Below the pieces are notes generated by a model. The model saw only the letters and a list, made by a program, of their open reading frames with translations, made no database searches and was not told the origin of the DNA. A DNA stretch of 64,000 nucleotides, from contig SCVB01000096.1 of the NCBI GenBank assembly GCA_004296955.1, forward strand, positions 62,001 through 126,000, given 5' to 3'. Positions 1 through 64,000 of this stretch are shown piece by piece. The position numbers were made by a program, and so were the translations under genes. Position 1 is the stretch's first letter. Each line of letters begins with the position of its first letter. This DNA comes from Brevundimonas sp. (GTDB lineage Bacteria; Pseudomonadota; Alphaproteobacteria; Caulobacterales; Caulobacteraceae).

Positions 1-310
1 GTTCGGCTCGCGACGACGCACGCGCGACAGGACACCACTCCGGGATCGGTGAATGGGCATCTGTATGCCCCCACAAGACAGCCGGACGCCCCGCGAAGAA
101 CAGTGGAGACGAGACCGTCAGGGCCAGGCCCGGGTCCCGCGAATGCCCGGTGAAGAGTGCGACCCCGGCCTCTCCGGCCGTGACCCGACGCGCCAGGGCC
201 GGATCTGTCAGCGGCCTGGTCGGTCGATAGCCCCTCCCTGAGGGTCGACCTGTCGGGCGCGGTCAGGGCCGGACCACGCAGACGAGCGGCCGGTGCATAC
301 GGCGTCGTTC
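1..310. other. Intergenic, no gene recognised
   Basis: About 310 bases at the window edge without a convincing gene. Short open frames exist on both strands but their translations are Arg/Pro-rich, lack a ribosome binding site and look like frames that are open only because of high GC. ftsZ, which might be expected downstream of ftsA on this strand, is not here. A gene could begin just outside the window. Confidence 0.5.
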
Positions 311-345
311 AAAAGAAAAGGGCGGCGGACCGAAGTCCGCCGCCC
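311..345 (-). terminator. Rho-independent terminator of the TonB receptor gene
   Basis: On the minus strand an 11-bp GC-rich perfect stem (320-330 with 335-345) closed by a TTCG tetraloop is followed by TTTTCTTTT (319-311). It lies about 27 bases after the stop codon of the receptor gene at 372, so it is well placed to end that transcript. Confidence 0.9.
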
Positions 346-371
346 CATTCCGTTTCAGTTCGAAGAACCGA

Positions 372-3300
372 TCAGAAGGACTTCGACAGGTTGATGAACA
401 CCGAGCGACCGACGAAGTCGTAGCCCGAGTACAGCGGCGAGTTGCCGATGCCGCCAACCCAGTAGCCCGAAGCGGTCGGGGGACGCTCGTTGAACACGTT
501 ACGCACACCGACCGTGGCGGTGACGTCGTCGTTCGACCATTGCACCGAGGCGCTGTGGAGGAAGTACTCGTCCACCGAGGAGTCGATGCCGTAGTCGTTC
601 TGCAGGCTCTCGCCGTTGCGGGCGAAGTAGTCGTCCTCGTCCGACATCGCATCGATCCATTCGACGCCCCAACGGGTGCGCCACTGATCCCACGAGTAGC
701 TGACGCTGGCCGTGGCCGACCATTCCGGATCGTTCAGCGTGCCCACCGAGTTGAAGACGGGATCGGTCGGGAACAGCTGGCTTTCACGGGTGATGTAGTT
801 GGTCACCGAAGCGTTCAGCACCAGGGAACCCGGGCCGACGTCCGTACGGTAGCGCAGGTTGTAGTCGAGACCGTGCAGGACGTCCGTCGCGATGTTGACG
901 TAGCCGTTGGTGACGGTCAGGCCGTTGGTCGCCGGGTTACGCTCAACCAGGGCGCAATAGCCCGTGTTCGAAGCGAACTCGGCCGGGGTCGAGTTGTAGC
1001 ACTGCGACAGGATGTAGCCCGTGCCGACCTGATCGACGCCGTTGTCGACTTCGATCTCGTAGTAGTCGACCGCGAACGACAGGTCGCCCCAACCCGCCGG
1101 CAGCGACGGCTGGAGGATCGCACCGATGGTCAGGTTCGACGAGGTTTCGGCGGCCAGACCGGCGGCGGCGCCGCCAGCCTGCAGAACCCGGACGCTGCTG
1201 GTGGCGGTGAAGCCGGCCGGCAGGCCTTCCGAGGCGCAGTTCGCGGCCCGGTTCGGGTTCACGCCCGGAGCGTCGTAGTCGTTACAGACGTCGTTGCCGC
1301 TGCCGATGAAGCCGGCCGTGGCGCCGAGGAACTGCTCGAACAGCGCCGGGGCGCGGTACGAGGTGCCGTAGGTGCCGCGCAGGGTCAGGAAGCTCACCGG
1401 CGTGTAGACGAGGCCGACCTTGTAGGTCGTGTCATCGCCGTACGACTCATAGTCGGTGTAGCGACCCGAGGCGGTGAGGGTCAGTTCCTGGGCCAGCGGC
1501 ACATTGGCCAGCAGCGGGATCTCGATCTCACCGAAGACTTCCCAAACCGAGTCGGTGCCGCGGGTGATGGCGGCGGTCGAGAAGTTGTAGGTGTTGCTGT
1601 TCTGGGAATCCAGGCCAGGCGTGTCGTCGATCTCGGCTTCGCGATATTCGGCGCCGAAATAGGTCTGGATCTGACCGGCGGGCAGGGTGAACAGCGGACC
1701 GTTGATGCCGGCGCTGAACACGGACTCGGTGTACTTCGTGACGCCGGTGACCGGACGGAACACGTAGTTCACCCAGTCGGCGGGCAGGTCGCCGCCGATG
1801 GTCGCCGAGTTCAGGAACGGAGCCGGAATACACATCGTCGTCGGGGCGCCGACGTTGGCGGCGCAGGTGAAGCCACCGCGAACCAGATAGTCGGGCGTGC
1901 CGACCGGAGCCGCAACCACGTTCAGGCTGCGGACCAGGCGATCCGTCAGGAACTGCTCGGACGTGTACTCGGATTCCGACGAGGTGTAGCTGCCGTAGAC
2001 GTCATATTCCCAGTCGGGAATGAAGAAGTCGCCGCGGATGCCGACCAGGTTCTTGGCGAAGTCAACCGTCTGCCAGGAGTCGTAGTTGCCGAAGCCGATG
2101 AAGGCGCGAGCCTGCACCGTCGAACCCGGGTTCAGGCCCTGGTTCGGGGCGAACGGCGCGAGCGCCGCGATCTGCGCCGGAACCAGCGGGCTGCCGGTGG
2201 CGTAGTCGAGGGCCAGCTGGCGGTAGCCGACCTGGCTGGATTCACGACGGTTGAACAGCGATTCCGCGTAGATCTCGGCATTGCCGAGCGCGCCGAGATC
2301 ATAGCCGCCCGCCACGAAGAAGGTCGTCACATCGACCGGCGAGTAGAGCGAGTTGTTCAGCATGTCGGGATCGAAGGTGTCCCGGACGCTGAGGTTGTTG
2401 GCGCCGCCGCCGACGCCTTCGAAGCCGACGAGGCCGGTCGTGACGGCCGAGTTCGGGCGCCAGCGGTTGAAGGCGGTGCCGACCGAGCCGGGCGCGCCCA
2501 CGCCCGTACGGGCCGCGGTGCCGATGGTGTTGATGGTGACGCCGCCGTTATCCAGCGAGAAGCACTTCGATTCGCCGGTCATCGGATCGATGTAGTCGGA
2601 GAAGCCGAAGGCAGCGCCTTCGCCGGTGAAGCCGGCGGTCGGGCAGTGCGCCCAGTCGCGGGCGCCGACCGTCAGCTCTTCGCGGCTGTAGTATTCAGCC
2701 GAGCCGATCAGGTGCCAGCGGTCGCCGCTCAGGCCGCCCGCAACCGAGAAGCGCGACTGGTCGCCTTCGCCGTTCGCGTCGGTCGTGGCGTTGTACTGGC
2801 CCTCGACGATGATGCCTTCGAGGTTGTCACGGGTCACGATGTTGATAACGCCGGCCACGGCGTCCGAGCCGTAGATCGACGAGGCGCCGTCACGCAGCAC
2901 TTCGACGCGCTCGATCAGGGCCGAGGGCAGCACGTTCAGGTCGGCGGAGCCGACCGAGCCGCGCGAACCGGCGGGAGCGACGCGGCGGCCGTTCAGCAGA
3001 ACCAGGGTGCGGGTCGGGCCAAGGCCGCGCAGCGAGACCGTGTTCACGCCCGGGCCGCCGTCGACCACGAAGCCGCCGAACAGGTTGTTGATCTGGGCGC
3101 TGCCGCCGGTGACGGCCGTGCCCTGAAGGATTTCGGTGGTGGAGGCGAGACCGGCCAGGACAGCGTCGTCCCGCGTGATCACGGTTACCGGCGACGGCGA
3201 GTTGTAGGTGTCGCGACGGATGCGCGAGCCGACGACAACGACGTCACCCAGTTCAGCGGCCTCTTCCTCGTCGTCCTGCGACTGGTCCTGGGCCATCGCC

Positions 3301-3386
3301 GCAGAAGGCATCACCGACAGGACGCTGAAGGCGGCCAGACCGGCTACCATGGTAGAGGTGAGCAGGCGCTCTTTTGAGATAGACAT
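372..3386 (-). CDS. TonB-dependent outer-membrane receptor
   Basis: A 1004-residue outer-membrane beta-barrel transporter that takes up a ligand with energy from TonB-ExbBD. An N-terminal signal peptide ends near residue 33 (after AMA). It is followed by an acidic linker, a TonB-box-like GDVVVVGSRI, the plug domain (about residues 45-175, with VLLNGRRVAP and RVEVLRDGASSIYGSDA), and a barrel ending in the typical terminal Phe (INLSKSF). There is no STN domain, so no sigma signalling is implied. A GTG at 3389 is an alternative start; ATG at 3386 follows GGGGAG. The gene sits where ftsZ might be expected after ftsA and has its own terminator. Its large size suggests a carbohydrate or other complex substrate, but the ligand cannot be told from sequence. 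Confidence 0.93.
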   Translation of the reverse strand: MSISKERLLTSTMVAGLAAFSVLSVMPSAAMAQDQSQDDEEEAAELGDVVVVGSRIRRDTYNSPSPVTVITRDDAVLAGLASTTEILQGTAVTGGSAQINNLFGGFVVDGGPGVNTVSLRGLGPTRTLVLLNGRRVAPAGSRGSVGSADLNVLPSALIERVEVLRDGASSIYGSDAVAGVINIVTRDNLEGIIVEGQYNATTDANGEGDQSRFSVAGGLSGDRWHLIGSAEYYSREELTVGARDWAHCPTAGFTGEGAAFGFSDYIDPMTGESKCFSLDNGGVTINTIGTAARTGVGAPGSVGTAFNRWRPNSAVTTGLVGFEGVGGGANNLSVRDTFDPDMLNNSLYSPVDVTTFFVAGGYDLGALGNAEIYAESLFNRRESSQVGYRQLALDYATGSPLVPAQIAALAPFAPNQGLNPGSTVQARAFIGFGNYDSWQTVDFAKNLVGIRGDFFIPDWEYDVYGSYTSSESEYTSEQFLTDRLVRSLNVVAAPVGTPDYLVRGGFTCAANVGAPTTMCIPAPFLNSATIGGDLPADWVNYVFRPVTGVTKYTESVFSAGINGPLFTLPAGQIQTYFGAEYREAEIDDTPGLDSQNSNTYNFSTAAITRGTDSVWEVFGEIEIPLLANVPLAQELTLTASGRYTDYESYGDDTTYKVGLVYTPVSFLTLRGTYGTSYRAPALFEQFLGATAGFIGSGNDVCNDYDAPGVNPNRAANCASEGLPAGFTATSSVRVLQAGGAAAGLAAETSSNLTIGAILQPSLPAGWGDLSFAVDYYEIEVDNGVDQVGTGYILSQCYNSTPAEFASNTGYCALVERNPATNGLTVTNGYVNIATDVLHGLDYNLRYRTDVGPGSLVLNASVTNYITRESQLFPTDPVFNSVGTLNDPEWSATASVSYSWDQWRTRWGVEWIDAMSDEDDYFARNGESLQNDYGIDSSVDEYFLHSASVQWSNDDVTATVGVRNVFNERPPTASGYWVGGIGNSPLYSGYDFVGRSVFINLSKSF

Positions 3387-3433
3387 CACTCGGATAACTC
3401 CCCGATTTAAGGATTATTGCGGCAGCCAGACGA

Positions 3434-3465
3434 CATGCCACACCCCATGCCACATGCATGCCACA
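3434..3465 (-). repeat. Three direct copies of TGTGGCATG upstream of the receptor gene
   Basis: Three exact copies of TGTGGCATG (minus strand) lie at 3465-3457, 3454-3446 and 3442-3434, about one helical turn apart (11 and 12 bp). They sit 48-80 bp upstream of the receptor start. This is a candidate operator or leader element; nothing shows which protein would bind. Confidence 0.6.
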
Positions 3466-3563
3466 TCCGTAACGAGCCTAACCCTGTCGTGGCAAGCTTG
3501 CAGATGTAAGCGAACGCCAGTTCGACATTCGACCGTCACAACAAGGACACACTGTTTTCGCGG

Positions 3564-4892
3564 TCACAGGTTCTCGCGCAACCAGCCGGCGGCGCGCGCC
3601 ACGATCCCGCCCCGGTGGACCCGTGGCGCATCTGCGGCAGAAATCTGGCGCGACATGAGCTTGCGGGCTGACACGGCCTCCCGCGGTCCGTAGGCCGCGC
3701 GCAGGAGGACGCCCGCGGCGGAGCAGAACGCCGGGCCCGAAGCCGCGTCGGCGAGGTGCGGCGCCCGCTGGGGCTTGCCGAGGCGCACGGGGCGGTCGAA
3801 CACGCGAATCGCCAGTTCCCGCACCCCGTTCAGCTGACTGGCGCCGCCGGTCAGGACCAGGCCCGCGCCGGGCTCCAGCCCCACGCCGGCGTTGCGCAGC
3901 CGGTCGCGCAGCAGCTCCAGCGTCTCCTCGACCCGCGGGGCGATGACGGTCTTGAGCATGGCGCGCTGGACGAAGATCGGTCCGGCCGACGCGTCCTCGC
4001 CGCGCGGCGGGGCCTCCAGCATCTCGCGATCCTCGTGGGCGTTGGCCATGGCCGAGCCGTGCAGGGTCTTCAGCCGCTCAGCCCCCGCCCGCGAGGTCGA
4101 CAGGCCGCGCGCGATGTCGGCCGTGACGTGATCGCCGCCGACGTTCAGCGACTCGATATGCAGCAGCGACCGTCCGCCCCAGACCGCCGCCGAGGTCGAG
4201 CCGCCGCCCATGTCGATGCAGACGCAGCCGAGATCCATCTCGTCGTCTTCCAGCGCCGCCAGCGACGACACCACCGGCGCCGCCGCCACGCCCTGCAGGT
4301 CGAGATGGGCCAGCTCCAGACAGTGACTCAGGCCGTTGAAGGCGCTCTCGGCCATGGAGACGACGAGCAGGTCCAGCCCCAGCGAATGGCCCTTCATCGA
4401 GCGCGGATCATGCACCCCCCTCGCCCCGTCCACCGACCAGGCGATCGGCAGGACGTGGATCGGCCGGCGGTTGGGCAGGCGGATCTGGGCCAGGGCCATA
4501 CCGATGGCCCGCGCCAGATCGGCGTCGCCGACCGGGGTGGCCCCCAGCGAGACCCGCGCCTGGACCCGGTGGCTGGCCATCTGGCCGATGGCGGTGGTGA
4601 CGACGACGCCGGAAACCGGACAGCCGGCCGCCCGCTCGGCGCGTTCGACGGCATGGCCGATGGCCTGGGCCGCCTCGTCCATATTGACGATGCCCCCGCC
4701 GCGCACGCCGCGCGACTGGACGTGCCCGGCCCCCGCGACGCGGATGGTGCGGTCGGCATGGCGCACGCCGTCGGCCTTCATGATGAAACAGGCGACCTTG
4801 GACTGGCCCAAGTCGAGCGCCGCCACCACCGGCGCCCGGCCCGCCGCGCGGCCGGCGCTGTCCACAGTCTTGTCCACAGTCCGCCCGGTCAT
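3564..4892 (-). CDS. ftsA: Cell division protein FtsA
   Basis: Actin-like ATPase that tethers FtsZ to the inner membrane and recruits late division proteins. The 442-residue protein has the phosphate-1 motif AALDLGQSKVACFI (residues 24-37), phosphate-2 motif VCIDMGGGST (224-233), and adenosine motif VLTGGASQLNGV (near 350). It ends in an amphipathic membrane-targeting helix, GIVARAAGWLRENL, typical of alphaproteobacterial FtsA. It lies 16 bp after ftsQ and is the last gene of the murC-murB-ddl-ftsQ-ftsA run. Unusually, the next gene downstream is a TonB receptor, not ftsZ. Confidence 0.95.
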   Translation of the reverse strand: MTGRTVDKTVDSAGRAAGRAPVVAALDLGQSKVACFIMKADGVRHADRTIRVAGAGHVQSRGVRGGGIVNMDEAAQAIGHAVERAERAAGCPVSGVVVTTAIGQMASHRVQARVSLGATPVGDADLARAIGMALAQIRLPNRRPIHVLPIAWSVDGARGVHDPRSMKGHSLGLDLLVVSMAESAFNGLSHCLELAHLDLQGVAAAPVVSSLAALEDDEMDLGCVCIDMGGGSTSAAVWGGRSLLHIESLNVGGDHVTADIARGLSTSRAGAERLKTLHGSAMANAHEDREMLEAPPRGEDASAGPIFVQRAMLKTVIAPRVEETLELLRDRLRNAGVGLEPGAGLVLTGGASQLNGVRELAIRVFDRPVRLGKPQRAPHLADAASGPAFCSAAGVLLRAAYGPREAVSARKLMSRQISAADAPRVHRGGIVARAAGWLRENL

Positions 4893-4908
4893 CTGTCGTC
4901 TCTCATTC

Positions 4909-5796
4909 TTACGCTTCGCCGGCGGAGGGCCGGACGGCGACCTCCTCGGGCGTTCTCAGGTCAATGCGGGCGAAGCCCAGCTCCAGCAGCCGTTCGCGCT
5001 GGTCCAGGGCGTCCAGCTGGATCAGGGCCGCCTCCTGGTTGGAGGCTGGCAGCTGGATCAGACTGCCGTCCTTGAGCCTCAGGTCCCAGCGTCGCTCGTC
5101 GACGCGCACCAGCGCCTCGACCCGGCTGGCCAGCCGCGGACGCTGCGCGATCAGGGGCAGGACCTCGGAGGCCGCCTGTTCGGCGCCCTTGCCGACGACC
5201 AGCGGCAGGTTCGGATAGCGGCCGGCGTCGGCCCCGGCGATGACCTGGCCGTGGCTGTCGATGACCTGGTTCACCCCGCCGGTCTGCCAGACCGCCAGCC
5301 GGTCATGCTCGACGACGTGCACGATCAGGGTATCGGGCAGCAGCCGCACCACCCGCGCCGACTTGACCCAGCCGATCGCCTCGACCCGCTCGCGCACGGC
5401 GTCGAGATCGATGGAGGTCATCGGCTGATCCGCCGAAAGCTGCACCGCCTGCTGGATGGCACGTGTGGCCTCGGGGCTCTCGCCCTCGATGAACACCTTC
5501 TCCAGCTTCAGGCCGAGGCCGGCGGTCATCCCGTCCACGCCGTGGCCGATCGAGGCGCCGATACGCTCGGCCCGCGCGCCCGTCGCCAGGACGCCGGCGA
5601 GCAGCAGCACGCCGGCGGCGATGGAGATCACGACTGCGCGGGGCGACAGGTCGAGACGGCCCAGCGCCGCCATCTTCCCGGGCGTGGCCTGGGCGTTGCG
5701 CGGCGCACGGCCGCCTCCCCGGGATTTGGGAGCCGTGCCGCGTTTTGCAGGCTGGTTCGAACTCTGTCGCCGACCGCCGCGAACTACCGCGGGCAT
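4909..5796 (-). CDS. ftsQ: Cell division protein FtsQ
   Basis: Bitopic inner-membrane protein of the divisome that links the cytoplasmic ring with FtsB/FtsL. The 295-residue product has a basic, disordered cytoplasmic N-terminus, one membrane segment (about residues 54-73), a POTRA domain (about 96-168, [10 protein letters not shown] onward) and the FtsQ beta domain. An in-frame ATG exists at 5817, but the ATG at 5796 is preferred because GGAGG lies 7 bases before it; it overlaps the end of ddl by 13 bp. The N-terminus is rich in Arg, Gly and Pro, as in Caulobacter FtsQ. Confidence 0.93.
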
Positions 5797-6719
5797 GAGG
5801 CGTCCTCCACCATCCACCGTACCAATGCGTTGTAGTCCATCCCGACATGGGCGGCCTGCTCTGGACTGAGCGAGGTCGGGGTCATGCCGGGCTGGGTATT
5901 GACCTCCAGAAGGACCAGTTCGTCCTTAATATCGTCATAACGAAAGTCGGATCGCGAGACGCCGCGGCAGCCCATCGCGGCGTGCGCCAGCTCGGATTCC
6001 CGCAGGGCCCGCTCGAATACATGCGGCGGCAGAACCGCCGGCAGCACATGGCTGGAGCCGCCCGGCGCGTATTTGGCCTCATAGTCGTAGAAGCCCTTGG
6101 CCGGGGTGATGTCGGTGATGGTCAGGGCGCGCGGCCCGGACTTCTCCCCAAGAACCGTGACGGCCAGCTCCTTGCCGGCGATGAAGGGCTCGACCATCAC
6201 CCGGTCGCCATAGGTCCAGCTTGCCTCGCCCGGCGCCGCGCACGGCGGCTCGCCCTCGCGCACCAGATAGACTCCGACGGAGGAGCCCTCGGCGTTCGGC
6301 TTGATCACATAGGGCGGCGGGATGACGTGGCTGCGCGCGACCTCAAAGCGGTCGAACAGCCCGCCGCCGGGCACGACGACGCCCGCGGCCGCGAGCACCG
6401 CCTTGGACTTCTCCTTGTCCATGGCCAGGGCCGAGGCGAGCACCCCGGAATGGGTATAGGGAAGGCCCAGCGTCTCCAGCACGCCCTGGACGCAGCCGTC
6501 CTCGCCCCATTCGCCGTGCAGGGCGTTGAAGACGACATCGGGTTTCAGATCGGACAGCACCTGCGCAAGGTCGCGGCCGGCGTCGACACGGCTGACCCGC
6601 GCCACCTGCCCTTCCAGGGCGTCGGCGCACATCTTGCCCGAGCTCAGGGACACCTCCCGTTCGGACGACAGTCCGCCCATCAGGACGGCGACGTGCAGGT
6701 CTGCGAACGGGCGGGTCAT
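5784..6719 (-). CDS. ddl: D-alanine--D-alanine ligase
   Basis: ATP-grasp enzyme that makes the D-Ala-D-Ala dipeptide for peptidoglycan precursors. The 311-residue protein is of normal DdlB length. It shows [15 protein letters not shown] (residues 14-28), the Ser-rich loop [13 protein letters not shown], and the Mg-binding/ligand end [12 protein letters not shown]. It lies between murB (12 bp gap) and ftsQ (overlap), the usual position in the dcw cluster. Confidence 0.96.
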
Positions 6720-6731
6720 GGGAGGATCAAC

Positions 6732-7634
6732 TCAGAGCGGGCGGCCGATCCTCTTGATCTCCCACTCCAGGTTTACGTTCAGTTTACTTTGAACGTCGGC
6801 GCGCACGGCGTCTCCGAGACCCTCGATATCCGCCGCCGTGGCCTCGCCGGGATTGATCATGAAATTGCTGTGCAATTCACTGAACATGGCCCCGCCGCCC
6901 GTCGCCTTGAACAGTTTCCCGCGCCAACCCGCCTCATCGACCAGCTTCCACGAAGAATGACCCGGCGGGTTCTTGAAGGTTGAGCCCCCGGTCTTCTCGC
7001 GGATCGGCTGGGTCAGTTCGCGGCGGGAGGTGATCTCGGCGATGCGCGCCGCGACAGCCTCGGGGGCGTCGGGCGTGCCGCGGAAGGTCGCCTCGATCCA
7101 GATGATGTCGGCCGGCGCCTCGGAGTGGCGATAGGTGTAGCCGAAATCGGCCAGCGCATAGTCGACCCGCTCCCCCGCGCGCGTCACGCCCCGGGCCGAG
7201 ACGAGAATGTCCTTCGTCTCGGCGCCGTAGCAGCCGGCGTTCATGGTCAGGGCCCCGCCGATCGTCCCGGGAATGCCCGCATAGAACTCCAGCCCGGCCA
7301 GGCCGGCCTTGGCCGAGGCCCGCGCCACCATGGAGTCCAGCGCCCCTGCGCCGGCGGTGATCGTGTCGCCCTCGGTTGTGATCCCGGCGAACGGCCGCCC
7401 GGCCAGCCGCACGACCACCCCCTCGACGCCGCCGTCCCGGACGATGACGTTTGAGCCAACACCCAGCACGGTCACCGGGACGGCCGGATCCAACGCTTTC
7501 AGGAAGTCGGCGAGGTCGTCGGCATCGGCCGGAATGAACAGGGCGTCGGCGTTTCCGCCCACCCGGAACCAGGTGAACGGCCCCAGCGGCTCGTCGCGCA
7601 GCAGCTTGCCGCGCACGTCAGGCAGAGAGATCAA
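6732..7634 (-). CDS. murB: UDP-N-acetylenolpyruvoylglucosamine reductase MurB
   Basis: FAD enzyme that reduces UDP-GlcNAc-enolpyruvate to UDP-MurNAc with NADPH. The product (300 residues) begins ISLPDVRGK after the initiator and has [25 protein letters not shown], the FAD-binding [20 protein letters not shown] and the catalytic Ser loop [10 protein letters not shown]. The start is taken as the TTG at 7634 that overlaps the murC stop (TTGA). GGAGG lies 7 bases upstream, and the protein then begins as MurB normally does. A longer in-frame ATG at 7673 would lie inside murC and adds an untypical Gly/Ala-rich tail. Confidence 0.94.
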
Positions 7635-9061
7635 CCCAGCGCCTCCAGCTGCCCCGGCAGGGCATAGGCCCACTGGGTGATGTCCCCAGCCCCCAGCAGC
7701 ACCACCAGATCGCCGTCCTTCGCCTCGGCCGCAATCACCCCCGGAAGGGCCTCGACGCTCTCCAGCGGCTGCACCGACCGGTGGCCGAAGCGGCGGATGC
7801 CCTCGACCAGGGCGTCCTTGTCGACCCCCTCGATCGGCGTCTCGCCGGCGGCGTAGACGTCGGCCACGAACACCGCATCGGCGTCCGAGAAACAGGTCGA
7901 GAACTCCTCCATCAGGTCGCGCAGCCGGGTGAACCGGTGCGGCTGGACCACGGCGATGACGCGGCCCTCGGCCACCTGACGCGCGGCCTTCAGCACGGCG
8001 GCGATCTCGACCGGGTGGTGGCCGTAGTCGTCGACGATCCGCACCCCCCCGACCACGCCCGTGGTGGTGAACCGCCGCCGCACGCCCCCAAAGCCGGCCA
8101 GGCCCGCCTTGATCGCCTCGTCCGACACATCCAGCTCGCGGGCCACGGCGATGGCGGCCAGGGCGTTGGCGACATTGTGCCAGCCGGCCATGGGGAGGTG
8201 CAGACCCGTGATCCGGATCGGCTCGTCCAGCGCGGCCAGGCCCTGGCCCTGGATCACCACATCGAAGCGGCAGCCGTCGGGCTTCATCTCGACATTGTCG
8301 GCCCGGACCATGGCCTGGGGGTTGACCCCATAGGTCACCAGCCGCCGGTTATCGATCGAGGCGACCAGCCGCTGCACCTCGGGATGGTCGAGGCAGACGG
8401 CGGCGAAGCCGTAGAAGGGGATGTTCTCGACGAAGTCGACGAACGCCTTCCGCACCCCGTCGAAGTCGCCGTAGTGGTCGAGGTGTTCGGGGTCGATGTT
8501 TGTGACGATGGCCACCGTCGACTTCAGGCGCAGGAAGCTGCCGTCGCTCTCGTCGGCCTCGACCACGATCCAGTCGCCGTCGCCGACCTTGGCGTTGGTG
8601 CCATAGGCATTGATGATGCCGCCGTTGACCACCGTCGGGTCCAGCCCGCCGGCGTCGAGGATGGCCGCCACCATGGAGGTCGTCGTGGTCTTGCCGTGCG
8701 TCCCGCCGACGGCGATCGAGAACTGCAGCCGCATCAGCTCGGCCAGCATCTCGGCCCGGCGGACCAGCGGGATGCGCCGCTCGCGGGCGACCATCATCTC
8801 GGGATTGGTCGGCTTGACCGCGGTCGAATAGACCACCGCCGAGACGCCGTCGCCTATGTGAGCGGCATCGTGGCCGATGAAGACCTTGGCCCCGAGCTTC
8901 TCCAGCCGCTCGGTGTTGGCGCTGGCCTTGGCGTCAGAGCCCTGCACCGAATAACCGATCTTGAGCATGATCTCAGCGATGCCGCTCATGCCGATGCCGC
9001 CTATGCCCACGAAATGGACGGGGCCGAGGTCGAACGGTACGGGGCGAAGGCGAGCGATCAT
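7631..9061 (-). CDS. murC: UDP-N-acetylmuramate--L-alanine ligase
   Basis: Mur ligase that adds L-Ala to UDP-MurNAc. The 476-residue protein has the N-terminal nucleotide fold [16 protein letters not shown], the ATP loop [13 protein letters not shown], central-domain [14 protein letters not shown] and C-terminal [10 protein letters not shown]. It is the first gene of the visible dcw block and lies 48 bp after the scpB stop. murG and ftsW, which usually precede murC, are not in this window, so the cluster is split here. Confidence 0.97.
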
Positions 9062-9109
9062 CCCAGCGGATTAGCAAGGGTCGCAGAGGAATGCGACACC
9101 CTGACGTGG

Positions 9110-9769
9110 TTAGTCCTCCGCCACGAAATCCTGCGCGAACTCGGGCGCATCCTCTTCCCCCGGCAGCAGCGGTTCGTCGTCGCCGTCCGTGGCGCGCGAC
9201 GGGTCCGGCACCTCGAAGCCGACTGGGATTGACAGGTCCAGCAACCCGGCCGCCTTCATCTCCTGAACCCCGGGCAGGTCGTACAGATTGGACAGGCCGA
9301 AATGCTCCAGGAACCGGTCGGCGGTGCCGTAGGTCACCGGCCGACCCGGCGTCCGCCGCCGGCCGCGCAGCCGCACGAACCCCATCTCCAGCAGCAGGTC
9401 CAGCGTGCCCTTGGACAGCGAAACCCCCCGCACGCTCTCGATCTCCGCCCGGGTGCAGGGCTGGTGATAGGCGATGATGGCCAGGGTCTCGAGCGCGGCC
9501 TTGGACAGCCGCCGCGGCTCCTCGCGCTCCTCGGTCATCAGGAAGGACAGGTCCGGCGCGGTGCGGAAGCGCCAGCGGTCGGCGACGCATTCCAGCTCGA
9601 CGCCCCGCCCCTGGTAGCGTTCCCGCAGGGCCGAGATGGCCCCGCCCACGTCCGCCCCCTCAGGCAGGCGGCGCGCGATCTCGGCCGCCGACAGCGGGCC
9701 CGCCGCGGCGAACAGCAGGGCCTCGACGCGGCGTTCGATCTCACCGTGATCGGGTGCGAACTGGATCAT
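9110..9769 (-). CDS. scpB: Segregation and condensation protein B
   Basis: Winged-helix subunit of the SMC-ScpAB condensin, which compacts and segregates the chromosome. The 219-residue protein has two winged-helix domains; typical parts are EALLFAAAGPLSAAEIARRL (about 14-33), KAALETLAIIAYHQPCTRAE and GRPVTYGTADRFLEHFGL. It overlaps the end of scpA by 4 bp, so the two are translationally linked. The acidic C-terminal tail is probably disordered. Confidence 0.95.
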   Translation of the reverse strand: MIQFAPDHGEIERRVEALLFAAAGPLSAAEIARRLPEGADVGGAISALRERYQGRGVELECVADRWRFRTAPDLSFLMTEEREEPRRLSKAALETLAIIAYHQPCTRAEIESVRGVSLSKGTLDLLLEMGFVRLRGRRRTPGRPVTYGTADRFLEHFGLSNLYDLPGVQEMKAAGLLDLSIPVGFEVPDPSRATDGDDEPLLPGEEDAPEFAQDFVAED

Positions 9770-10587
9770 GGGACCAGCTCCAGCCCCTGCCCCCGCCCGC
9801 GCCGCTTCAGATACAGGTCCGCGAAGGCGGCCGCCTGTTTTACATCCATCGCACCCTCCTTCACCAGCTCCAGACTGGCCGAGAGGGTCGAGGCGGTGAA
9901 GCTGGCCTGGGTCGGGCCGTCTTCGATGTGGCGCTCCGGGGCCACCCGCTCCAGCGGGGTCCAGTCGTCCAGCCGGGGCAGGACGTCGCGCAGCCAGTCG
10001 CGCGCCGCCTCCAGGCCGAAGGCCTCGACCCTCTGGCCGGGATTGTAGTGTCGCTGCTCCTCGCGCCGCCGCTGGGTCACATAGGCGGCCATCAGCTCAT
10101 ACAGGCTGGCCTCGATCCGGTCGGACGGTATGATCACCGTCGCCTCGGGATCGCCGCGGGTGAAGACGTCCCGCCTGAGCTGCGGCCGGGCGGTGATGGC
10201 CTCGACCGCCTTGCGCATCGCCTCCAGCTTCTGCAGCCGGAAGGCCAGGGCCGCGGCCATCTCCTCGGCGGGCAGTTCGTCGCCCTTGCCCTTGTCAGTG
10301 CGCGGCAGCAGCAGGCGCGACTTCAGATAGGCCAGCCAGGACGCCATCACGAGATAGTCGGCCGCCAGCGAGAAATTGCGCCGCCGCGCCTCATGCACGA
10401 AGGCCAGATACTGTTCGGCCAGCTTCGTGATCGACAGTTTCAGCAGATCGACCTTCTGCGTCCGCGCCAGCGCCAGCAGCACGTGCAGCGGTCCCTCATA
10501 CCCCTCCAGATCGACCACGAAGGCCTCGCGCGCGTCCACCTGTTCGGCGGCGGTGAAGTCCAGATTGGGCTGGAAGGCGTCGGTCAT
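9766..10587 (-). CDS. scpA: Segregation and condensation protein A
   Basis: Kleisin subunit that bridges the SMC heads. The 273-residue protein has the conserved N-terminal LEGYEGPLHVLLALARTQKV, LAEQYLAFV and DYLVMASWLAYLKSRLLLP. The start at 10587 gives a normal N-terminus; a longer frame from 10614 would overlap nagZ and begin with an Arg-rich extension. It starts 4 bp after the nagZ stop codon. Confidence 0.95.
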   Translation of the reverse strand: MTDAFQPNLDFTAAEQVDAREAFVVDLEGYEGPLHVLLALARTQKVDLLKLSITKLAEQYLAFVHEARRRNFSLAADYLVMASWLAYLKSRLLLPRTDKGKGDELPAEEMAAALAFRLQKLEAMRKAVEAITARPQLRRDVFTRGDPEATVIIPSDRIEASLYELMAAYVTQRRREEQRHYNPGQRVEAFGLEAARDWLRDVLPRLDDWTPLERVAPERHIEDGPTQASFTASTLSASLELVKEGAMDVKQAAAFADLYLKRRGRGQGLELVP

Positions 10588-10591
10588 GGGC

Positions 10592-11641
10592 TCAGGCCTG
10601 CGCCTCGCCCACATCCGGTCCCCGGGCGGCGGTCAGGCGTCCGGCCATCAGGGCGTCAAAGCGGTCGCGGGCTTCGGTATAGTCGAAGGGCTCCGGCGTG
10701 TGGACGATGCGGGCCAGGGCGGCGGCGGCGCGGCGCGCGGCCTTGCCTTTCAGGGCGCCGACGCCCTCGGCGACCTGGCGCATCTCGTCCAGGTCGCCGT
10801 TCCAGTGCACGACCAGGTCGCAGCCGGCCTTCAGCGATTTGTGGGCCCGCTCGGTCAGGGTCCCGGACAGGGCGCTCATGACCAGATCGTCCGAAAGCAG
10901 CAGGCCGCTGAAGCCGAGACGTTCCCGGATCAGGCGGATCGCCTTTTTGGACTGGGTGGCGGGGTTTTTTCCGTCGATGGCGGTAAAGACGATGTGCGCA
11001 GTCATGCCGATCGGCATGTCGGACAGCGCCCTGAACGGCGCGAAATCCCAGGCGTCCAGCGTGTCCATGTCGGCATGGACCGTAGGCAGCTCCTTGTGGG
11101 TGTCGGCGAAGGCCCGGCCATGACCCGGCATGTGTTTGATCACCGGCAGGACGCCGCCGGCCAGCAGCCCCTCCGCCGCCGCCCTGCCCAGCTGCGCCAC
11201 CGTCGCCGGATCGTGGGCGTAGGCCCGGTCGCCGATGATGTCGTGGGCGCCGGGCACCGGCACGTCCAGCACCGGCAGGCAGTCAACATTGATCCCCACC
11301 GCCTTCAGGTCATGCGCCATCAGCCGCGCGCCCAGCCGCACCAGCTCCCGCGCCGCCAAGGGGTCATTGGTCGCCTTCAGATAGGCCTCGGCCGGCGGAT
11401 ATTTCGGCCAGTGCGGCGGCCCCATCCGCTGCACCCGCCCGCCCTCCTGGTCGATCAGGATCGGGGCGTCCGCGTCGCCGATGCTGTCGCGCAGCTCATC
11501 GGTCAGGGCGCGCACCTGCTCCGGGCTGTCGATATTGCGGCGGAACAGGATGAAGCCCCATGGCCGCGCTTCGGCGAAGAAGGCGCGTTCCGCCTCCGTC
11601 AGCCGGTGGCCGCTACAGCCGTAGATCGCCGCCGAGGTCAC
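10592..11641 (-). CDS. nagZ: Beta-N-acetylhexosaminidase NagZ
   Basis: Glycoside hydrolase family 3 enzyme that removes GlcNAc from 1,6-anhydro-MurNAc peptides in the cytoplasm during cell wall recycling. The 349-residue protein has ILIDQEGGRVQRM, the catalytic His loop KHMPGHGRAFADTHKELP and the nucleophile region GLLLSDDLVMSAL. It is 7 bp from the upstream SPOR gene and 4 bp from scpA, so it belongs to one transcript with both. Confidence 0.95.
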   Translation of the reverse strand: MTSAAIYGCSGHRLTEAERAFFAEARPWGFILFRRNIDSPEQVRALTDELRDSIGDADAPILIDQEGGRVQRMGPPHWPKYPPAEAYLKATNDPLAARELVRLGARLMAHDLKAVGINVDCLPVLDVPVPGAHDIIGDRAYAHDPATVAQLGRAAAEGLLAGGVLPVIKHMPGHGRAFADTHKELPTVHADMDTLDAWDFAPFRALSDMPIGMTAHIVFTAIDGKNPATQSKKAIRLIRERLGFSGLLLSDDLVMSALSGTLTERAHKSLKAGCDLVVHWNGDLDEMRQVAEGVGALKGKAARRAAAALARIVHTPEPFDYTEARDRFDALMAGRLTAARGPDVGEAQA

Positions 11642-11648
11642 TGACGGG

Positions 11649-12389
11649 TCAGCGCACGAAACAGTCGCCGCCGGCCGCCTTGATGGCGTTGCACAGGCCG
11701 GTCGCCTGGTCGCGGCTGAGGCCGGTGACGGTGGTGCGATAGACGGTCGAACCGTTCGAGGCCGTCACCTCCTGAACCCGCTTGTCGGCGCCGGCGGTGA
11801 ACTGCGGATAGCGGTCGACGACGGCGGCGAACTCGCGATCCGCCAGGCTGGGGGTCGAGAAGGCGCCGATCTGGACGCCGGAGGCTCCGCCGACCGTGGC
11901 CGGAGGCCGGGGTTCGGTCTTCGCCGGCGGCGGGACGACGGGCGTCGGGCGCGGCGCCACGGGCGCGGTGGTTCCGGCCGGACGCGGGGCGGGGCGGGGC
12001 TGCACCGCTTCCGGCGGCGGGGTGAAGGTCGGGGCGGCCGTCGGGGCCTCGGCGGCGTCATAGACGTCGATGCCGGCTTCCGGGTCGATCGGCTGGGCGT
12101 CCAGCGGGGCGTCGGACTTCATCTGCACGACCGGCGCGCCCACGGCGGGCGGGGCGTCGTTCGAGGAGCGCGGGCCGGCGCGGTAGTAGACCACAACGGC
12201 GATGATCAGCAGCAGCAGCACCGCGCCCGAGATGATCAGCGTCATCGGCGGCGCCTTGGCCCCGCCTCCGCCGCCGCCCCGGCGCGGGTCATAGCCGCCG
12301 CGGTTGAACGGGAGATCGTCGTCGGTCGGCGGCGTATAGGCCCCGCGATCGCGGCCCTGGTTCGGACGATAGGGATCTTCGTTGGACAT
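11649..12389 (-). CDS. SPOR-domain membrane protein
   Basis: A 246-residue single-pass inner-membrane protein. A Gly/Arg-rich cytoplasmic N-terminus (about 1-47) precedes a membrane segment (TLIISGAVLLLLIIAVVVYY, about 49-68). A long Pro/Ala-rich periplasmic linker follows, then a C-terminal SPOR domain (about 170-246, GVQIGAFSTPSLAD to DCFVR) that binds denuded glycan strands at the division site. Its place in front of nagZ-scpA-scpB is the usual one in alphaproteobacteria, but argS, which often precedes it, is missing. Confidence 0.88.
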   Translation of the reverse strand: MSNEDPYRPNQGRDRGAYTPPTDDDLPFNRGGYDPRRGGGGGGAKAPPMTLIISGAVLLLLIIAVVVYYRAGPRSSNDAPPAVGAPVVQMKSDAPLDAQPIDPEAGIDVYDAAEAPTAAPTFTPPPEAVQPRPAPRPAGTTAPVAPRPTPVVPPPAKTEPRPPATVGGASGVQIGAFSTPSLADREFAAVVDRYPQFTAGADKRVQEVTASNGSTVYRTTVTGLSRDQATGLCNAIKAAGGDCFVR

Positions 12390-12469
12390 GGCCGCGCCTC
12401 ATGGTCCGCGCGAATCGACACGCGGAACCGACACTCTATCCCGGTCCGAGTCCTTTTTCAGGCCGTGCT

Positions 12470-13645
12470 CTACAGATCCAGCGCCAGATCGAGGCTGAAC
12501 AGCTTCCTGTGTTCCTCGATGGCGTAGCGGTCGGTCATGCCGGCGATATAGTCGCACACCGCCCGGGCCCGTTTCGCCTCGTCCGCCACCCCGGCCTTGC
12601 CGGACCATTCTGGGGGCAGGGTCGCCGGCTCGGCCATGAACAGCTGGAACATCTCGGCCAGCAGTCGTCGCGCCTGGCTGCGGGTGCGGTTGACGCGATA
12701 GTGGCGGTACATCCGCTCGAAGAGGAATTTCCGCAGCACGCCGAGGTCGGCCAGCATGCCGGGCGAGAAGGCGACCAGCATCCGGTCGGCGGTGCGCACC
12801 GCCTCGGTGGACCGGATGCCCGCGGCGGCGATCCGCGCCTCGGTCTCGGCCAGCACGTCCTCGACCATGGCCCCGATCATGCGACGGACCGCCTCGATGC
12901 GGATCATCCGCTCGTCGATGTCGGGCCAGTCCCTGCGCACGCCGTGCAGCACCGGCCCGATCAGGGGCACATCGGCCAGGTCGTCGAGGGTGAAAAGCCC
13001 CGCCTGAACACCGTCGTCGACGTCGTGGTTGTTGTAGGCGATGTCGTCCGCGATCGCCGCCGCCTGGGCCTCCAGCGAGGCGAAGGTGCCCAGCCGCAGG
13101 TCCCAGCCGGGCGCATAGTCGGCGATGGCCTTCCAGGCCGGTTCATTCAGGCGGTGCGAGACAGGGCCATTGTGCTTGACCACGCCCTCGACCGTCTCCC
13201 AGCTCAGGTTCAGCCCGTCGAAGCCTGGATAACGCTCCTCCAGCTTGGTCACGACGCGGAAGGTCTGGACGTTGTGGTCGAAGCCGCCCCAGGGCGCCAT
13301 CTGCGCCTGCAGCTCGTCCTCGCCGGCATGGCCGAACGGCGGATGGCCAAGGTCGTGGGCCAGGGCGACAGTCTCTGCCAGGTCGGTGTCCAGCCGCAGG
13401 GCGTGGGCCAGGGAGCGGGCGATCTGGGCCACCTCCAGCGAATGGGTCAGGCGGGTGCGATAGTGGTCGCCCTCGTGCGCCACGAAGACCTGGGTCTTCT
13501 CCTTCAGCCGGCGGAAGGCGGTGGCGTGGATGATCCGGTCGCGGTCGCGGGCATAGGCGTTGCGCGTGCGGCTGATCGGTTCGGGCGTCAGCCGGCCGCG
13601 GCTGTGTTCGGGATATTCAGCATAGGGCGCGCGTTCGGGGATCAC
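12470..13645 (-). CDS. dgt: Deoxyguanosinetriphosphate triphosphohydrolase-like protein
   Basis: HD-superfamily dNTP triphosphohydrolase that splits dGTP or other dNTPs to deoxynucleoside and triphosphate. The HD residues are visible in [15 protein letters not shown] and [15 protein letters not shown], with [15 protein letters not shown] after them. A GTG at 13645 gives a 391-residue protein starting [17 protein letters not shown], close to relatives. The open frame reaches back to 13765, but this would overlap the divergent erpA. The 63-bp gap between the two starts must hold both promoters. Confidence 0.9.
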
Positions 13646-13708
13646 AGTCTGCCGCTCTTTCGGGGCCGGGCCTTTGCGATCGCCCGTGCGCGCCTCATAT
13701 AGGCCCCT

Positions 13709-14086
13709 GTGAGCACCGTCCAATCCGCATCCCTGTTCCAGATATCGCCGTCCGCCGGCGGGCATGGCCTGTCGCTGTCCGGCAGCGCCGCCAGACGGCT
13801 GGCCGAACTGGGCGTGAGCGAGGGCCGCCCGGTGATGCTGCGCGTCGCCGTGGACGGCGGCGGCTGCTCGGGCTTCCAGTACCGGTTCGAACTGGTCGAG
13901 GCCGCCGAGGCCGATGACATCCGCATCGAGGGCGACGGTCAGGCGGCGCTGGTCGACCCCGTCTCCCTGCCCTTCCTCAAGGGCTCCGAGATCGCCTTCG
14001 TCGATGACCTCGCCGGCGCCCAGTTCGTGGTCCGCAACCCGAACGCCGCCTCCAGCTGCGGCTGCGGGGTCAGCTTCTCGATCTAG
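13709..14086 (+). CDS. erpA: Iron-sulfur cluster insertion protein ErpA (A-type carrier)
   Basis: A-type scaffold/carrier that delivers Fe-S clusters to apoproteins. The 125-residue protein has [12 protein letters not shown], the first conserved Cys in [11 protein letters not shown] and the paired Cys motif [12 protein letters not shown]. It starts with GTG and is divergent from dgt, as is common in alphaproteobacteria. Its stop codon shares bases with the stop of the convergent dihydroorotase gene (CTAG). Confidence 0.93.
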
Positions 14087-15414
14087 CCCAGGGTCTCCTG
14101 GAACCGCACCGGCCGGCCGTGGGCCGAGCCGATCAGCTCGCCGTCCTTCATCACCACCCGGCCGCGGACGATCGTCGCCATAGCCTTGCCGGTCGCCTCG
14201 AAGCCGTCGAAGGGCGTCCAGCCACAGCGGCTGGCCATGTCCTCGTGCTTCAGGACGTGTTTCGCCTTCAGGTCCACAATTGTGAGGTCGGCGTCATAGC
14301 CCTCGGCCATCCGGCCCTTGCCGGCGATGCCGAAGACCCGGTTGGCCCCGTGGGAGGTCAGGTCGATGAACCGGTCCAGGGACAGCCGACCGTTGGCCAC
14401 ATGGGTCAACATCACCGGCACCAGGGTCTGCACCCCCGGCATGCCCGAGGGCGAGGCCGGATAGGCCCGGGCCTTCTCCTCCAGAGTATGCGGGGCGTGG
14501 TCGGACCCGAGCACGTCGGCGACGCCCTGTTCGACGCCACGCCACAGGCCGGCGACGTGGCGAGCCTCGCGGATCGGCGGGTTCATCTGGGCCAGGCCCT
14601 TCAGCCGCTCATAGGCTTCCGGCCCCTCCAGCGTCAGGTGCTGGGGCGTGACCTCGACGGTGGCGACGTCCTTGTGGTCGGCGAGGAAGGCGATCTCCTC
14701 GGCGGTGGTGACGTGCAGCACATGGATGCGGGCGCCGGTCTCCTGCGCCAGCCGGACGAGGCGACGGGTGCTCATGATGGCGCTCTCGGCGTCGCGCACC
14801 TCGGGGTGGCTGGTCCAGTCGCCGGCGCGGGCCAGCGGCCGCCGCTCGACCAGCCGGTACTCGTCCTCGGAATGGAAGGTGGCGCGGCGCTTCACATGGC
14901 GCAGCACCTCGCGGACCCCGTCGTCGTCGGCGACCAGCAGGGTGCCGGTCGACGCCCCCATGAAGACCTTGACCCCGCAGCAGCCGGGCAGCCGCTCCAG
15001 CTCGGCGAGGTATTTGGCGTTGTCGTGGGTGCCGCCGATGTAGAAGGCGTGGTCGGTCCACATGCGGTCGCGGGCCCGGACCAGCTTGTCCGCCAGGGCG
15101 TCAGGGTCGGTGGTCGAGGGCTCGGTGTTCGGCATTTCGAACACGGCGACGACCCCGCCGAGGGCGGCGGCGCGTGAACCGCTCTCGAGGTCTTCCTTCC
15201 ATTCCAGCCCCGGCTCGCGAAAATGGACCTGGGTGTCGATGACGCCCGGCAGGACGGTCAGGCCGCGGGCGTCGAAGACCTCACCGGCCGAGGCCTGCGA
15301 CAGGTCGCCGATGAAGGCGATCTTGCCGTCGATGACGCCGACGTCGGCGGGGCCGCGCCCGGCGTGATTGGCCACTTCGCCGCCGCGGACGATCAGGTCA
15401 TAGGTCTGGGTCAT
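14083..15414 (-). CDS. pyrC: Dihydroorotase (class I type)
   Basis: Zinc amidohydrolase that closes carbamoyl-aspartate to dihydroorotate in pyrimidine synthesis. The 443-residue protein has the metal ligands in [10 protein letters not shown], the carboxylated Lys in [21 protein letters not shown], and the last metal Asp in VLGSDHAPH. pyrB is not adjacent, so an allantoinase or other cyclic-amidase role cannot be fully excluded; HFREPG followed by a short linker to the Lys fits class I dihydroorotase best. A repeat-rich 185-bp spacer lies upstream and may control it. Confidence 0.88.
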
Positions 15415-15428
15415 GGGAGGGGCGATCC

Positions 15429-15456
15429 GGAAAAAACAGAGTCCAATTAGTCCAAA
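15429..15456 (-). repeat. 28-bp direct repeat, copy A (nearest pyrC)
   Basis: Matches copy B (15486-15513) at 24 of 28 positions. On the minus strand it holds TTTGGACTA, then TTGGACTC, then a run of six T (CTGTTTTTTCC). It lies 15 bp upstream of the dihydroorotase start codon. Confidence 0.7.
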
Positions 15457-15485
15457 CCCGACCCCTTGGGCGCCCCCGGCGCGGA

Positions 15486-15513
15486 GGAAAAAACAGGGTC
15501 CAAAGAGTCTAAA
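15486..15513 (-). repeat. 28-bp direct repeat, copy B
   Basis: Second copy, 57 bp further upstream of pyrC, in the same orientation. On the minus strand it holds TTTAGACTC, then TTGGACCC, then CTGTTTTTTCC. The shared half-site can be written TTRGACYC. Confidence 0.7.
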
Positions 15514-15526
15514 GCGCAGTCAACCC

Positions 15527-15566
15527 ATTGAATTCATTCAATTCGCATTAGACTCCTGGAGTCCAA
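15527..15566. promoter_or_regulatory. Two palindromes upstream of pyrC
   Basis: ATTGAATTCATTCAAT (15527-15542) has 7-bp arms around TC. A 19-bp near-palindrome, TTGGACTCCAGGAGTCTAA on the minus strand (15566-15548), has one mismatch and carries the same GGACTC half-site as the two 28-bp repeats. Together they look like a multi-site operator. The regulator is unknown. Confidence 0.5.
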
Positions 15567-15599
15567 TGATTTGCGGGGCCGGTCCGGAGCGCGGCCAGG

Positions 15600-16571
15600 T
15601 CAGGACCGTTGGAGGGTCCCGTCGCCTTTTTCGAGCAAGGTCTTCGCGGCCCTCAGCACCCGGTCGGCGGGCAGGTCGTGCATATGCAGGATGGCCTGGT
15701 TCAGGTTGGGATCGATCTTGCGGAACTCGTCGACCGAGCGCGGCCCGCGCACGGCGATCCCGCCCCAGGGTCCGTGCTCGACCTCGTCCGACGGACCGAA
15801 CACCGCCACCACCGGCGCGCCGGCGGCCACGGCCAGATCGGTCCAGAGCGTGTCCGCTCCGACATACAGCGCCGCCCGTCCGAGAGCCGCGACCGTCTCG
15901 AGACGGCCCAGCCGCCCCTGCAACTCGGTGACCCGGTTGCGAGGCAGGGACAGGCGCACGACGTGGGCGGCCTCGCGGGCGTTGTCGTCGCCGACCACGA
16001 TCACCCGTCCGCCCTCCAGCGGGCCGCCGTCGCCGACCAGGGCCACCGCGATCTTGGCGTAGCGTTCGGACGGCCAGACCTTGCCCATCCAGTCCGCCCC
16101 GGGACCGATGGCCAGCAGGGGGACGCCCTCGGCGGGTATGAGGGCGTCGGCGGCTGCGCGGGTCGTTTCCGACACGAAAAGTTTCGGCGCCGGCGCCGTT
16201 TCCAGCTGCAGCACCCGCGCGGCCTGTTCGACCGCGTGGACGCCGGCCTCCCAGGCCCCGCGCACGGCCCGCTTCTGCCGTTTCAGCTTGCCCGACAGGG
16301 TGGTGCCGCGCATGTCGACGACCAGCCCCCATTTCGTCTCGCGCACCTTGTTCCACAGCCCGATCCAGTCCAGCCGGCTGTCGCGCTCCAGGACGATCAG
16401 CCGGTCCAGCCGCGGCGTGTCGGCGAACAGGGGGGCGCTCTTCGGCGAACCAACCACCGTGAAGCTCGCCTGGGGCATGGCCTCGACCATATAGGCGAGC
16501 ACCCCCGACGACAGGATCGCGTCGCTCGCGTCCGCCTCGGCGATGTAGAGAATGGGGAACCGTCCGGCCAT
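15600..16571 (-). CDS. Glycosyltransferase family 9 (heptosyltransferase-like)
   Basis: A 323-residue cytoplasmic GT-B enzyme of the LPS heptosyltransferase family, expected to transfer a heptose or related sugar to the LPS core. It begins MAGRFPILYIAEADASD, has a first Rossmann domain, then LLAIGPGADWMGKVWPSERYA (acceptor/donor linker) and the family signature region LYVGADTLWTDLAVAAGAPV ... AVFGPSD near residues 245-275. Where classical heptosyltransferases have a D-T/S-G-P-x-H motif, this one has GADTLWTDLA, so the sugar donor is uncertain. The ATG at 16571 is preferred over an upstream in-frame Met at 16613. Confidence 0.78.
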   Translation of the reverse strand: MAGRFPILYIAEADASDAILSSGVLAYMVEAMPQASFTVVGSPKSAPLFADTPRLDRLIVLERDSRLDWIGLWNKVRETKWGLVVDMRGTTLSGKLKRQKRAVRGAWEAGVHAVEQAARVLQLETAPAPKLFVSETTRAAADALIPAEGVPLLAIGPGADWMGKVWPSERYAKIAVALVGDGGPLEGGRVIVVGDDNAREAAHVVRLSLPRNRVTELQGRLGRLETVAALGRAALYVGADTLWTDLAVAAGAPVVAVFGPSDEVEHGPWGGIAVRGPRSVDEFRKIDPNLNQAILHMHDLPADRVLRAAKTLLEKGDGTLQRS

Positions 16572-16655
16572 GGATGGACAGTATACGGATTCTCTCGCTG
16601 CAGCAGGCGGCAAGCGGGCATGGTCGACAGACGCCCCGCCCCCTATCTAGGTCCC

Positions 16656-17456
16656 ATGACCACCCGCATCGCCCGCCTCGACAGTCGCGCCCTGATCCGG
16701 GTCTCGGGCCCTGACGCCCGGCCCTTCCTGCACAATCTGCTGACCCAGGATGTCGAGACCCTGGCTGACGGAGACCTTCGCTTCGGCGCCCTGCTGTCGC
16801 CGCCCGGCCGGCTGCTTTTCGACCTGTTCATCCGGGGCGCAGACGGCGCCGTCCTGCTCGACGTCGCCGCCGACCGCCGCGACGCCCTCCTGCAGCGGCT
16901 GGGCATTTACAAATTGCGGGCGCAGGTCGAGGTCGAGGCCGACGACCGGCCGGTGTTCTCGGCCTGGGGCGGACCCCTGCCGGACGGCTTCGTCGACGAC
17001 CCGCGGACGAAGGACCTCGGCGGCCGGGGCTATGGCGGGACGCCCGTCGCCGATGCGACCGAGGCCGACTACCGGGCCCACCGACTCTCGGTCGGGGTCC
17101 CCGACCCCGCAGCAGACGCCCCGTCAGACACAACCTATCCGATCGAGGCGAATTTCGATCTGCTGAACGGCATCGACTTCCAGAAGGGCTGTTTTGTCGG
17201 CCAGGAGACCACCTCGCGCATGAAGCGCCGCGGCGACATCAGGAAGCGGATGCTGCCCCTCGCCTTCGAGGGTCCGCCGCCGCCGGTCGGGGCCGAGATT
17301 CTGAATGGCGACCTGCGGGCCGGCGAAGTCCTCGGCGGGATCGACGGCCTGGCCATGGCGACGGTCCGGCTGGACCGGCTTGACGGCGCCCTGACCGTCG
17401 ACGGACGGGCCGTGACGGTCCGGCGGCCGGGCTGGATGACCGACCGGACGCAGTAG
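16656..17456 (+). CDS. ygfZ: YgfZ/GcvT-like folate-binding protein
   Basis: Tetrahydrofolate-binding protein that helps assembly or repair of Fe-S enzymes. The 266-residue protein has the GcvT-like fold with the YgfZ hallmark KGCFVGQETTSRMKRRG (about residues 178-194), including the conserved Cys, and an N-terminal LIRVSGPDARPFLHNLLTQD. The start is ATG at 16656. It is divergent from the glycosyltransferase gene with an 84-bp gap and converges on the cytochrome gene at 17474. Confidence 0.9.
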   Translation: MTTRIARLDSRALIRVSGPDARPFLHNLLTQDVETLADGDLRFGALLSPPGRLLFDLFIRGADGAVLLDVAADRRDALLQRLGIYKLRAQVEVEADDRPVFSAWGGPLPDGFVDDPRTKDLGGRGYGGTPVADATEADYRAHRLSVGVPDPAADAPSDTTYPIEANFDLLNGIDFQKGCFVGQETTSRMKRRGDIRKRMLPLAFEGPPPPVGAEILNGDLRAGEVLGGIDGLAMATVRLDRLDGALTVDGRAVTVRRPGWMTDRTQ

Positions 17457-17473
17457 CGACGCGAACCCTTCGA

Positions 17474-18181
17474 TCAGTCGTCGTCCTCGCCCTCCTCCGA
17501 CCGCCCGCCGCGGTGGCAGCCCGCGCAGTCGCGAATGTCGCGAATGCCCTCTTCCCGATGTTCGGCCAGGACCCGGTCGGGCCGGTGCTCATGGCAGCTG
17601 AAACAGGTGTAGCGGGTGAAGTCGCCGCCCGTGTGGCACGTGGCGCAGGGCACATTGTGCGGCCCCGTCAGGGAGAAGAAACTCTGATGGTCGAATGTGG
17701 CCGGAGTCCAGGCCTGCGGCGTGTGGCAGGAACTGCAACTGCCCTGCACGCCCTGATGCAGGGCGTTGACCGGGGCCGCATGGCAGGTCCCGCAAAGCGG
17801 GCGGGTCTCAGCCTTCAGCAGATCATGCGAGAAGCGCGAACCGGAGGGATGGCTGAGCCGGGGTCCGGCATGACCGCTGTGACAGGCCAGACAGTTGGTA
17901 GTGTTCAGGGCCTGGTGGAACGGCGGGCCCGCGCGGCTTCTCGCCAGGGGTTCGCCCTGGCTGGTCTTCAGCCCGATCGTCGCCACAGAATGGCAGGTCA
18001 TGCATTTTTGGGCCGTGGCGCCCCGGAACGGCGCGTGGCAGGCGGCGCAGGCGACGGGCGGATCCGTATGGGCCGGCGAGAGCCGGCCGGGGCTGATCAT
18101 GGGCTCCGGATAGAGGAAAATGAGGGCGATGAGCGCGGCCAGATTGGCGGCGATGATAGCCAGAATCCATGACCGCTTCAT
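17474..18181 (-). CDS. Membrane-anchored octaheme cytochrome c
   Basis: A 235-residue protein with one N-terminal membrane anchor or uncleaved signal (about 4-24) and eight CxxCH haem-c sites at residues 45-49, 60-64, 97-101, 130-134, 149-153, 179-183, 193-197 and 219-223. Many extra His residues lie between them and could be sixth ligands. The layout resembles class III (c3/NapC-like) multihaem cytochromes and not mono-haem electron shuttles. The tail is acidic. It overlaps the upstream membrane protein gene by 4 bp and is the last gene of a three-gene redox operon; it should accept electrons at the periplasmic face. No catalytic motif of a known nitrite or tetrathionate reductase is recognised. 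Confidence 0.85.
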   Translation of the reverse strand: MKRSWILAIIAANLAALIALIFLYPEPMISPGRLSPAHTDPPVACAACHAPFRGATAQKCMTCHSVATIGLKTSQGEPLARSRAGPPFHQALNTTNCLACHSGHAGPRLSHPSGSRFSHDLLKAETRPLCGTCHAAPVNALHQGVQGSCSSCHTPQAWTPATFDHQSFFSLTGPHNVPCATCHTGGDFTRYTCFSCHEHRPDRVLAEHREEGIRDIRDCAGCHRGGRSEEGEDDD

Positions 18182-18765
18182 CGCCAGCTCCAGTGCCAGA
18201 AGACGGCCAGGATGTGGGCCAGCGCCAGAACGGCGAAGGCGAGCGTGACCGGATAGTGGACCACCCGCCAGCGGCGGACGATGTCGAAGGTCAGACTGTC
18301 CCAGTGGAGACTCTCTTCGAGGGCCGCCTCCGAAAGACCCTGGGCGCGCAGGCGCGCGCGCGTCTCCTCAAGCCGCAACCGGGCCCGCTGCATCAGGAAT
18401 TTGCCCGTCAGGCCGCTGGCGATGTTGATCAGCATGGCCCAGACGGCCAACCAGGCCAGGATGGCGTTGAAATGGATTCCGGCGTGGACGAGGATCAGCA
18501 ACGACCCGGCCCAGGCCATCCGCTCGTGCAGCCGGAGCAGACCCGCGGGCGACGCGACCCTGATCCATTTCCGGCGGGCGAGGGAGTAGCCGAACGAGCC
18601 GAGGATCAGCAGCGTCCCCGGGATGCCCAGCCAGCGCCCGATCCAGACCACGTCGAGAAGATGCAGCAGGGCGTCGAGCAGAAGGGCTCCGCCGCCCAGC
18701 ATCAGCAGGGCCAGATAGAAGGGCAGCACCTCGCGGCCGACCAGATGGGCGCGCCAGCCGGTCAT
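18178..18765 (-). CDS. Polytopic membrane protein, probable b-type cytochrome
   Basis: A 195-residue membrane protein with about five hydrophobic segments (near 14-38, 47-61, 83-100, 104-122 and 172-190). Histidines at 80, 94, 98, 170, 184 and 191 lie at or in the helices; pairs such as H80/H94 and H170/H184 could hold b haems, as in ferric reductase-like or NapC-partner membrane proteins. A charged cytoplasmic loop rich in Arg/Glu (about 125-165) separates the helix groups. Start is ATG at 18765, overlapping the reductase stop; the longer frame to 18909 lies inside the reductase gene. Haem binding is inferred, not shown. Confidence 0.7.
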   Translation of the reverse strand: MTGWRAHLVGREVLPFYLALLMLGGGALLLDALLHLLDVVWIGRWLGIPGTLLILGSFGYSLARRKWIRVASPAGLLRLHERMAWAGSLLILVHAGIHFNAILAWLAVWAMLINIASGLTGKFLMQRARLRLEETRARLRAQGLSEAALEESLHWDSLTFDIVRRWRVVHYPVTLAFAVLALAHILAVFWHWSWR

Positions 18766-19970
18766 GCGTCCAGCTCCACGGCCGAGACGGGGACACAGAC
18801 GCAGGGCAGGCAATGGTCCTGCGCCACCTCCCAGGCCGGGGGTCGGGCGTAGCGAACCTCGCCCGAGACCAGACGGGTCTCGCAGCCGCCGCAATGGCCG
18901 GCCCGGCACCCGGAATCGATGTCGACCCCCGCGCCTTCCGCAAAGTCCAGCAGGTTCTCGCTCCGGCCGGTCCAGTCCAGCGTCCGTCCCGAGCGCAGGA
19001 AGCGGACCGGCAGGGTGACGCCGGCGGCGCCGGCCCCGTCGGGGGACAGGCCGGCCGGGCGCGGCGCGGAGGCCGGGCCGAAGGCCTCATAGTGCAGATC
19101 CGCCTCGTCGACCCCGACCTCGCGGAGGGCAGGAACCAGCCCCTCCATCATCCGCGGCGGGCCGCAGACATAGACGGCGCAACGCCCCAGGGCCTGCAGG
19201 ATCGGTTGCACCAAGGCCAGGTCGACATAGCCCTCCCGGTCATGATCCCGGCCCCTGACATCCGTGGGCAAAGGGCTGGCGTAGACGACGGTCTGGTGAA
19301 AGGCCGGACAGGAGCGGAACAACGCCTGGAGTTCGGGCCGGAAGGCGTGCACGGCGCTGTTCTGGACCGCATAGACGAGGTGGACCGGACGTTCCGGCGC
19401 AGCGCGGGCCTGCCAGCGCAGCATGCTGACCATCGGCGTGACGCCGACGCCGCCGGCGATCATCAGCGCCGGAAGCCCGGGATCCGAATCCAGGAAGAAG
19501 GCGCCGGACGGCCCGCGGACCCCGATGACGTCGCCGACCGCGACATGGTCGTGGAAATAGCCGGAGCAGAGACCCGGCGGCAGGTCGGGGCGATCCGGCG
19601 GAGGCGGAACCCGCTTGACGGTGATCCGGTACTGACCGGGCTCCGGCCGGTCGGACAGCGAATAGCATCGCACCACGGGGCGCACGGCTCCGGGAGGGAC
19701 GACGCTCACGGTGAGGAACTGGCCGGGCCGGAAGTCCGCCAGCGGCTGACCATCGACCGGGACGAGGTGGAAGGAGCACTGGGACCCTTCCGGGTCCTCG
19801 AGCACCCGTCGCACGACCCGGAACTCGCGCCAAGGCGCCGTCGCGGCGGGCTCGGGGGGCGGCGAGAGGCGGGCACGACGCCGGCCCAGCCAGACCCCCA
19901 GCGCCGTCCAGACGACAAGTTGAATCAGCGCCGCCCAGCCGATGTATCCAAGAAGCTGGAGGGCCGTCAT
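18762..19970 (-). CDS. Membrane-tethered NAD(P)H/FAD/2Fe-2S oxidoreductase
   Basis: A 402-residue three-part reductase with an N-terminal membrane helix (about 8-29). It has a FAD domain with RCYSLSD (101-107), a NAD(P)-binding domain with GGVGVTPMVSML (173-184) and CGPPRMM, and a C-terminal plant-type 2Fe-2S ferredoxin with Cys355, Cys360, Cys363 and Cys392. This order is that of hybrid-cluster-protein and phenol-hydroxylase reductases, but those lack the membrane helix. It should pass electrons from NAD(P)H to the membrane protein encoded next. The start is uncertain: ATG at 19970 begins just before the helix but has no clear ribosome binding site, and the frame continues to 20102. Confidence 0.82.
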   Translation of the reverse strand: MTALQLLGYIGWAALIQLVVWTALGVWLGRRRARLSPPPEPAATAPWREFRVVRRVLEDPEGSQCSFHLVPVDGQPLADFRPGQFLTVSVVPPGAVRPVVRCYSLSDRPEPGQYRITVKRVPPPPDRPDLPPGLCSGYFHDHVAVGDVIGVRGPSGAFFLDSDPGLPALMIAGGVGVTPMVSMLRWQARAAPERPVHLVYAVQNSAVHAFRPELQALFRSCPAFHQTVVYASPLPTDVRGRDHDREGYVDLALVQPILQALGRCAVYVCGPPRMMEGLVPALREVGVDEADLHYEAFGPASAPRPAGLSPDGAGAAGVTLPVRFLRSGRTLDWTGRSENLLDFAEGAGVDIDSGCRAGHCGGCETRLVSGEVRYARPPAWEVAQDHCLPCVCVPVSAVELDA

Positions 19971-20129
19971 CAGGGGGCCGGCTTCGGCCGGGGGGCGCGG
20001 GCCGGGGCGCCGGACCGGCGACGACCGCCCGCCGGCCCGCCATAACCGAACCTGCAGAACCTTGATCTTGCTCGGGACGGGAGCCGGGAGCCCATCCATC
20101 AAGACTGGCGCCGGCAGCAGATCGCCGCC

Positions 20130-20143
20130 TTGATCTGGCGCAA
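20130..20143. promoter_or_regulatory. Weak FNR/FixK-like site in the divergent promoter region
   Basis: TTGATCTGGCGCAA resembles the FNR/FixK box TTGAT-N4-ATCAA, with two mismatches in the right half. It lies between the redox operon (minus) and the cyclase gene (plus) in a 226-bp gap. Plausible because a multihaem redox chain is often under oxygen control, but the match is weak. Confidence 0.25.
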
Positions 20144-20196
20144 ACCGGCCCGGAGCCGACCTTTGCGGAACTCTCGGGAGACGTCAGTATGTCGCG

Positions 20197-20862
20197 ATGA
20201 CCACGCCACGACGCCGCCTGATCGACCTCAGCCACACCATCGAGGCCGGCATGATCACCTACAAGGGCCTGCCCGCGCCGCTGGTTTGCGACCATCTGAG
20301 CCGCGAGGCCTCGCGGGCCAATTACGACCCCGGGACAGAATTCCAGATCGGCCGCATCGAGATGGTCGGCAACACCGGCACCTATCTGGACACGCCCTTC
20401 CATCGCTATACCGACGGCGAGGACCTCAGCGAGGTCGGGCTGGACCGCGTCGCCGCCCTGCCCGGGCTGGTCGTCCGCGTCCCCGCCCGGCAGGCCATCG
20501 ACGCCGACGCCTTCCCGGGGCGCGACTTGAGGGGCAAGGCCGTGCTGGTCCACACCGGCTGGGCCCGTCACTGGCGAACGGACGCCTATTTCGAGGACCA
20601 TCCCTTCCTGACCGAGGCCGCCGCCGCCTTCCTCGTCGAGGCCGGGGCGGCGCTGGTCGGCATCGATTCCCACAACATCGACGACACCCGCACCCGGTCG
20701 CGACCGGCCCATACCCAGTTGCTGGGAGCCGGCATTCTGATCTGCGAACATATGCGCGGTCTGGAGCTGCTGCCCGACGAAGGCTTCCGGTTCACCGCGG
20801 CCCCGCCGAAGCTGAAGGCCTTCGGGACCTTTCCGGTGCGGGCCTTCGCGGAAATCCCCTGA
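20197..20862 (+). CDS. Cyclase-family metal hydrolase (kynurenine formamidase-like)
   Basis: A 221-residue cytoplasmic protein of the cyclase/KynB family (PF04199), whose members hydrolyse amides or open rings such as N-formylkynurenine or isatin. It begins with IDLSHTIEAGMITYKGLP. The metal site motif normally written HxGTHxDxPxH appears here as NTGTYLDTPFHRY: Asn replaces the first His and Tyr replaces the second, so activity may differ or be lost. A further conserved part is GIDSHNIDD. It is divergent from the redox operon and convergent with the patatin gene. Confidence 0.8.
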   Translation: MTTPRRRLIDLSHTIEAGMITYKGLPAPLVCDHLSREASRANYDPGTEFQIGRIEMVGNTGTYLDTPFHRYTDGEDLSEVGLDRVAALPGLVVRVPARQAIDADAFPGRDLRGKAVLVHTGWARHWRTDAYFEDHPFLTEAAAAFLVEAGAALVGIDSHNIDDTRTRSRPAHTQLLGAGILICEHMRGLELLPDEGFRFTAAPPKLKAFGTFPVRAFAEIP

Positions 20863-20874
20863 CCCGGCCGCCTG

Positions 20875-22074
20875 TCAGCCTTCCGGCGTGACGGAAGGCG
20901 CCGCCTCGGGCCCGGCGACAGCTTCCGGCACGGGCCCCTCGAGCTTCGTCCAGGCCGCGCCGGCGGCGGCGGCGGCGCGGCCCCGCTCGAACAGGGCGGC
21001 CATGGATTCAGGATCGAAGTCGAGGCTCGACGCCTCGACGCCGTCCGGAATGGCCGCCACGTAAAGTCCCAGGCCGTTGCGCTCGGCGAAGGCCAGGTTG
21101 ACCGCAAGGCTGGTGCGCAGGTTCGCCTTGCTCATCGTGTCATAGGCGCGCGCCAGGATGGCCGGCAGGGTCCCGCGCGTGATCACCTGGGTGCGGCCGA
21201 TCTGACCGTTGATCAGAACGTAGAGCGCCGTGCCCTCAGGGGCCCGTGTCGGCGTGGTTACGGTCAGCAGGCTTTCCGGGATGCCGAGGAAGGGCGTGTT
21301 GACGCCGCCGTCGACGTGCATCTCCTCGACCAGCCGTCCCTGGTCGTCGACGCCCGGAATCATGACCGGCGGGAAGACGCCGGGAATGCTGGCCGAGGCC
21401 AGAAGGACCTCGCGAAACAGTTCAACGGCCTGGTCGCCGCCCTGGCTGGCCAGTACGCCCATGTCCCAGATCACCGACTCCTGGGCGTCGAGATTGGTCG
21501 TGACGATCAGTAGACGGCGGCCCCTGGCGTGCTCGATCGCGATCTGACGCAGAAGTTCCGGGGTGACATAGGCCTCGACAAGATCCTTCAGCGTTCCCGA
21601 ATCGAAAAGGCCCGGCGTGACCAGGGCGGCGAAGCTGCGCCAGCCCAGCAGGTCGCGGGTCCGGCCCTCGGCATAGGCGCCGCGCAGTTCGTCGTCCCAT
21701 TCGGGGCCGAGGAAGGCGAAGGGCGCGGCCAGGGCGCCCGTGCTGACGCCGGTGACGACCTGGAAGGCGGGTCGGCTGCCGCTTTCGGTCCAGCCCGCCA
21801 GCACGCCGGCGCCGTAGGCGCCGTTGGCCCCGCCGCCCGACAGGGCGAGGATCACCGGCGGCTCCTGCGCGCGCCACAATCGGTCGCCGATCTCCGTCGC
21901 CAGCGCCTCGACCCGGGCCGTGTCGCCGGCGCGGATGCGGGGATCCTCGGTCGGACGCCAGGTCTGGGAGTCGAGACGGATGATGCCGCCTTCCGGCCGG
22001 TCGATCGTGCCGCAGCCGGCCAGCCAGAACGCCGCCAGCAGGCTGGCGACCAGGCCCGCTGTTGTCCGTGGCAT
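20875..22074 (-). CDS. Patatin-like phospholipase, lipoprotein
   Basis: Predicted membrane-anchored serine lipase. A signal peptide with lipobox LAGC leads the protein. The patatin fold follows, with the oxyanion Gly-rich loop ALSGGGANGAYGAGVLAG, nucleophile GVSTGA and catalytic Asp in HVDGGV. The length is about 399 residues from ATG 22074; in-frame ATGs at 22089 and TTG 22092 are alternatives and only lengthen the signal. The target phospholipid is unknown. Confidence 0.87.
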   Translation of the reverse strand: MPRTTAGLVASLLAAFWLAGCGTIDRPEGGIIRLDSQTWRPTEDPRIRAGDTARVEALATEIGDRLWRAQEPPVILALSGGGANGAYGAGVLAGWTESGSRPAFQVVTGVSTGALAAPFAFLGPEWDDELRGAYAEGRTRDLLGWRSFAALVTPGLFDSGTLKDLVEAYVTPELLRQIAIEHARGRRLLIVTTNLDAQESVIWDMGVLASQGGDQAVELFREVLLASASIPGVFPPVMIPGVDDQGRLVEEMHVDGGVNTPFLGIPESLLTVTTPTRAPEGTALYVLINGQIGRTQVITRGTLPAILARAYDTMSKANLRTSLAVNLAFAERNGLGLYVAAIPDGVEASSLDFDPESMAALFERGRAAAAAGAAWTKLEGPVPEAVAGPEAAPSVTPEG

Positions 22075-22238
22075 GGGCGGTTGTTCCATCAAGGCTGCGG
22101 AGGATCCGCTGATACCATGGAACGGCCGGAAGAATTTTTCATCACCCGCGGAATTTTTGCGCCGCCTTCTCGACGCAGTTCGCCCATCGGTGTTAGGTCG
22201 AAGCTGCGCAGGGGGCGCGATCTTTTAAGGATAGCAAG

Positions 22239-22592
22239 ATGTTCAAGACATTCGCGCGCCGCGCCGTGCTGGCGGCCGCCATTTCGGCGGTTGCTCTGGG
22301 GACCATGGGTTTCCAGTCGAATGACGGCCAGGACCGCCGCGTTCGCATCATCAACGCCACCGGCGTCACCATGACCCATTTCTACGCCTCGAACTCGGGC
22401 GAAGACGACTGGCAGGAAGACATCCTCGGCCAGGACGTGCTGCGCAACGGCGCCTCGGTCGTGATCAACATCGACGACGGTTCGGGCGCCTGCATCTATG
22501 ACTTCAAGGCCCGCTTCGCCGACGGCGACGAGCTGGAGCGTTACCGCATCAACGTCTGCCAGATCACCGAGTACCGCTACACCGCCGGCTGA
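22239..22592 (+). CDS. Small secreted protein of unknown function
   Basis: A 117-residue protein with a clear N-terminal signal (basic start, hydrophobic core to about residue 24, FQSNDGQ after it). The mature part, about 90 residues, is rich in beta-forming residues and Asp/Asn and has two Cys (GACIYDFK and INVCQIT) that may form a disulfide. Similar small proteins are, as I recall, common in Caulobacterales, but no function is known to me. AAGGAT precedes the start. The gene stands alone with its own strong terminator, which suggests independent and perhaps high expression. Confidence 0.8.
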   Translation: MFKTFARRAVLAAAISAVALGTMGFQSNDGQDRRVRIINATGVTMTHFYASNSGEDDWQEDILGQDVLRNGASVVINIDDGSGACIYDFKARFADGDELERYRINVCQITEYRYTAG

Positions 22593-22614
22593 TCGCCGGA
22601 CTGACTGAATATGG

Positions 22615-22643
22615 GGGCCGCGCTTCCGGGCGCGGCCCTTTTT
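22615..22643 (+). terminator. Rho-independent terminator
   Basis: GGGCCGCGC (22615-22623) pairs with GCGCGGCCC (22630-22638) around a six-base loop and is followed by TTTTT. It lies 22 bases after the stop of the small secreted protein gene and just before tag. Confidence 0.9.
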
Positions 22644-22669
22644 CGTGGCCGATCCGCTAACCTGCGCCC

Positions 22670-23257
22670 ATGGCCGACTCACTCCATCGCTGCGCCTGGT
22701 GCGGGACCGATCCGCTTTACGTCGCCTATCACGACGAGGAATGGGGCGTTCCCGAGTACGACCCGCGCGCCCTCTGGGAGAAGCTGGTGCTGGACGGCTT
22801 CCAGGCCGGTCTGGCGTGGATCACCATCCTGCGGAAGCGCGAAGGGATGCGCGACGCCTTCGACGGCTTCGACCCGGAGGTCGTCGCCCGCTATGGCGAG
22901 GCCGATATCGATCGGCTGCTGGGCGACGCCCGCATCATCCGCTCGCGCGCCAAGATCAACTCTGCCGTCAAGGGAGCGCGGATCTGGCTGGAGATGCGCG
23001 AGAACGGCGAGGACTTCAGCGCATGGCTGTGGTCGTTCGCGGGCGGCGCCCCGATCCAGAACCACTGGGCCGACGGCGACGCCCGGCCCGTAGCCACCCC
23101 GGAATCCGAGGCGATGTCGAAGGCGCTGAAGAAGCGCGGCTTCACCTTCGTGGGCCCGGTGATCGTCTACGCCTTCATGCAGGCCGTGGGCATGGTCAAC
23201 GATCACGGCGCCGAATGCTTCCGTCATCGGCAGGTTCGTGCGATGGCCGGCAAGTGA
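22670..23257 (+). CDS. tag: DNA-3-methyladenine glycosylase I
   Basis: Base-excision repair enzyme that removes 3-methyladenine. The 195-residue protein has the N-terminal zinc/structural part [20 protein letters not shown] (about 7-26), [14 protein letters not shown], and C-terminal [10 protein letters not shown], which supplies the remaining zinc ligands. Its stop overlaps the GTG start of rnhB. Confidence 0.95.
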
Positions 23258-23910
23258 AGACACCTGCGAAATCCCCGACCAAGGCGAAGCTTTCGCGCGC
23301 CTTTCCGACCCTGGCGCTGGAAATCCTGCTGATCGAGAGCGCCGGCGGGCCGGTCTGCGGCGTCGACGAGGCCGGGCGCGGGCCGTGGGCCGGGCCGGTC
23401 TCGGCGGGGGCGGTGATCCTGAACCCCGACGACCTGCCCGAGGGCATCGACGATTCCAAAGCCCTGACCCACGCGCGGCGCGAGGCGCTGGAGATCGAGA
23501 TCAAGGCCCGGGCGCTGGCCTGGGGCGTCGGCTTCGCCTCGGTGGAAGAGATCGCCGAGCTGAACATCCTGCACGCCACCGGCCTGGCGATGTGCCGGGC
23601 CGTCGAGGGCCTGGCGGTCCCGCCCGCCGCGGCGCTGGTGGACGGCAACTATCGCTTCAGACTGCCGTGCGAGGTGCGGACGGTGGTCGGCGGCGACGGC
23701 CTGTCGTTGTCGATCGCGGCGGCGTCCATCCTCGCCAAGACGGCGCGCGACCGGCTGATGGTCGCGCTGGACGCCGAATACCCGGGCTACGGGTTCGCCG
23801 GCCACAAGGGCTACAATGCGCCGGTGCATCAGGAGGCGCTGCGGACCCTCGGCCCCTGCCCGGCCCATCGGCGCAGCTGGGCCCCGATCCGCGCCCTGCT
23901 GGAATCCTAG
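23254..23910 (+). CDS. rnhB: Ribonuclease HII
   Basis: Endonuclease that cuts the RNA strand of RNA-DNA hybrids and removes misincorporated ribonucleotides. The 218-residue protein has the catalytic [14 protein letters not shown] (DEAGRG core), [12 protein letters not shown], and [16 protein letters not shown]. The GTG at 23254 overlaps the tag stop (GTGA) and gives a normal N-terminus; the open frame further upstream is only a shadow of tag. Confidence 0.95.
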
Positions 23911-24167
23911 AGCGCGAGCGCCCCGCCGAGCAGGGCGCCCATCAGGGCGGCGATCACGCCCCCGGCGACCACTCCGACCCAGCCGGGGAGGTCGGCGATC
24001 AGCGCCTTCATGGTCGGCTCAGCGGCGGCGGGATCATTGGCCACCCGCGGATCGAACCGGTCTGCCGAGGGCGGACGCCAGGCGATGGTTTCGAACGCAT
24101 CGGCGGGGCGGCCGTAGGCGCGGGCGCCTTCGAGTCGACGGGCGGCGGTCAGGGGCATCGTGTCCAT
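23907..24167 (-). CDS. Small tail-anchored membrane protein, unknown function
   Basis: An 86-residue hypothetical protein with a polar N-terminal half (about 1-60) and one C-terminal membrane segment rich in Gly/Ala ([20 protein letters not shown], about 63-82). Its stop codon overlaps that of rnhB on the other strand. No domain is recognised. Confidence 0.6.
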
Positions 24168-24213
24168 GGGGCCCTAACGGCCGAAGAGTCCGGACTGTTC
24201 CGTACGCTTCCGT

Positions 24214-25254
24214 TCAGGCCGCGTCGGCCAGGCTGACGGGACGCTCGCTGACCACGAACAGATATTCGACGTTGCGCAGCCGGCCCACGGCTCCGACCTT
24301 TTCGCCCTTGGGATTGTGGATGCCGATGCGGGCCCCGACGTAGCGAGGCCGGGCGATCTCGATCACCTGGACCTCGCCCCGCCCCGACAGCATCTCCACC
24401 AACTGGTCGCGGCCCAGATAGCCCTCGTCGTTGAACGAGACGATCAGGTTCGGCGCCTTCAGGCCCTCGATGACCGCCTGCAGGGCCGGCGCGATTCCGG
24501 GCCTGCTGTTGAAGGCGCTCTTGCGGGTCTTCACGTCGACCCGCTTGTTGGCGATCCCGTAGGTCTCGGGCTTGTCCCAGAGGACCAGGCTCTCCCAGCA
24601 GTGATAGTTGCCGAGATAGGAATGCTGGTTGTAGGGCGGGTCGAGATAGACCAGCTCGGCCTCGACCTCAGGCGCCAGTTCGACGGCGTCCCGCCGCGTC
24701 GCCCTGCACGGTCCGTCCGCCACGCCGGGCAGGATGTCGGGCATCCGCAGTTCGAGGGGTTTGAGCGCCCGCGCCGCCCATGACTTCATATAGGCCATCT
24801 GGAGACCGGCCGTGGAATCCACGCGGTCGGCCGCCTCCATCAGGCTGACCAGGGCGATGGCCTCCAGCTCGGGCTCCAGGGCCATGGCCGCGATCCGGTC
24901 GCGCATGGCGTCGATGACGGCGCCGTTCTCCGGCGTGAAATAGCGGGCGTCCTCGCAGAAGGTCTTCGTGAACCAGGCGGCCTCGGGTGTCACCGTCCGC
25001 AGTTCGGCCAGCACGGCTTCCGCCCTGTCCAGCCACCGCTCCCGATCGGCCTGCACATAGGCGGTCGCCAGCACATGGGCGTAGGCGTTGTGGTCGTTCG
25101 ACCAGACCCGGAAGCCCTCGCGCTTCAGGGCATGGCCGACGCGGGCGGACCCGGAGAACAGGTCGCACACCATCCCGCCATCGGGCAGCTGGCCGCGAAT
25201 CGCCGCAGCGATCTGGGTCAGCAAGGCGCGCTTGGAGCCGATGTATTTGATCAT
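24214..25254 (-). CDS. D12-class DNA adenine methyltransferase, solitary
   Basis: A 346-residue protein that begins MIKYIGSKRALL. It has a SAM-binding motif of the form DLFSGSARVGHAL (about 35-47) followed by NDHNAYAH, and the catalytic motif IV DPPYNQHSYLGNYH. These place it in the D12/Dam-like N6-adenine methyltransferase group. ATG at 25254 has AAGGG upstream and follows pyk by 14 bp; the frame above it is a shadow of pyk. No restriction endonuclease or specificity subunit gene is adjacent, so it acts alone, for example in gene control, or its partner is elsewhere. It is not CcrM, which has a different motif order. Confidence 0.85.
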   Translation of the reverse strand: MIKYIGSKRALLTQIAAAIRGQLPDGGMVCDLFSGSARVGHALKREGFRVWSNDHNAYAHVLATAYVQADRERWLDRAEAVLAELRTVTPEAAWFTKTFCEDARYFTPENGAVIDAMRDRIAAMALEPELEAIALVSLMEAADRVDSTAGLQMAYMKSWAARALKPLELRMPDILPGVADGPCRATRRDAVELAPEVEAELVYLDPPYNQHSYLGNYHCWESLVLWDKPETYGIANKRVDVKTRKSAFNSRPGIAPALQAVIEGLKAPNLIVSFNDEGYLGRDQLVEMLSGRGEVQVIEIARPRYVGARIGIHNPKGEKVGAVGRLRNVEYLFVVSERPVSLADAA

Positions 25255-25268
25255 GCCGACCCTTGGGA

Positions 25269-26708
25269 TCAGGCGCGGCCCTTTGCGCCCTTCGCCGGAG
25301 CATGGGCCAGTCGCAACAGATTCGCAGCCCCCGGCGCGCCGAAGGGCGTACCGGCCAGGATCAGGATGCGCTGGCCCGGTTGGGCCATGTCGTATTCGAC
25401 CGCGCTGTTGACCGCATCCTCCGTCACATCCTCCAGCGAGGTCGGCTCCTTGCCCAGCCGCGTCTCCAGCCCCCAGACCAGGGCCAGCCTGCGCGCGGTG
25501 TCGGGGTTGGGGGTGAGGGCCAGCACCGGCTGCAACGGCCGTTCCCGCGCCATCCGCCGCGCCGTCCCGCCCAGGGTGGTGAAGACCACGATACAGGCCG
25601 TCGACTGGGCCTCCGCCGCCTTGCGCGCCGCGGCCACCAGGGCGTCGGCGTCGATATCGTCCATGCCGGCGTGTTCGGCGTCCATCAGGCTGGGCCACAT
25701 CGGATCGCGCTCGACCCGTTCGATGATCCGGCTCATCACCCCCACCGACTCCAGCGGATAGTCGCCCGACGCCGTCTCCGCCGACAGCATCAGGGCGTCG
25801 GCGCCCTCATAGGCGGCGTTGGCCACGTCCGAGGCCTCGGCCCGGGTCGGGGCCGGCGAGGCGGTCATCGACTCCAGCATCTGGGTGGCGACGATCACCG
25901 GCACGCCGCGCTGGCGGGCGGCGCGGATGATCTGCTTCTGGGCCACCGGCACTTCCTCGGGATCCAGCTCGACGCCCAGGTCGCCGCGGGCGACCATCAC
26001 CCCGTCGCAGTAGTCGAGGATGCTCTCCAGCTCGAGCAGGGCCTGCGGCTTCTCGATCTTGGCCAGACAGGCGGCGCGGCCCTTCACGATCTGCTTCAGC
26101 TCGGCCATGTCCTCGGCCTTCTGGACGAAACTGAGCGCCACCCAGTCGACGCCGATGCGCAGGGCGAAGGCCAGGTCCTCGCGGTCCTTGGGCGTCAGGG
26201 CCGAGACCGGGACCACCGCCTCGGGCACGGCCACGCCCTTGCGGTCGGAGAGTTTCGAGCCGCTCTCGACCGTCACATCCGCCCAGTCGTCGGTGCGATC
26301 GCCGACGCGCAGCCGCACGCGACCGTCGTCCAGCAGCAGCAACATGCCGGTGCGCAGGGCCCGGAAGATCTCGGGGTGGGGCATCTGCACCCGGGTCTCG
26401 TCGCCGGGCGTCGGATCAAGGTCGAAACGCATCCGGTGGCCCGGCTTGACGTCGATCTCGACATTGGCGAACCGGCCCAGCCGCAGCTTGGGCCCCTGCA
26501 GGTCGGCGAGCACGCCCAGCGGCCGCTTCAGAGCCATCTCCGCCCCCCGCACGGCCTTCAGCGCCGCCGCATGGTCCTCGTGCGAGCCGTGGCTGAAATT
26601 CAGACGGAAGACGTCGACCCCGGCCTGGGCCAGGGCCTTGACCATGCCGGGCGCCCGGCTGGCGGGTCCGAGGGTCGCGACGATGCGGGCGCGCCGGGCT
26701 CTTTTCAT
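25269..26708 (-). CDS. pyk: Pyruvate kinase
   Basis: Glycolytic enzyme that makes pyruvate and ATP from phosphoenolpyruvate and ADP. The 479-residue protein has RIVATLGPAS, DVFRLNFSHGS, the active-site Lys region CLAKIEKPQALLEL, VMVARGDLGVELDPEEVPVAQK and ATQMLESMTASPAPTRAEASD. The ATG at 26708 starts the protein at the usual KRARRARIVATLGP; the frame reaches back to 26792. It probably shares a transcript with the methyltransferase gene. Confidence 0.97.
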   Translation of the reverse strand: MKRARRARIVATLGPASRAPGMVKALAQAGVDVFRLNFSHGSHEDHAAALKAVRGAEMALKRPLGVLADLQGPKLRLGRFANVEIDVKPGHRMRFDLDPTPGDETRVQMPHPEIFRALRTGMLLLLDDGRVRLRVGDRTDDWADVTVESGSKLSDRKGVAVPEAVVPVSALTPKDREDLAFALRIGVDWVALSFVQKAEDMAELKQIVKGRAACLAKIEKPQALLELESILDYCDGVMVARGDLGVELDPEEVPVAQKQIIRAARQRGVPVIVATQMLESMTASPAPTRAEASDVANAAYEGADALMLSAETASGDYPLESVGVMSRIIERVERDPMWPSLMDAEHAGMDDIDADALVAAARKAAEAQSTACIVVFTTLGGTARRMARERPLQPVLALTPNPDTARRLALVWGLETRLGKEPTSLEDVTEDAVNSAVEYDMAQPGQRILILAGTPFGAPGAANLLRLAHAPAKGAKGRA

Positions 26709-26848
26709 CGAATATCCATAGGGCCGGAGGGGCGATTCCCTCTTCTGCCATGAAAGCGCGCGGGTTCGAGCGCGGTTCGGCGCGCGAAACATGAAGTTAT
26801 GCGGTAAAGGCGGAGGCGCGGCGCACGCCGAGGGAGAGGAGCGGCCGG

Positions 26849-27031
26849 ATGGCGGGACTGAAGGACAAGCGCGGTTTCATCGACCGGGACCGGCTGGACC
26901 TGTCCGAGCGCCAGGCCGTCGAACACTGGATGAAGCGCTGGGGCGTGACCCGCGACCAGCTGACCGCCGCCCACCGCAAGGCCGGCCGCAACATCAAGGA
27001 CATCGCCGCCGAGCTCGGCAAGAAGCGTTAG
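26849..27031 (+). CDS. DUF3606-type small protein
   Basis: A 60-residue basic protein with DRDRLDLSERQAVEHWMKRW and a helical C-terminal half, GVTRDQLTAAHRKAGRNIK. This pattern fits the DUF3606 family of short proteins, function unknown. GGAGCGG lies before the ATG. It is divergent from pyk and ends 12 bp from the convergent TonB receptor gene. Confidence 0.75.
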   Translation: MAGLKDKRGFIDRDRLDLSERQAVEHWMKRWGVTRDQLTAAHRKAGRNIKDIAAELGKKR

Positions 27032-27043
27032 GTCCCGCCCTCG

Positions 27044-29419
27044 TCAGAAGCGGGCGGTCAGGGCCAGCCGCGCCGTGATCGGCCGCTGCGGCGTGCTCAT
27101 CGCGTCCGAGGCGTAGAACGGATTGCCGAAACTGAAGGTGTCGTCGTCGCGGTTGAACAGATTGTCGACCGAGGCCCTCACGCTCCATCGCCCAACCTCG
27201 GCGCTTACGCCGATCTGGCTGGTCAGATAGCCGGCGGAGACGCCGGTCGAGGTTGGCGAGAGGGCGATATCCGTCGGTCCGACGTAACCCAGCCGCGCCT
27301 CCGTGCGCACGGTCGCCTGCGCCAGCCTGGCCTCATGGACGAGGCCGGCCTGGAGGCTGAAGTCCGCCACCGCGGGCAGGCGGATGTCACCCCCGAGGTC
27401 AAAGCCCGGATCAGGATGCGTCAGGTCGGGGTCATTGACGACCGCATGGCCGTCCAGGGTCCACGGTCCGGACCGCCACTGGACCTCGCCCTCCAGGCCC
27501 TCGTTGCGGCCGTCGCCCAGATTGGCCGTGAAGGGCAGGCCGCGGTCGTCAAAGCGGTCGGACTGGATGTCGCTCCAGTCGGCCATAAAGACGGCGGCGC
27601 GACCGCGCAGATGTCCCTCGAGGAGGCTGAAACGCGCGCCGATCTCGCCGGCGGTGATCTCGTCAGGCCGCACCGAGCGGAACGGCTGCCGGCCGCCCGC
27701 GCCGACGGCCCCGGCGTTGAATCCCGGGCCGCGATAGCCCTCGGTCGCCAGGGCGTAGAAGACGAACGGGCCCCGGTCGTATTCCACCACTACACGCGGC
27801 GCGACGTCGACCAGGGCGTCCTCGCCCGCGGAGAATCCGGGCGTTCCCGCCGTCCCGCTGCGATGTTCGACGCCGATGCGGAACACCCGCGCCCCAACCG
27901 TGACGGCGAGGCGATCGCTGAGCGCATAGCGCACGTCGCCGAACAGCGCCGCCTCATCGACATGGTCCTCGCGCCGCCGCAGCAGGACGGCCGGGCCGCC
28001 CGCTCCGTCCGAGACGGCGACGGTCCCGTCGTGGGTGTATTCGGAGAAGAACAGGCCCGCGCTCCACTTCAGGCGCGCCCCCCGGTCCCCGTTGAGACGG
28101 ATTTCGTGCACCGCGGCGGACAGGTCGTCCGCCTGGTCCATCGCCGCCGTACCGGCCAGGCTGAACAGCGCCGCCGCCGGGGTCGCGTCATAGCGGGCGT
28201 CAAGGCTGTGGGACTGGATGCTGGAGGAGGCCTTCAGGCGGCCCCAGCCCAGGTCGCCTTCGACCGAGGCCCACAAGCCGTCGAAGTCGTTGCGATTGGG
28301 CTCAGCCAGCCGTCGGCGGCGCGCGTACGGGGAGCCGGGTCCGAGGGTCGCATACTGGCTGTCGTCGGCGTTCAGGGTCTGGGCGAGGAACCCCGCGCGC
28401 AGGGTCCAGCCCTCCCGGGGCGACCAGAGGGCGGCGGCCCTCAGTCCCTGCCGATGCACATCGCCGCTGTTGCCCAGACCCAGGGCCGGGTCGTCGACAT
28501 AGCCGCCGATGGTCTCGTCATAGCCGACCAGCCGGACGGCGAGACGATCCCTGAACAGGGGCGCATTGATCATCAATTCCGCGGTGGCCCCGGGCGAACC
28601 GCCCGAGGTCAGAGCGGCCTCCACCGTGGCGCGGCCGTAGAAGCCGGTCAGGTCCGGGGCGCGGGTCACCACCTGCACCACCCCGCCCATCGAGCCGGCG
28701 CCGTAGAGAGCGCCCTGCGGGCCGCGCAGGACCTCCACCCGCTCGATGTCGGTCAGCCTCAGGGCTGGGTCGGGCGCGTCATAGGTCAGGCGGACGTCGT
28801 CGAGATACAGGCCGATCAGGGCCTGGGCCTGCCCCGCCACCGGACCGTCGGCCATGCCGCGGATGAAGACCTTGTCGCGTCCCGGCCCGAGATTGGTGAC
28901 GGTCAGTCCCGCGACCCGCGCGGCGACGCCTGTAAGATCCGTGACCCCCGCCCGCTCCAGCGTCAGTCCGTCGAGCGACGACAGGCCGTAGGGCGCGCGC
29001 GACAGCAGCAGATCATCCGCCCGCGCGGCCGTGACCACGACCTCGTCGAGGGTCGCCACGTCCGACGAGGCGGGCGACGGGGGAGCCGAACGCAGCGGCG
29101 CGGGACGGCCCGGGGTCCTGCGAACGATCCGGTAGGCGCCCGCGCTGACCCGGCTCGCGGCGCAGTTGGTGCCGAGCGTCAGCCGCGACAGGGCGGTCTC
29201 GACGGACATGCGGCCCCGTACCCCGCGGCTGGTTCCGCACCGCTCGCTGCCGCCCGCATCAATGGTGACGCCGGCCTGAAGCCCGAACTCCATCAGGGCT
29301 GTCCGCAGCGGCTGCGGCCGCACCGACACCTCGACGGCGTCGCGGGCCTGGGCCTGGGCTGCGCAGGGCGCCGCGAGTCCGCAGGCGACGGCCAGAAGGC
29401 GGAGGAAGGCTCGTGACAA
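27044..29419 (-). CDS. TonB-dependent receptor with STN signalling domain
   Basis: A 791-residue outer-membrane receptor of the FecA/FpvA type. A signal peptide (to about residue 23, AQAQA) is followed by an STN domain (about 29-95, VEVSVRPQPLRTALMEFGLQ), which touches the FecR-like anti-sigma protein. Then come a linker, a TonB-box-like DEVVVTAAR, the plug (RVEVLRGPQGALYGAGSMGG) and a barrel ending in ARF. It starts with TTG 19 bp after the fecR-like gene. The context (sigma, anti-sigma, receptor) points to uptake of a ferric siderophore or haem-type ligand that induces its own operon. Confidence 0.92.
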   Translation of the reverse strand: MSRAFLRLLAVACGLAAPCAAQAQARDAVEVSVRPQPLRTALMEFGLQAGVTIDAGGSERCGTSRGVRGRMSVETALSRLTLGTNCAASRVSAGAYRIVRRTPGRPAPLRSAPPSPASSDVATLDEVVVTAARADDLLLSRAPYGLSSLDGLTLERAGVTDLTGVAARVAGLTVTNLGPGRDKVFIRGMADGPVAGQAQALIGLYLDDVRLTYDAPDPALRLTDIERVEVLRGPQGALYGAGSMGGVVQVVTRAPDLTGFYGRATVEAALTSGGSPGATAELMINAPLFRDRLAVRLVGYDETIGGYVDDPALGLGNSGDVHRQGLRAAALWSPREGWTLRAGFLAQTLNADDSQYATLGPGSPYARRRRLAEPNRNDFDGLWASVEGDLGWGRLKASSSIQSHSLDARYDATPAAALFSLAGTAAMDQADDLSAAVHEIRLNGDRGARLKWSAGLFFSEYTHDGTVAVSDGAGGPAVLLRRREDHVDEAALFGDVRYALSDRLAVTVGARVFRIGVEHRSGTAGTPGFSAGEDALVDVAPRVVVEYDRGPFVFYALATEGYRGPGFNAGAVGAGGRQPFRSVRPDEITAGEIGARFSLLEGHLRGRAAVFMADWSDIQSDRFDDRGLPFTANLGDGRNEGLEGEVQWRSGPWTLDGHAVVNDPDLTHPDPGFDLGGDIRLPAVADFSLQAGLVHEARLAQATVRTEARLGYVGPTDIALSPTSTGVSAGYLTSQIGVSAEVGRWSVRASVDNLFNRDDDTFSFGNPFYASDAMSTPQRPITARLALTARF

Positions 29420-29438
29420 GGCGGCGTCCGGTGAAGGT

Positions 29439-30410
29439 TCAGCGCCGTTCTAGACGAACCCCCTGCGGGCCGCGAGTGGCCCTGATCGGCAGGAAGCGCT
29501 CAAGGCGGGCGATGACGGCATCCTCGTCGTCGAGCTGCAGCACGCCGGAGAACCGCAGGTCGGCCGCGGCGGGCGCGACGACGACCGGAGTGGCGAAGGC
29601 GCGACTGAGGTCGGCCGCGATCTCGGACAGGGGGCGGTCGTCATAGGCGCGCCGGCCCTGGGTCCAGACGGCGGCGGTGCGGACGTCGACCGGCGCCACG
29701 GCCATTCGGTCGTCGGCGTCGTCCCGCCGGACCTGCTGTCCGATCGTCAGCCGCACCCTGTGCGACGGCTGCGCGCGGTCGGAGACCTCGACCACGCCGC
29801 GCAGCACGGAAACCTCCGTCTCCGCCGCCGTGCGCCGGATGTTGAAGGCGGTGCCGACGACGCGGACCCGGCTCTCGCCGACCTCGACCAGGAAGGGGCG
29901 GCCGGCCTCGTGGGCCACGTCGAAGGCCGCTTCGGCCTCGTCCATGCGGACCAGCCGGCGCCCCCGCTCCATCTTCACCGTCAGGGTCGAGCCGCCGTTG
30001 ATCTGCACTCGGGAGCCGTCGTCCAGCGTCACGGTCCGGATCTCGCCCGGGGCCGTGCGATAGATCACGGCGGGGGCGGACCGGAGCAGGGGCGCGAGGA
30101 GCACGGCCGCCGCCAGGGCCGCCGCGATCGCCGGCGCCGCGACCCGCCAGCCCGGGTTGAAGCCAGTTCGGCGCGGCCGGCGCGCGGCCAGGTCGACCAC
30201 GGGGGCGGCCTGACCGGGCAGCAGATCGCCCAGGCCCGCCCACAGGGCTTCGGCCTCATCGAACGCCTGTCGGTGGGCCGGGTCGGCCTCGAGCCAGGCC
30301 GTCGCCGCGGCCAGGTCCTCGTCGGACGCATCGTCGGCGCGCAGCCGCACGACCCAGGCGGCGGCCCGGGCGGCGGTCTCCTCGTCGTGAGCGGCGGCGT
30401 CGTGGGTCAT
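29439..30410 (-). CDS. FecR-like anti-sigma factor
   Basis: Inner-membrane anti-sigma/sigma-regulator that carries the signal from the receptor STN domain to the ECF sigma factor. The 323-residue protein has a cytoplasmic DUF4880 sigma-binding part (about 13-60, AAAWVVRLR to AFDEAEALW), a membrane segment (about 92-112), the periplasmic FecR domain (about 115-215, TAPGEIRTVTLDDGSRVQIN) and a C-terminal DUF4974-like part that contacts the receptor. It lies between the sigma factor and receptor genes on the same strand. Confidence 0.92.
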   Translation of the reverse strand: MTHDAAAHDEETAARAAAWVVRLRADDASDEDLAAATAWLEADPAHRQAFDEAEALWAGLGDLLPGQAAPVVDLAARRPRRTGFNPGWRVAAPAIAAALAAAVLLAPLLRSAPAVIYRTAPGEIRTVTLDDGSRVQINGGSTLTVKMERGRRLVRMDEAEAAFDVAHEAGRPFLVEVGESRVRVVGTAFNIRRTAAETEVSVLRGVVEVSDRAQPSHRVRLTIGQQVRRDDADDRMAVAPVDVRTAAVWTQGRRAYDDRPLSEIAADLSRAFATPVVVAPAAADLRFSGVLQLDDEDAVIARLERFLPIRATRGPQGVRLERR

Positions 30411-30495
30411 GATCCGGTCCGGGCCCGAACGGGCTTCAGATGAGAGACGACGCGGTCGCGTCGCACCCTCAATGAAAAATGGCGAAATGGCGTCC

Positions 30496-31056
30496 TCATG
30501 GCCAACCCACCCGCAGCAGAAGCTCCTTCAGCGAGGCGGCGACGTATTTTTCGACCGCGCTGCGCGACACGCCCATGCGGGCCGCGACCTCGGCCTGGCT
30601 GAGTCCGCCGATCCGGTGCAGGCGAAAGGCCTCGGCGGCCTTGGGCGGCATGCGCTCAATGGCCGCCATCACCCGCTCCAGCTTCAGACGGGCCCAGACC
30701 GCGTCCTCGGCGGACGGCGCGTCCCCGGCCTCGTCGTCATCCCCGGCGACATGGGCGCGGCGCCAGTCCAGATCCCGGGCGCCCGCCCGGCGCTGCGCCT
30801 TGGACCGGTCCAGCGCCAGATTGCCCGCCAGGCGGTAGAGGAAGGCCCGCGGCTGGCGAACCTCGGCGGCCGCCGTCTCGGGCAGGGCCTGAAGGCGCAG
30901 CCAGATGTCCTGCGCCAGATCCTCGGCCGTGGCCGCCGATCCCGTCCGCGCGGTCAGGAAGCGCACCGGGGCCGGCCGGATCTCCATCCACAGGTCGACC
31001 AACGCCTGCCGCGCGCTGGTCGGGTCGTCCGGAGGAGGGCCATGCGGGGAATCCAC
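30496..31056 (-). CDS. ECF-family RNA polymerase sigma factor (FecI-like)
   Basis: Sigma factor that transcribes the downstream receptor operon when released by the FecR-like protein. Region 2 is seen in TAEDLAQDIWLRLQAL and FLYRLAGNLALDR, and region 4 in LSQAEVAARMGVSRSAVEKY (helix-turn-helix). With the GTG at 31056 the protein has 186 residues, a normal length. The open frame reaches 31185, which would overlap the start of the divergent gene at 31176 and adds an untypical basic tail; the start remains uncertain. Confidence 0.88.
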   Translation of the reverse strand: MDSPHGPPPDDPTSARQALVDLWMEIRPAPVRFLTARTGSAATAEDLAQDIWLRLQALPETAAAEVRQPRAFLYRLAGNLALDRSKAQRRAGARDLDWRRAHVAGDDDEAGDAPSAEDAVWARLKLERVMAAIERMPPKAAEAFRLHRIGGLSQAEVAARMGVSRSAVEKYVAASLKELLLRVGWP

Positions 31057-31175
31057 CGCCTCATCGTGGGTCCGGCGCCCGAGCGCGGCAACCGCTTTCC
31101 GTCCGGCCCGGATTTTTTTGTGGGAGGGGGCGGTCGGCGTCGTCTGAGGCCCAGAGACCCCAGTCCGAGGCCCGC
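31057..31175. promoter_or_regulatory. Divergent promoter region (sigma factor / hemolysin-family operon)
   Basis: A 119-bp gap between two divergent starts, with a T-rich stretch (ATTTTTTTGTGG) in otherwise high-GC DNA. It must hold the promoters of both the ECF sigma operon and the six-gene operon on the plus strand. No exact consensus is visible. Confidence 0.4.
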
Positions 31176-31862
31176 ATGTTCTCACTCCGGATCCCCGTCC
31201 CGGCCGACCCGGCGCCCGCCCGCCTGCGGCGGACCCTGTCGTCCCGCATCATCCGCTTCGACGACCCATGCCGTGGCGAGCGTCGCCGCGTCGAACGGTT
31301 CATCGAGGACACCTACGCCCAGGCCTACGGGGGCCAGATCCACGCCCACTACCCCACCCTGATGAGCGTGCAGGACGAGGCCGGCGCCATCTATGCGGTC
31401 GTAGGTTTCCGTCACGCGGCCGAGGGGCCGCTGTTTCTCGAACAGTATCTGGATGCGCCGGTCGAGGCGGTCCTTGGCCACAACCTCGGGACCGCGGTCG
31501 ACCGCGGTCATGTGGTCGAGATCGGCGGCCTGGCCTCCAGCGGCCAGGGCGCTACCGTCTTCCTGTTCGCCGCCATGGCCCGTCACCTGCAGCACGAAGG
31601 CCTGAGGTTCGCAGTCGCCACGGCCACCGGCGAACTGCGGCGCATCTTCCACAAGGCCGGGCTCGGCGCGCTGCAGCTGGCCGCCGCCGACCCACGCCGG
31701 TTGGAGGACGGCGGCGCGGCCTGGGGGGCCTATTACCAGTCCGACCCCGTGGTGCTGGCGGGCCTGATAGAGGCCGCGACGGCGCCGCTGGACCATTTCG
31801 CTGAGGCCGCACCGGTGGGCCGGGCCGTCCGCACCCGCCTGCACTATCAGGATCGCGGATGA
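31176..31862 (+). CDS. Thermostable hemolysin family protein (GNAT-like)
   Basis: A 228-residue protein of the T_hemolysin family (PF12261), named after Vibrio delta-VPH. Family marks are VERFIEDTYAQAYGG, GPLFLEQYLDAPVEAVLG, VVEIGGLASSGQG, RFAVATATGELRRIFHKAGL and WGAYYQSDPVVLAG. The fold pattern is that of GNAT and autoinducer-synthase-like acyltransferases, so an enzymatic role (acyl transfer) is more likely than pore formation; there is no signal peptide or membrane segment. GAGG stands 5 bases before the ATG. It is the first gene of a six-gene operon and overlaps the ligase gene by 4 bp. Confidence 0.82.
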   Translation: MFSLRIPVPADPAPARLRRTLSSRIIRFDDPCRGERRRVERFIEDTYAQAYGGQIHAHYPTLMSVQDEAGAIYAVVGFRHAAEGPLFLEQYLDAPVEAVLGHNLGTAVDRGHVVEIGGLASSGQGATVFLFAAMARHLQHEGLRFAVATATGELRRIFHKAGLGALQLAAADPRRLEDGGAAWGAYYQSDPVVLAGLIEAATAPLDHFAEAAPVGRAVRTRLHYQDRG

Positions 31863-33286
31863 GCGCCGTTCTCGAAGCCCTTTCGCGGCGCGCCGGGGCG
31901 ACGCCGGACGATCCGGCGCTGCTCTGGAAGGACGGCACCCTGTCCGCCGCCGGCCTGATGGCCGAGACGAGCCGTCTGGCGGCGCTCCTGTCCGGCGGCG
32001 ATTCGCCCGTCGGCCTGCTGCTCGACAACGGCCCCGCCTGGGTCGTCGCCGACCTGGCCCTGATGCTCGCCGGACGGCCCGGCGTGCCGATCCCGCCGTT
32101 CTTCACCCCGGCCCAGCGCGATCACGCCCTCGCCGACGCCGGCGCCGGCCTGCTGATCACGCCGGGCGGCCCGGACGACGTCGCCGTGGCCGACGCCCGC
32201 CTGCGGCTGTCGCCCACCGGATTCGCGCCGCGCCCGCTGCATGCCGGGACAGCCAAGATCACCTACACCTCGGGCTCAACCGGCGCGCCCAAGGGCGTCT
32301 GCCTCTCGCAGGCCCAGATGGAGGCCGTCGCCGGTTCGCTGGTCACGGTGCTGGGGCGCGATCGGGCCGGCCTGCATCTGCCCGTCCTGCCGCTGGCGGT
32401 GCTGCTCGAGAACGTCGCCGGCCTCTACGCCACCCTGCTGGCGGGCGGCCGATACTACGCCGCCACCCTGGCGGAAGCCGGGATGGGCGAGGCCTTCCGT
32501 CCGGACTTCGCCTGCCTGCTCACGACGACGGCCCGGAGCGGCGCCACCACCCTGATCCTGGTGCCCGAACTGCTTCGGGGCCTGATCGCCGCCCAGGCGG
32601 CCCTGCGGCTCGATCACCGGCTGGAGATGATCGCAGTCGGCGGCGCGCGCGTCTCGCCGGCCCTGCTGGACGCCGCCTCGGCCGTCGGACTGCCGGTGGT
32701 CGAGGGATACGGCCTCAGCGAATGCGCCTCGGTCGTGGCGCTGAACCTGCCCGGCGACGCCTGTCCCGGGACGGTCGGCAGGCCCCTGCCCCATCTGGAG
32801 GTCGCCCTGGCCGCGGACGGCGAGATTCTCGTCTCGCCCCACCCCTTCCTCGGCTATGTCGGCGCGGAGGCCGCGCCCCGGGTCCTGCACACGGGCGATA
32901 CCGGCGCCTTCGACGCCGCGGGTCGACTGTCCATCTCGGGGCGCAAGGCCAACACCCTCATCACCGCCTTTGGCCGCAACGTCGCGCCGGAATGGGTCGA
33001 AAGCGAACTGCTGGCCGAGCCCCGGATCCTGCAGGCCATGGTGATGGGCGAGGCGGAGGCGACGCTGTCGGCCCTGATCGTGGCCATGCCGGGCGCCGAC
33101 CGGGTCGAGGTCGAGGCCGCCGTCGCCCGCGCCAACGGTCGCCTGCCCGACTACGCCCGCATCGGCGACTGGCGGCTGGTCCCGCCGTTCGACCCGGCCG
33201 CCGGCCAGATCACCGCCAACGGTCGTCCCCGCCGCGACGTCCTGCGGCGGGCCTATCCCACCTCCTCCCGTTCCCACGCCGCCTGA
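31859..33286 (+). CDS. AMP-binding (ANL superfamily) acyl/aryl ligase-like enzyme
   Basis: A 475-residue ANL enzyme, expected to activate a carboxylic acid as acyl-AMP and perhaps pass it to CoA or an amine. Motifs: A3 TYTSGSTGAPKGV (135-147), A5 YGLSECAS (about 282), A7 HTGDTGAFDAAGRLSISGRK (about 343-362) and the hinge region FGRNVAPEWVE. The A10 motif, normally NGK, is ITANGRPRRD: Arg456 stands where the catalytic Lys is expected. The adenylation step may therefore be slow or lost, or the protein may do the second half-reaction only. It overlaps the gene before and is 8 bp from the diiron oxidase gene. Confidence 0.85.
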   Translation: MSAVLEALSRRAGATPDDPALLWKDGTLSAAGLMAETSRLAALLSGGDSPVGLLLDNGPAWVVADLALMLAGRPGVPIPPFFTPAQRDHALADAGAGLLITPGGPDDVAVADARLRLSPTGFAPRPLHAGTAKITYTSGSTGAPKGVCLSQAQMEAVAGSLVTVLGRDRAGLHLPVLPLAVLLENVAGLYATLLAGGRYYAATLAEAGMGEAFRPDFACLLTTTARSGATTLILVPELLRGLIAAQAALRLDHRLEMIAVGGARVSPALLDAASAVGLPVVEGYGLSECASVVALNLPGDACPGTVGRPLPHLEVALAADGEILVSPHPFLGYVGAEAAPRVLHTGDTGAFDAAGRLSISGRKANTLITAFGRNVAPEWVESELLAEPRILQAMVMGEAEATLSALIVAMPGADRVEVEAAVARANGRLPDYARIGDWRLVPPFDPAAGQITANGRPRRDVLRRAYPTSSRSHAA

Positions 33287-33294
33287 GAGTGCGC

Positions 33295-33972
33295 ATGTCC
33301 TTCTTCGATACCCTTGTCGCCTCGACCGCCGCCGAGCGCGCGGCCTTCGCCGCCATCCCCCAGATCCGCGACGGCGTGGCCGGCCGGATCAGCCGGGACG
33401 CCTATGTCGCCTATCTGGGCCAGGCCTATCACCACGTCAGCCACACCGTGCCCCTGATGCAGGCGGCCCGCGCCCGCCTGGGCGACGACAAGGCCGTCTA
33501 CCGGAGCGCGCTGGATGACTACATCGCCGAGGAGACCGGCCACGAGCAGTGGATCCTGAACGACATCCGGGCGGCCGGGGGCGATCCCGTCCAGGCCGTC
33601 GCCGACGGCCCCAACGCCGCGACGGAGCTGATGGTCGCCTATGCCTATGACACCATCCAGCGGGTCAATCCGATGGCCTTCTTCGGCATGGTCTATGTGC
33701 TGGAAGGGACCAGCATCCAGCTGGCCAATGTCGGGGCCGAGGCGGTCCAGAAGAGCCTGGACCTGCCGCCGGCCGCCTTCACCTACCTTGTCTCCCACGG
33801 CGCGCTGGACCAGGACCACATCCTGTTCCTCAAACAGGTCCTCGACGGCGTCACGGACGCCGGTGACCGCGCCGCCATCATCCATATGGCCCGGATGATG
33901 TTCGGCCTGTTCGGCGGCGTCTTCGCCTCGATTCCCCACGTCGCGACCCGGGAAACGGCCGATGCGGTTTAG
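33295..33972 (+). CDS. Haem-oxygenase-like diiron oxidase (TenA/UndA-like)
   Basis: A 225-residue all-helical protein of the TenA/haem-oxygenase-like group often named iron-containing redox enzyme. Possible metal ligands are Glu80 and His83 in EETGHEQW, Glu137 in VLEGTS, and His168, Asp172/Asp174 and His175 in SHGALDQDH. This set matches diiron oxidases such as UndA, BesC and SznF better than thiaminase TenA, which uses a Cys nucleophile. Such enzymes cleave C-C bonds, make terminal alkenes or oxidise nitrogen. ATG 33295 is preferred; a GTG lies 6 bp upstream. It overlaps the SDR gene by 9 bp. Confidence 0.8.
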   Translation: MSFFDTLVASTAAERAAFAAIPQIRDGVAGRISRDAYVAYLGQAYHHVSHTVPLMQAARARLGDDKAVYRSALDDYIAEETGHEQWILNDIRAAGGDPVQAVADGPNAATELMVAYAYDTIQRVNPMAFFGMVYVLEGTSIQLANVGAEAVQKSLDLPPAAFTYLVSHGALDQDHILFLKQVLDGVTDAGDRAAIIHMARMMFGLFGGVFASIPHVATRETADAV

Positions 33973-34714
33973 GGATCGCGACTTCCTCGTCACGGGCGGC
34001 TCCGGGGCGCTCGGCCGCCGCGTGGTCGAACAGATCGCCCGCGAGGGCGGCCGCGTCGTGGTGGTCGCCCGCGCGCCCGTCGCCGGCCGGGAGACCATCG
34101 TCGGCGACCTGTCGACGCCGCAGGGCCTGGAGGCCGTCGCCGAGGCCGTCGGGGCGCGGTCGTGGGACGGACTGGTCAACATCGCCGGCGTGCAGCATTT
34201 CGGACCGCTGGAGGACCAGTCGCCGGAGCACCTGCTGGCCTCCTATCTGATCAATCTGGTCGCGCCGGCGCGTCTCACCCAGGCCGTCCTGCCGGGCATG
34301 AAGCAGCGGGGCCGCGGCCAGATCGCCAATGTCGGCTCCATCTTCGGCTCGATCAACTTCGCCCATTTCGCCACCTATTCGAGCGCAAAGGCAGGCATGC
34401 GCGCGCTGAGCCAGGCGCTGCGGCGCGAACTGGTCGGCACGGGGATTGCGGTCACCTATGTCGCGCCCCGCGCGGTGGCAACGCCCTTCAACTCGGCCAG
34501 GGTCGACGAATATGCGCGCCTGACCGGCATGACCCGGGACGATCCGGACCGCATCGCCCGCAAGATCGTCAACGCCATCCGCGCCGGCCGGCGGGACGTC
34601 TACCTCGGCTTCCCCGAAAGCCTGTTCGTCCGGCTGAACGGCCTGGCCCCCGGGCTGATCGACGGGGCCCTGAGATCCAACGACCTGAAGGCCCGCGCCC
34701 TGTTCGCCGGCTGA
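33964..34714 (+). CDS. Short-chain dehydrogenase/reductase
   Basis: A 250-residue classical SDR with the cofactor loop TGGSGALG (11-18), NIAGVQHFG (about 73-81), catalytic Ser near NVGSIFGS and Tyr139-Lys143 in YSSAK. It likely oxidises or reduces a hydroxyl/keto group of the product made by this operon. C-terminal Leu/Gly-rich residues (about 220-245) could associate with membrane. The start overlaps the diiron oxidase gene. Confidence 0.9.
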
Positions 34715-34737
34715 AATCAGACAAGGAGAGGAACACC

Positions 34738-35385
34738 ATGAAACGCGCCCTGTTTGCCCTGACCGTGATCGTCGCCCCCATGGCGGCGGCCTCGGTCGCC
34801 CATGCCGACGCCTGCGACGACCGCACCCGCGGTCTCCAGCAGTCATGGGATCATGTGAATTTCGAAGTCGCCCAGACCGTCAGGGCCGCCGAAATGGCCC
34901 GGCTGAACGCCCAGGCCGACGCCGTCGTGGCGCAATGCCCCAACCGGGCCGAGCCCCTGGTCTGGAGCGCCATCATCACCGCCTCCGAGGCCGGACTGCG
35001 CGGCGGCCTCGGCGCCCTCGGCCTGGTGCGCGAGGCGCGGACCCGGCTTGAGCAGGCCGAGCGGATCAATCCCCGCGCGCTGAACGGTTCGATCTATGTC
35101 TCGCTGGGCTCCCTTTACGCCCAGGTGCCGGGCGCACCCATCGGTTTCGGCAACCGCCGGCGGGCGCGGGAGTATCTGCAGCGCGGTCTCGCGATGGCAC
35201 CGAATGACATCGACGCCAACTTCTTCATGGGCGACCTGCTGGTGCGCGAGCGCGACTGGACGGGCGCGGCGCGCTATCTGCAGAAGGCCATCGACGCCCC
35301 GGCACGGCCGGGCCGCGCCGCAGCCGACCGTGGACGCAAGGCCGAAGCACGTGCATTGCTCGCACGCGCTCAACAGCAGCGCTGA
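34738..35385 (+). CDS. Periplasmic TPR-repeat protein
   Basis: A 215-residue protein with a cleavable signal (ASVAHADA, cleavage near residue 23). It contains helical repeats of TPR type; the clearest are around ARTRLEQAERINPRAL and REYLQRGLAMAPNDIDANFF. AAGGAGAGG lies before the ATG and the gap from the SDR gene is 23 bp, so it belongs to the same operon. TPR proteins act as protein-protein adaptors; its partner is unknown. Confidence 0.75.
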   Translation: MKRALFALTVIVAPMAAASVAHADACDDRTRGLQQSWDHVNFEVAQTVRAAEMARLNAQADAVVAQCPNRAEPLVWSAIITASEAGLRGGLGALGLVREARTRLEQAERINPRALNGSIYVSLGSLYAQVPGAPIGFGNRRRAREYLQRGLAMAPNDIDANFFMGDLLVRERDWTGAARYLQKAIDAPARPGRAAADRGRKAEARALLARAQQQR

Positions 35386-35396
35386 GACACCGCAAT

Positions 35397-36029
35397 ATGA
35401 CCCAGCTTCAGCCCGCGCCCCTGTCTCTCGATATTGTCCAGCACCGCCGTAAATGGTTCGCCGGCCTCACCCTGCTCGCGCTTCTGGCCCTGGCGGCCAG
35501 CGTCCGTTCCGTCGCCGCCTTCAACGGCGCCTGGCACGATGGGGTCGAGGCCTTCGGCCTGGCCCTGATAATCATCGCCATCGTCGGCCGCGGGTGGTGC
35601 TCGCTCTACATCGGCGGACGAAAGAAGGCCGAGATCGTGGATCGCGGGCCCTATTCCGTGACCCGGAACCCGCTCTATGTCTTCAGCTTCATCGGCGCCT
35701 TCGGCATCGGGGCCCAGACCGGCAGCCTCGTCATCGGAGCCGCCTTCGCCGCAGCGACCTTCCTCGTCTTCCTGCGCACCGTCGGCCGCGAGGAGGCCTG
35801 GCTGGCCGCGAATTTCGGCGACCACTACGACGCCTACCGCCAGCGGACCCCGCGCTTCTGGCCGAATCCGCGATTGTGGCGCGACGCCGAGGAGCTGACT
35901 ATCCGCCCCGCCTTCTTTGTGCGCACCCTGCGCGACGGGTTGACCTTCCTCGCCGCCATTCCGGTCATGGAGGGAATCGAGCGCCTGCAGGCCGCCGGAC
36001 TCATCGGGCTGCCCATCGGCCTGTTCTGA
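35397..36029 (+). CDS. Isoprenylcysteine methyltransferase-like membrane protein
   Basis: A 210-residue integral membrane protein with three to four hydrophobic segments and the PEMT/ICMT SAM-site pattern RGPYSVTRNPLYV (about 82-94). Later it has EEAWLAANFGDHYDAYRQR, the typical E-x-x-L-x-x-x-F-G-x-x-Y element. It probably methylates a hydrophobic substrate, perhaps the operon product or a phospholipid. It is 11 bp after the TPR gene and is the last gene of the operon, before the convergent tRNA gene. Confidence 0.82.
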   Translation: MTQLQPAPLSLDIVQHRRKWFAGLTLLALLALAASVRSVAAFNGAWHDGVEAFGLALIIIAIVGRGWCSLYIGGRKKAEIVDRGPYSVTRNPLYVFSFIGAFGIGAQTGSLVIGAAFAAATFLVFLRTVGREEAWLAANFGDHYDAYRQRTPRFWPNPRLWRDAEELTIRPAFFVRTLRDGLTFLAAIPVMEGIERLQAAGLIGLPIGLF

Positions 36030-36065
36030 AGCGGCTGAGGGCGTCGCCGCGGCGGCGCGGGCCGA

Positions 36066-36149
36066 TGGTGCGGGCGGTCGGACTCGAACCGACACTCCAG
36101 AAGGACCCGGGTTTTAAGCCCGGTGCGTCTACCATTTCGCCACGCCCGC
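36066..36149 (-). tRNA. tRNA-Leu(UAA)
   Basis: An 84-base gene with a seven-base acceptor stem (GCGGGCG/CGCCCGC), leucine-type D-arm (TGGCGAAATGGTAGACGC), and anticodon stem CCGGG/CCCGG with loop CTTAAAA, giving anticodon UAA. A long variable arm, T-arm GTCGG/CCGAC around TTCGAGT, and an encoded CCA end complete it. It reads the UUA codon, rare in this high-GC genome. Confidence 0.96.
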
Positions 36150-36160
36150 ACGCGTCGCCC

Positions 36161-36177
36161 TCGCCGCCAGGCGGCGA
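36161..36177. repeat. Perfect GC-rich inverted repeat upstream of tRNA-Leu
   Basis: TCGCCGCC-A-GGCGGCGA, 8-bp arms around one base, 12 bp upstream of the tRNA 5' end. It could be a REP-like element or a terminator-like hairpin for an upstream transcript; no T-tract follows on either strand. Confidence 0.4.
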
Positions 36178-36346
36178 ATTCCCGCGTCGGATCGGCTCGT
36201 CGCGGAAGGTCAGGCGAGCGCCGAGACGGGTAAGGCCTTTGGGTCCCGCCCGTCCACTGGTTTCACGAGCGGGCGCGAACCGGCCGCGGGACAGTTGCGC
36301 CGCCCGGCGAGGGCGACAGCCGGCCGGCCCGGACAGCCGCTCCGGC

Positions 36347-37777
36347 TCAGTGCGCCGCCGCGTCCGCGGGCCGCATGGCCCGGAAATCGACGTCCGAATC
36401 CGCGATCAACCAGACCAGCGCCGCCCAGGCCGCCACGTTCTGGCTCAGTTGCGCCGGATCGATCTTGTCCAGGGTGTCGTCGGCCGTGTGGTGCAGGTCG
36501 AAATAGCGGGAGCCGTCCTGGTTGAGGCCGAACACCGGCACCCCTGCGCCGGCCAGGGGACCGATGTCGGCGCCGCCGTGCAACTCGGGCTGGGGCGAGG
36601 GCAGGACGCCGATCGGATACAGCACGCTCGCGGCGGCCCGGGCGAAGTCCGAACCTTGCGCGCCGGGCGGCAGGCCGAGGGCGTAGACCCGGTCGGCGCC
36701 GAAATCACTCTCGCCGGCGATGATGTGTTTTTCGACCGCCGCGCCGACGCCGCGCAGATAGGCGCCGCCGCCGTTGCCCATGTTGTTCGGCTGGTCCACC
36801 TCTTCCGAGCCGTACAGGACGACGCGGATGGTCCGGGCCGGACGCCGTCCGCTCTCGGCGATGGCCTTGGCCGCCGCCAGGGTGATCGCCCCGCCGGCGC
36901 CGTCGTCGATGGCGCCCGTGCCCAGGTCCCAGCTGTCCATATGCGAGCCCAGGACGATGATCTCTTCGGGCCGCGAGCGGCCGGGGATGTCGCCGATGAC
37001 GTTCTGGCTGACCGTCTGATAAGTATGGGCGGTCGAGGACAGCCGGATGCGCACGGTCTCGCCCATTTCGATCAGGCGCGAGACGGTGTCGGCGTCCGGC
37101 GCGGCCAGGGCGAAGCCCGGCAGGGGCACGACGCCGTCGACATAGCGGGTGGTGCCGGTGTGGGGCATGCGGTGGTCGTCCGAACCGACCGAGCGCATGA
37201 TGAAGGCGACCGCCCCCTTGGCCGCGGCCGCGCCGGGTCCGGCGCCGCGGATGCGCGTCAGCGGGCCGTAGCCCGAGCCGTCCTGCATCCGCACCATCTG
37301 GCCGGCGTCGACATAGGCGATCTTGCCCGCCAACGAGCCCGCCGGGGCGGCGTTCAGCGCCTCGAGGCTGTCGAACCGGACCACTTCGGCCTCGATCACG
37401 CCGTTGGTGCCGGGCGAATGGCCGAGGGCGGCGACGACCAGCCGCTGCGGCCGGGCGCCGACGATGGCGGCGCTCTCCTCGCCCCGCTCCCAGCCGACCA
37501 GCGGGAAGTCCTCAATGCGCACGTTCCGGAAGCCCTGCGCGCGCATATAGTCTGCAGCCCAGGCCGCGGCGTCCTGCTCGGCCTTCGACCCCGCCGGCCG
37601 GGCGCCGAAGCGGGTGGTCAGCTGGGTGACGTAGTCGAGCGCGATATTCTCGTTCAGCGCCGCGTCGCGGATGGTCCCGGCCCGCGCCACGGCGGCGGCG
37701 TCCTGCGCCATGGCGGGCGCCGCCGCGAGAGTCAGGGCCAGGGCGCTGGCGGCGAGAAGGCGAACGGACAGGCGCAT
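36347..37777 (-). CDS. M28-family zinc aminopeptidase, secreted
   Basis: A 476-residue metallopeptidase with a signal peptide ending AMA-Q (about residue 24). A PA-like insert lies in the middle. The M28 zinc site is seen in GSHMDSWDLGTGAIDDGAGG, SEEVDQPNN, GESDFGAD and FDLHHTADDTLDKID. It likely trims peptides in the periplasm. A 197-bp stretch with no gene lies between it and the tRNA. A 103-bp gap separates it from the DUF3297 gene upstream. Confidence 0.92.
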   Translation of the reverse strand: MRLSVRLLAASALALTLAAAPAMAQDAAAVARAGTIRDAALNENIALDYVTQLTTRFGARPAGSKAEQDAAAWAADYMRAQGFRNVRIEDFPLVGWERGEESAAIVGARPQRLVVAALGHSPGTNGVIEAEVVRFDSLEALNAAPAGSLAGKIAYVDAGQMVRMQDGSGYGPLTRIRGAGPGAAAAKGAVAFIMRSVGSDDHRMPHTGTTRYVDGVVPLPGFALAAPDADTVSRLIEMGETVRIRLSSTAHTYQTVSQNVIGDIPGRSRPEEIIVLGSHMDSWDLGTGAIDDGAGGAITLAAAKAIAESGRRPARTIRVVLYGSEEVDQPNNMGNGGGAYLRGVGAAVEKHIIAGESDFGADRVYALGLPPGAQGSDFARAAASVLYPIGVLPSPQPELHGGADIGPLAGAGVPVFGLNQDGSRYFDLHHTADDTLDKIDPAQLSQNVAAWAALVWLIADSDVDFRAMRPADAAAH

Positions 37778-37880
37778 GACGACTCCGGGACTGTAAGGAG
37801 CCGGAACCTGGACCCTTCAATGGGAGCGGACAAGCATCGGGCGCCAGAGTTTTTTCGACCGCGCCATAAGGCGTGTGGGC

Positions 37881-38117
37881 CTACTCGCCCTTGACCCAGG
37901 CCTCGACCGGACCCTGCAGCTTGACGGTCAGGGCCTTGCCCCGGCGGTCGACGCGATTTCCGACGGCGAGGCGGACCCAGCCTTCGGAGATGCAGTATTC
38001 CTCGACATTGGTCTTTTCCTCGCCCTTGAAGCGGACGCCGATTCCCTTGGCCAGCAGATCGGCGTCGTGGAAGGGGCTGTCGGGATCGACGGACAGGCGG
38101 TCGGGAAGGTCGGTCAT
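37881..38117 (-). CDS. DUF3297-family protein
   Basis: A 78-residue cytoplasmic protein, DRLSVDPDSPFHDADLLAKG near the start and EGWVRLAVGNRVDRRGKALT near the middle, as in DUF3297 proteins of alpha- and gammaproteobacteria. Function unknown. Start is ATG at 38117; the open frame continues upstream but without family similarity. Confidence 0.8.
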   Translation of the reverse strand: MTDLPDRLSVDPDSPFHDADLLAKGIGVRFKGEEKTNVEEYCISEGWVRLAVGNRVDRRGKALTVKLQGPVEAWVKGE

Positions 38118-38257
38118 GATTATGCGCTCGGCGTAAAGACAGGCCGCGCCTTTAGACGAGGACAGCGTCCATGTCCAAGCGGGGCGACGCAGGGGCCGCC
38201 TGCTCACATTTCGCCGCAATCGTCCGCCTCTCTGGGGCGCGAATGGAGGAATAACCC

Positions 38258-39058
38258 ATGATTTCAAGCCTGTTGGCTGCCGTTGCGCTCGCCCAGACAC
38301 CAGTCTGTGCGCCGATCGCCGGCGCGGATCTGTTGTGGGAAGACCCCGGGGTCCGTTTCGTCTTCGTCGGCGAGACGCACGGCGCTGCCGAACCGCCCGT
38401 CGCTTTCGCCGAGATGGTCTGCGCCCGGTCGGCGGCTGGCCCCGTCGTGGTGGCGCTGGAGATGCCGGCGGCGATGCAGGCCGACCTGGACCGGTGGTTC
38501 GCCTCTGACGGCGGCCCGGCGGCGCGCCACGCCCTTCTGGCCCACGACTATTGGGACGTGGACCATGCCGACGGGCGGTCGAGCGCGGCCATGCTGGCAA
38601 TGCTGGAGCGACTCCTTGACCTTGCGGCCGCCGGACGGGACCTCACGATCCGCGCCTATCAGCCCAGCGACCGCCGCCCGACAGGATTCGACCAGTCCTA
38701 TTACGAGGTCGACATGGCCCGGCTGCTGATCGACGCGGCGGCGGTTCGCCCGGAGGCGTCGGTGCTGGCCCTCGGCGGATCGCTTCATGCGATGAAGACC
38801 TTCTCGCCGCGCCACGGCTTCCTGTTCGCCGCCGGCCACCTGAATCCCGCCCACGTCCGCTCGCTGGTCGTCGCCCACCAGGGCGGCTCGGTCTGGGCCT
38901 GTTTCGGTCCGACACGGGCCGACTGCGGCGTAAGAGAGTTGAGCGTCGGCTTCGATCCCGCCCGGCGTGGCGTGATCCTCGAAGTCCAGCAAGATGGGTC
39001 GTGGGACGGGCTGTTGGCTCTTGGACCGACCACCGCCTCGCCACCCGCCGCTCAGTAG
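38258..39058 (+). CDS. Secreted protein with GETHG motif (ChaN/EreA-like fold)
   Basis: A 266-residue protein with a short signal-like N-terminus (MISSLLAAVALAQTPVCA). The motif FVFVGETHGAAEPP (about 34-47) and VVALEMPAAM (about 64-73) match the haem-binding ChaN-like and erythromycin-esterase-like superfamily, which shares the GE-x-H and E-x-P elements. Later, LALGGSLHAMK carries a further His. Possible roles are haem/iron binding or ester hydrolysis; sequence alone does not decide. It stands alone, 140 bp from the divergent DUF3297 gene. Confidence 0.7.
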   Translation: MISSLLAAVALAQTPVCAPIAGADLLWEDPGVRFVFVGETHGAAEPPVAFAEMVCARSAAGPVVVALEMPAAMQADLDRWFASDGGPAARHALLAHDYWDVDHADGRSSAAMLAMLERLLDLAAAGRDLTIRAYQPSDRRPTGFDQSYYEVDMARLLIDAAAVRPEASVLALGGSLHAMKTFSPRHGFLFAAGHLNPAHVRSLVVAHQGGSVWACFGPTRADCGVRELSVGFDPARRGVILEVQQDGSWDGLLALGPTTASPPAAQ

Positions 39059-39071
39059 TATGCGTGACAGC

Positions 39072-39103
39072 TTGACCTGACGCCGCGTCAATCGGCTAGG
39101 TTC
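39072..39103 (+). promoter_or_regulatory. Candidate housekeeping promoter
   Basis: TTGACC (39072-39077) and GCTAGGTTC (39095-39103) resemble the Caulobacter-type sigma-73 elements TTGAC and GCTANAWC with slightly long spacing. The next start codon is at 39128. A plausible promoter for the hydrolase gene. Confidence 0.4.
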
Positions 39104-39127
39104 GTTGCGAATAACTACGGACCTGAG

Positions 39128-40006
39128 ATGAGCGACCCTGTTATCCGCGACTTCATCGCCGAGGCCTCCGACGGCTATCCGCTGTCGCTGCGGCTGACCT
39201 CGGCCGCAACTCCGACCGTCGCCGTGCTGGTCAGTTCGGGCACCGGCTTTCCCAAGGGCTTCTACGACCGGTTCGCCCGGCGTCTGGCGGCGCGCGGCGC
39301 GGCCGTCCTGACCTATGATTTCCGCGGCATCGCCGGCTCGCGGCCCGAGGATCTCGCGGCCATGCAGATGGACTACCCCGACTGGGGCCGGCTCGACATG
39401 CCCGCCGCCCTGGACGCACTGATTGCGGCCGCGCCGGGCCTGCCGGTCGTCCATGTCGGCCACAGCGTCGGCGGCCATTTTCTCGGTTTCATGCCCAACC
39501 ACCACCGGATCGACCGACACGCCTTCGTCTCGGTGGGCAGCGGCTTCTGGGGCCGGCATCACCGATCGTACAATCCGCTCGAACTGTTCTTCTGGTTCGG
39601 ATTCGGTCCGTGGAGCCTGCGCCGCCACGGCTATATCCGGGGCGGCGGCCTCTGGGCCGGAACCGACCTTCCGCGCGGAGTCTGGGAGACCTGGCGGCGC
39701 TGGTGCCTGAAGGAGGCCTATTTCCTCGACGAACTGAAGGACCGCCTCAGACCCCACCATTTCGAGGCGGTGACGGCGCCGATCCGCTCATGGATATTCA
39801 CCGACGACCCGATCGCCACGCCCGTCACCTCGCCGATCCTGCTGCAGATCTATCCCAATGCCCCGCGCGAGGTCGTGGTCCGCCACCCGGCCGACTACGG
39901 CGTCCCGCGCATCGGCCACGAAGGGGCTTTCCGGAAGGGAATGGAGGGCTTGTGGGACGAGATGTTCGACTGGCTGGTTGAACCTTCGCCCGCGGTCCCC
40001 AGTTAA
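39128..40006 (+). CDS. Alpha/beta hydrolase
   Basis: A 292-residue serine hydrolase-fold protein without a signal peptide. The nucleophile elbow is VGHSVGGHF (about 108-116), with an acid after the sixth strand near FTDDPIATP (about 228) and a His in RIGHEGAFRKG (about 267). It has an aromatic-rich lid (FFWFGFGPWSLRRHGY). This resembles uncharacterised YqiA/esterase-like hydrolases. Substrate unknown. The aldo/keto reductase gene follows after 24 bp. Confidence 0.85.
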   Translation: MSDPVIRDFIAEASDGYPLSLRLTSAATPTVAVLVSSGTGFPKGFYDRFARRLAARGAAVLTYDFRGIAGSRPEDLAAMQMDYPDWGRLDMPAALDALIAAAPGLPVVHVGHSVGGHFLGFMPNHHRIDRHAFVSVGSGFWGRHHRSYNPLELFFWFGFGPWSLRRHGYIRGGGLWAGTDLPRGVWETWRRWCLKEAYFLDELKDRLRPHHFEAVTAPIRSWIFTDDPIATPVTSPILLQIYPNAPREVVVRHPADYGVPRIGHEGAFRKGMEGLWDEMFDWLVEPSPAVPS

Positions 40007-40030
40007 ACCGCTCCCCTCCCGGAGCCTCCC

Positions 40031-40882
40031 ATGACCGACCAACCCGCCATCACCGTCGACGGCCACGCCATTCCCCTGCTCGGATTCGGCACCTGGAACC
40101 TGACGCCCGAGGTGGCCCGGACCATGGTCGCCGAGGCCCTGCGCATCGGCTATCGGCACATCGACACGGCCTGGATCTATCACAATGAGGCGGCGGTCGG
40201 GGACGGCATCCGCGACGCCATCGCCGCCGGCCATGTCGCCCGCGAGGACATCTGGCTGACGACCAAGATCTGGGTCGCCCATTTCGACCGCGAAGGTCTG
40301 CTGAACCAGGCCCGGGAGTCCGTCGCCAGCCTCGGTTTCACCCCCGACCTGCTGCTGCTGCACTGGCCGAAGGCCGAACCGGCGTGGGAGGAGACCCTCG
40401 GCGCCCTGAATGAGGCGAAGGACCTTGGCCTGACCCGGACCATCGGCCTGTCCAACTTCCCGTCGGCCGAATTCCGCAAGGCCCAGTCGCTGTCGAAGGC
40501 CAGACTGGTCACCAACCAGGTCGAATACCACCCCTACCTCAAGCTCTCGAAGCTCAAGGCCGCCGCGAAGGAACTCGGCTCCGCCATCACCGCCTGGTCG
40601 CCGCTGGCTCAGGGGGCGATCGCGGACGACCCGACCCTGATCGAAATCGGCAAGGCCCATGGCAAGACGCCGGGTCAGGTCACCCTGCGCTGGCTGATCC
40701 AGCAGAACGTCATCGCCATTCCGCGTACCTCCAAGGTCAGCCGGGCCGAAGAGAATTTCGACGTCTTCGATTTCCAGCTGACGGAAGAAGAGGTCGACCG
40801 CATCCACGCCCTCGCCCGTCCCGACGGCCGCCTGGGCGACTGGATTGATCCCGCCTTCAAATGGGATGAAGAATGGGCCTGA
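40031..40882 (+). CDS. Aldo/keto reductase
   Basis: A 283-residue TIM-barrel NADPH-dependent reductase of the DkgA/DkgB kind. Signatures are GFGTWNLTPEVARTMVAEAL, the catalytic tetrad Asp/Tyr in HIDTAWIYHNE (about 39-49), Lys in TTKIWV, His in LLLHWPK, and C-terminal IPRTSKVSRAEEN for phosphate binding. It likely detoxifies aldehydes or reduces keto sugars. It may share a transcript with the hydrolase. Confidence 0.92.
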   Translation: MTDQPAITVDGHAIPLLGFGTWNLTPEVARTMVAEALRIGYRHIDTAWIYHNEAAVGDGIRDAIAAGHVAREDIWLTTKIWVAHFDREGLLNQARESVASLGFTPDLLLLHWPKAEPAWEETLGALNEAKDLGLTRTIGLSNFPSAEFRKAQSLSKARLVTNQVEYHPYLKLSKLKAAAKELGSAITAWSPLAQGAIADDPTLIEIGKAHGKTPGQVTLRWLIQQNVIAIPRTSKVSRAEENFDVFDFQLTEEEVDRIHALARPDGRLGDWIDPAFKWDEEWA

Positions 40883-40921
40883 AGCGCCGCGGATAGTCGG
40901 CGCTCTGAGGGAGCGAGACAG

Positions 40922-41170
40922 ATGGGCTCGGTGCTGGGATTTCCCGGCGTCGATCCGCTCGACGCGGCGGTCGGCGCGAGGCTGAAGCGGTGGCGCGAGG
41001 ACCGCGGCCTGTCCATTGAGGACATCGCGGACCTGATTCACATATCGGCCGAAGAGGCCCGTCGCGCCGAGGCCGGCCGCGCCCATCTGACCACCGCCCA
41101 GATCGGCGCCGCCACCAGCGCCCTGCACCTGCCGCTGTGGGCCTTGGTGTCCGATACGCGCGCTTACTGA
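40922..41170 (+). CDS. XRE-family helix-turn-helix protein
   Basis: An 82-residue protein made almost only of a Cro/CI-type HTH domain (about 17-70, GARLKRWREDRGLSIEDIAD, then ISAEEARRAEAGR). It is probably a small transcription regulator. It lies 39 bp after the aldo/keto reductase gene. Confidence 0.82.
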   Translation: MGSVLGFPGVDPLDAAVGARLKRWREDRGLSIEDIADLIHISAEEARRAEAGRAHLTTAQIGAATSALHLPLWALVSDTRAY

Positions 41171-41243
41171 AAGGCCGCACGCGCCATGGCGTGACACGAC
41201 GCCCGCGCCCGCCTAATCCATGACGCTCTGACGGAGCGTCCCC

Positions 41244-42773
41244 TTGGCCTACAAATCCCTGCGCGACTTCATGGCCATGCTCGAGGCCGAGGGCGAACTG
41301 GTTCGCGTCTCCGAGCCCGTTTCCACCCATCTGGAGATGACCGAGATCCAGACCCGCCTGCTGCGCAACGGCGGCCCGGCGGTGCTGTTCGAAAAGCCTG
41401 TGATGCCCGACGGCTCGATCAGTCCCATCCCCTGCCTCGCCAATCTGTTCGGGACGGTGAAGCGCGTGGCCATGGGCGTGACCATGGAGAAGAAGACCCG
41501 CACCACCGCTGCCGAACTGCGCGAGGTCGGCGAGTTGCTGGCCTTCCTGCGCAACCCGACCCCGCCGCGCGGCCTGTCGGACGCCATGGAGATGCTGCCG
41601 CTGGCGAAGACCGTGATGTCGATGCGGCCGAAAGTGGTGAAGTCCGCCCCGGTGCAGCAGGTCGTGCTCAAGGGCGACCAGATCGACCTGACCAGCCTGC
41701 CCGTCCAGGGCTGCTGGCCCGGCGAGCCCGCGCCGCTGATCACCTGGGGCCTCGTGGTGACGAAGGGCCCGTCCGAGGACCGCGAGGACGACTTCAACCT
41801 CGGCATCTACCGCATGCAGGTGCTGGGCAAGGACCGGGCAATTATGCGCTGGCTGGCCCACCGCGGCGGGGCCCAGCACTATGCGCGGCACAAGAAGGCC
41901 GGGAAGAAGGGGCCCCTGCCCTGCGCCGTCGTGCTCGGCGCCGACCCCGGGACCATTCTGGCGGCGGTGACGCCGGTGCCCGACACCCTGTCCGAATACC
42001 AGTTCGCCGGTCTGCTGCGCGGCGCCAAGGCCGAGTTGGCGCCCTGCAAATCCATCCCGCTGATGGTCCCCGCCAACGCCGAGATCGTGCTGGAGGGCCA
42101 CGTCCTGTTCGACGAGCACGCGCCCGAGGGCCCCTACGGCGACCACACCGGCTATTACAACTCGGTCGAGACCTTCCCCGTCTTCCAGGTCACCGCGATC
42201 ACCATGCGGAAGGACCCCATCTATCTGACCACCTTCACCGGCCGCCCGCCCGACGAGCCCTCGGTGCTCGGCGAAGCGCTGAATGAGGTCTTCATCCCCC
42301 TGCTGCGCGCCCAGTTCCCGGAGATCACCGACTTCTGGCTGCCGCCCGAGGGGTGCAGCTACCGCATCGCCGTGGTGTCGATGAAGAAGGCCTACCCCGG
42401 CCACGCCAAGCGGGTGATGCTCGGCGTCTGGAGCTATCTGCGCCAGTTCATGTACACAAAGTGGGTCATCGTCGTGGACGACGACATCGACGCTCGCGAC
42501 TGGAAACAGGTCATGTGGGCCATCTCGACCAAGATGGACCCGGCGCGCGACATCACGGTCATCGAGAACACCCCGATCGACTACCTCGACTTCGCCAGCC
42601 CCGAGAGCGGCCTCGGCTCCAAGATCGGCCTCGACGCCACCGACAAATGGCCGCCCGAGACCAAGCGCGAATGGGGCGAGGAAATCCGCATGGACGACAC
42701 TGTCGTTTCGCGTGTGTCCGAAATCTGGGACACGCTCGGATTGCCGGGTGACGGAACGCCGATCTGGAAATAG
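41244..42773 (+). CDS. ubiD: UbiD-family decarboxylase
   Basis: Prenylated-FMN-dependent decarboxylase; the housekeeping member converts 3-polyprenyl-4-hydroxybenzoate to polyprenylphenol in ubiquinone synthesis. The 509-residue protein begins [20 protein letters not shown] and has [35 protein letters not shown], and the active-site region [12 protein letters not shown]. It starts with TTG at 41244, with GGAG 7 bases before. The flavin prenyltransferase gene ubiX is not in the window. Confidence 0.92.
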
Positions 42774-42807
42774 GGTGGCCGCCTGATCGCGCTTGGGAGG
42801 GCCGATA

Positions 42808-43416
42808 TTGGGCGCGTTCGAGATCTTTTTCAGCTTCTACGCCCTCATCCTCGGCCTCGCCGTGGTCGAGGTTCTGTCCGGCATCCTGAAGGTGGTGCGC
42901 GCCGAGGATCGGCCCAGGATCGGCGTTCTGACGCCCTTGCTGACGATCTGGGTTCTGCTCGACCTCGCAAACTTCTGGGGCGGCGCGCAGTACGACACCC
43001 GCGATGGAATCGTCGGCTACCCCAAGATACTGCTGAGCCTGCTCGTCGCCTGCATTTACTACGTCGCCGCAGGTTTGATCTATCCGGAGAAGGTCGGCGG
43101 AACAGATGATCTCGATGATCACTACGACCAGCGCAAGCGACTGGTGCTCGGCGGTATTGTCACGGCCAATGCCATCGGAAACCTGTTTCTTCCGCTCGTC
43201 GGACCGGATCGGGATACGTTCTCGGCGTTGATAGGTGAGAATCCCGGAATGTTTCTGATGTACTTGATCGTTACATTCTTTCCGCTGACCCTTCTCCCGA
43301 TTCGCAGCCGACGACTCAATGCAATACTGCTGCTGGTCATGATCACTTGGTATATTACTGCCGGTCTGGGCCTGTTTGCACTGCTCGGTGCGCCGGGTAT
43401 GCCCGAGGCGGCTTGA
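42808..43416 (+). CDS. Multi-spanning membrane protein, unknown function (paralogue 1)
   Basis: A 202-residue protein with about five to six hydrophobic segments. It begins GAFEIFFSFYALILGLAVVE; the gene behind it begins with nearly the same pattern, so the pair looks like an old tandem duplication. TTG at 42808 is chosen because GGGAGG lies 7 bases upstream; an in-frame TTG at 42793 lacks this. The 3' half has visibly lower GC than its neighbours, which may mean acquisition by transfer. No known domain. Confidence 0.72.
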   Translation: MGAFEIFFSFYALILGLAVVEVLSGILKVVRAEDRPRIGVLTPLLTIWVLLDLANFWGGAQYDTRDGIVGYPKILLSLLVACIYYVAAGLIYPEKVGGTDDLDDHYDQRKRLVLGGIVTANAIGNLFLPLVGPDRDTFSALIGENPGMFLMYLIVTFFPLTLLPIRSRRLNAILLLVMITWYITAGLGLFALLGAPGMPEAA

Positions 43417-43417
43417 G

Positions 43418-43969
43418 ATGAGCGCGTTCGAGTTCTTCTTCACCTTCTACAGCTTGATCATGGGCTTGGCCGTGGCCAACGCCGCGGGCGGGTTCGGGGC
43501 CATGTGGCGTGACCGGCACGATCTGCGGATCGGATGGTGCGTGCCCCTGCTCAGCGCGCTGATCCTATTCAGCGCCGTCGGAGTTTGGCTGGCGGCCTGG
43601 AGCGACGCCGAAACGCAGGTCATCAACCAGATCCAGTTGTTCGCCGCCCTGGGCGTCGCCGTGCCCTACGTCTTCATCAGCGTCGCCATGTTCCCGCGGG
43701 ATGCGAGCGGGGGTCGGCTTGATGCGCACTACCTGTCCCATTCCCGCTCGCTTATCGGCGCGGTGATAGTCAGTCGCCTGACGGCGTTGCTGATGAATCT
43801 CTCCGACGGCTACCAGCCGGACCTGTCTGGTCTCGCGACGAGCCTGGTTCCCCAGTGGACGGTGCTCATCACGCTGTTGTTCTGGCGGAACCTGCGTGCG
43901 CACCAGATCGGCCTGGCCCTGCTGGCGGCTCACACCCTGTGGCGTGTCGCCGTCTGGAGCCCTTCGTGA
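43418..43969 (+). CDS. Multi-spanning membrane protein, unknown function (paralogue 2)
   Basis: A 183-residue membrane protein starting SAFEFFFTFYSLIMGLAVAN, one base after the stop of paralogue 1, so co-translated. It has about five hydrophobic segments and a shared middle pattern (LDAHYLSHSRSLIG here, LDDHYDQRKRLVLGG in paralogue 1). The two could form a hetero-oligomer. Function unknown. It converges on the WYL regulator gene. Confidence 0.72.
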   Translation: MSAFEFFFTFYSLIMGLAVANAAGGFGAMWRDRHDLRIGWCVPLLSALILFSAVGVWLAAWSDAETQVINQIQLFAALGVAVPYVFISVAMFPRDASGGRLDAHYLSHSRSLIGAVIVSRLTALLMNLSDGYQPDLSGLATSLVPQWTVLITLLFWRNLRAHQIGLALLAAHTLWRVAVWSPS

Positions 43970-43973
43970 GCGA

Positions 43974-44948
43974 TCAGTCCCGATAGAGCGCCGCCAACTG
44001 TTGGATCGTGTCACGCATCGCCGACCTCAGCTCGGCTGGCGCCAGCACCTCGACCTCGGCTCCAAGGCGCAGGAAATCGATCGCGGCGTGTTCGACCGAC
44101 TCGATCGGCACGGTGACCTCAATCCAGCCGTCACCACCCTGCACCTCGATCACGGCCGCGATCCGCGCCTGCTCGACTCCCAGCCGCGCCAGCCGTTTCA
44201 GACCAGGCTTCGACACGCGCAAGGTGGCGGTTCCGGTGAAGATGTCGCTCTCGAACCGACGCGACGTCTCCGCCCACCATGCCGCGAGGTCGAAGCCGGC
44301 GGGCCGCTCGAACGTCGTCTCTTCGACGGTCAGTTCCAGGATGTTCGACACCCGATAGGTCCGCGGCTCCTGTCGCCGCCCCTCCGCCGGCCGTGCCGCC
44401 AGATACCAGAGCCCGCCCTTGAGGATCAGGCCCAACGGCTCCAGCGTCCGCGCCACCTCGCCCTTCCAGCTTTCGTAGCGCACCGCGATGCGGCGGCTGT
44501 TCCATACCGCCTGGGCGATGGCGGGCAGGCGTTCGGCCTCGTCCGCATCCTGATACCAGCCGACCGGATCGAGGTGGAACCGCCCGGCCAGCCGCTCCGC
44601 CGCCGCCTGCCTTTCCGGCGGAAGCGCGGCCAGCAGTTTCAGCTGCATGGTCGTCACCGCGCCGGAAAAGCCCATCTGCGCCGCCGGCCCGGACAGGCCG
44701 CCCAGAAACAGAGTCTCCGCCTCCGCATCGGTCAGGCCGGTCAGCCGGGTGCGATAGCCGTCCATCAGCTGGAACCCGCCCGCCCGGCCGCGGTCGGCAT
44801 AGACCGGCGCCCCCGCCGCGCTCAGCTGGTCGATGTCGCGGTAGATGGTGCGCACCGAGACCTCGAACTCCGCCGCCAGCGTCTCGGCCGTCAGGCGCCC
44901 CCGGGTCTGGAGCAGCAGGAGAATGGAAAGCAGTCGGCTGGCGCGCAT
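43974..44948 (-). CDS. YafY-type HTH/WYL transcription regulator
   Basis: A 324-residue regulator with an N-terminal winged helix-turn-helix (about 5-58, RLLSILLLLQTRGRLTAETL, then FEVSVRTIYRDIDQL). A central WYL domain (about 140-215, AVRYESWKGE and GLWYLAARPAEG) and a WCX-type C-terminal extension follow. WYL domains sense nucleic acid or nucleotide ligands. It is divergent from the two genes at 45037-46301, with an inverted repeat in the 88-bp gap, so it probably controls them and itself. Confidence 0.9.
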   Translation of the reverse strand: MRASRLLSILLLLQTRGRLTAETLAAEFEVSVRTIYRDIDQLSAAGAPVYADRGRAGGFQLMDGYRTRLTGLTDAEAETLFLGGLSGPAAQMGFSGAVTTMQLKLLAALPPERQAAAERLAGRFHLDPVGWYQDADEAERLPAIAQAVWNSRRIAVRYESWKGEVARTLEPLGLILKGGLWYLAARPAEGRRQEPRTYRVSNILELTVEETTFERPAGFDLAAWWAETSRRFESDIFTGTATLRVSKPGLKRLARLGVEQARIAAVIEVQGGDGWIEVTVPIESVEHAAIDFLRLGAEVEVLAPAELRSAMRDTIQQLAALYRD

Positions 44949-44970
44949 TTTTCGACACTAGCCGATAAAT

Positions 44971-44989
44971 CCTGACAACAGGTGTCAGG
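44971..44989. promoter_or_regulatory. Inverted repeat, candidate WYL regulator operator
   Basis: CCTGACA-ACAGG-TGTCAGG: perfect 7-bp arms around five bases, 22 bp upstream of the regulator start and 47 bp upstream of the divergent gene. This is the classic place for an autoregulatory operator. Confidence 0.6.
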
Positions 44990-45036
44990 TTACGGGCTGT
45001 ACCCTTCTCGCATCACCCCTTGCGAAGGAAGCCGCC

Positions 45037-45525
45037 ATGTCCGCCGACCCCATCGACGCCCTGCCCGAGATCCACGACTTCGACTTCATCCACGGCCGCT
45101 GGAGCATCGCCAATCGCAAGCTGAAGGTCCGGGGCGAGGCCTCCGACGACTGGGACGAATTCCCCTCGACTGGATGGTGCGAGCCGCGGTTGGGCGGCCT
45201 GGCCAATGTCGAACAGATCGACTGTCCGGCGCGCGGCTGGACCGGCATGGCGGTGCGCTCCTTCGACATTCCGGCCCGCGAATGGGTCATCCACTGGATC
45301 AGCAGCGCCAATGGCGTCCTGCAGCCCCCCGTCCGCGGCCGTTTCCATGCCGACGGCTGCGTGCTGGAAGGCCCCGACAGCGACGGCGGCCGGCCCGTCA
45401 TCGCCCGATACATCTGGTCCGACATCACCCCCGACAGCGCCCGCTGGACCCAGGCCTTCTCGTACGACGGCGGCGCGACCTGGGAGACCAACTGGGTCAT
45501 GGACTTCACGAGGGCCGCCGTATGA
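45037..45525 (+). CDS. DUF1579-like beta-barrel protein
   Basis: A 162-residue cytoplasmic protein, rich in Trp, with HDFDFIHGRWSIANRKLK near the N-terminus and GATWETNWVMDF at the end. This pattern resembles lipocalin-like DUF1579 proteins, which are often found beside YafY/WYL regulators. Function unknown. GAAGGAAG precedes the ATG. It overlaps the next gene by 4 bp. Confidence 0.7.
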   Translation: MSADPIDALPEIHDFDFIHGRWSIANRKLKVRGEASDDWDEFPSTGWCEPRLGGLANVEQIDCPARGWTGMAVRSFDIPAREWVIHWISSANGVLQPPVRGRFHADGCVLEGPDSDGGRPVIARYIWSDITPDSARWTQAFSYDGGATWETNWVMDFTRAAV

Positions 45526-46301
45526 CCGATCGCCCGCGCCGTCGCACGGTCGTCGGAGGCGCGGCCGCCGCCGGCACGATCTTCCCCGCCTGGCCCCCCG
45601 CCATCGCCCGTCCTCCCGAGAGGCCCGACACGATCGTCAGCCCCATCGTCGAACTGCGCCAGTACACGCTCCATCCCGGCCAGCGGGATGTCCTGATCGA
45701 GCTGTTCGAGCGGGAGTTCGTCGAGAAACAGGAATCCGTCGGCATGACCCTGATCGGCCAGTTCCGCGACCTCGACGATCCGGACCGCTTCGTCTGGCTC
45801 CGCGGCTTTCCGGACATGGAGGCCCGGCGTCTCGCGCTGGAGGCCTTCTACCTTGGCCCCGTCTGGCAGGCGAACCGGAACGCGGCCAACCAGACCATGG
45901 TCGACTCGGACAATGTCCTGCTGCTCAGGCCGCTGGACGAGTCGTCGGCCTTCACACTGCGCGAGCGGGGTCCGCGCGGGGCGTCTGGTCCCGGAGCGGG
46001 GCGGCTGATGGCCGGCGTCCACGTCCTGAACGGACCTGGCGATCCCCTGCCCGAGCAGTTCCGGCGCGAGGGCGTCCCGATCATGCGGGACGCCGGCGCC
46101 GCCTCTGTCGCCGTGCTGGTCACCGACGCCAGCCCGAACACCTTCCCGCGCCTGCCGGTGCGCGAGGGCGAACCAGTGCTGGTGTGGCTCGCCGCCTTCG
46201 CCGATCCGGCGGCGGCGGACTCCACCCGCGACATCTTCACACAGCAGTCGATCCAGCGCATGCGCCTCGAGCCCACGGCCCGGTCGCGTCTGCATGGATA
46301 G
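45522..46301 (+). CDS. NIPSNAP-family protein
   Basis: A 259-residue protein with a NIPSNAP domain (about 42-140: IVELRQYTLHPGQRDVLIEL, then FRDLDDPDRFVWLRGFPDME) and a second, degenerate dimeric alpha-beta half. The N-terminus, RPRRRTVVGGAAAAGTIF, looks like a twin-arginine (Tat) signal, unusual for this mostly cytoplasmic family. It overlaps the DUF1579-like gene, so both are likely under the WYL regulator. Biochemical role unknown. Confidence 0.8.
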   Translation: MTDRPRRRTVVGGAAAAGTIFPAWPPAIARPPERPDTIVSPIVELRQYTLHPGQRDVLIELFEREFVEKQESVGMTLIGQFRDLDDPDRFVWLRGFPDMEARRLALEAFYLGPVWQANRNAANQTMVDSDNVLLLRPLDESSAFTLRERGPRGASGPGAGRLMAGVHVLNGPGDPLPEQFRREGVPIMRDAGAASVAVLVTDASPNTFPRLPVREGEPVLVWLAAFADPAAADSTRDIFTQQSIQRMRLEPTARSRLHG

Positions 46302-46354
46302 GCGGCGCCCATATGGACTTGCCACGACCGTATGGACGGCGGATGAGGAGGGCC

Positions 46355-48181
46355 ATGCGAAACGCCCTGATCATCGCCGCGCTCGCCGCGCTCGTATCGA
46401 GTCCCGCCATGTCCCAGTCCCCGTCCGTTCCCAACGCCGCCCCCTGGGACCAGCCCTTCCTGCCGCCCGCGCCCGAATGGGACGGGGCCAGCCGCGCTCT
46501 GCTGCGCGACGCGTCCGACCCGTGGGTCACGGCCTTCGAGGCCGACGCCGAGCATGACGAAAGCCCGAACTACGCCGACACCCGCGCCTGGTTCGACCGG
46601 CTGGACGCCGCCTCCGATCTGATCCGCATCGAACAGTTCGGCATCTCGCCCGAGGGCCGGCCGATCTACGCCGTCATCGCCTCGAAGGACGGCGCCGCCT
46701 TCGATCCGTCCAAGCCTGTCCTGCTGGCCCAGGCCGGAATCCATCCGGGCGAGATCGACGGCAAGGACGCGGGCATGATGCTGCTCCGCGATATCGCCTT
46801 CAACGGCAAGGACGAGTTGCTGGACCGGGTCAATCTGATCCTGATCCCCATCCTGTCGGTCGACGGCCACGAGCGGGCCTCGGCCTATTCGCGCCCCAAC
46901 CAGCGCGGCCCCCGCATCCAGGGCTGGCGCAATACGGCGACCAACCAGAACCTGAACCGCGACTATCTGAAACTGGACCAGGTCGAGATGCGCGCCGTGC
47001 GCGGCCTGGTGCTGAAATACCGGCCCGACCTCTATGTCGACATCCATGTCACCGACGGCATGGATTACCAGTACGACGTCACCTACGGCTACAATGGCGA
47101 GAACGGCGTCTGGTCGCGCTCGCCGGCCATCGCCGGGTGGCTGGACGCGGTCTTCAAGCCCGCGATCAACGCCGCGCTGGAGGCCGAGGGCCACATCCCC
47201 GGCGAACTGGTGTTTGGCGTCGACGCCGATCCGCGCGCCGGCCTGTCGGACGGCGGGCTCGGCGAAAGGTTCTCCAACGGCTGGGGCTCCGCGGCGCATG
47301 TGCCGACCATCCTGATCGAGAACCACAGCCTCAAACCCTATGAGCAGCGGGTGCTGGGGACCTATGTCTTCCTCGAGGCCGCCCTGCGCCGGCTGGCCGC
47401 GGACGGGCCGGCCCTGCGCGCCGCCATCGCCGCCGACAGCACCCTTCGGCCGGCCGAAATCCCGGCCAATTTCGCGCCCGATCCGACACCCGCCTACACC
47501 CGGACCTTCAAGGGCATCCGCTACGAGATGTATGACAGCCCCGCCTCGGGCCGGCAGGAGATCCGCTGGCTGGGCGTGGCCGATCCCGAGCCGTGGACCC
47601 TGTCCTTCTACGGCTCGCGCCCCACCCTGACCCTGCATCGCCCGGAGGCTTACTGGGTGCCATCGTACCGCACCGACATCATCGAGCGGCTGCGCCTGCA
47701 CGGGGTGCGGATGGAGACGCTGGAGGCCGCGCGCACCGTCAATCTCGATATGCTGCGCCTCGTCGAGCCGAAGCTGGCGACCCGCGCCAACGAGGGCCAT
47801 GTCCCGGTCACCGTCTCCGGCGTCACGCCCGAGCGCCGCGATTGGACCTTCCCCGCCGGCTCGGTCCGCGTGCCGACCGACCAGCCGCTGGGCGATATCG
47901 TCGTCCTGCTGCTGGAGCCGCAATCGTCCGAGAGCTTCTTCGCCTGGGGTCTGTTCCCCGAGGTGCTGAGCCGCGTCGAATATATCGAAGGCTACGCCAT
48001 CGCGCCCCTGGCCGAGGCCATGATGGCCGCCGATCCGGCGCTGAAGGCCGAATTCGAGGCGAAGCTGGCCGCCGATGCAGCCTTCGCCGCCGACGGCGAC
48101 GCGCGTTTGCAGTGGTTCTACGAGCGAACCCCGTTCTATGATGACCATTTCCGGCTCTATCCGGTGGGGCGAGAGAACTAG
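46355..48181 (+). CDS. M14-family zinc carboxypeptidase, secreted
   Basis: A 608-residue metallopeptidase with a signal peptide (cleavage near AMS-Q, residue 21). The zinc ligands are His and Glu in AGIHPGEIDGKDAG and a later His in VDIHVTDGMDYQYD; the catalytic Glu is probably in TILIENHSLKP. About 300 residues follow the peptidase domain and may form a beta domain. GAGGAG lies before the ATG at 46355; an in-frame ATG at 46343 is the alternative. The MAPEG gene follows after 9 bp. Confidence 0.88.
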   Translation: MRNALIIAALAALVSSPAMSQSPSVPNAAPWDQPFLPPAPEWDGASRALLRDASDPWVTAFEADAEHDESPNYADTRAWFDRLDAASDLIRIEQFGISPEGRPIYAVIASKDGAAFDPSKPVLLAQAGIHPGEIDGKDAGMMLLRDIAFNGKDELLDRVNLILIPILSVDGHERASAYSRPNQRGPRIQGWRNTATNQNLNRDYLKLDQVEMRAVRGLVLKYRPDLYVDIHVTDGMDYQYDVTYGYNGENGVWSRSPAIAGWLDAVFKPAINAALEAEGHIPGELVFGVDADPRAGLSDGGLGERFSNGWGSAAHVPTILIENHSLKPYEQRVLGTYVFLEAALRRLAADGPALRAAIAADSTLRPAEIPANFAPDPTPAYTRTFKGIRYEMYDSPASGRQEIRWLGVADPEPWTLSFYGSRPTLTLHRPEAYWVPSYRTDIIERLRLHGVRMETLEAARTVNLDMLRLVEPKLATRANEGHVPVTVSGVTPERRDWTFPAGSVRVPTDQPLGDIVVLLLEPQSSESFFAWGLFPEVLSRVEYIEGYAIAPLAEAMMAADPALKAEFEAKLAADAAFAADGDARLQWFYERTPFYDDHFRLYPVGREN

Positions 48182-48190
48182 GGGGCTCTG

Positions 48191-48610
48191 ATGAGCATGA
48201 GCGAGGCGATGGCGTTCCACGCAGAGGCTTTTCAGGCCGTCGCTCTGTGGACCGGCCTGTCCCTGCTCTTCATCCTCGTGCTGTCGATGCGCATCAGCGC
48301 CGGACGCCGCAAGCTCAAGGTCTCGGTCGGCGACGGCGGGCATGCCGCGCTGACCGCGACCACCCGGGCGTTTGGCAACGCCATCGAGTACATCCCGGCG
48401 GCCCTGGTCGCCCTCGCCGTGGTGGCGGTGTTCTACAGCGCGCCCGTCGTACACGTGCTGGGCGGCTCCTTCCTTTTCGGCCGCGTCCTGCACGCCTGGG
48501 GCATGGCGCAGGAGAAGCAACCCGCCGCAGGGCGCATGTTCGGCATGATCCTGACCTATCTGCCCTTCCTCGCCTCGGCCGGCCTGTTGATCTTCGCCGC
48601 CGTCGGCTGA
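48191..48610 (+). CDS. MAPEG-family membrane protein
   Basis: A 139-residue protein with four hydrophobic helices. The MAPEG pattern is visible in TRAFGNAIEYIPAALVALAV (about 59-78) and FGRVLHAWGM (about 95-104), as in glutathione-linked membrane enzymes. The exact substrate is unknown. GGGGG precedes the ATG. Confidence 0.88.
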   Translation: MSMSEAMAFHAEAFQAVALWTGLSLLFILVLSMRISAGRRKLKVSVGDGGHAALTATTRAFGNAIEYIPAALVALAVVAVFYSAPVVHVLGGSFLFGRVLHAWGMAQEKQPAAGRMFGMILTYLPFLASAGLLIFAAVG

Positions 48611-48650
48611 CGACGGTTGCGCCCCGACGGAGGCCCGGCCATATCGGGGC

Positions 48651-50006
48651 ATGCCTGACCGTACCGCGTCCGCCGCCTCTCCCGACATCCTGCCCGATCT
48701 GGTCGCCGCCGCCCTGAGGGCCGGCGCCGACGCCGCCGAGGCCGTCTCGGCCGAGCGCGCCGCCCTGTCCGTCGGCGTCCGCAACGGCGCGCTGGAGGAC
48801 GTGGAGCGCGAGGAGAGCCGCGACCTCGGCCTGCGCGTCTTCATCGGCCGGCGGCAGGCCACCGTCTCCGCCTCCGACCTGTCCGGGGCCACCCGGGCCC
48901 GGCTTGTCGAACGCGCCGTGGCCATGGCGCGGCTCGCCCCCGAAGACCCCTGGGCCGGCCTCGCGCCGCAGGACCGGCTCGCGCGCGGCCCCTTCCCCGA
49001 CCTCGACCTGTTCGATCCGGCGGAACGCAGCGCCGCCCAGTTGGAGGCGGCCGCCGCCGAGACCGAGTCCGCCGCCATGGCCGTTCCCGGGGTCGCCCGT
49101 TCGGAGGGCGGTCACGCCTCGGCCTCTTCCAGCCGCTGGCGGCTGGTCACCTCGCACGGCTTCGACGGCGCCTATCACGGCTCGGCCTTCTCGCTCGGGG
49201 TCGGCGTCATCGCCGAGAAGGACGGAGCCATGGAGCGCGGCGGCGAGCACCGCTCGGTGCGCCATCTGTCCGACCTGCCGTCTGCGGCCGCCATCGGCGA
49301 CTTCGCCGGTCGCCGGGCCGTGGCCCGAACGGGCGCGCGCAAGATCGACTCGACCACCGCCGCCGTGATCTTCGAGAACCGCGTCGCCACCCAGGTCATT
49401 TCGCCCATCCTCGGCGCCATCTCCGGCCCCTCGATCGCGCGCGGCACCTCCTTCCTGAAGGACCGGCTCGGCCAACGCATCCTCCCGGCCGGCGTCGACC
49501 TGATCGACGATCCACTTCGTCCGCGCGGCCTCGGCTCGACCCCCTTTGACGACGAGGGCGTGGCGGTCTCGCGCCAGTCCATCGTGCAGGACGGCGTCCT
49601 CACCACCTGGCTGCTGAACAGCGCCGCGGCCGCCCAGCTGGGGCTCGCCTCGACCGGCCACGCCGCGCGCGGCCTCGCCGGCCCGCCCGGGGTCTCGACC
49701 CACAATCTGCATCTGGCGCCCGGCGAGCGAGACCTGGACGGACTGATGGCCGACGCCGGCAAGGGCCTTCTGGTCACCTCCATGTTCGGCCCGTCGCTGA
49801 ACGCCAACACCGGCGACTGGTCCGCCGGGGTCTCGGGCTTCTGGTTCGAGAAGGGCGAGATCGTCTGGCCGGTCAGCGGCGTCACCGTCGCGGGCAATCT
49901 GGCCGAGCTCTGGACCCGGCTCGAGCGGGGCTCGGACCTTGAGTTCCGCGGCAGTTTCAACAGCCCGTCGCTGATGTTCGACGGCGTGGCCATCGCCGGC
50001 AAATGA
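48651..50006 (+). CDS. pmbA: TldE/PmbA metalloprotease-family protein
   Basis: Subunit of the TldD/TldE protease, which degrades unfolded peptides and matures microcins/modified peptides together with TldD. The 451-residue protein shows the PmbA course ESRDLGLRVFIGRRQATVSA, GTSFLKDRLGQRIL, TPFDDEGVAVSRQSIVQDGV and the end region NGSFWFEKGE-like VSGFWFEKGEIVWPVSGVTV. The zinc HExxxH motif belongs to TldD and is absent here, as expected for TldE. It overlaps the next gene by 4 bp. Confidence 0.93.
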   Translation: MPDRTASAASPDILPDLVAAALRAGADAAEAVSAERAALSVGVRNGALEDVEREESRDLGLRVFIGRRQATVSASDLSGATRARLVERAVAMARLAPEDPWAGLAPQDRLARGPFPDLDLFDPAERSAAQLEAAAAETESAAMAVPGVARSEGGHASASSSRWRLVTSHGFDGAYHGSAFSLGVGVIAEKDGAMERGGEHRSVRHLSDLPSAAAIGDFAGRRAVARTGARKIDSTTAAVIFENRVATQVISPILGAISGPSIARGTSFLKDRLGQRILPAGVDLIDDPLRPRGLGSTPFDDEGVAVSRQSIVQDGVLTTWLLNSAAAAQLGLASTGHAARGLAGPPGVSTHNLHLAPGERDLDGLMADAGKGLLVTSMFGPSLNANTGDWSAGVSGFWFEKGEIVWPVSGVTVAGNLAELWTRLERGSDLEFRGSFNSPSLMFDGVAIAGK

Positions 50007-50800
50007 GCGACCTGGCCGCGGACCTCGACCTGATCCGGGACGCGGCCGAGGCTGCGGGGCGGCTGGCGCTGTCCGAGCGCGACGCCGGGCTGAAGGTCTG
50101 GTCCAAGTCCGGCGGTTCGCCTGTCACCTCCGCCGACATGGCCGTCGATCAGTTGCTGAAGGAGACGCTGCTTTCCGCCCGGCCCGACCACGGCTGGCTG
50201 TCGGAAGAGACCGCGGACAACGCCGACCGCCTGTCGAACCGGCGCATCTTCGTGGTCGACCCCATCGACGGCACCGTCGCCTATATGAAGGGCAAACCGT
50301 GGTGGTGCATTCCCATCGCCGTGGTCGAGGATGGCCGCCCTGTCGCCGCCGTCATCCACGCCCCGGCGCTGGGCGAGACCTTCACCGCGACCCTCGGCGG
50401 CGGCGCCGCCCTGCAGGGCCGCCCGATCACCGCCTCGGACACGGCCGATCTGGACGACGCCTCGGTCCTGGCCGACGCCCGGCTGATGGAAGGGCCGCAC
50501 TGGATCGAGCCCTGGCCGGCCATGCGGTTCGAGAAGCGCAACGCCATCGCCTACCGCATGGCCCTTGTCGCCGCCGGCGCCTTCGACGCGGCCATCAACC
50601 TGACGCCGAAATGGGACTGGGACGTCTGCGCCGGCGCCCTGATCGTCGAGGAGGCGGGCGGCCGCGTCACCGACCATCACGGCCGGCCCTGGCTGTTCAA
50701 CCAGGCCGACCCTCGCCAGAGCAGCCTTGTCTGCAGCGCCCCGGCGCTTCACCCGTTGATCGTGCGACGCACAGCGCCTATTCCGCTGGCGCCCCGCTAG
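50003..50800 (+). CDS. Inositol monophosphatase-family phosphatase (CysQ-like)
   Basis: A 265-residue Mg-dependent phosphatase; the CysQ group splits 3'-phosphoadenosine 5'-phosphate to AMP. Metal sites are in WLSEETADN, FVVDPIDGTVAYMKG (about 86-100) and WDWDVCAGALIVEEAG. Its position between pmbA and DUF4170, near lipid A genes, is common in alphaproteobacteria. Inositol phosphatase activity is an alternative. Confidence 0.88.
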   Translation: MSDLAADLDLIRDAAEAAGRLALSERDAGLKVWSKSGGSPVTSADMAVDQLLKETLLSARPDHGWLSEETADNADRLSNRRIFVVDPIDGTVAYMKGKPWWCIPIAVVEDGRPVAAVIHAPALGETFTATLGGGAALQGRPITASDTADLDDASVLADARLMEGPHWIEPWPAMRFEKRNAIAYRMALVAAGAFDAAINLTPKWDWDVCAGALIVEEAGGRVTDHHGRPWLFNQADPRQSSLVCSAPALHPLIVRRTAPIPLAPR

Positions 50801-50826
50801 CTCCCCACTGTCCGGACGATCGCCCC

Positions 50827-51084
50827 ATGACCAAGCCCGCCGAAACCGACCAGCTGCTCCACCTCGTGATCGGCGGCGAGCTGCGCCACCTCGACGCCCC
50901 GGTCTTCCGCGATCTGTCCAAGGTCGAGTTCGTCGGCGCCTTCCCCAACTATGAGGAAGCCCGCAAGGCCTGGAAGGCCCGGGCCCAGGCCACGGTCGAC
51001 AACGCCCACATGCGATTCTTCATCCTGCACGCTCATCGGATGATCGATCCGCGCGGCGACGCTCCCGCGGACCACGCGCACTGA
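50827..51084 (+). CDS. DUF4170-family protein
   Basis: An 85-residue protein (LHLVIGGELRHLDAPVFRDL, then ARAQATVDNAHMRFFILHAH) typical of DUF4170, a short family found beside waaA/CysQ-like genes in alphaproteobacteria. Function unknown. It starts 26 bp after the phosphatase gene. Confidence 0.85.
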   Translation: MTKPAETDQLLHLVIGGELRHLDAPVFRDLSKVEFVGAFPNYEEARKAWKARAQATVDNAHMRFFILHAHRMIDPRGDAPADHAH

Positions 51085-51152
51085 GGACGGAACCCCGGCT
51101 CGGCCTGGGGCGCTTTCGACGGTATAGTGTCGCCTGACCCGGAGAGACGCCC

Positions 51153-51332
51153 ATGGCCCCCACTCTGATCATCCTCGCCCTGCTGGCGCTCGCCGTCGGC
51201 ATCGTGGTCTGGGCGACCCGCCGCAAGCCCGGCTCGACCTCCGTCGGTCCCGCCGAGTCCGACACGGCCTGGAACGACCCGGTCACGCCGGGCGAGCCGG
51301 CCCAGCCCCCGTCCCCGGAGCCTCGTTCTTGA
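51153..51332 (+). CDS. Small single-pass membrane protein (59 aa)
   Basis: ATG at 51153 follows GGAGAGACGCCC. The product has one N-terminal membrane helix (TLIILALLALAVGIVVWATR) and a Pro-rich acidic tail. Its stop overlaps the TTG start of the next small membrane protein, so the two are co-translated. Function unknown. Confidence 0.65.
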   Translation: MAPTLIILALLALAVGIVVWATRRKPGSTSVGPAESDTAWNDPVTPGEPAQPPSPEPRS

Positions 51333-51562
51333 CCCTGTTCGGCCGAACCCTCGACGGACAGGAGATCGCCTCCCTGGTGGCGATGCTCCTGGTGCTGGTC
51401 ATGTGGATCACCGTCTGGCGCCGCGACCGGCGAGCGTCCGAGTGGTTCCGGACCTGGAACGCCGATCTCAAGGCGCGCAGGGACGCCGAGATCGCCGCAG
51501 AGAAGGGGGAGTCTGTTCCTCCAGCGACGGGGCGTGGCGAGCCCCGCGGTCCCTGGGGCTGA
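51329..51562 (+). CDS. Small single-pass membrane protein (77 aa)
   Basis: Starts with TTG overlapping the previous stop (TTGA), with GGAG 8 bases upstream. A membrane helix (EIASLVAMLLVLVMWITVW, about 12-30) precedes a basic helical stretch (RRDRRASEWFRTWNADLKAR) and a loose tail. Function unknown; it converges on the phosphatase gene after 6 bp. Confidence 0.65.
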   Translation: MTLFGRTLDGQEIASLVAMLLVLVMWITVWRRDRRASEWFRTWNADLKARRDAEIAAEKGESVPPATGRGEPRGPWG

Positions 51563-51568
51563 AGCCGC

Positions 51569-52234
51569 CTATTCGCGCCGCAACAGCCTCTCGGTCAGGA
51601 TCGTACCCCACCAGCCGGCCTTGAACTCGGCCCGGATCGCCTTCGGGTCATAGGCGTCGCTGTCGACCCAGTCGATGAAGCTGACCCCCGTCGGTTCGAC
51701 CTCCCTGAGGTATTTCTCCAGCGTATAGTCCAGCACCCCGGTAAGTCCTTCGCGGTGGTGCAGGTATTTCTTCGACAGCTGGGAGATGGCGACCGAGATC
51801 GGCTCGCCCAGATGGAAGTGGCGATAGAAGACCGCCATCATCCCGGCCCGGTCCGCCCCGGACTTGCAGTGGATCAGCACCGGATACTCGATCGTCCGGA
51901 ACAGCTCGCGGGCCCGATGCACCCGGTCCTTCTGCGGCGGGTCGCGTGAATCCAGCGGCGCATCGATCAGGGCGAGGCCCAGACGCTCGCAGGCCTCCTT
52001 CTCCAGCGCATAATAGGCCTCGTCCCGCGCCCCGCGCAGGTTGATTACCGTCCGGATCCCCTGTGACTTCCACCAGGCCAGTTGCCGCGGCGAGGGCTGG
52101 TTGGTCCGCACCAGATCGGGCCCCAGCCAGTGGGCGTTCATGAACCAGCGGCGCAGGAAGGCATGGTCCTTCCAGACATAGTCCCACCTTGCCTTGAACT
52201 GGCCGCCCGGGGTGCTGAGATCGTAGCGAGGCAT
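51569..52234 (-). CDS. Dual-specificity/tyrosine phosphatase-like protein
   Basis: A 221-residue cysteine-dependent phosphatase with the P-loop HCKSGADRAGM (C-x5-R) near residue 121 and a general-acid loop near DAPLDSRDPP. It resembles Caulobacter CtpA, an essential phosphatase-like protein linked to envelope integrity and lipid A structure. The place beside the lipid A genes (MsbA-like, waaA, lpxK) supports a lipid A or envelope role over protein phosphotyrosine signalling. No signal peptide is seen. The CtpA link is from memory of the family. Confidence 0.82.
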   Translation of the reverse strand: MPRYDLSTPGGQFKARWDYVWKDHAFLRRWFMNAHWLGPDLVRTNQPSPRQLAWWKSQGIRTVINLRGARDEAYYALEKEACERLGLALIDAPLDSRDPPQKDRVHRARELFRTIEYPVLIHCKSGADRAGMMAVFYRHFHLGEPISVAISQLSKKYLHHREGLTGVLDYTLEKYLREVEPTGVSFIDWVDSDAYDPKAIRAEFKAGWWGTILTERLLRRE

Positions 52235-52296
52235 GGCCGCCAGATAGCGGTTCGCATCCGATGCGTCATCCCGTGCCGTGAACGCGGCCGAACCGC

Positions 52297-52317
52297 ATCC
52301 CGGCTTACAGCCGGGAT
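52297..52317 (-). other. Hairpin after the small Cys-rich gene
   Basis: ATCCCGGC and GCCGGGAT form a perfect 8-bp stem around five bases. It lies 19 bp after the stop of the small gene at 52337 and before the phosphatase gene on the same strand. It lacks a T-tract, so it may be an attenuator or processing site and not a full terminator. Confidence 0.45.
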
Positions 52318-52336
52318 TTCCAGCACGATGGCGCGT

Positions 52337-52465
52337 TTACGACCGCGTCCGTCGGCGCGCCCGGCACAGGTCGCACCACTCGCCCCCGGCCACCCGTCGA
52401 TCCGGCCGCCAGCGATGCCGGCGACACCGCCACTGACGGATCAACATTCCCAGCGCCTTGAGCAT
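52337..52465 (-). CDS. Small basic Cys-rich protein (42 aa), unknown
   Basis: A very strong ribosome binding site (GGGGGAGG, 4 bases before ATG) precedes a 42-residue frame. The product is rich in Arg and Trp and has three Cys and one close His (WRCRRHRW and WCDLCRARRR), which could bind a zinc ion. No family is recognised. The support is the ribosome binding site and the ordered Cys pattern. Confidence 0.5.
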   Translation of the reverse strand: MLKALGMLIRQWRCRRHRWRPDRRVAGGEWCDLCRARRRTRS

Positions 52466-52630
52466 GCGTCCTCCCCCTTTCCGGCCAAAAGCAGCAGGCC
52501 ATTCTAAGACTTTCTGAAACGTCATGGTTGATGGCCGGGGCGAGGGCAAGGGTCCCCGGCGCAGTGGGCCGGCAGGCCGAGGGCCCATGAGTCGCTTGAC
52601 TTGCGACCCCAGCCGTCCGACCTCCGACCG

Positions 52631-54465
<1,835 letters not shown>

Positions 54466-54469
<4 letters not shown>

Positions 54470-55152
54470 GGCCGCTGCGCAATCCCGTGATCCAGGCCGT
54501 CCTCGCCTGGCTTCTGGCCGGCTGGATGCGATTCTGCTTCGCCACCATCCGCTGGACGCATCAAAATCGCGGCGTGGCCGAGGCTGTCTGGGACGCCGGC
54601 GGCGGCGTGCTGTGCGCCTTCTGGCATTCGCGCATCGGCCTGAGCCCTGCGTGCTGGCCGCTGGACCGGGCCCAGCCCGCCAAGGCCCTGATCTCGCTCA
54701 GCCCCGACGGCCAGTTCATCGCCCGCGCCGTGGCCCTGCAGGGTATCCCGGCGGTGCGCGGCTCGTCCGCCAACAAGGATAAGGCCGACCGGGCCAAGGG
54801 CGGATCCCAGGCGCTGCGCGATGGTCTGCGGCAGCTCAAGGTCGGCGCCCTGGCCATCACGCCCGACGGCCCGCGCGGCCCTGCGAGAGAAATGGCCGAG
54901 GGCCTGCCCCTGCTGGCCCGGCTGTCGAAGACGCCGGTCCTGTTCATTGGCCTGTCCTGCAGCCCGGCGATCCGCCTGAGCAGCTGGGACCGCGCCCTCC
55001 TGCCCCTGCCCTTCGCCCGGGGGGCCATCGTCTGGGACGTGGCGCATTACCCCGAGGGCGCAGAGCTGACCGACGTCGCCCTCGCCTGGACAGAACGGTT
55101 GAACACGGTCGAGGCCGCGGCCGATGCGATCACGGGTCTGGAGCGCATCTAG
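54466..55152 (+). CDS. DUF374 lysophospholipid acyltransferase-family protein
   Basis: A 228-residue membrane-associated protein with an N-terminal hydrophobic stretch (about 8-28). The family motifs are CAFWHSRIGLSP (about 49-60), where His is the likely catalytic residue, ISLSPDGQFIARAVALQGI, and ITPDGPRGPAREMAEG (about 131-146). It is thought to act in lipid A or phospholipid acylation. It overlaps the ABC transporter gene and its stop directly abuts the waaA start. Confidence 0.88.
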
Positions 55153-56448
55153 ATGAGCCCGGCCCTGATCGCATGGCGCCTGCTGACCCGGCTGCTCGAA
55201 CCCCTCGCGCCGCGCCTGCTCGACGCCCGCGCCAAACAGGGCAAGGAGGACCCGGCCCGGGTCGACGAACGGCTCGGCCGCGCCTCGGTCCCCCGGCCGG
55301 ACGGCGATCTGGTCTGGCTGCACGGCGTCAGCGTCGGCGAGACCCTGTCCCTGCTGCCCGTGGTCGAGCGCCTGCGCCGCCAGCGGCCTGATCTGCGGGT
55401 GCTGGTCACCTCGGGAACCCTGACCTCGGCCCAGTTGCTGGCGAAGCGTCTGCCCGAAGGCGTCGTCCATCAGTTCGCCCCGGTCGATACGCCTGGCGCC
55501 GTCGCCGCCTTCCTCGACCACTGGCGGCCGTCGCTGGCTATCTTCGTCGAGAGCGAACTCTGGCCCAACCTGATCCTCGAGAGCCGCAAACGCGGCGTCA
55601 GACTGGTCCTCGCCAGCGCCCGCATCACCGAAAAGACCGTCGACGGCTGGCGTCGCTTCCCGGGGGCGGCGCGCGAGATCCTCTCGGCCTTCGACCGCAT
55701 CCTGCCGCAGGACGACACCTCGGCCGCACGGCTGGAAAGTCTCGGAGCCCGGATCGACGGCCATGTGAATCTGAAGCTGTCGGGCGAGGCGCCGCCCCAC
55801 GACGCCGCCGCCTTTACCCGCCTGAGCGCCGCCATCGGCGACCGGCCCGTGGTCGTCGCCGCCAGCACCCACGACGGCGAGGAGATCGCCCTCGTCCGCG
55901 CGCTGGACCGGCTGACCGACCGCCTGTGCCTGATCCTGGTCCCGCGCCATCCGGCCCGTAGCGCCGAGATCGCCGCCGCCCTCAGCCGCGACGGCTACCG
56001 CTTCGCCCTGCGTTCCCAGGGTCGTGAGCCCGACCGCGACACCGACCTCTACCTGGCCGACACCCTCGGCGAGATGGGCCTGTTCCTGCGCCTCGCCGAC
56101 GTGGTGGTCATGGGCGGCTCCTTCTCCGCAGCGCTGGAAAAGCCCGCGGTCGGCGGCCACAATCCGCTGGAGCCGGCCCGGCTTGGCAAGCCGGCCGTCA
56201 CCGGGCCGGACATGACCAACTGGGCGGCGGTCACCGAGGCCCTCGTGCAGGCCGGGGGTCTGGCCGTCGCGGGCGCGCCGTGGGACCTGCCCGCCGTCAT
56301 CACGCCGCTTCTGGCCGACTCCGCCGCCGCCAGGGCCATGGGCGAGCGCGGGCGACGCGCCGCGGCCGAAGCCGGTTCCGGCCTTGACCGCCTGTGGGAG
56401 ACGCTCATTTCCCTGCTGCCGCCCGGACCGGCGCGAGGTCGCCGATGA
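55153..56448 (+). CDS. waaA: 3-deoxy-D-manno-octulosonic acid transferase
   Basis: GT-B glycosyltransferase that adds Kdo to lipid IVA. The 431-residue protein has WLHGVSVGETLSLLPVVERL (with the catalytic Glu), FVESELWPNLILESRKRGV, VVVAASTHDGEEI and the C-terminal VMGGSFSAALEKPAVGGHNPLEPA (written here only as a motif region near 318-341). It is immediately after the DUF374 gene and overlaps lpxK by 4 bp. Confidence 0.95.
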   Translation: MSPALIAWRLLTRLLEPLAPRLLDARAKQGKEDPARVDERLGRASVPRPDGDLVWLHGVSVGETLSLLPVVERLRRQRPDLRVLVTSGTLTSAQLLAKRLPEGVVHQFAPVDTPGAVAAFLDHWRPSLAIFVESELWPNLILESRKRGVRLVLASARITEKTVDGWRRFPGAAREILSAFDRILPQDDTSAARLESLGARIDGHVNLKLSGEAPPHDAAAFTRLSAAIGDRPVVVAASTHDGEEIALVRALDRLTDRLCLILVPRHPARSAEIAAALSRDGYRFALRSQGREPDRDTDLYLADTLGEMGLFLRLADVVVMGGSFSAALEKPAVGGHNPLEPARLGKPAVTGPDMTNWAAVTEALVQAGGLAVAGAPWDLPAVITPLLADSAAARAMGERGRRAAAEAGSGLDRLWETLISLLPPGPARGRR

Positions 56449-57467
56449 AATTGAACACGCCTCGCTGGTGGTACACGCGCGACACGCGCCACGGCGCGAT
56501 GGCGCGCTTTCTGCTTCAGCCCCTGTCCTGGGTCTGGGCCGGCGTCACGGCCCGTCGCATCGCCCGCGCCGTCCCCGTCGATCCCGGCGTCCCGGTCATT
56601 TCAGTCGGCAATCTGACCGTCGGCGGCTCGGGCAAGACGCCCGTGACCCGCGAGGCGCTCCGGCTGCTGCATGAGGCCGGGATCAAAGCCCACGGCCTGT
56701 CGCGGGGCTATGGTGGATCGTTGCGCGAGCCGACCCGTGTCGACGCCGCCATCCACACCGCCGCCGATGTCGGCGACGAGCCCCTGATGCTGGCTCTTGG
56801 CGGCCCGGTCTGGATCGCCCGTGACCGCGTCGCCGGCGCGCGAGCCGCAGCGGCCGCCGGGGCCGAGGCGCTGGTTCTGGACGACGCCCACCAGAATCCG
56901 ACGCTGACGAAGACGCTCAGCCTGGTCGTCGTCGACGGCGAGACCCGCGGCGCCGAATGGCCGTTCGGCGACGGGTCGGTCTTCCCATCCGGCCCGATGC
57001 GCGAGAAGCTCCGCCACGGCCTGGCCCGGACGGATGTGGTCGTGGTCCTGTTGCCGGCTGACGCGCCGGGGGTCGATCCCGAACTGATGGAGGCCTTCGG
57101 CGACCTGCCGGTCCATATCGCCCGACTGATGCCCGCGGCGCCGCCGCCTTCAGGGCCGATCATCGGTTTCGCCGGCATCGCCAAGCCCTGGAAGGTCGAG
57201 CGCGCCCTCGACGCGGCGGGCGCCGAACTGATCGACTTCGCCCCCTTCCCCGATCACGCCGCCTTCCGCGAGGGCGACCTGGCCTTTCTGGCCGACCGCG
57301 CCGAGCGCCACGGCGCCCGGCTGGTCACCACCGAAAAGGACTGGTTCCGGCTGCCCGCCGAATGGCGGACGCGGGTTCTCTCATGGCCGGTCAAGGCGAC
57401 GTTCGAGGACGAGGCCGGCTTCCAGCGATTGATGCTGGAGGCGATCCGGACCTATTCGGCCCGGTAG
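56445..57467 (+). CDS. lpxK: Tetraacyldisaccharide 4'-kinase
   Basis: Membrane-associated kinase that phosphorylates the lipid A precursor at the 4' position. The 340-residue protein starts KLNTPRWWYTRD and has the P-loop SVGNLTVGGSGKTPVT (about 46-61), GLSRGYGGSLREPTRV and VLDDAHQNPTL. ATG at 56445 overlaps the waaA stop. The 3' end overlaps the convergent amidohydrolase gene by 16 bp. Confidence 0.95.
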   Translation: MKLNTPRWWYTRDTRHGAMARFLLQPLSWVWAGVTARRIARAVPVDPGVPVISVGNLTVGGSGKTPVTREALRLLHEAGIKAHGLSRGYGGSLREPTRVDAAIHTAADVGDEPLMLALGGPVWIARDRVAGARAAAAAGAEALVLDDAHQNPTLTKTLSLVVVDGETRGAEWPFGDGSVFPSGPMREKLRHGLARTDVVVVLLPADAPGVDPELMEAFGDLPVHIARLMPAAPPPSGPIIGFAGIAKPWKVERALDAAGAELIDFAPFPDHAAFREGDLAFLADRAERHGARLVTTEKDWFRLPAEWRTRVLSWPVKATFEDEAGFQRLMLEAIRTYSAR

Positions 57468-58768
57468 ACCACCCCACCGCGCATCACGAACCGCACCCGC
57501 TCGAGCTCGGTGACGTCGGTCAGCGGGTCGCCGCCGACGGCGATCAGGTCCGCCGGCATGCCGGCCGCGATCCGACCCGCATCCTGCGAGATCCGCAGAT
57601 GCGCCGCCGCCCCGACCGTGGCTGACTGGATAGCTTCCAGCGGGGTCATTCCAGCGCGGACCAGAAGCGCGAACTCCTGGGCGTTGTCGCCGTGAGCCGA
57701 AACGCCCGAGTCGGTGCCGAAGGCGATGCGCACCCCGCCGGCGTGGGCGCGGCGGACCATGTCCAGCATCTTCGGTCCAGCCTCAAGCGCCTTGGCCGTC
57801 TGGGCCGGGGTGAAGAAATTGTTCGGTCCCGAAGCGATCCGCCCGACGAAATCCCCGGCCAGCAGGGTCGGAACCAGATACGTCCCCTCGCGGCGGAGAA
57901 GCCGGATCGACTCATCGTCCAGATAGGTGCCGTGCTCGATGGAGTCGCCGCCGGCGCGGAGGAAGGCGTTGATCCCGTCGACGCCGTGGGCGTGCGCCGT
58001 CACCTGGCGGCCCATGCGGTGGGCGGCGCCGACGATGGCCGCGAGCTCCTCGTCCGAGAACTGCTGGCCCAGTCCGGCGGCCGTGTTCGACAACACCCCG
58101 CCGGTCGCCGTGATCTTGATGATGTCCGCGCCCGAGCGGACCTGCAGCCGCACCGCCCGCATGCAGTCGTCGGCGCCCGAGCAGATGCTCTCGCCGGTGA
58201 ACAGATGCATGATGTCCTCGCGGTACCCGTTGACGTCCCCGTGGCCGCCGTGGACCGAGACCGCCTCGCCCGCCGCGATGATCCGCGGACCGGGCACGTC
58301 GCCGCGGCGGACCGCGTCGCGCAGGGCGAAGACCGACTCATTGGTCCCGCCGAGGTCCGCGACCGTGGTGAAACCGGCCATCAGGGTGCGGCGGGCGAAG
58401 CGCGCCCCGACCATGGCCTGCTCCGAATTGGACTGGGTCACCCCTTCCAGACGGCTGTTCGGGTTCTGCTCGCCGGTCAGATGGACATGACTGTCGATCA
58501 GTCCGGGCAGAACGAAAGCCGTGCGCAGATCGACGATCCGACCCTCACCGACGAAGCCGTCGCGCACTTCAACGATCCGGTTCCCTTCGATCACGAGAGT
58601 TTTATCGCGCTGCACAACGCCGCTCTGCGGGTCAGCCAGGAGCCGCCCCACCTGGACGAACGTCGTTCCCTCCACGGGAGAAACGGGAGGCGGCGCGGGC
58701 GTTTGCGCCGCAACGCTCGTAGTGGCGAACAAGGCCGCAGCGGCCATCAAAGTTGTGATCAGCTTCAC
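57452..58768 (-). CDS. Secreted amidohydrolase (Xaa-Pro/Xaa-Arg dipeptidase-like)
   Basis: A 438-residue metal-dependent amidohydrolase with a signal peptide (to about SVAAQ). Metal ligands: IDSHVHLTGE (HxH), the Lys in DIIKITATGGV (likely carboxylated), AHAHGVDG, SIEHGTYLDD and FGTDSGVSAHGD. It is close to the periplasmic prolidase-like group of Caulobacter, which cleaves dipeptides. GTG at 58768 has GGGAGG five bases upstream; an ATG at 58795 is in frame but adds a charged stretch before the signal. Substrate is inferred. Confidence 0.87.
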   Translation of the reverse strand: MKLITTLMAAAALFATTSVAAQTPAPPPVSPVEGTTFVQVGRLLADPQSGVVQRDKTLVIEGNRIVEVRDGFVGEGRIVDLRTAFVLPGLIDSHVHLTGEQNPNSRLEGVTQSNSEQAMVGARFARRTLMAGFTTVADLGGTNESVFALRDAVRRGDVPGPRIIAAGEAVSVHGGHGDVNGYREDIMHLFTGESICSGADDCMRAVRLQVRSGADIIKITATGGVLSNTAAGLGQQFSDEELAAIVGAAHRMGRQVTAHAHGVDGINAFLRAGGDSIEHGTYLDDESIRLLRREGTYLVPTLLAGDFVGRIASGPNNFFTPAQTAKALEAGPKMLDMVRRAHAGGVRIAFGTDSGVSAHGDNAQEFALLVRAGMTPLEAIQSATVGAAAHLRISQDAGRIAAGMPADLIAVGGDPLTDVTELERVRFVMRGGVVYRAE

Positions 58769-58812
58769 GAAATCCTCCCGGAACAGGGCTTGCACCTTAA
58801 CCGTCCGGGCGT

Positions 58813-58871
58813 CTGAGCCAAGGCTCAGGTTGAAACACCCGTCACGAACTGAAACAACCCGTGTTCAGTTC
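58813..58871. promoter_or_regulatory. Inverted repeats between amidohydrolase and L,D-transpeptidase genes
   Basis: CTGAGCC-AA-GGCTCAG (58813-58828) is a perfect palindrome. GAACTGAA (58846-58853) and TTCAGTTC (58864-58871) form a second inverted repeat with a 10-base spacer. Between and within them TTGAAACACCCGT and CTGAAACAACCCGT form a near direct repeat. The divergent position fits a shared control region. Confidence 0.5.
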
Positions 58872-58894
58872 TGTAACCGTGCGAGGGGCGTCGC

Positions 58895-59599
58895 ATGCGC
58901 TTGGCGAGACGAGGCTTTATTCTGGGCGGCGCCGCAATCCTGTCGGGCTGCGCTACGACGAGCGCCAGCCAGGCGTCGGGCTTCCGCCCCCTGGTCGCCT
59001 CGGCCCAGCCGCCCCGGCCCGTGCTCGCCCCCGCCGCGCCAGCCATCCAGACCGTCCAGGTCGTCGCCCCCCCGCTCGATCCGCGCGGCGTCGTTCGCAA
59101 GGATCTGATGGACCGCGCCATGGCGGCGCTGGATATCCACCATCGCCGGGTGCCGCTGCGCGACCGGATGTATCTGGTCGATTTCAAGAAATATTCGGGC
59201 GAGGAGCGGCTCTACGAGGTCGATCTGGTCGCCGGCCAGGTCACCGCCCTGCGCACCTGCCACGGCCGAGGTTCCGACCCGGCGCACTCGGGCTTCGCGC
59301 AGAATTTCTCCAACACCCCGGAAAGCTACATGTCCTCGGTGGGCGCCTACGCCACCGCCGGGGCCAGCCATGGCGCCCAGCAGGGCCCGAACGTGCTTCT
59401 CGACGGGCTGGAGTATTCGAACGACCGCGCCCGCGAACGGGCCATCATCGTCCACGGCGCCGACTACGCCGACCCGGACTTCCTGGCCCGTGAAGGCAAG
59501 CTGGGCCGCAGCTACGGTTGCTTCTCGGTCGCCCACACCGATCTGCCCGCCCTGCGCGAGCGCATGGGCCAGGGCCGGCTGCTGTTCGCCTGGGCCTGA
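58895..59599 (+). CDS. Murein L,D-transpeptidase-family lipoprotein (YkuD_2)
   Basis: A 234-residue protein with an RRGF leader and lipobox-like LSGCA (Cys near residue 19). The C-terminal catalytic-type domain has VHGADYADPDFL and GKLGRSYGCFSVAHTDL; Cys in SYGCFSV is the expected nucleophile. This is the pattern of PF13645 proteins, related to L,D-transpeptidases that crosslink or trim peptidoglycan. Whether it is active is not shown. Confidence 0.87.
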   Translation: MRLARRGFILGGAAILSGCATTSASQASGFRPLVASAQPPRPVLAPAAPAIQTVQVVAPPLDPRGVVRKDLMDRAMAALDIHHRRVPLRDRMYLVDFKKYSGEERLYEVDLVAGQVTALRTCHGRGSDPAHSGFAQNFSNTPESYMSSVGAYATAGASHGAQQGPNVLLDGLEYSNDRARERAIIVHGADYADPDFLAREGKLGRSYGCFSVAHTDLPALRERMGQGRLLFAWA

Positions 59600-59608
59600 C
59601 CCCGCCGC

Positions 59609-60268
59609 CTACTTCAGCACGGCCATCAGCACCGCCACCCAGTGCACCGCCGCCGCCGCCACCACATGGCCATGCCAGATGGCGCGCCGGTAGCGCATGG
59701 CCTTGTTGGCGTAGAAGACCACCCCCACCGAGTACAGCAGGCCGCCGATCGCCAGCAGGATCAGCGGGGCCAGGCCAAGGCTCTGCATGAACGGCTGAAT
59801 GGCGATCACCATCACCCAGCCCAGCGCCAGGTAGATGAGGATCCAGAAGCCCTTGCCGAGGCCCGGCAGCAGCAACTTGGCCGCCGCCGCCACGACCGCC
59901 GTGGTCCACACCGCCGCGGTCATCCCCCAGGCCCAGGCCCCGGTCAGATGCTGGGCCGTGAAGGGGGTGTAGGAGCCGGCGATCATGACGAAGATGCCCG
60001 CATGGTCGAAGCGCCGCAGCAGCGGCTGGAAGCGGGCGGCGGCGAAATTATAGGCCGTCGACAGCCCGAGCATGGTCAGAAGGCCGACCGCATAGATGGC
60101 CGCCGCCGTCAGCCGCCCGACGTGGCCGAAGCCGATCGCCAGGCCGAGCAGCATCCCGCCCCCGACCAGCGCCAGCGCCAGTCCGGTCAGGTGGACGATC
60201 AGGTCGGCCAGCCGCTCCTTTCCGTCGCGATAATGGCTCGGGGGCTCGGGCGGCAGGGTGTCGGTCAC
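59609..60268 (-). CDS. Hemolysin III / TrhA-family membrane protein
   Basis: A 219-residue seven-helix membrane protein of the PAQR superfamily, proposed to control membrane fluidity. The conserved metal-binding parts are LRRFDHAGIFVMIAGSYTPF (about 84-103) and AIWHGHVVAAAAVHW (about 195-210). The name hemolysin is historical. It converges on the transpeptidase-like gene and lies 102 bp after purD on the same strand. Confidence 0.92.
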   Translation of the reverse strand: MTDTLPPEPPSHYRDGKERLADLIVHLTGLALALVGGGMLLGLAIGFGHVGRLTAAAIYAVGLLTMLGLSTAYNFAAARFQPLLRRFDHAGIFVMIAGSYTPFTAQHLTGAWAWGMTAAVWTTAVVAAAAKLLLPGLGKGFWILIYLALGWVMVIAIQPFMQSLGLAPLILLAIGGLLYSVGVVFYANKAMRYRRAIWHGHVVAAAAVHWVAVLMAVLK

Positions 60269-60370
60269 GAGGCGTCAGTCTCCAGGGCGGTCCGCCACGC
60301 GGACGGCGAAGCGCGGCCCTACATGGCATGAGACGAAGCTTTGCGACACAGGGCCGCCGGACCCCGGCCC

Positions 60371-61645
60371 CTACCCTCGCTCCAGCGCCCGCCAGCCGAT
60401 GTCGGTGCGGTGGAAGCCGCCCGGCCAGTCGATCTTCTTTACCGCCGCATAGGCCCGCTCCCGGGCCTCGGCGATATCCTTGCCCCGGGCGCAGACGTTC
60501 AGCACCCGGCCGCCCGCCGCGGCCAGCTGACCGTCGCTGCGCCGCCGCGTGCCGGCATGGAAGACCTGCACATGGGGACCGAAATCCTGTTCCGCGCCGC
60601 GGATGATCGACCCCTCTAACGGACTGTCGGGATAGCCCGAGGCCGCCAGGACCACGCAGATCACCGTGTCGGGGCTGAACGCCGGCATCCGCGCCCGGGT
60701 CAGGTCGCCACGCGCGCAGGCCAGCAGCAGGGGCACGACGTCCCCGTCCAGCCGCATCATCAGCACCTGGCATTCCGGGTCGCCGAAGCGGGCGTTGAAC
60801 TCGACCACCTTCGGTCCGTCTTCCGTCGCCATCAGCCCCGCGTACAGCACCCCGCGATAGGGCGCGCCCTCGGCGGCCATGGCCGCGACGACCGGCTGGA
60901 CGATCAGCCGGTCCGCCGCCTCCACCAGTTCCGGCGTGAACACAGGGGCCGGAGAATAGCTGCCCATTCCCCCCGTGTTCGGCCCCAGATCGCCGTCATA
61001 GGCCCGTTTGTGGTCCTGCGCCCCGCCCAGCAGCACGGCGCGCTGGCCGTCGCAGACCGCGAACAGCGAACCCTCCTCGCCGTCCATGAACTCCTCGATC
61101 ACCACCCGTGCGCCCGCCGTGCCGAACCGGCCGCCCAGCATCCGCTCGATCTCGGCTTCGGCATCGCGTTTGGTGGGGCTGATGGCCACGCCCTTGCCCG
61201 CCGCCAGGCCGTCGGCCTTGATCACATAGGGGGGCTTGAACACCGACAGGGCCTGGCGCGCCTCGTGCAGCCGCTCATAGACGCCGAAGCCGGCGGTGGG
61301 GATCTCGTGCCGCTCCATGAAGGCCTTGGAGAAGGCCTTGGAGGTCTCCAGCTGCGCCGCCTTGGCCGTGGGGCCGAAACAGGGAATGCCCGCTGTCGCC
61401 AAGCGGTCGGCCAGCCCGGCCTCCAGCGCCGTCTCCGGCCCCACCACGACCAGATCGGCCCTGATCTCGCGCGCCAGAGCGCACAGGCCGTCGGCGTCCG
61501 TGACCTTCATCGGCCGGAGCTCGCCCAGCTTCTCCATGCCCGGGTTGCCCGGCGCGATGACCAGCCGCCGCACCAGCGGCGACTGGGCGATCTTCCACGC
61601 CAGGGCGTGCTCGCGCCCGCCTGATCCGACCAGCAGGATATTCAT
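60371..61645 (-). CDS. purD: Phosphoribosylamine--glycine ligase
   Basis: ATP-grasp enzyme of purine synthesis (GAR synthetase). The 424-residue protein begins MNILLVGSGGREHALAWKIA and has VIKADGLAAGKGVAI, NTGGMGSYSPAPVFTPEL and EFNARFGDPECQVLMMRL. Normal length, no adjacent pur genes. Confidence 0.97.
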   Translation of the reverse strand: MNILLVGSGGREHALAWKIAQSPLVRRLVIAPGNPGMEKLGELRPMKVTDADGLCALAREIRADLVVVGPETALEAGLADRLATAGIPCFGPTAKAAQLETSKAFSKAFMERHEIPTAGFGVYERLHEARQALSVFKPPYVIKADGLAAGKGVAISPTKRDAEAEIERMLGGRFGTAGARVVIEEFMDGEEGSLFAVCDGQRAVLLGGAQDHKRAYDGDLGPNTGGMGSYSPAPVFTPELVEAADRLIVQPVVAAMAAEGAPYRGVLYAGLMATEDGPKVVEFNARFGDPECQVLMMRLDGDVVPLLLACARGDLTRARMPAFSPDTVICVVLAASGYPDSPLEGSIIRGAEQDFGPHVQVFHAGTRRRSDGQLAAAGGRVLNVCARGKDIAEARERAYAAVKKIDWPGGFHRTDIGWRALERG

Positions 61646-61693
61646 GCCCGCGCAATGACCGGACCCGCGAGGGCGGTCAAGTCACAGCCGTCA

Positions 61694-61852
61694 TCAGGAT
61701 GCGACCGCGGAGAGCACATAGACCGCCGCGCCGAGCACCAGGATCAGTCCGACCACCAGCCAGGGCCCCACTGAGGGCGCATCGCTGCGCCGGTTCAGCC
61801 CGCGTTCGCGCGGGTCCTGGTCGGCGGGATCGGTATTGCGGGGATCGGCCAT
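61694..61852 (-). CDS. Small single-pass membrane protein (52 aa)
   Basis: A 52-residue frame with a polar N-terminus (MADPRNTDPADQDPRERGLN) and one C-terminal membrane helix (WLVVGLILVLGAAVYVLSAV). No clear ribosome binding site, but the domain layout is that of a real small membrane protein, and similar short proteins occur in Caulobacterales. Function unknown. Confidence 0.55.
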   Translation of the reverse strand: MADPRNTDPADQDPRERGLNRRSDAPSVGPWLVVGLILVLGAAVYVLSAVAS

Positions 61853-61908
61853 GGAGGGCGAACGGCGCCCCCGGTCGTCGGTTCCGGAACGTTCAGGCGA
61901 TCACGTGG

Positions 61909-62454
61909 TCATGCGCGGGGGCGAGGGTCCTTCAGGCGGCGAAAAGCCATCAGGTCCTCAACCCAGTCCGGGTCGTCGAGGACATGGACCAGGATCCGCC
62001 GGATCATGGGCTGCATCCGCTCGACGTCTCCGACATCCAGGGCGCCCGTGACCCGTTCATTGAACCGGTTCACCTCGACCAGGGCGATCTGGAACACGGC
62101 GCAGCCGTCAGCCGTGAGGGACAGATGCACCTGGCGCCGGTCCTGAAGGGCGCGTTCGCGCCTGATGAGGCCATCCCGGGCCAGCCGATCGACGGTCCGT
62201 GTCAGGGTCGTCCGGTCGGTGGCGCAGAACGCCGCAACCTCGCCCATCGTGGCCTTGTCCAGACGTCGGAGCGTAGCCAGGACCTGCCATTGGCCGGGCG
62301 TCAGTCCAGTCTCGGCCAGTTCACGGCCCAGGGCGGTCTCGCGCTGCCGGACCAGATGGTGAAGCAGAAAGAACAGATGCCCCGCCGTCATGGGCTCGGT
62401 CGGGCCCGGCGGCGCCCCTGAATGTCCGTCCGTGTCGCCGCCCGATATGCTCAT
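61909..62454 (-). CDS. MarR-family transcription regulator
   Basis: A 181-residue winged-helix regulator. It has the MarR course LFFLLHHLVRQRETALGREL, LTPGQWQVLATLRRLDKATM, FCATDRTTLTRTVDRLARDG (recognition helix) and the wing RRERALQDRRQVHLSLT. The start is taken at ATG 62454; the frame reaches 62520. It lies on the same strand as the ccoI-ccoS genes, 153 bp after ccoS, and may be separately expressed. Confidence 0.87.
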   Translation of the reverse strand: MSISGGDTDGHSGAPPGPTEPMTAGHLFFLLHHLVRQRETALGRELAETGLTPGQWQVLATLRRLDKATMGEVAAFCATDRTTLTRTVDRLARDGLIRRERALQDRRQVHLSLTADGCAVFQIALVEVNRFNERVTGALDVGDVERMQPMIRRILVHVLDDPDWVEDLMAFRRLKDPRPRA

Positions 62455-62607
62455 TGCGTCCGCAAACCCCTGTCCGGTCAGTGCAACAGGTTCGCGCCCC
62501 GCGTGCAAGATCAACCGCACCTGATGTCGATGGCCGTTATGGCTGCCGACCGGAACAGTCCCTGCGGCCGGGACGCGGGCTGGTCGGACCGGCGTCGTCG
62601 CGGCGCG

Positions 62608-62814
62608 TCAGCCGGGGAGGTCCTCATCCGGCCCGAGGGCCGTCAGCGGCGCTTCCGGGGTGGGCATGTCGGGATCGTCGTCGTCGATCAGGATGCGGGC
62701 CGCGGCGCCCTGGATGTCCTCGTACTGGCCGGAGCGCAGGGTCCAGAAGAAGGCCCCGACGGCCAGAAGGCCCAGCGCCACCGAAAAGGGAGCCAGAAGG
62801 AAGATGATGTTCAT
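62608..62814 (-). CDS. ccoS: cbb3-type cytochrome oxidase assembly protein CcoS
   Basis: A 68-residue membrane protein needed to put cofactors into the cbb3 oxidase. It has the family N-terminus MNIIFLLAPFSVALGLLAVG with one membrane helix, then FFWTLRSGQYEDIQGAAARI, in which the YED(I/L)xG element is conserved. The tail is acidic. Its start overlaps the ccoI stop (ATGA), the usual ccoI-ccoS coupling. Confidence 0.92.
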   Translation of the reverse strand: MNIIFLLAPFSVALGLLAVGAFFWTLRSGQYEDIQGAAARILIDDDDPDMPTPEAPLTALGPDEDLPG

Positions 62815-64000
62815 CGCCGGTTCCTGACCCGAAGCGCGTTGAGCGTCACGACCAGGGAAGAGCCCGACATCGCCAGGGCGGCGACAAAGGGGTTCACCAG
62901 GCCGAGCATGGCGGCCGGCGCCGCCACGAGATTGTAGAGCGCCGCGAAGCCGAAATTCTCCAGCGCGCGGCGGCGGGCCGATCGGGCCACGTCGATGGCC
63001 TCGACCACCGCCATCAGGGCGTCCCGGGTCAGCACGAGGTCGGCGGCGTTCTGGCTGGCCTCCAGCGCCGAACCGGGCGCGATCGCGGCGTGCGCGCGCG
63101 CCAGGGCCGCCGCGTCGTTCAGCCCGTCGCCGATCATCAACACCTTGCGGCCCTCGGCGGCGAGGTGATCGATCGCCTCGGCCTTCTCCTGCGGCATCAG
63201 GCCGGCCCGCCAGTCGGCGACGCCGACCGTCACGGCCACGTCCCTGACCGCGCCGGCCTGGTCGCCCGACAGAATCTCGACCGTGATTCCGCGCGCCTTG
63301 AGCGCAAGGATCGTCTCCACCGCATCGGGCCTCAGGACGTCGGAGAACTGGAGGCGCACCTTGGACTCGTCCTCGAAGCCGAACCACAGTTCGGTTTCGC
63401 CCGAGCGCAGGGTCGGGACGCCGACAAAGGCCGCCCGGCCCAACCGCGCGCGGCGGCCGTCAATCAGGCCCTCAACCCCGAGGCCGGCATGCTCGACCAC
63501 CTCGGTGGCCAGGGGGCCGTCGCCGGCCGCCCGGGCGACCGCGCGCGCCATCGGATGGCTGGAGGCCCGCGCCAGAGGGGCCGCGAGAGCGATGATGCTC
63601 GGCGAGGCTCCGACGAGGGCGGGGCGCCCCTCTGTCAGGACCCCGGTCTTGTCGAAGACGACATGATCGATCTCGGCCAGCCGCTCGAGCGCGGCCCCGG
63701 ACTTGACCAGCACGCCGCGCCGGAAGAGGCGGGCCGAGGCCACCACCTGCACCGCCGGAACCGCCAGGCCGAGGGCGCAGGGACAGGTGACGATCAGAAC
63801 GGCGACGGCCCGGATCAGGGCCTCCCGCGGATCGAGGCCGAGGGCCCAGCCGCCGGCGAAGGTCGCCAGCGCCGCCGCATGCACAACCGGCACATAGAGG
63901 GCCGCCGCGCGATCGGCGAGCCGGACATAGCGAGAGCGGGACTGCGAGCCGGCCTCGACCAGCCGCGCGATGGCGGCCAGGGCCGAGTCCTCGGACCGGG
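62811..64000 (-). CDS. ccoI: Copper-translocating P-type ATPase CcoI/FixI (5' end outside window)
   Basis: The C-terminal 396 residues of a P1B-type ATPase that supplies copper to cbb3 oxidase. The frame is open to the window edge; the partial N-terminal part reads SSALAAIARLVEAGSQSRSR. Visible motifs: membrane metal site VTCPCALGLAVP, phosphorylation site FDKTGVLTEG, HP motif ASSHPMARAV, and hinge MIGDGLNDAAALARA. It directly precedes ccoS, so it is FixI/CcoI and not a detoxifying CopA. The rest of fixNOPQ-GHI should lie beyond 64000. Confidence 0.93.
   Translation of the reverse strand, partial: RSEDSALAAIARLVEAGSQSRSRYVRLADRAAALYVPVVHAAALATFAGGWALGLDPREALIRAVAVLIVTCPCALGLAVPAVQVVASARLFRRGVLVKSGAALERLAEIDHVVFDKTGVLTEGRPALVGASPSIIALAAPLARASSHPMARAVARAAGDGPLATEVVEHAGLGVEGLIDGRRARLGRAAFVGVPTLRSGETELWFGFEDESKVRLQFSDVLRPDAVETILALKARGITVEILSGDQAGAVRDVAVTVGVADWRAGLMPQEKAEAIDHLAAEGRKVLMIGDGLNDAAALARAHAAIAPGSALEASQNAADLVLTRDALMAVVEAIDVARSARRRALENFGFAALYNLVAAPAAMLGLVNPFVAALAMSGSSLVVTLNALRVRNRR

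What the first reader, a model, noticed from the sequence alone, without database searches (positions are those of the whole stretch)
31176..36029. Six-gene operon that looks like an uncharacterised small biosynthetic cluster
Six plus-strand genes with overlaps or gaps of 8-23 bp encode a T_hemolysin-family GNAT-like protein, an ANL ligase, a haem-oxygenase-like diiron oxidase, an SDR, a periplasmic TPR protein and an ICMT-like methyltransferase. Ligase, acyltransferase-like protein, diiron oxidase, SDR and methyltransferase together fit synthesis of a modified fatty-acid or amino-acid derivative, not a hemolysin. From memory, similar gene sets stand beside delta-VPH-type hemolysin genes in Vibrio and some pseudomonads; I know of no assigned product. 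An ECF/iron-uptake set is divergent from it, so iron control is conceivable.
Basis: partly seen in the sequence, partly recalled or inferred. Interest (0 to 1): 0.72.

Follow-up and report, generated by a model that had tools for sequence, protein, structure and literature searches.

The report
Conserved sensor-linked lipid-like biosynthesis operon
A row of genes, one of them probably misnamed a hemolysin, forms a five-gene set that is kept together across many Proteobacteria, often next to iron- or envelope-sensing genes, and probably makes a small fatty molecule that has not been identified.

Summary
The six genes are real and as described. The conserved unit is the first five: a PF12261 "thermostable hemolysin", an ANL ligase, a haem-oxygenase-fold diiron oxidase, an SDR and an exported TPR protein. 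All five occur together on one strand in 56 of 67 PF12261 loci and 71 of 80 oxidase loci. The methyltransferase is local. In 20 of 141 loci ligase and oxidase share one reading frame. Profile comparison makes PF12261 a remote relative of LuxI-type acyltransferases (E 3.9e-5; score 38.8 against at most 17.6 in 60 shuffles), so "hemolysin" is probably a misnomer. Most loci carry a linked sensor. In Caulobacteraceae-type loci it is a divergent sigma-FecR-TonB receptor set, with TGNGG-N17-CGTC before both fecR and the operon. In most others it is a PmrA/QseB-like two-component pair, with a PmrA-type TTAA-N7-TTAA repeat before the operon in 35 of 61 loci. Some also carry FTR1 permease and cupredoxin genes. 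Best reading: sensor-controlled synthesis of an acylated, oxidised small molecule, probably linked to iron. The product is unknown; metallophore, signal and envelope lipid remain open.

The parts
31176..31862 (+). PF12261 'thermostable hemolysin' (HLY); remote LuxI-type acyltransferase
   Evidence: Pfam 1e-52; hhalign to 44 LuxI-type sequences E 3.9e-5 with shuffle, reversal and family controls
31859..33286 (+). ANL-superfamily adenylating ligase (ANL); Arg at the usual A10 lysine
   Evidence: Pfam 1.6e-45; R456 invariant in 32 sequences, aligned with Lys of LgrA
33295..33972 (+). Haem-oxygenase-like diiron oxidase (HDO), probable ligands E80 H83 E137 H168 D172 H175
   Evidence: Pfam 4.2e-24; the six residues invariant in 36 sequences; nearest solved chain 3dde
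33962..34714 (+). Short-chain dehydrogenase/reductase (SDR), N98 S126 Y139 K143
   Evidence: Pfam 5.9e-34; residues invariant in 26 sequences
34738..35385 (+). Exported TPR protein, weakly BstC/TatT-like
   Evidence: Signal-peptide-like N-termini in relatives, judged by eye; 50 of 50 aligned members match BstC, all listed matches far below its cut-off for the window's copy; 12 of 50, not the window's, match TAtT PF16811
35397..36029 (+). PEMT/ICMT-like methyltransferase, lineage-specific extra gene
   Evidence: Pfam PF04191 1.3e-9; in 3 of 67 and 2 of 80 loci
31119..31144 (+). Putative ECF-sigma promoter of the operon, TGTGG-N17-CGTC
   Evidence: Site class before HLY in 18 of 27 FecIR-linked loci, spacer 17
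30446..30471 (-). Putative ECF-sigma promoter of fecR-receptor, TGAGG-N17-CGTC
   Evidence: Only exact match in the window; same class before fecR in 25 of 27 loci
30496..31185 (-). FecI-like ECF sigma factor; true start probably lower than 31185 (inference: most relatives are about 175 aa)
   Evidence: Pfam Sigma70_r4_2 2.5e-14
29439..30410 (-). FecR-like regulator
   Evidence: Pfam FecR 2.7e-18
27044..29419 (-). TonB-dependent receptor, weak N-terminal STN signalling domain match
   Evidence: Pfam; its best hit lies beside the operon in 10 of 13 other operon-bearing genomes tested

Best explanation
A conserved five-gene cassette makes an acyl-derived small molecule under control of a cell-surface sensor. 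Proposed order (inferred): the ANL ligase activates a carboxylic acid; the LuxI-like PF12261 protein transfers the acyl group to an amine or similar acceptor; the diiron oxidase, fused to the ligase in some lineages, oxidises the product or its precursor (desaturation, C-C cleavage or N-oxygenation); the SDR reduces or oxidises the result; the TPR protein handles it in the periplasm; some lineages add a methyltransferase. In Caulobacteraceae a TonB receptor-FecR-sigma relay switches on both fecR-receptor and the operon. In many other Proteobacteria a PmrA/QseB-like pair takes that role. The iron link (FecIR-receptor, FTR1 permease with cupredoxin) suggests the molecule works in iron handling or responds to it. 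Shown by computation: gene linkage, fusion, conserved residues, remote LuxI relationship, promoter-like elements. Inferred: substrates, step order, product, iron role, and binding by these regulators.
For: Five-gene linkage from two anchors: 56 of 67 and 71 of 80 loci. ANL-HDO in one frame in 20 of 141 loci. Six ligand-type residues invariant in 36 HDOs (3H/3C class from PMC13108848, section 4). LuxI relationship. The receptor beside the operon is the best match of the window receptor in 10 of 13 other operon-bearing genomes tested. Receptors of at least 430 bits occur in 13 of 13 operon-bearing genomes of the sampled family and in 15 of 86 operon-lacking ones (Fisher 6e-9, relatedness not corrected). 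TGNGG-N17-CGTC stands before HLY in 18 of 27 and before fecR in 25 of 27 loci, against 0 of 27 before ECF, 0 of 26 before the receptor and 1 of 27 before ANL. TTAA-N7-TTAA stands before HLY in 35 of 61 two-component loci, other spacers at most 4 of 61. FTR1 PF03239 over cut-off in 2 of 4 permeases scanned; cupredoxin 8.6e-25 in the one scanned. In P. alcaligenes AVO110 genes annotated ligase, oxidase, SDR, TPR and regulator rise 38- to 389-fold together (PMC8304167 Table 4).
Against: The ligase carries Arg where ANL enzymes usually have the catalytic A10 Lys (role recalled), so adenylation is not assured. The LuxI match has about 70% probability and covers only residues of about 60-170 of 228. 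The nine sphingomonad-type FecIR loci lack the site before HLY. 26 of 61 two-component loci, the five named Pseudomonas loci among them, lack the exact repeat, and 7 of 82 loci without the regulator have it. In the window alone the promoter pattern with one mismatch is not enriched: 28 found, 28.2 expected. Receptors as similar occur in 15 of 86 genomes without the operon, and in G419, G430 and G469 the best match is on another contig than the operon. 23 of 80 loci show neither sensor in the DNA held. PmrA-type systems also answer to cationic peptides (recalled). FecIR may control the operon without sensing its product.
Confidence: 0.5

Rival explanations
1. Envelope lipid modification. The operon makes an unusual membrane lipid, placed by the TPR protein, as part of a PmrA-type response to metal ions or cationic peptides; the iron genes are regulatory neighbours.
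For: PmrA/QseB-like regulators (2 scanned) and PmrA-type repeats; TPR proteins match BstC, named a sterol transporter, in 50 of 50 members at E 0.01; GT2, VTT and PMT_2 membrane genes in four loci, L080, L094, L095, L099.
Against: In Caulobacteraceae the partner is a TonB receptor relay, a type that senses or imports outside ligands; FTR1/cupredoxin genes point to iron; the PMT-type genes are rare (4 of 67 loci).
Confidence: 0.25
2. Catabolism. The set activates and degrades a fatty acid or other hydrophobic carboxylate taken up from outside, through the receptor in alphaproteobacteria.
For: Authors of PMC8304167 read the induced P. alcaligenes set as fatty-acid beta-oxidation and say its fadD is the gene found earlier to be needed in fungal exudate (PMC6344628, one passage). 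Ligase plus SDR fits in general.
Against: Among the window genes and the recurring neighbour types whose representatives I looked at I recognised no acyl-CoA dehydrogenase, hydratase or thiolase; this was not a dedicated search. A LuxI-like transferase and a diiron oxidase are not beta-oxidation enzymes.
Confidence: 0.15
3. PF12261 is a true hemolysin and the neighbours mature or export it.
For: Historical delta-VPH name (recalled) and database labels.
Against: No export signal is apparent by eye at the window N-terminus; the family resembles LuxI-type enzymes, cytoplasmic as I recall; the linked HDO scan finds the set in many environmental Proteobacteria.
Confidence: 0.03

Closest known systems
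LuxI/FeeM-type acyltransferases with a feeding acyl ligase (RpaI- or FeeM-like systems; examples recalled)
   Same: LuxI-like transferase next to an acyl-activating enzyme; small operon; linked sensor in many loci
   Different: PF12261 lies far from PF00765 and matches it only profile to profile; it does not match FeeM above controls; oxidase, SDR and TPR protein added; no LuxR noted next to it
HDO biosynthetic clusters (mangotoxin MboA, fluopsin FlcD/E, SznF, UndA)
   Same: Haem-oxygenase-fold oxidase with the 3H/3C pattern
   Different: No ATP-grasp, NRPS or cupin partner among the window genes; oxidase fused to an ANL ligase in some lineages; nearest solved chain is the unassigned 3dde
Pyoverdine-type regulation, FpvA-FpvR-sigma (recalled)
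   Same: TonB receptor, FecR-like protein and ECF sigma tied to a biosynthetic operon with matching promoter elements
   Different: No NRPS; sensing of the operon's own product is not shown; other lineages use a two-component pair
PmrAB regulon (recalled)
   Same: PmrA/QseB-like regulator and TTAA-N7-TTAA direct repeats
   Different: Biosynthetic cassette; lipid-A-type genes seen in only a few loci

Membership tests
T_hemolysin PF12261 | Match over the family cut-off | tested here: met
   178.9 bits, cut-off 27
T_hemolysin PF12261 | Membrane-lysing activity | not testable with these tools
   Needs protein
LuxI (PF00765) family | Direct PF00765 match | tested here: not met
   No PF00765 hit at E 0.1 in any of 64 members
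LuxI-like fold or clan | Remote profile similarity above controls | tested here: met
   E 3.9e-5; 60 shuffles at most 17.6 against 38.8; 15 other profiles, FeeM and GNAT included, E 0.038 or worse
LuxI-like fold or clan | Predicted or solved fold | not testable with these tools
   Structure prediction switched off
HDO diiron oxidases | Six-residue 3H/3C ligand set | tested here: met
   E80 H83 E137 H168 D172 H175 invariant in 36 of 36; calling them ligands is inferred from spacing and recall
HDO diiron oxidases | Metal content and O2 reaction | not testable with these tools
   Needs protein
ANL ligases | P-loop TSGSTGxPKG and GR hinge | tested here: met
   Conserved in 32 sequences
ANL ligases | A10 catalytic lysine | tested here: not met
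   Arg456 invariant, aligned with Lys in LgrA; motif role recalled
SDR | Nucleotide-binding glycines and N-S-Y-K residues | tested here: met
   T11 G12 G18 N98 S126 Y139 K143 invariant in 26 sequences
FecIR-type surface signalling | ECF sigma, FecR and receptor with STN domain, adjacent | tested here: met
   the STN match is weak (20.3 bits, cut-off 28.4)
FecIR-type surface signalling | Sigma factor drives the operon | tested here: inconclusive
   Shared, spacer-specific promoter element in Caulobacteraceae-type loci, absent in nine sphingomonad-type loci; no expression data
Siderophore/metallophore cluster | Known siderophore synthetase (NRPS or NIS) | tested here: not met
   None among the window operon and divergent genes nor in nine recurring neighbour types scanned
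Siderophore/metallophore cluster | Product chelates metal | not testable with these tools
   Needs product

The most novel reading that the evidence does not exclude
The 'thermostable hemolysin' operon is a widespread, self-sensed biosynthetic system for a non-NRPS, acyl-based metallophore or lipid signal. A LuxI-like synthase works with a diiron oxidase that lies next to or fused with its ligase, and different lineages have plugged in different surface sensors for the molecule (TonB receptor-FecR-sigma, or a PmrAB-like pair).
Probability: 0.25. Interest if true: 0.82.

Novelty: new variant of a known kind. Interest (0 to 1): 0.62.

Why it matters
PF12261 was found in 78 of 398 sampled genomes of the phylum, and its gene is labelled thermostable hemolysin in the three annotated records I opened, so surveys may count it as a toxin. 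If the reading holds, that label is wrong, and a compact, widespread pathway with an unusual LuxI-like plus diiron-oxidase pairing awaits its product. The promoter elements also suggest a direct way to switch it on and find that product.

Tried and rejected
Fur control: the best matches to a recalled 19-bp consensus reached 15 of 19 once and at most 12 otherwise before HLY or ECF in 28 loci, at most 11 before fecR or the receptor, and up to 14 before HLY in the 115 loci without FecIR; not claimed.

FeeM (PF21926) and general GNAT profiles: no similarity to PF12261 above controls (E 0.45 and 0.12); only the larger LuxI set gave a signal. A first LuxI set of 12 sequences was too weak (E 0.012).

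ANL substrate: the profile matches amino-acid adenylation domains, MenE and acyl-CoA ligases alike, so amino acid against fatty acid was not decided. The invariant Glu184 aligns near the usual amine-binding Asp in one LgrA domain, but I recall a Glu there in long-chain acyl ligases as well.

Receptor co-occurrence: my first 22 operon-lacking genomes gave 2 with a receptor of 430 bits or more. Completing the family while checking this report raised that to 15 of 86 (there only 15 candidates a genome were scored, so it is a lower bound) and added two operon-bearing genomes whose receptor is on another contig. The association stands but is less exclusive than the first sample suggested; I left the odds as they were because the linkage and promoter evidence do not rest on it.

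Papers: ten searches found no study of this operon's product. In one search the term with an underscore was read as 'themolysin', so that term tested nothing. Only open-licence papers are held. Seen: passages of PMC8304167, PMC10469919, PMC7296048, PMC6344628, PMC13185094 and PMC11870441; abstract, sections 4 and 11 and passages of PMC13108848; find calls on PMC6922518 and PMC8079746 returned no occurrence. Other papers only as search listings.

The sixth gene as core: rejected. PF12261 without the cassette exists: L064, L065, L068, L010 (only 3.4 kb held), and L091 with the ligase only.
Full report
What is in the window. The window is an alphaproteobacterial contig; the nearest named oxidase loci are Brevundimonas (ASV9 and Leaf363, 86 and 85% identity). 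Six plus-strand genes lie at 31176-36029 as described: PF12261 protein (HLY), ANL ligase, haem-oxygenase-fold oxidase (HDO), SDR, TPR protein and a PEMT/ICMT-like methyltransferase. Divergently, 27044-31185 carries an ECF sigma factor, FecR and a TonB-dependent receptor.

Linkage. PF12261 was found in 78 of 398 genomes drawn from the phylum and 13 of 99 of the family: widespread but patchy. I fetched neighbourhoods at 56 of the other 79 places, 10 further places and the own locus (67); 21 of the 23 places left out belong to one family (f38). All five genes HLY-ANL-HDO-SDR-TPR occur on one strand in 56 of 67; 55 keep that order. Of the 11 misses, L066, L071, L076 and L108 are cut by contig ends; L064, L065, L068 and the 3.4-kb L010 hold PF12261 alone; L091 has HLY and ANL; L072 lacks SDR and TPR; L096 lacks SDR. 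Of the 9 misses, L127, L133, L149, L166, L175 and L177 are cut by contig ends; L129 lacks the TPR gene; L148 and L162 have it on the other strand. Five pairs of loci are the same DNA in both sets, so 142 are distinct; 125 of 142 match all five when strand and distance are ignored. The 80 are the most similar part of the relatives, so their rate is not an average. Copies more than 5.5 kb away appeared once by tblastn, an SDR; blastp on ORFs showed three weak ones (L075, L079, L097).

Extra genes. The window's methyltransferase occurs in 3 of 67 and 2 of 80 loci. Another methyltransferase, annotated class I in Novosphingobium, lies beside the TPR gene in 13 of 80 loci. Different methyltransferases recruited to one place suggest optional tailoring of a small molecule (inference).

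The proteins. HDO: E80, H83, E137, H168, D172 and H175 are invariant in 36 sequences. The pattern fits the 3H/3C class described in PMC13108848; assigning each ligand rests on recall of UndA. The nearest solved chain is 3dde, of unassigned function; the profile also reaches CT610 (CADD, recalled), a 4-aminobenzoate synthase and MboA. ANL and HDO share one reading frame in 20 of 141 loci that could be judged, annotated as one AMP-binding protein in Novosphingobium. This suggests they act on a common intermediate. ANL: typical ATP-binding motifs, but the usual A10 lysine is Arg, invariant in 32 sequences. SDR: N98, S126, Y139 and K143 are invariant in 26 sequences. TPR: by eye nearly all 76 relatives start with a signal-peptide-like stretch; 50 of 50 match BstC, named a sterol transporter, at E 0.01 (best 1e-13; the window's copy 0.0051 and far below the cut-off), and 12 of 50, not the window's, match the TRAP T-component. 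General TPR matches are as common. A hydrophobic cargo is plausible, not shown.

PF12261 is LuxI-like. No member matches an acyltransferase family directly apart from one FR47 match at E 0.094 (64 scanned). Profile against profile, it matches 44 LuxI-type sequences at E 3.9e-5, probability 70%, over 106 columns (residues of about 59-173); 15 other profiles, FeeM and general GNATs among them, gave E 0.038 or worse. Shuffling the columns 60 times gave scores of at most 17.6 against 38.8, and the reversed alignment 13.8. As a yardstick, LuxI against general GNATs gave 7.4e-4 and against FeeM 9e-13. The invariant Glu115 falls at a conserved Glu of the LuxI consensus in that alignment. No structure could be predicted.

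Sensors, first kind. The window receptor's best match lies beside the operon in 10 of 13 other operon-bearing genomes tested (9 of 12 in the family, plus G301), although the genomes hold 9 to 44 matches each. The exceptions are G419, G430 and G469, where it is on another contig; in G469 the operon contig ends inside fecR. Receptors of at least 430 bits occur in 13 of 13 operon-bearing genomes of the family and in 15 of 86 operon-lacking ones (Fisher 6e-9). Relatedness is not corrected for, and not all candidates were scored in each genome. So the receptor goes with the operon but is not exclusive to it.

Reading the DNA between the divergent genes showed a recurrent TGAGG-N17-CGTC. Among 27 distinct loci with sigma and FecR, TGNGG-N17-CGTC stands before HLY in 18 and before fecR in 25; before ECF 0 of 27, before the receptor 0 of 26, before ANL 1 of 27, before SDR 0 of 25. 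The spacer is specific: other spacers gave 0 to 1 exact matches before HLY or fecR, except 14, which is the same CGTCGTC read one repeat earlier. The nine loci without it before HLY are of sphingomonad type (eight named sphingomonads and L096 by arrangement). Of 115 loci without both sigma and FecR in reach, 7 have it: L105 and L161 (one contig twice), L106, L118 and L162, all of Caulobacteraceae type, and L060 and L088. In the window the sites are 31119-31144 (+, TGTGG) and 30446-30471 (-, exact); the pattern with one mismatch is not rare in the window as a whole, 28 against 28.2 expected, so the case rests on conserved position. A sigma factor that drives both fecR-receptor and the operon is the natural reading (inference).

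Sensors, second kind. In many other loci, beta- and gammaproteobacterial for the most part, a response regulator and kinase stand by, usually downstream; the two scanned pairs score best as PmrA/QseB and QseC/heavy-metal type. Of the 80 named loci, 41 have only the pair, 15 only FecR, 1 both and 23 neither within the DNA held. TTAA-N7-TTAA, the core of the PmrA box as I recall it, stands before HLY in 35 of 61 loci with the regulator; other spacers gave at most 4, and the same repeat stands before ANL, HDO, SDR and TPR in 0, 1, 0 and 0. It is missing in 26 of 61, the five named Pseudomonas loci included, and present in 7 of 82 loci without the regulator. In 12 of 80 loci cupredoxin and FTR1-like permease genes follow, with a beta-barrel-like protein. 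FTR1 passes Pfam's cut-off in 2 of 4 permeases scanned, is below it in one and gives no match in one.

Published data. In Pseudomonas alcaligenes AVO110 neighbouring genes annotated AMP-binding, iron-containing redox enzyme, SDR, TPR and response regulator rise 389-, 373-, 318-, 107- and 38-fold in fungal exudate (PMC8304167 Table 4); the PF12261 gene is not in that table. The authors read this as fatty-acid degradation and say its fadD was found earlier to be needed there (PMC6344628). I did not compare the sequences; names and order match the cassette. For Vibrio parahaemolyticus, PMC10469919 lists possible interactions of a regulator (VP1735) with VP1729 (thermostable hemolysin) and VP1731 (iron-containing redox enzyme).

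Mechanism. I put most weight on ligase-fed acyl transfer by the LuxI-like protein, oxidation by the HDO, adjustment by the SDR and periplasmic handling by the TPR protein, switched by an envelope or iron sensor. Gene linkage, fusion, residues, remote homology and promoter-like elements are computed; everything about substrates, order, product and sensing is inference. An envelope lipid, a metallophore or a signal would all fit. No Fur site was found.

Verdict.

Noticed in passing
L295 (Citrobacter freundii plasmid NZ_CP026058), 6925-11091: Hemolysin-, ligase-, redox-enzyme- and SDR-annotated genes plus a hypothetical protein in cassette order on a plasmid typed mobilizable, a few kb from a heavy-metal two-component pair.
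   Followed up: no
L296 (Vibrio parahaemolyticus plasmid NZ_CP085859), 4925-9076: The same five-gene order on a plasmid typed conjugative; no two-component genes are listed in the 14.7 kb shown (gene table may be incomplete).
   Followed up: no
L064, L065, L068, L010: PF12261 genes without the cassette in the DNA held; L068 is a second copy in a genome that also has the full set, L061.
   Followed up: partly
window 38258-39058: Weak match to the haem-binding ChaN/Tiki family (7.7e-4, below cut-off), near the operon.
   Followed up: no
L124, L125, L146, L153, L160, L189: TPR gene precedes the SDR gene.
   Followed up: no
window 36066-36149: tRNA-Leu (TAA) on the minus strand directly after the operon.
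   Followed up: no
G401, G413, G480 and 12 other operon-lacking genomes of the family: Receptors about as similar to the window's as the operon-linked ones, without PF12261 in the genome.
   Followed up: partly
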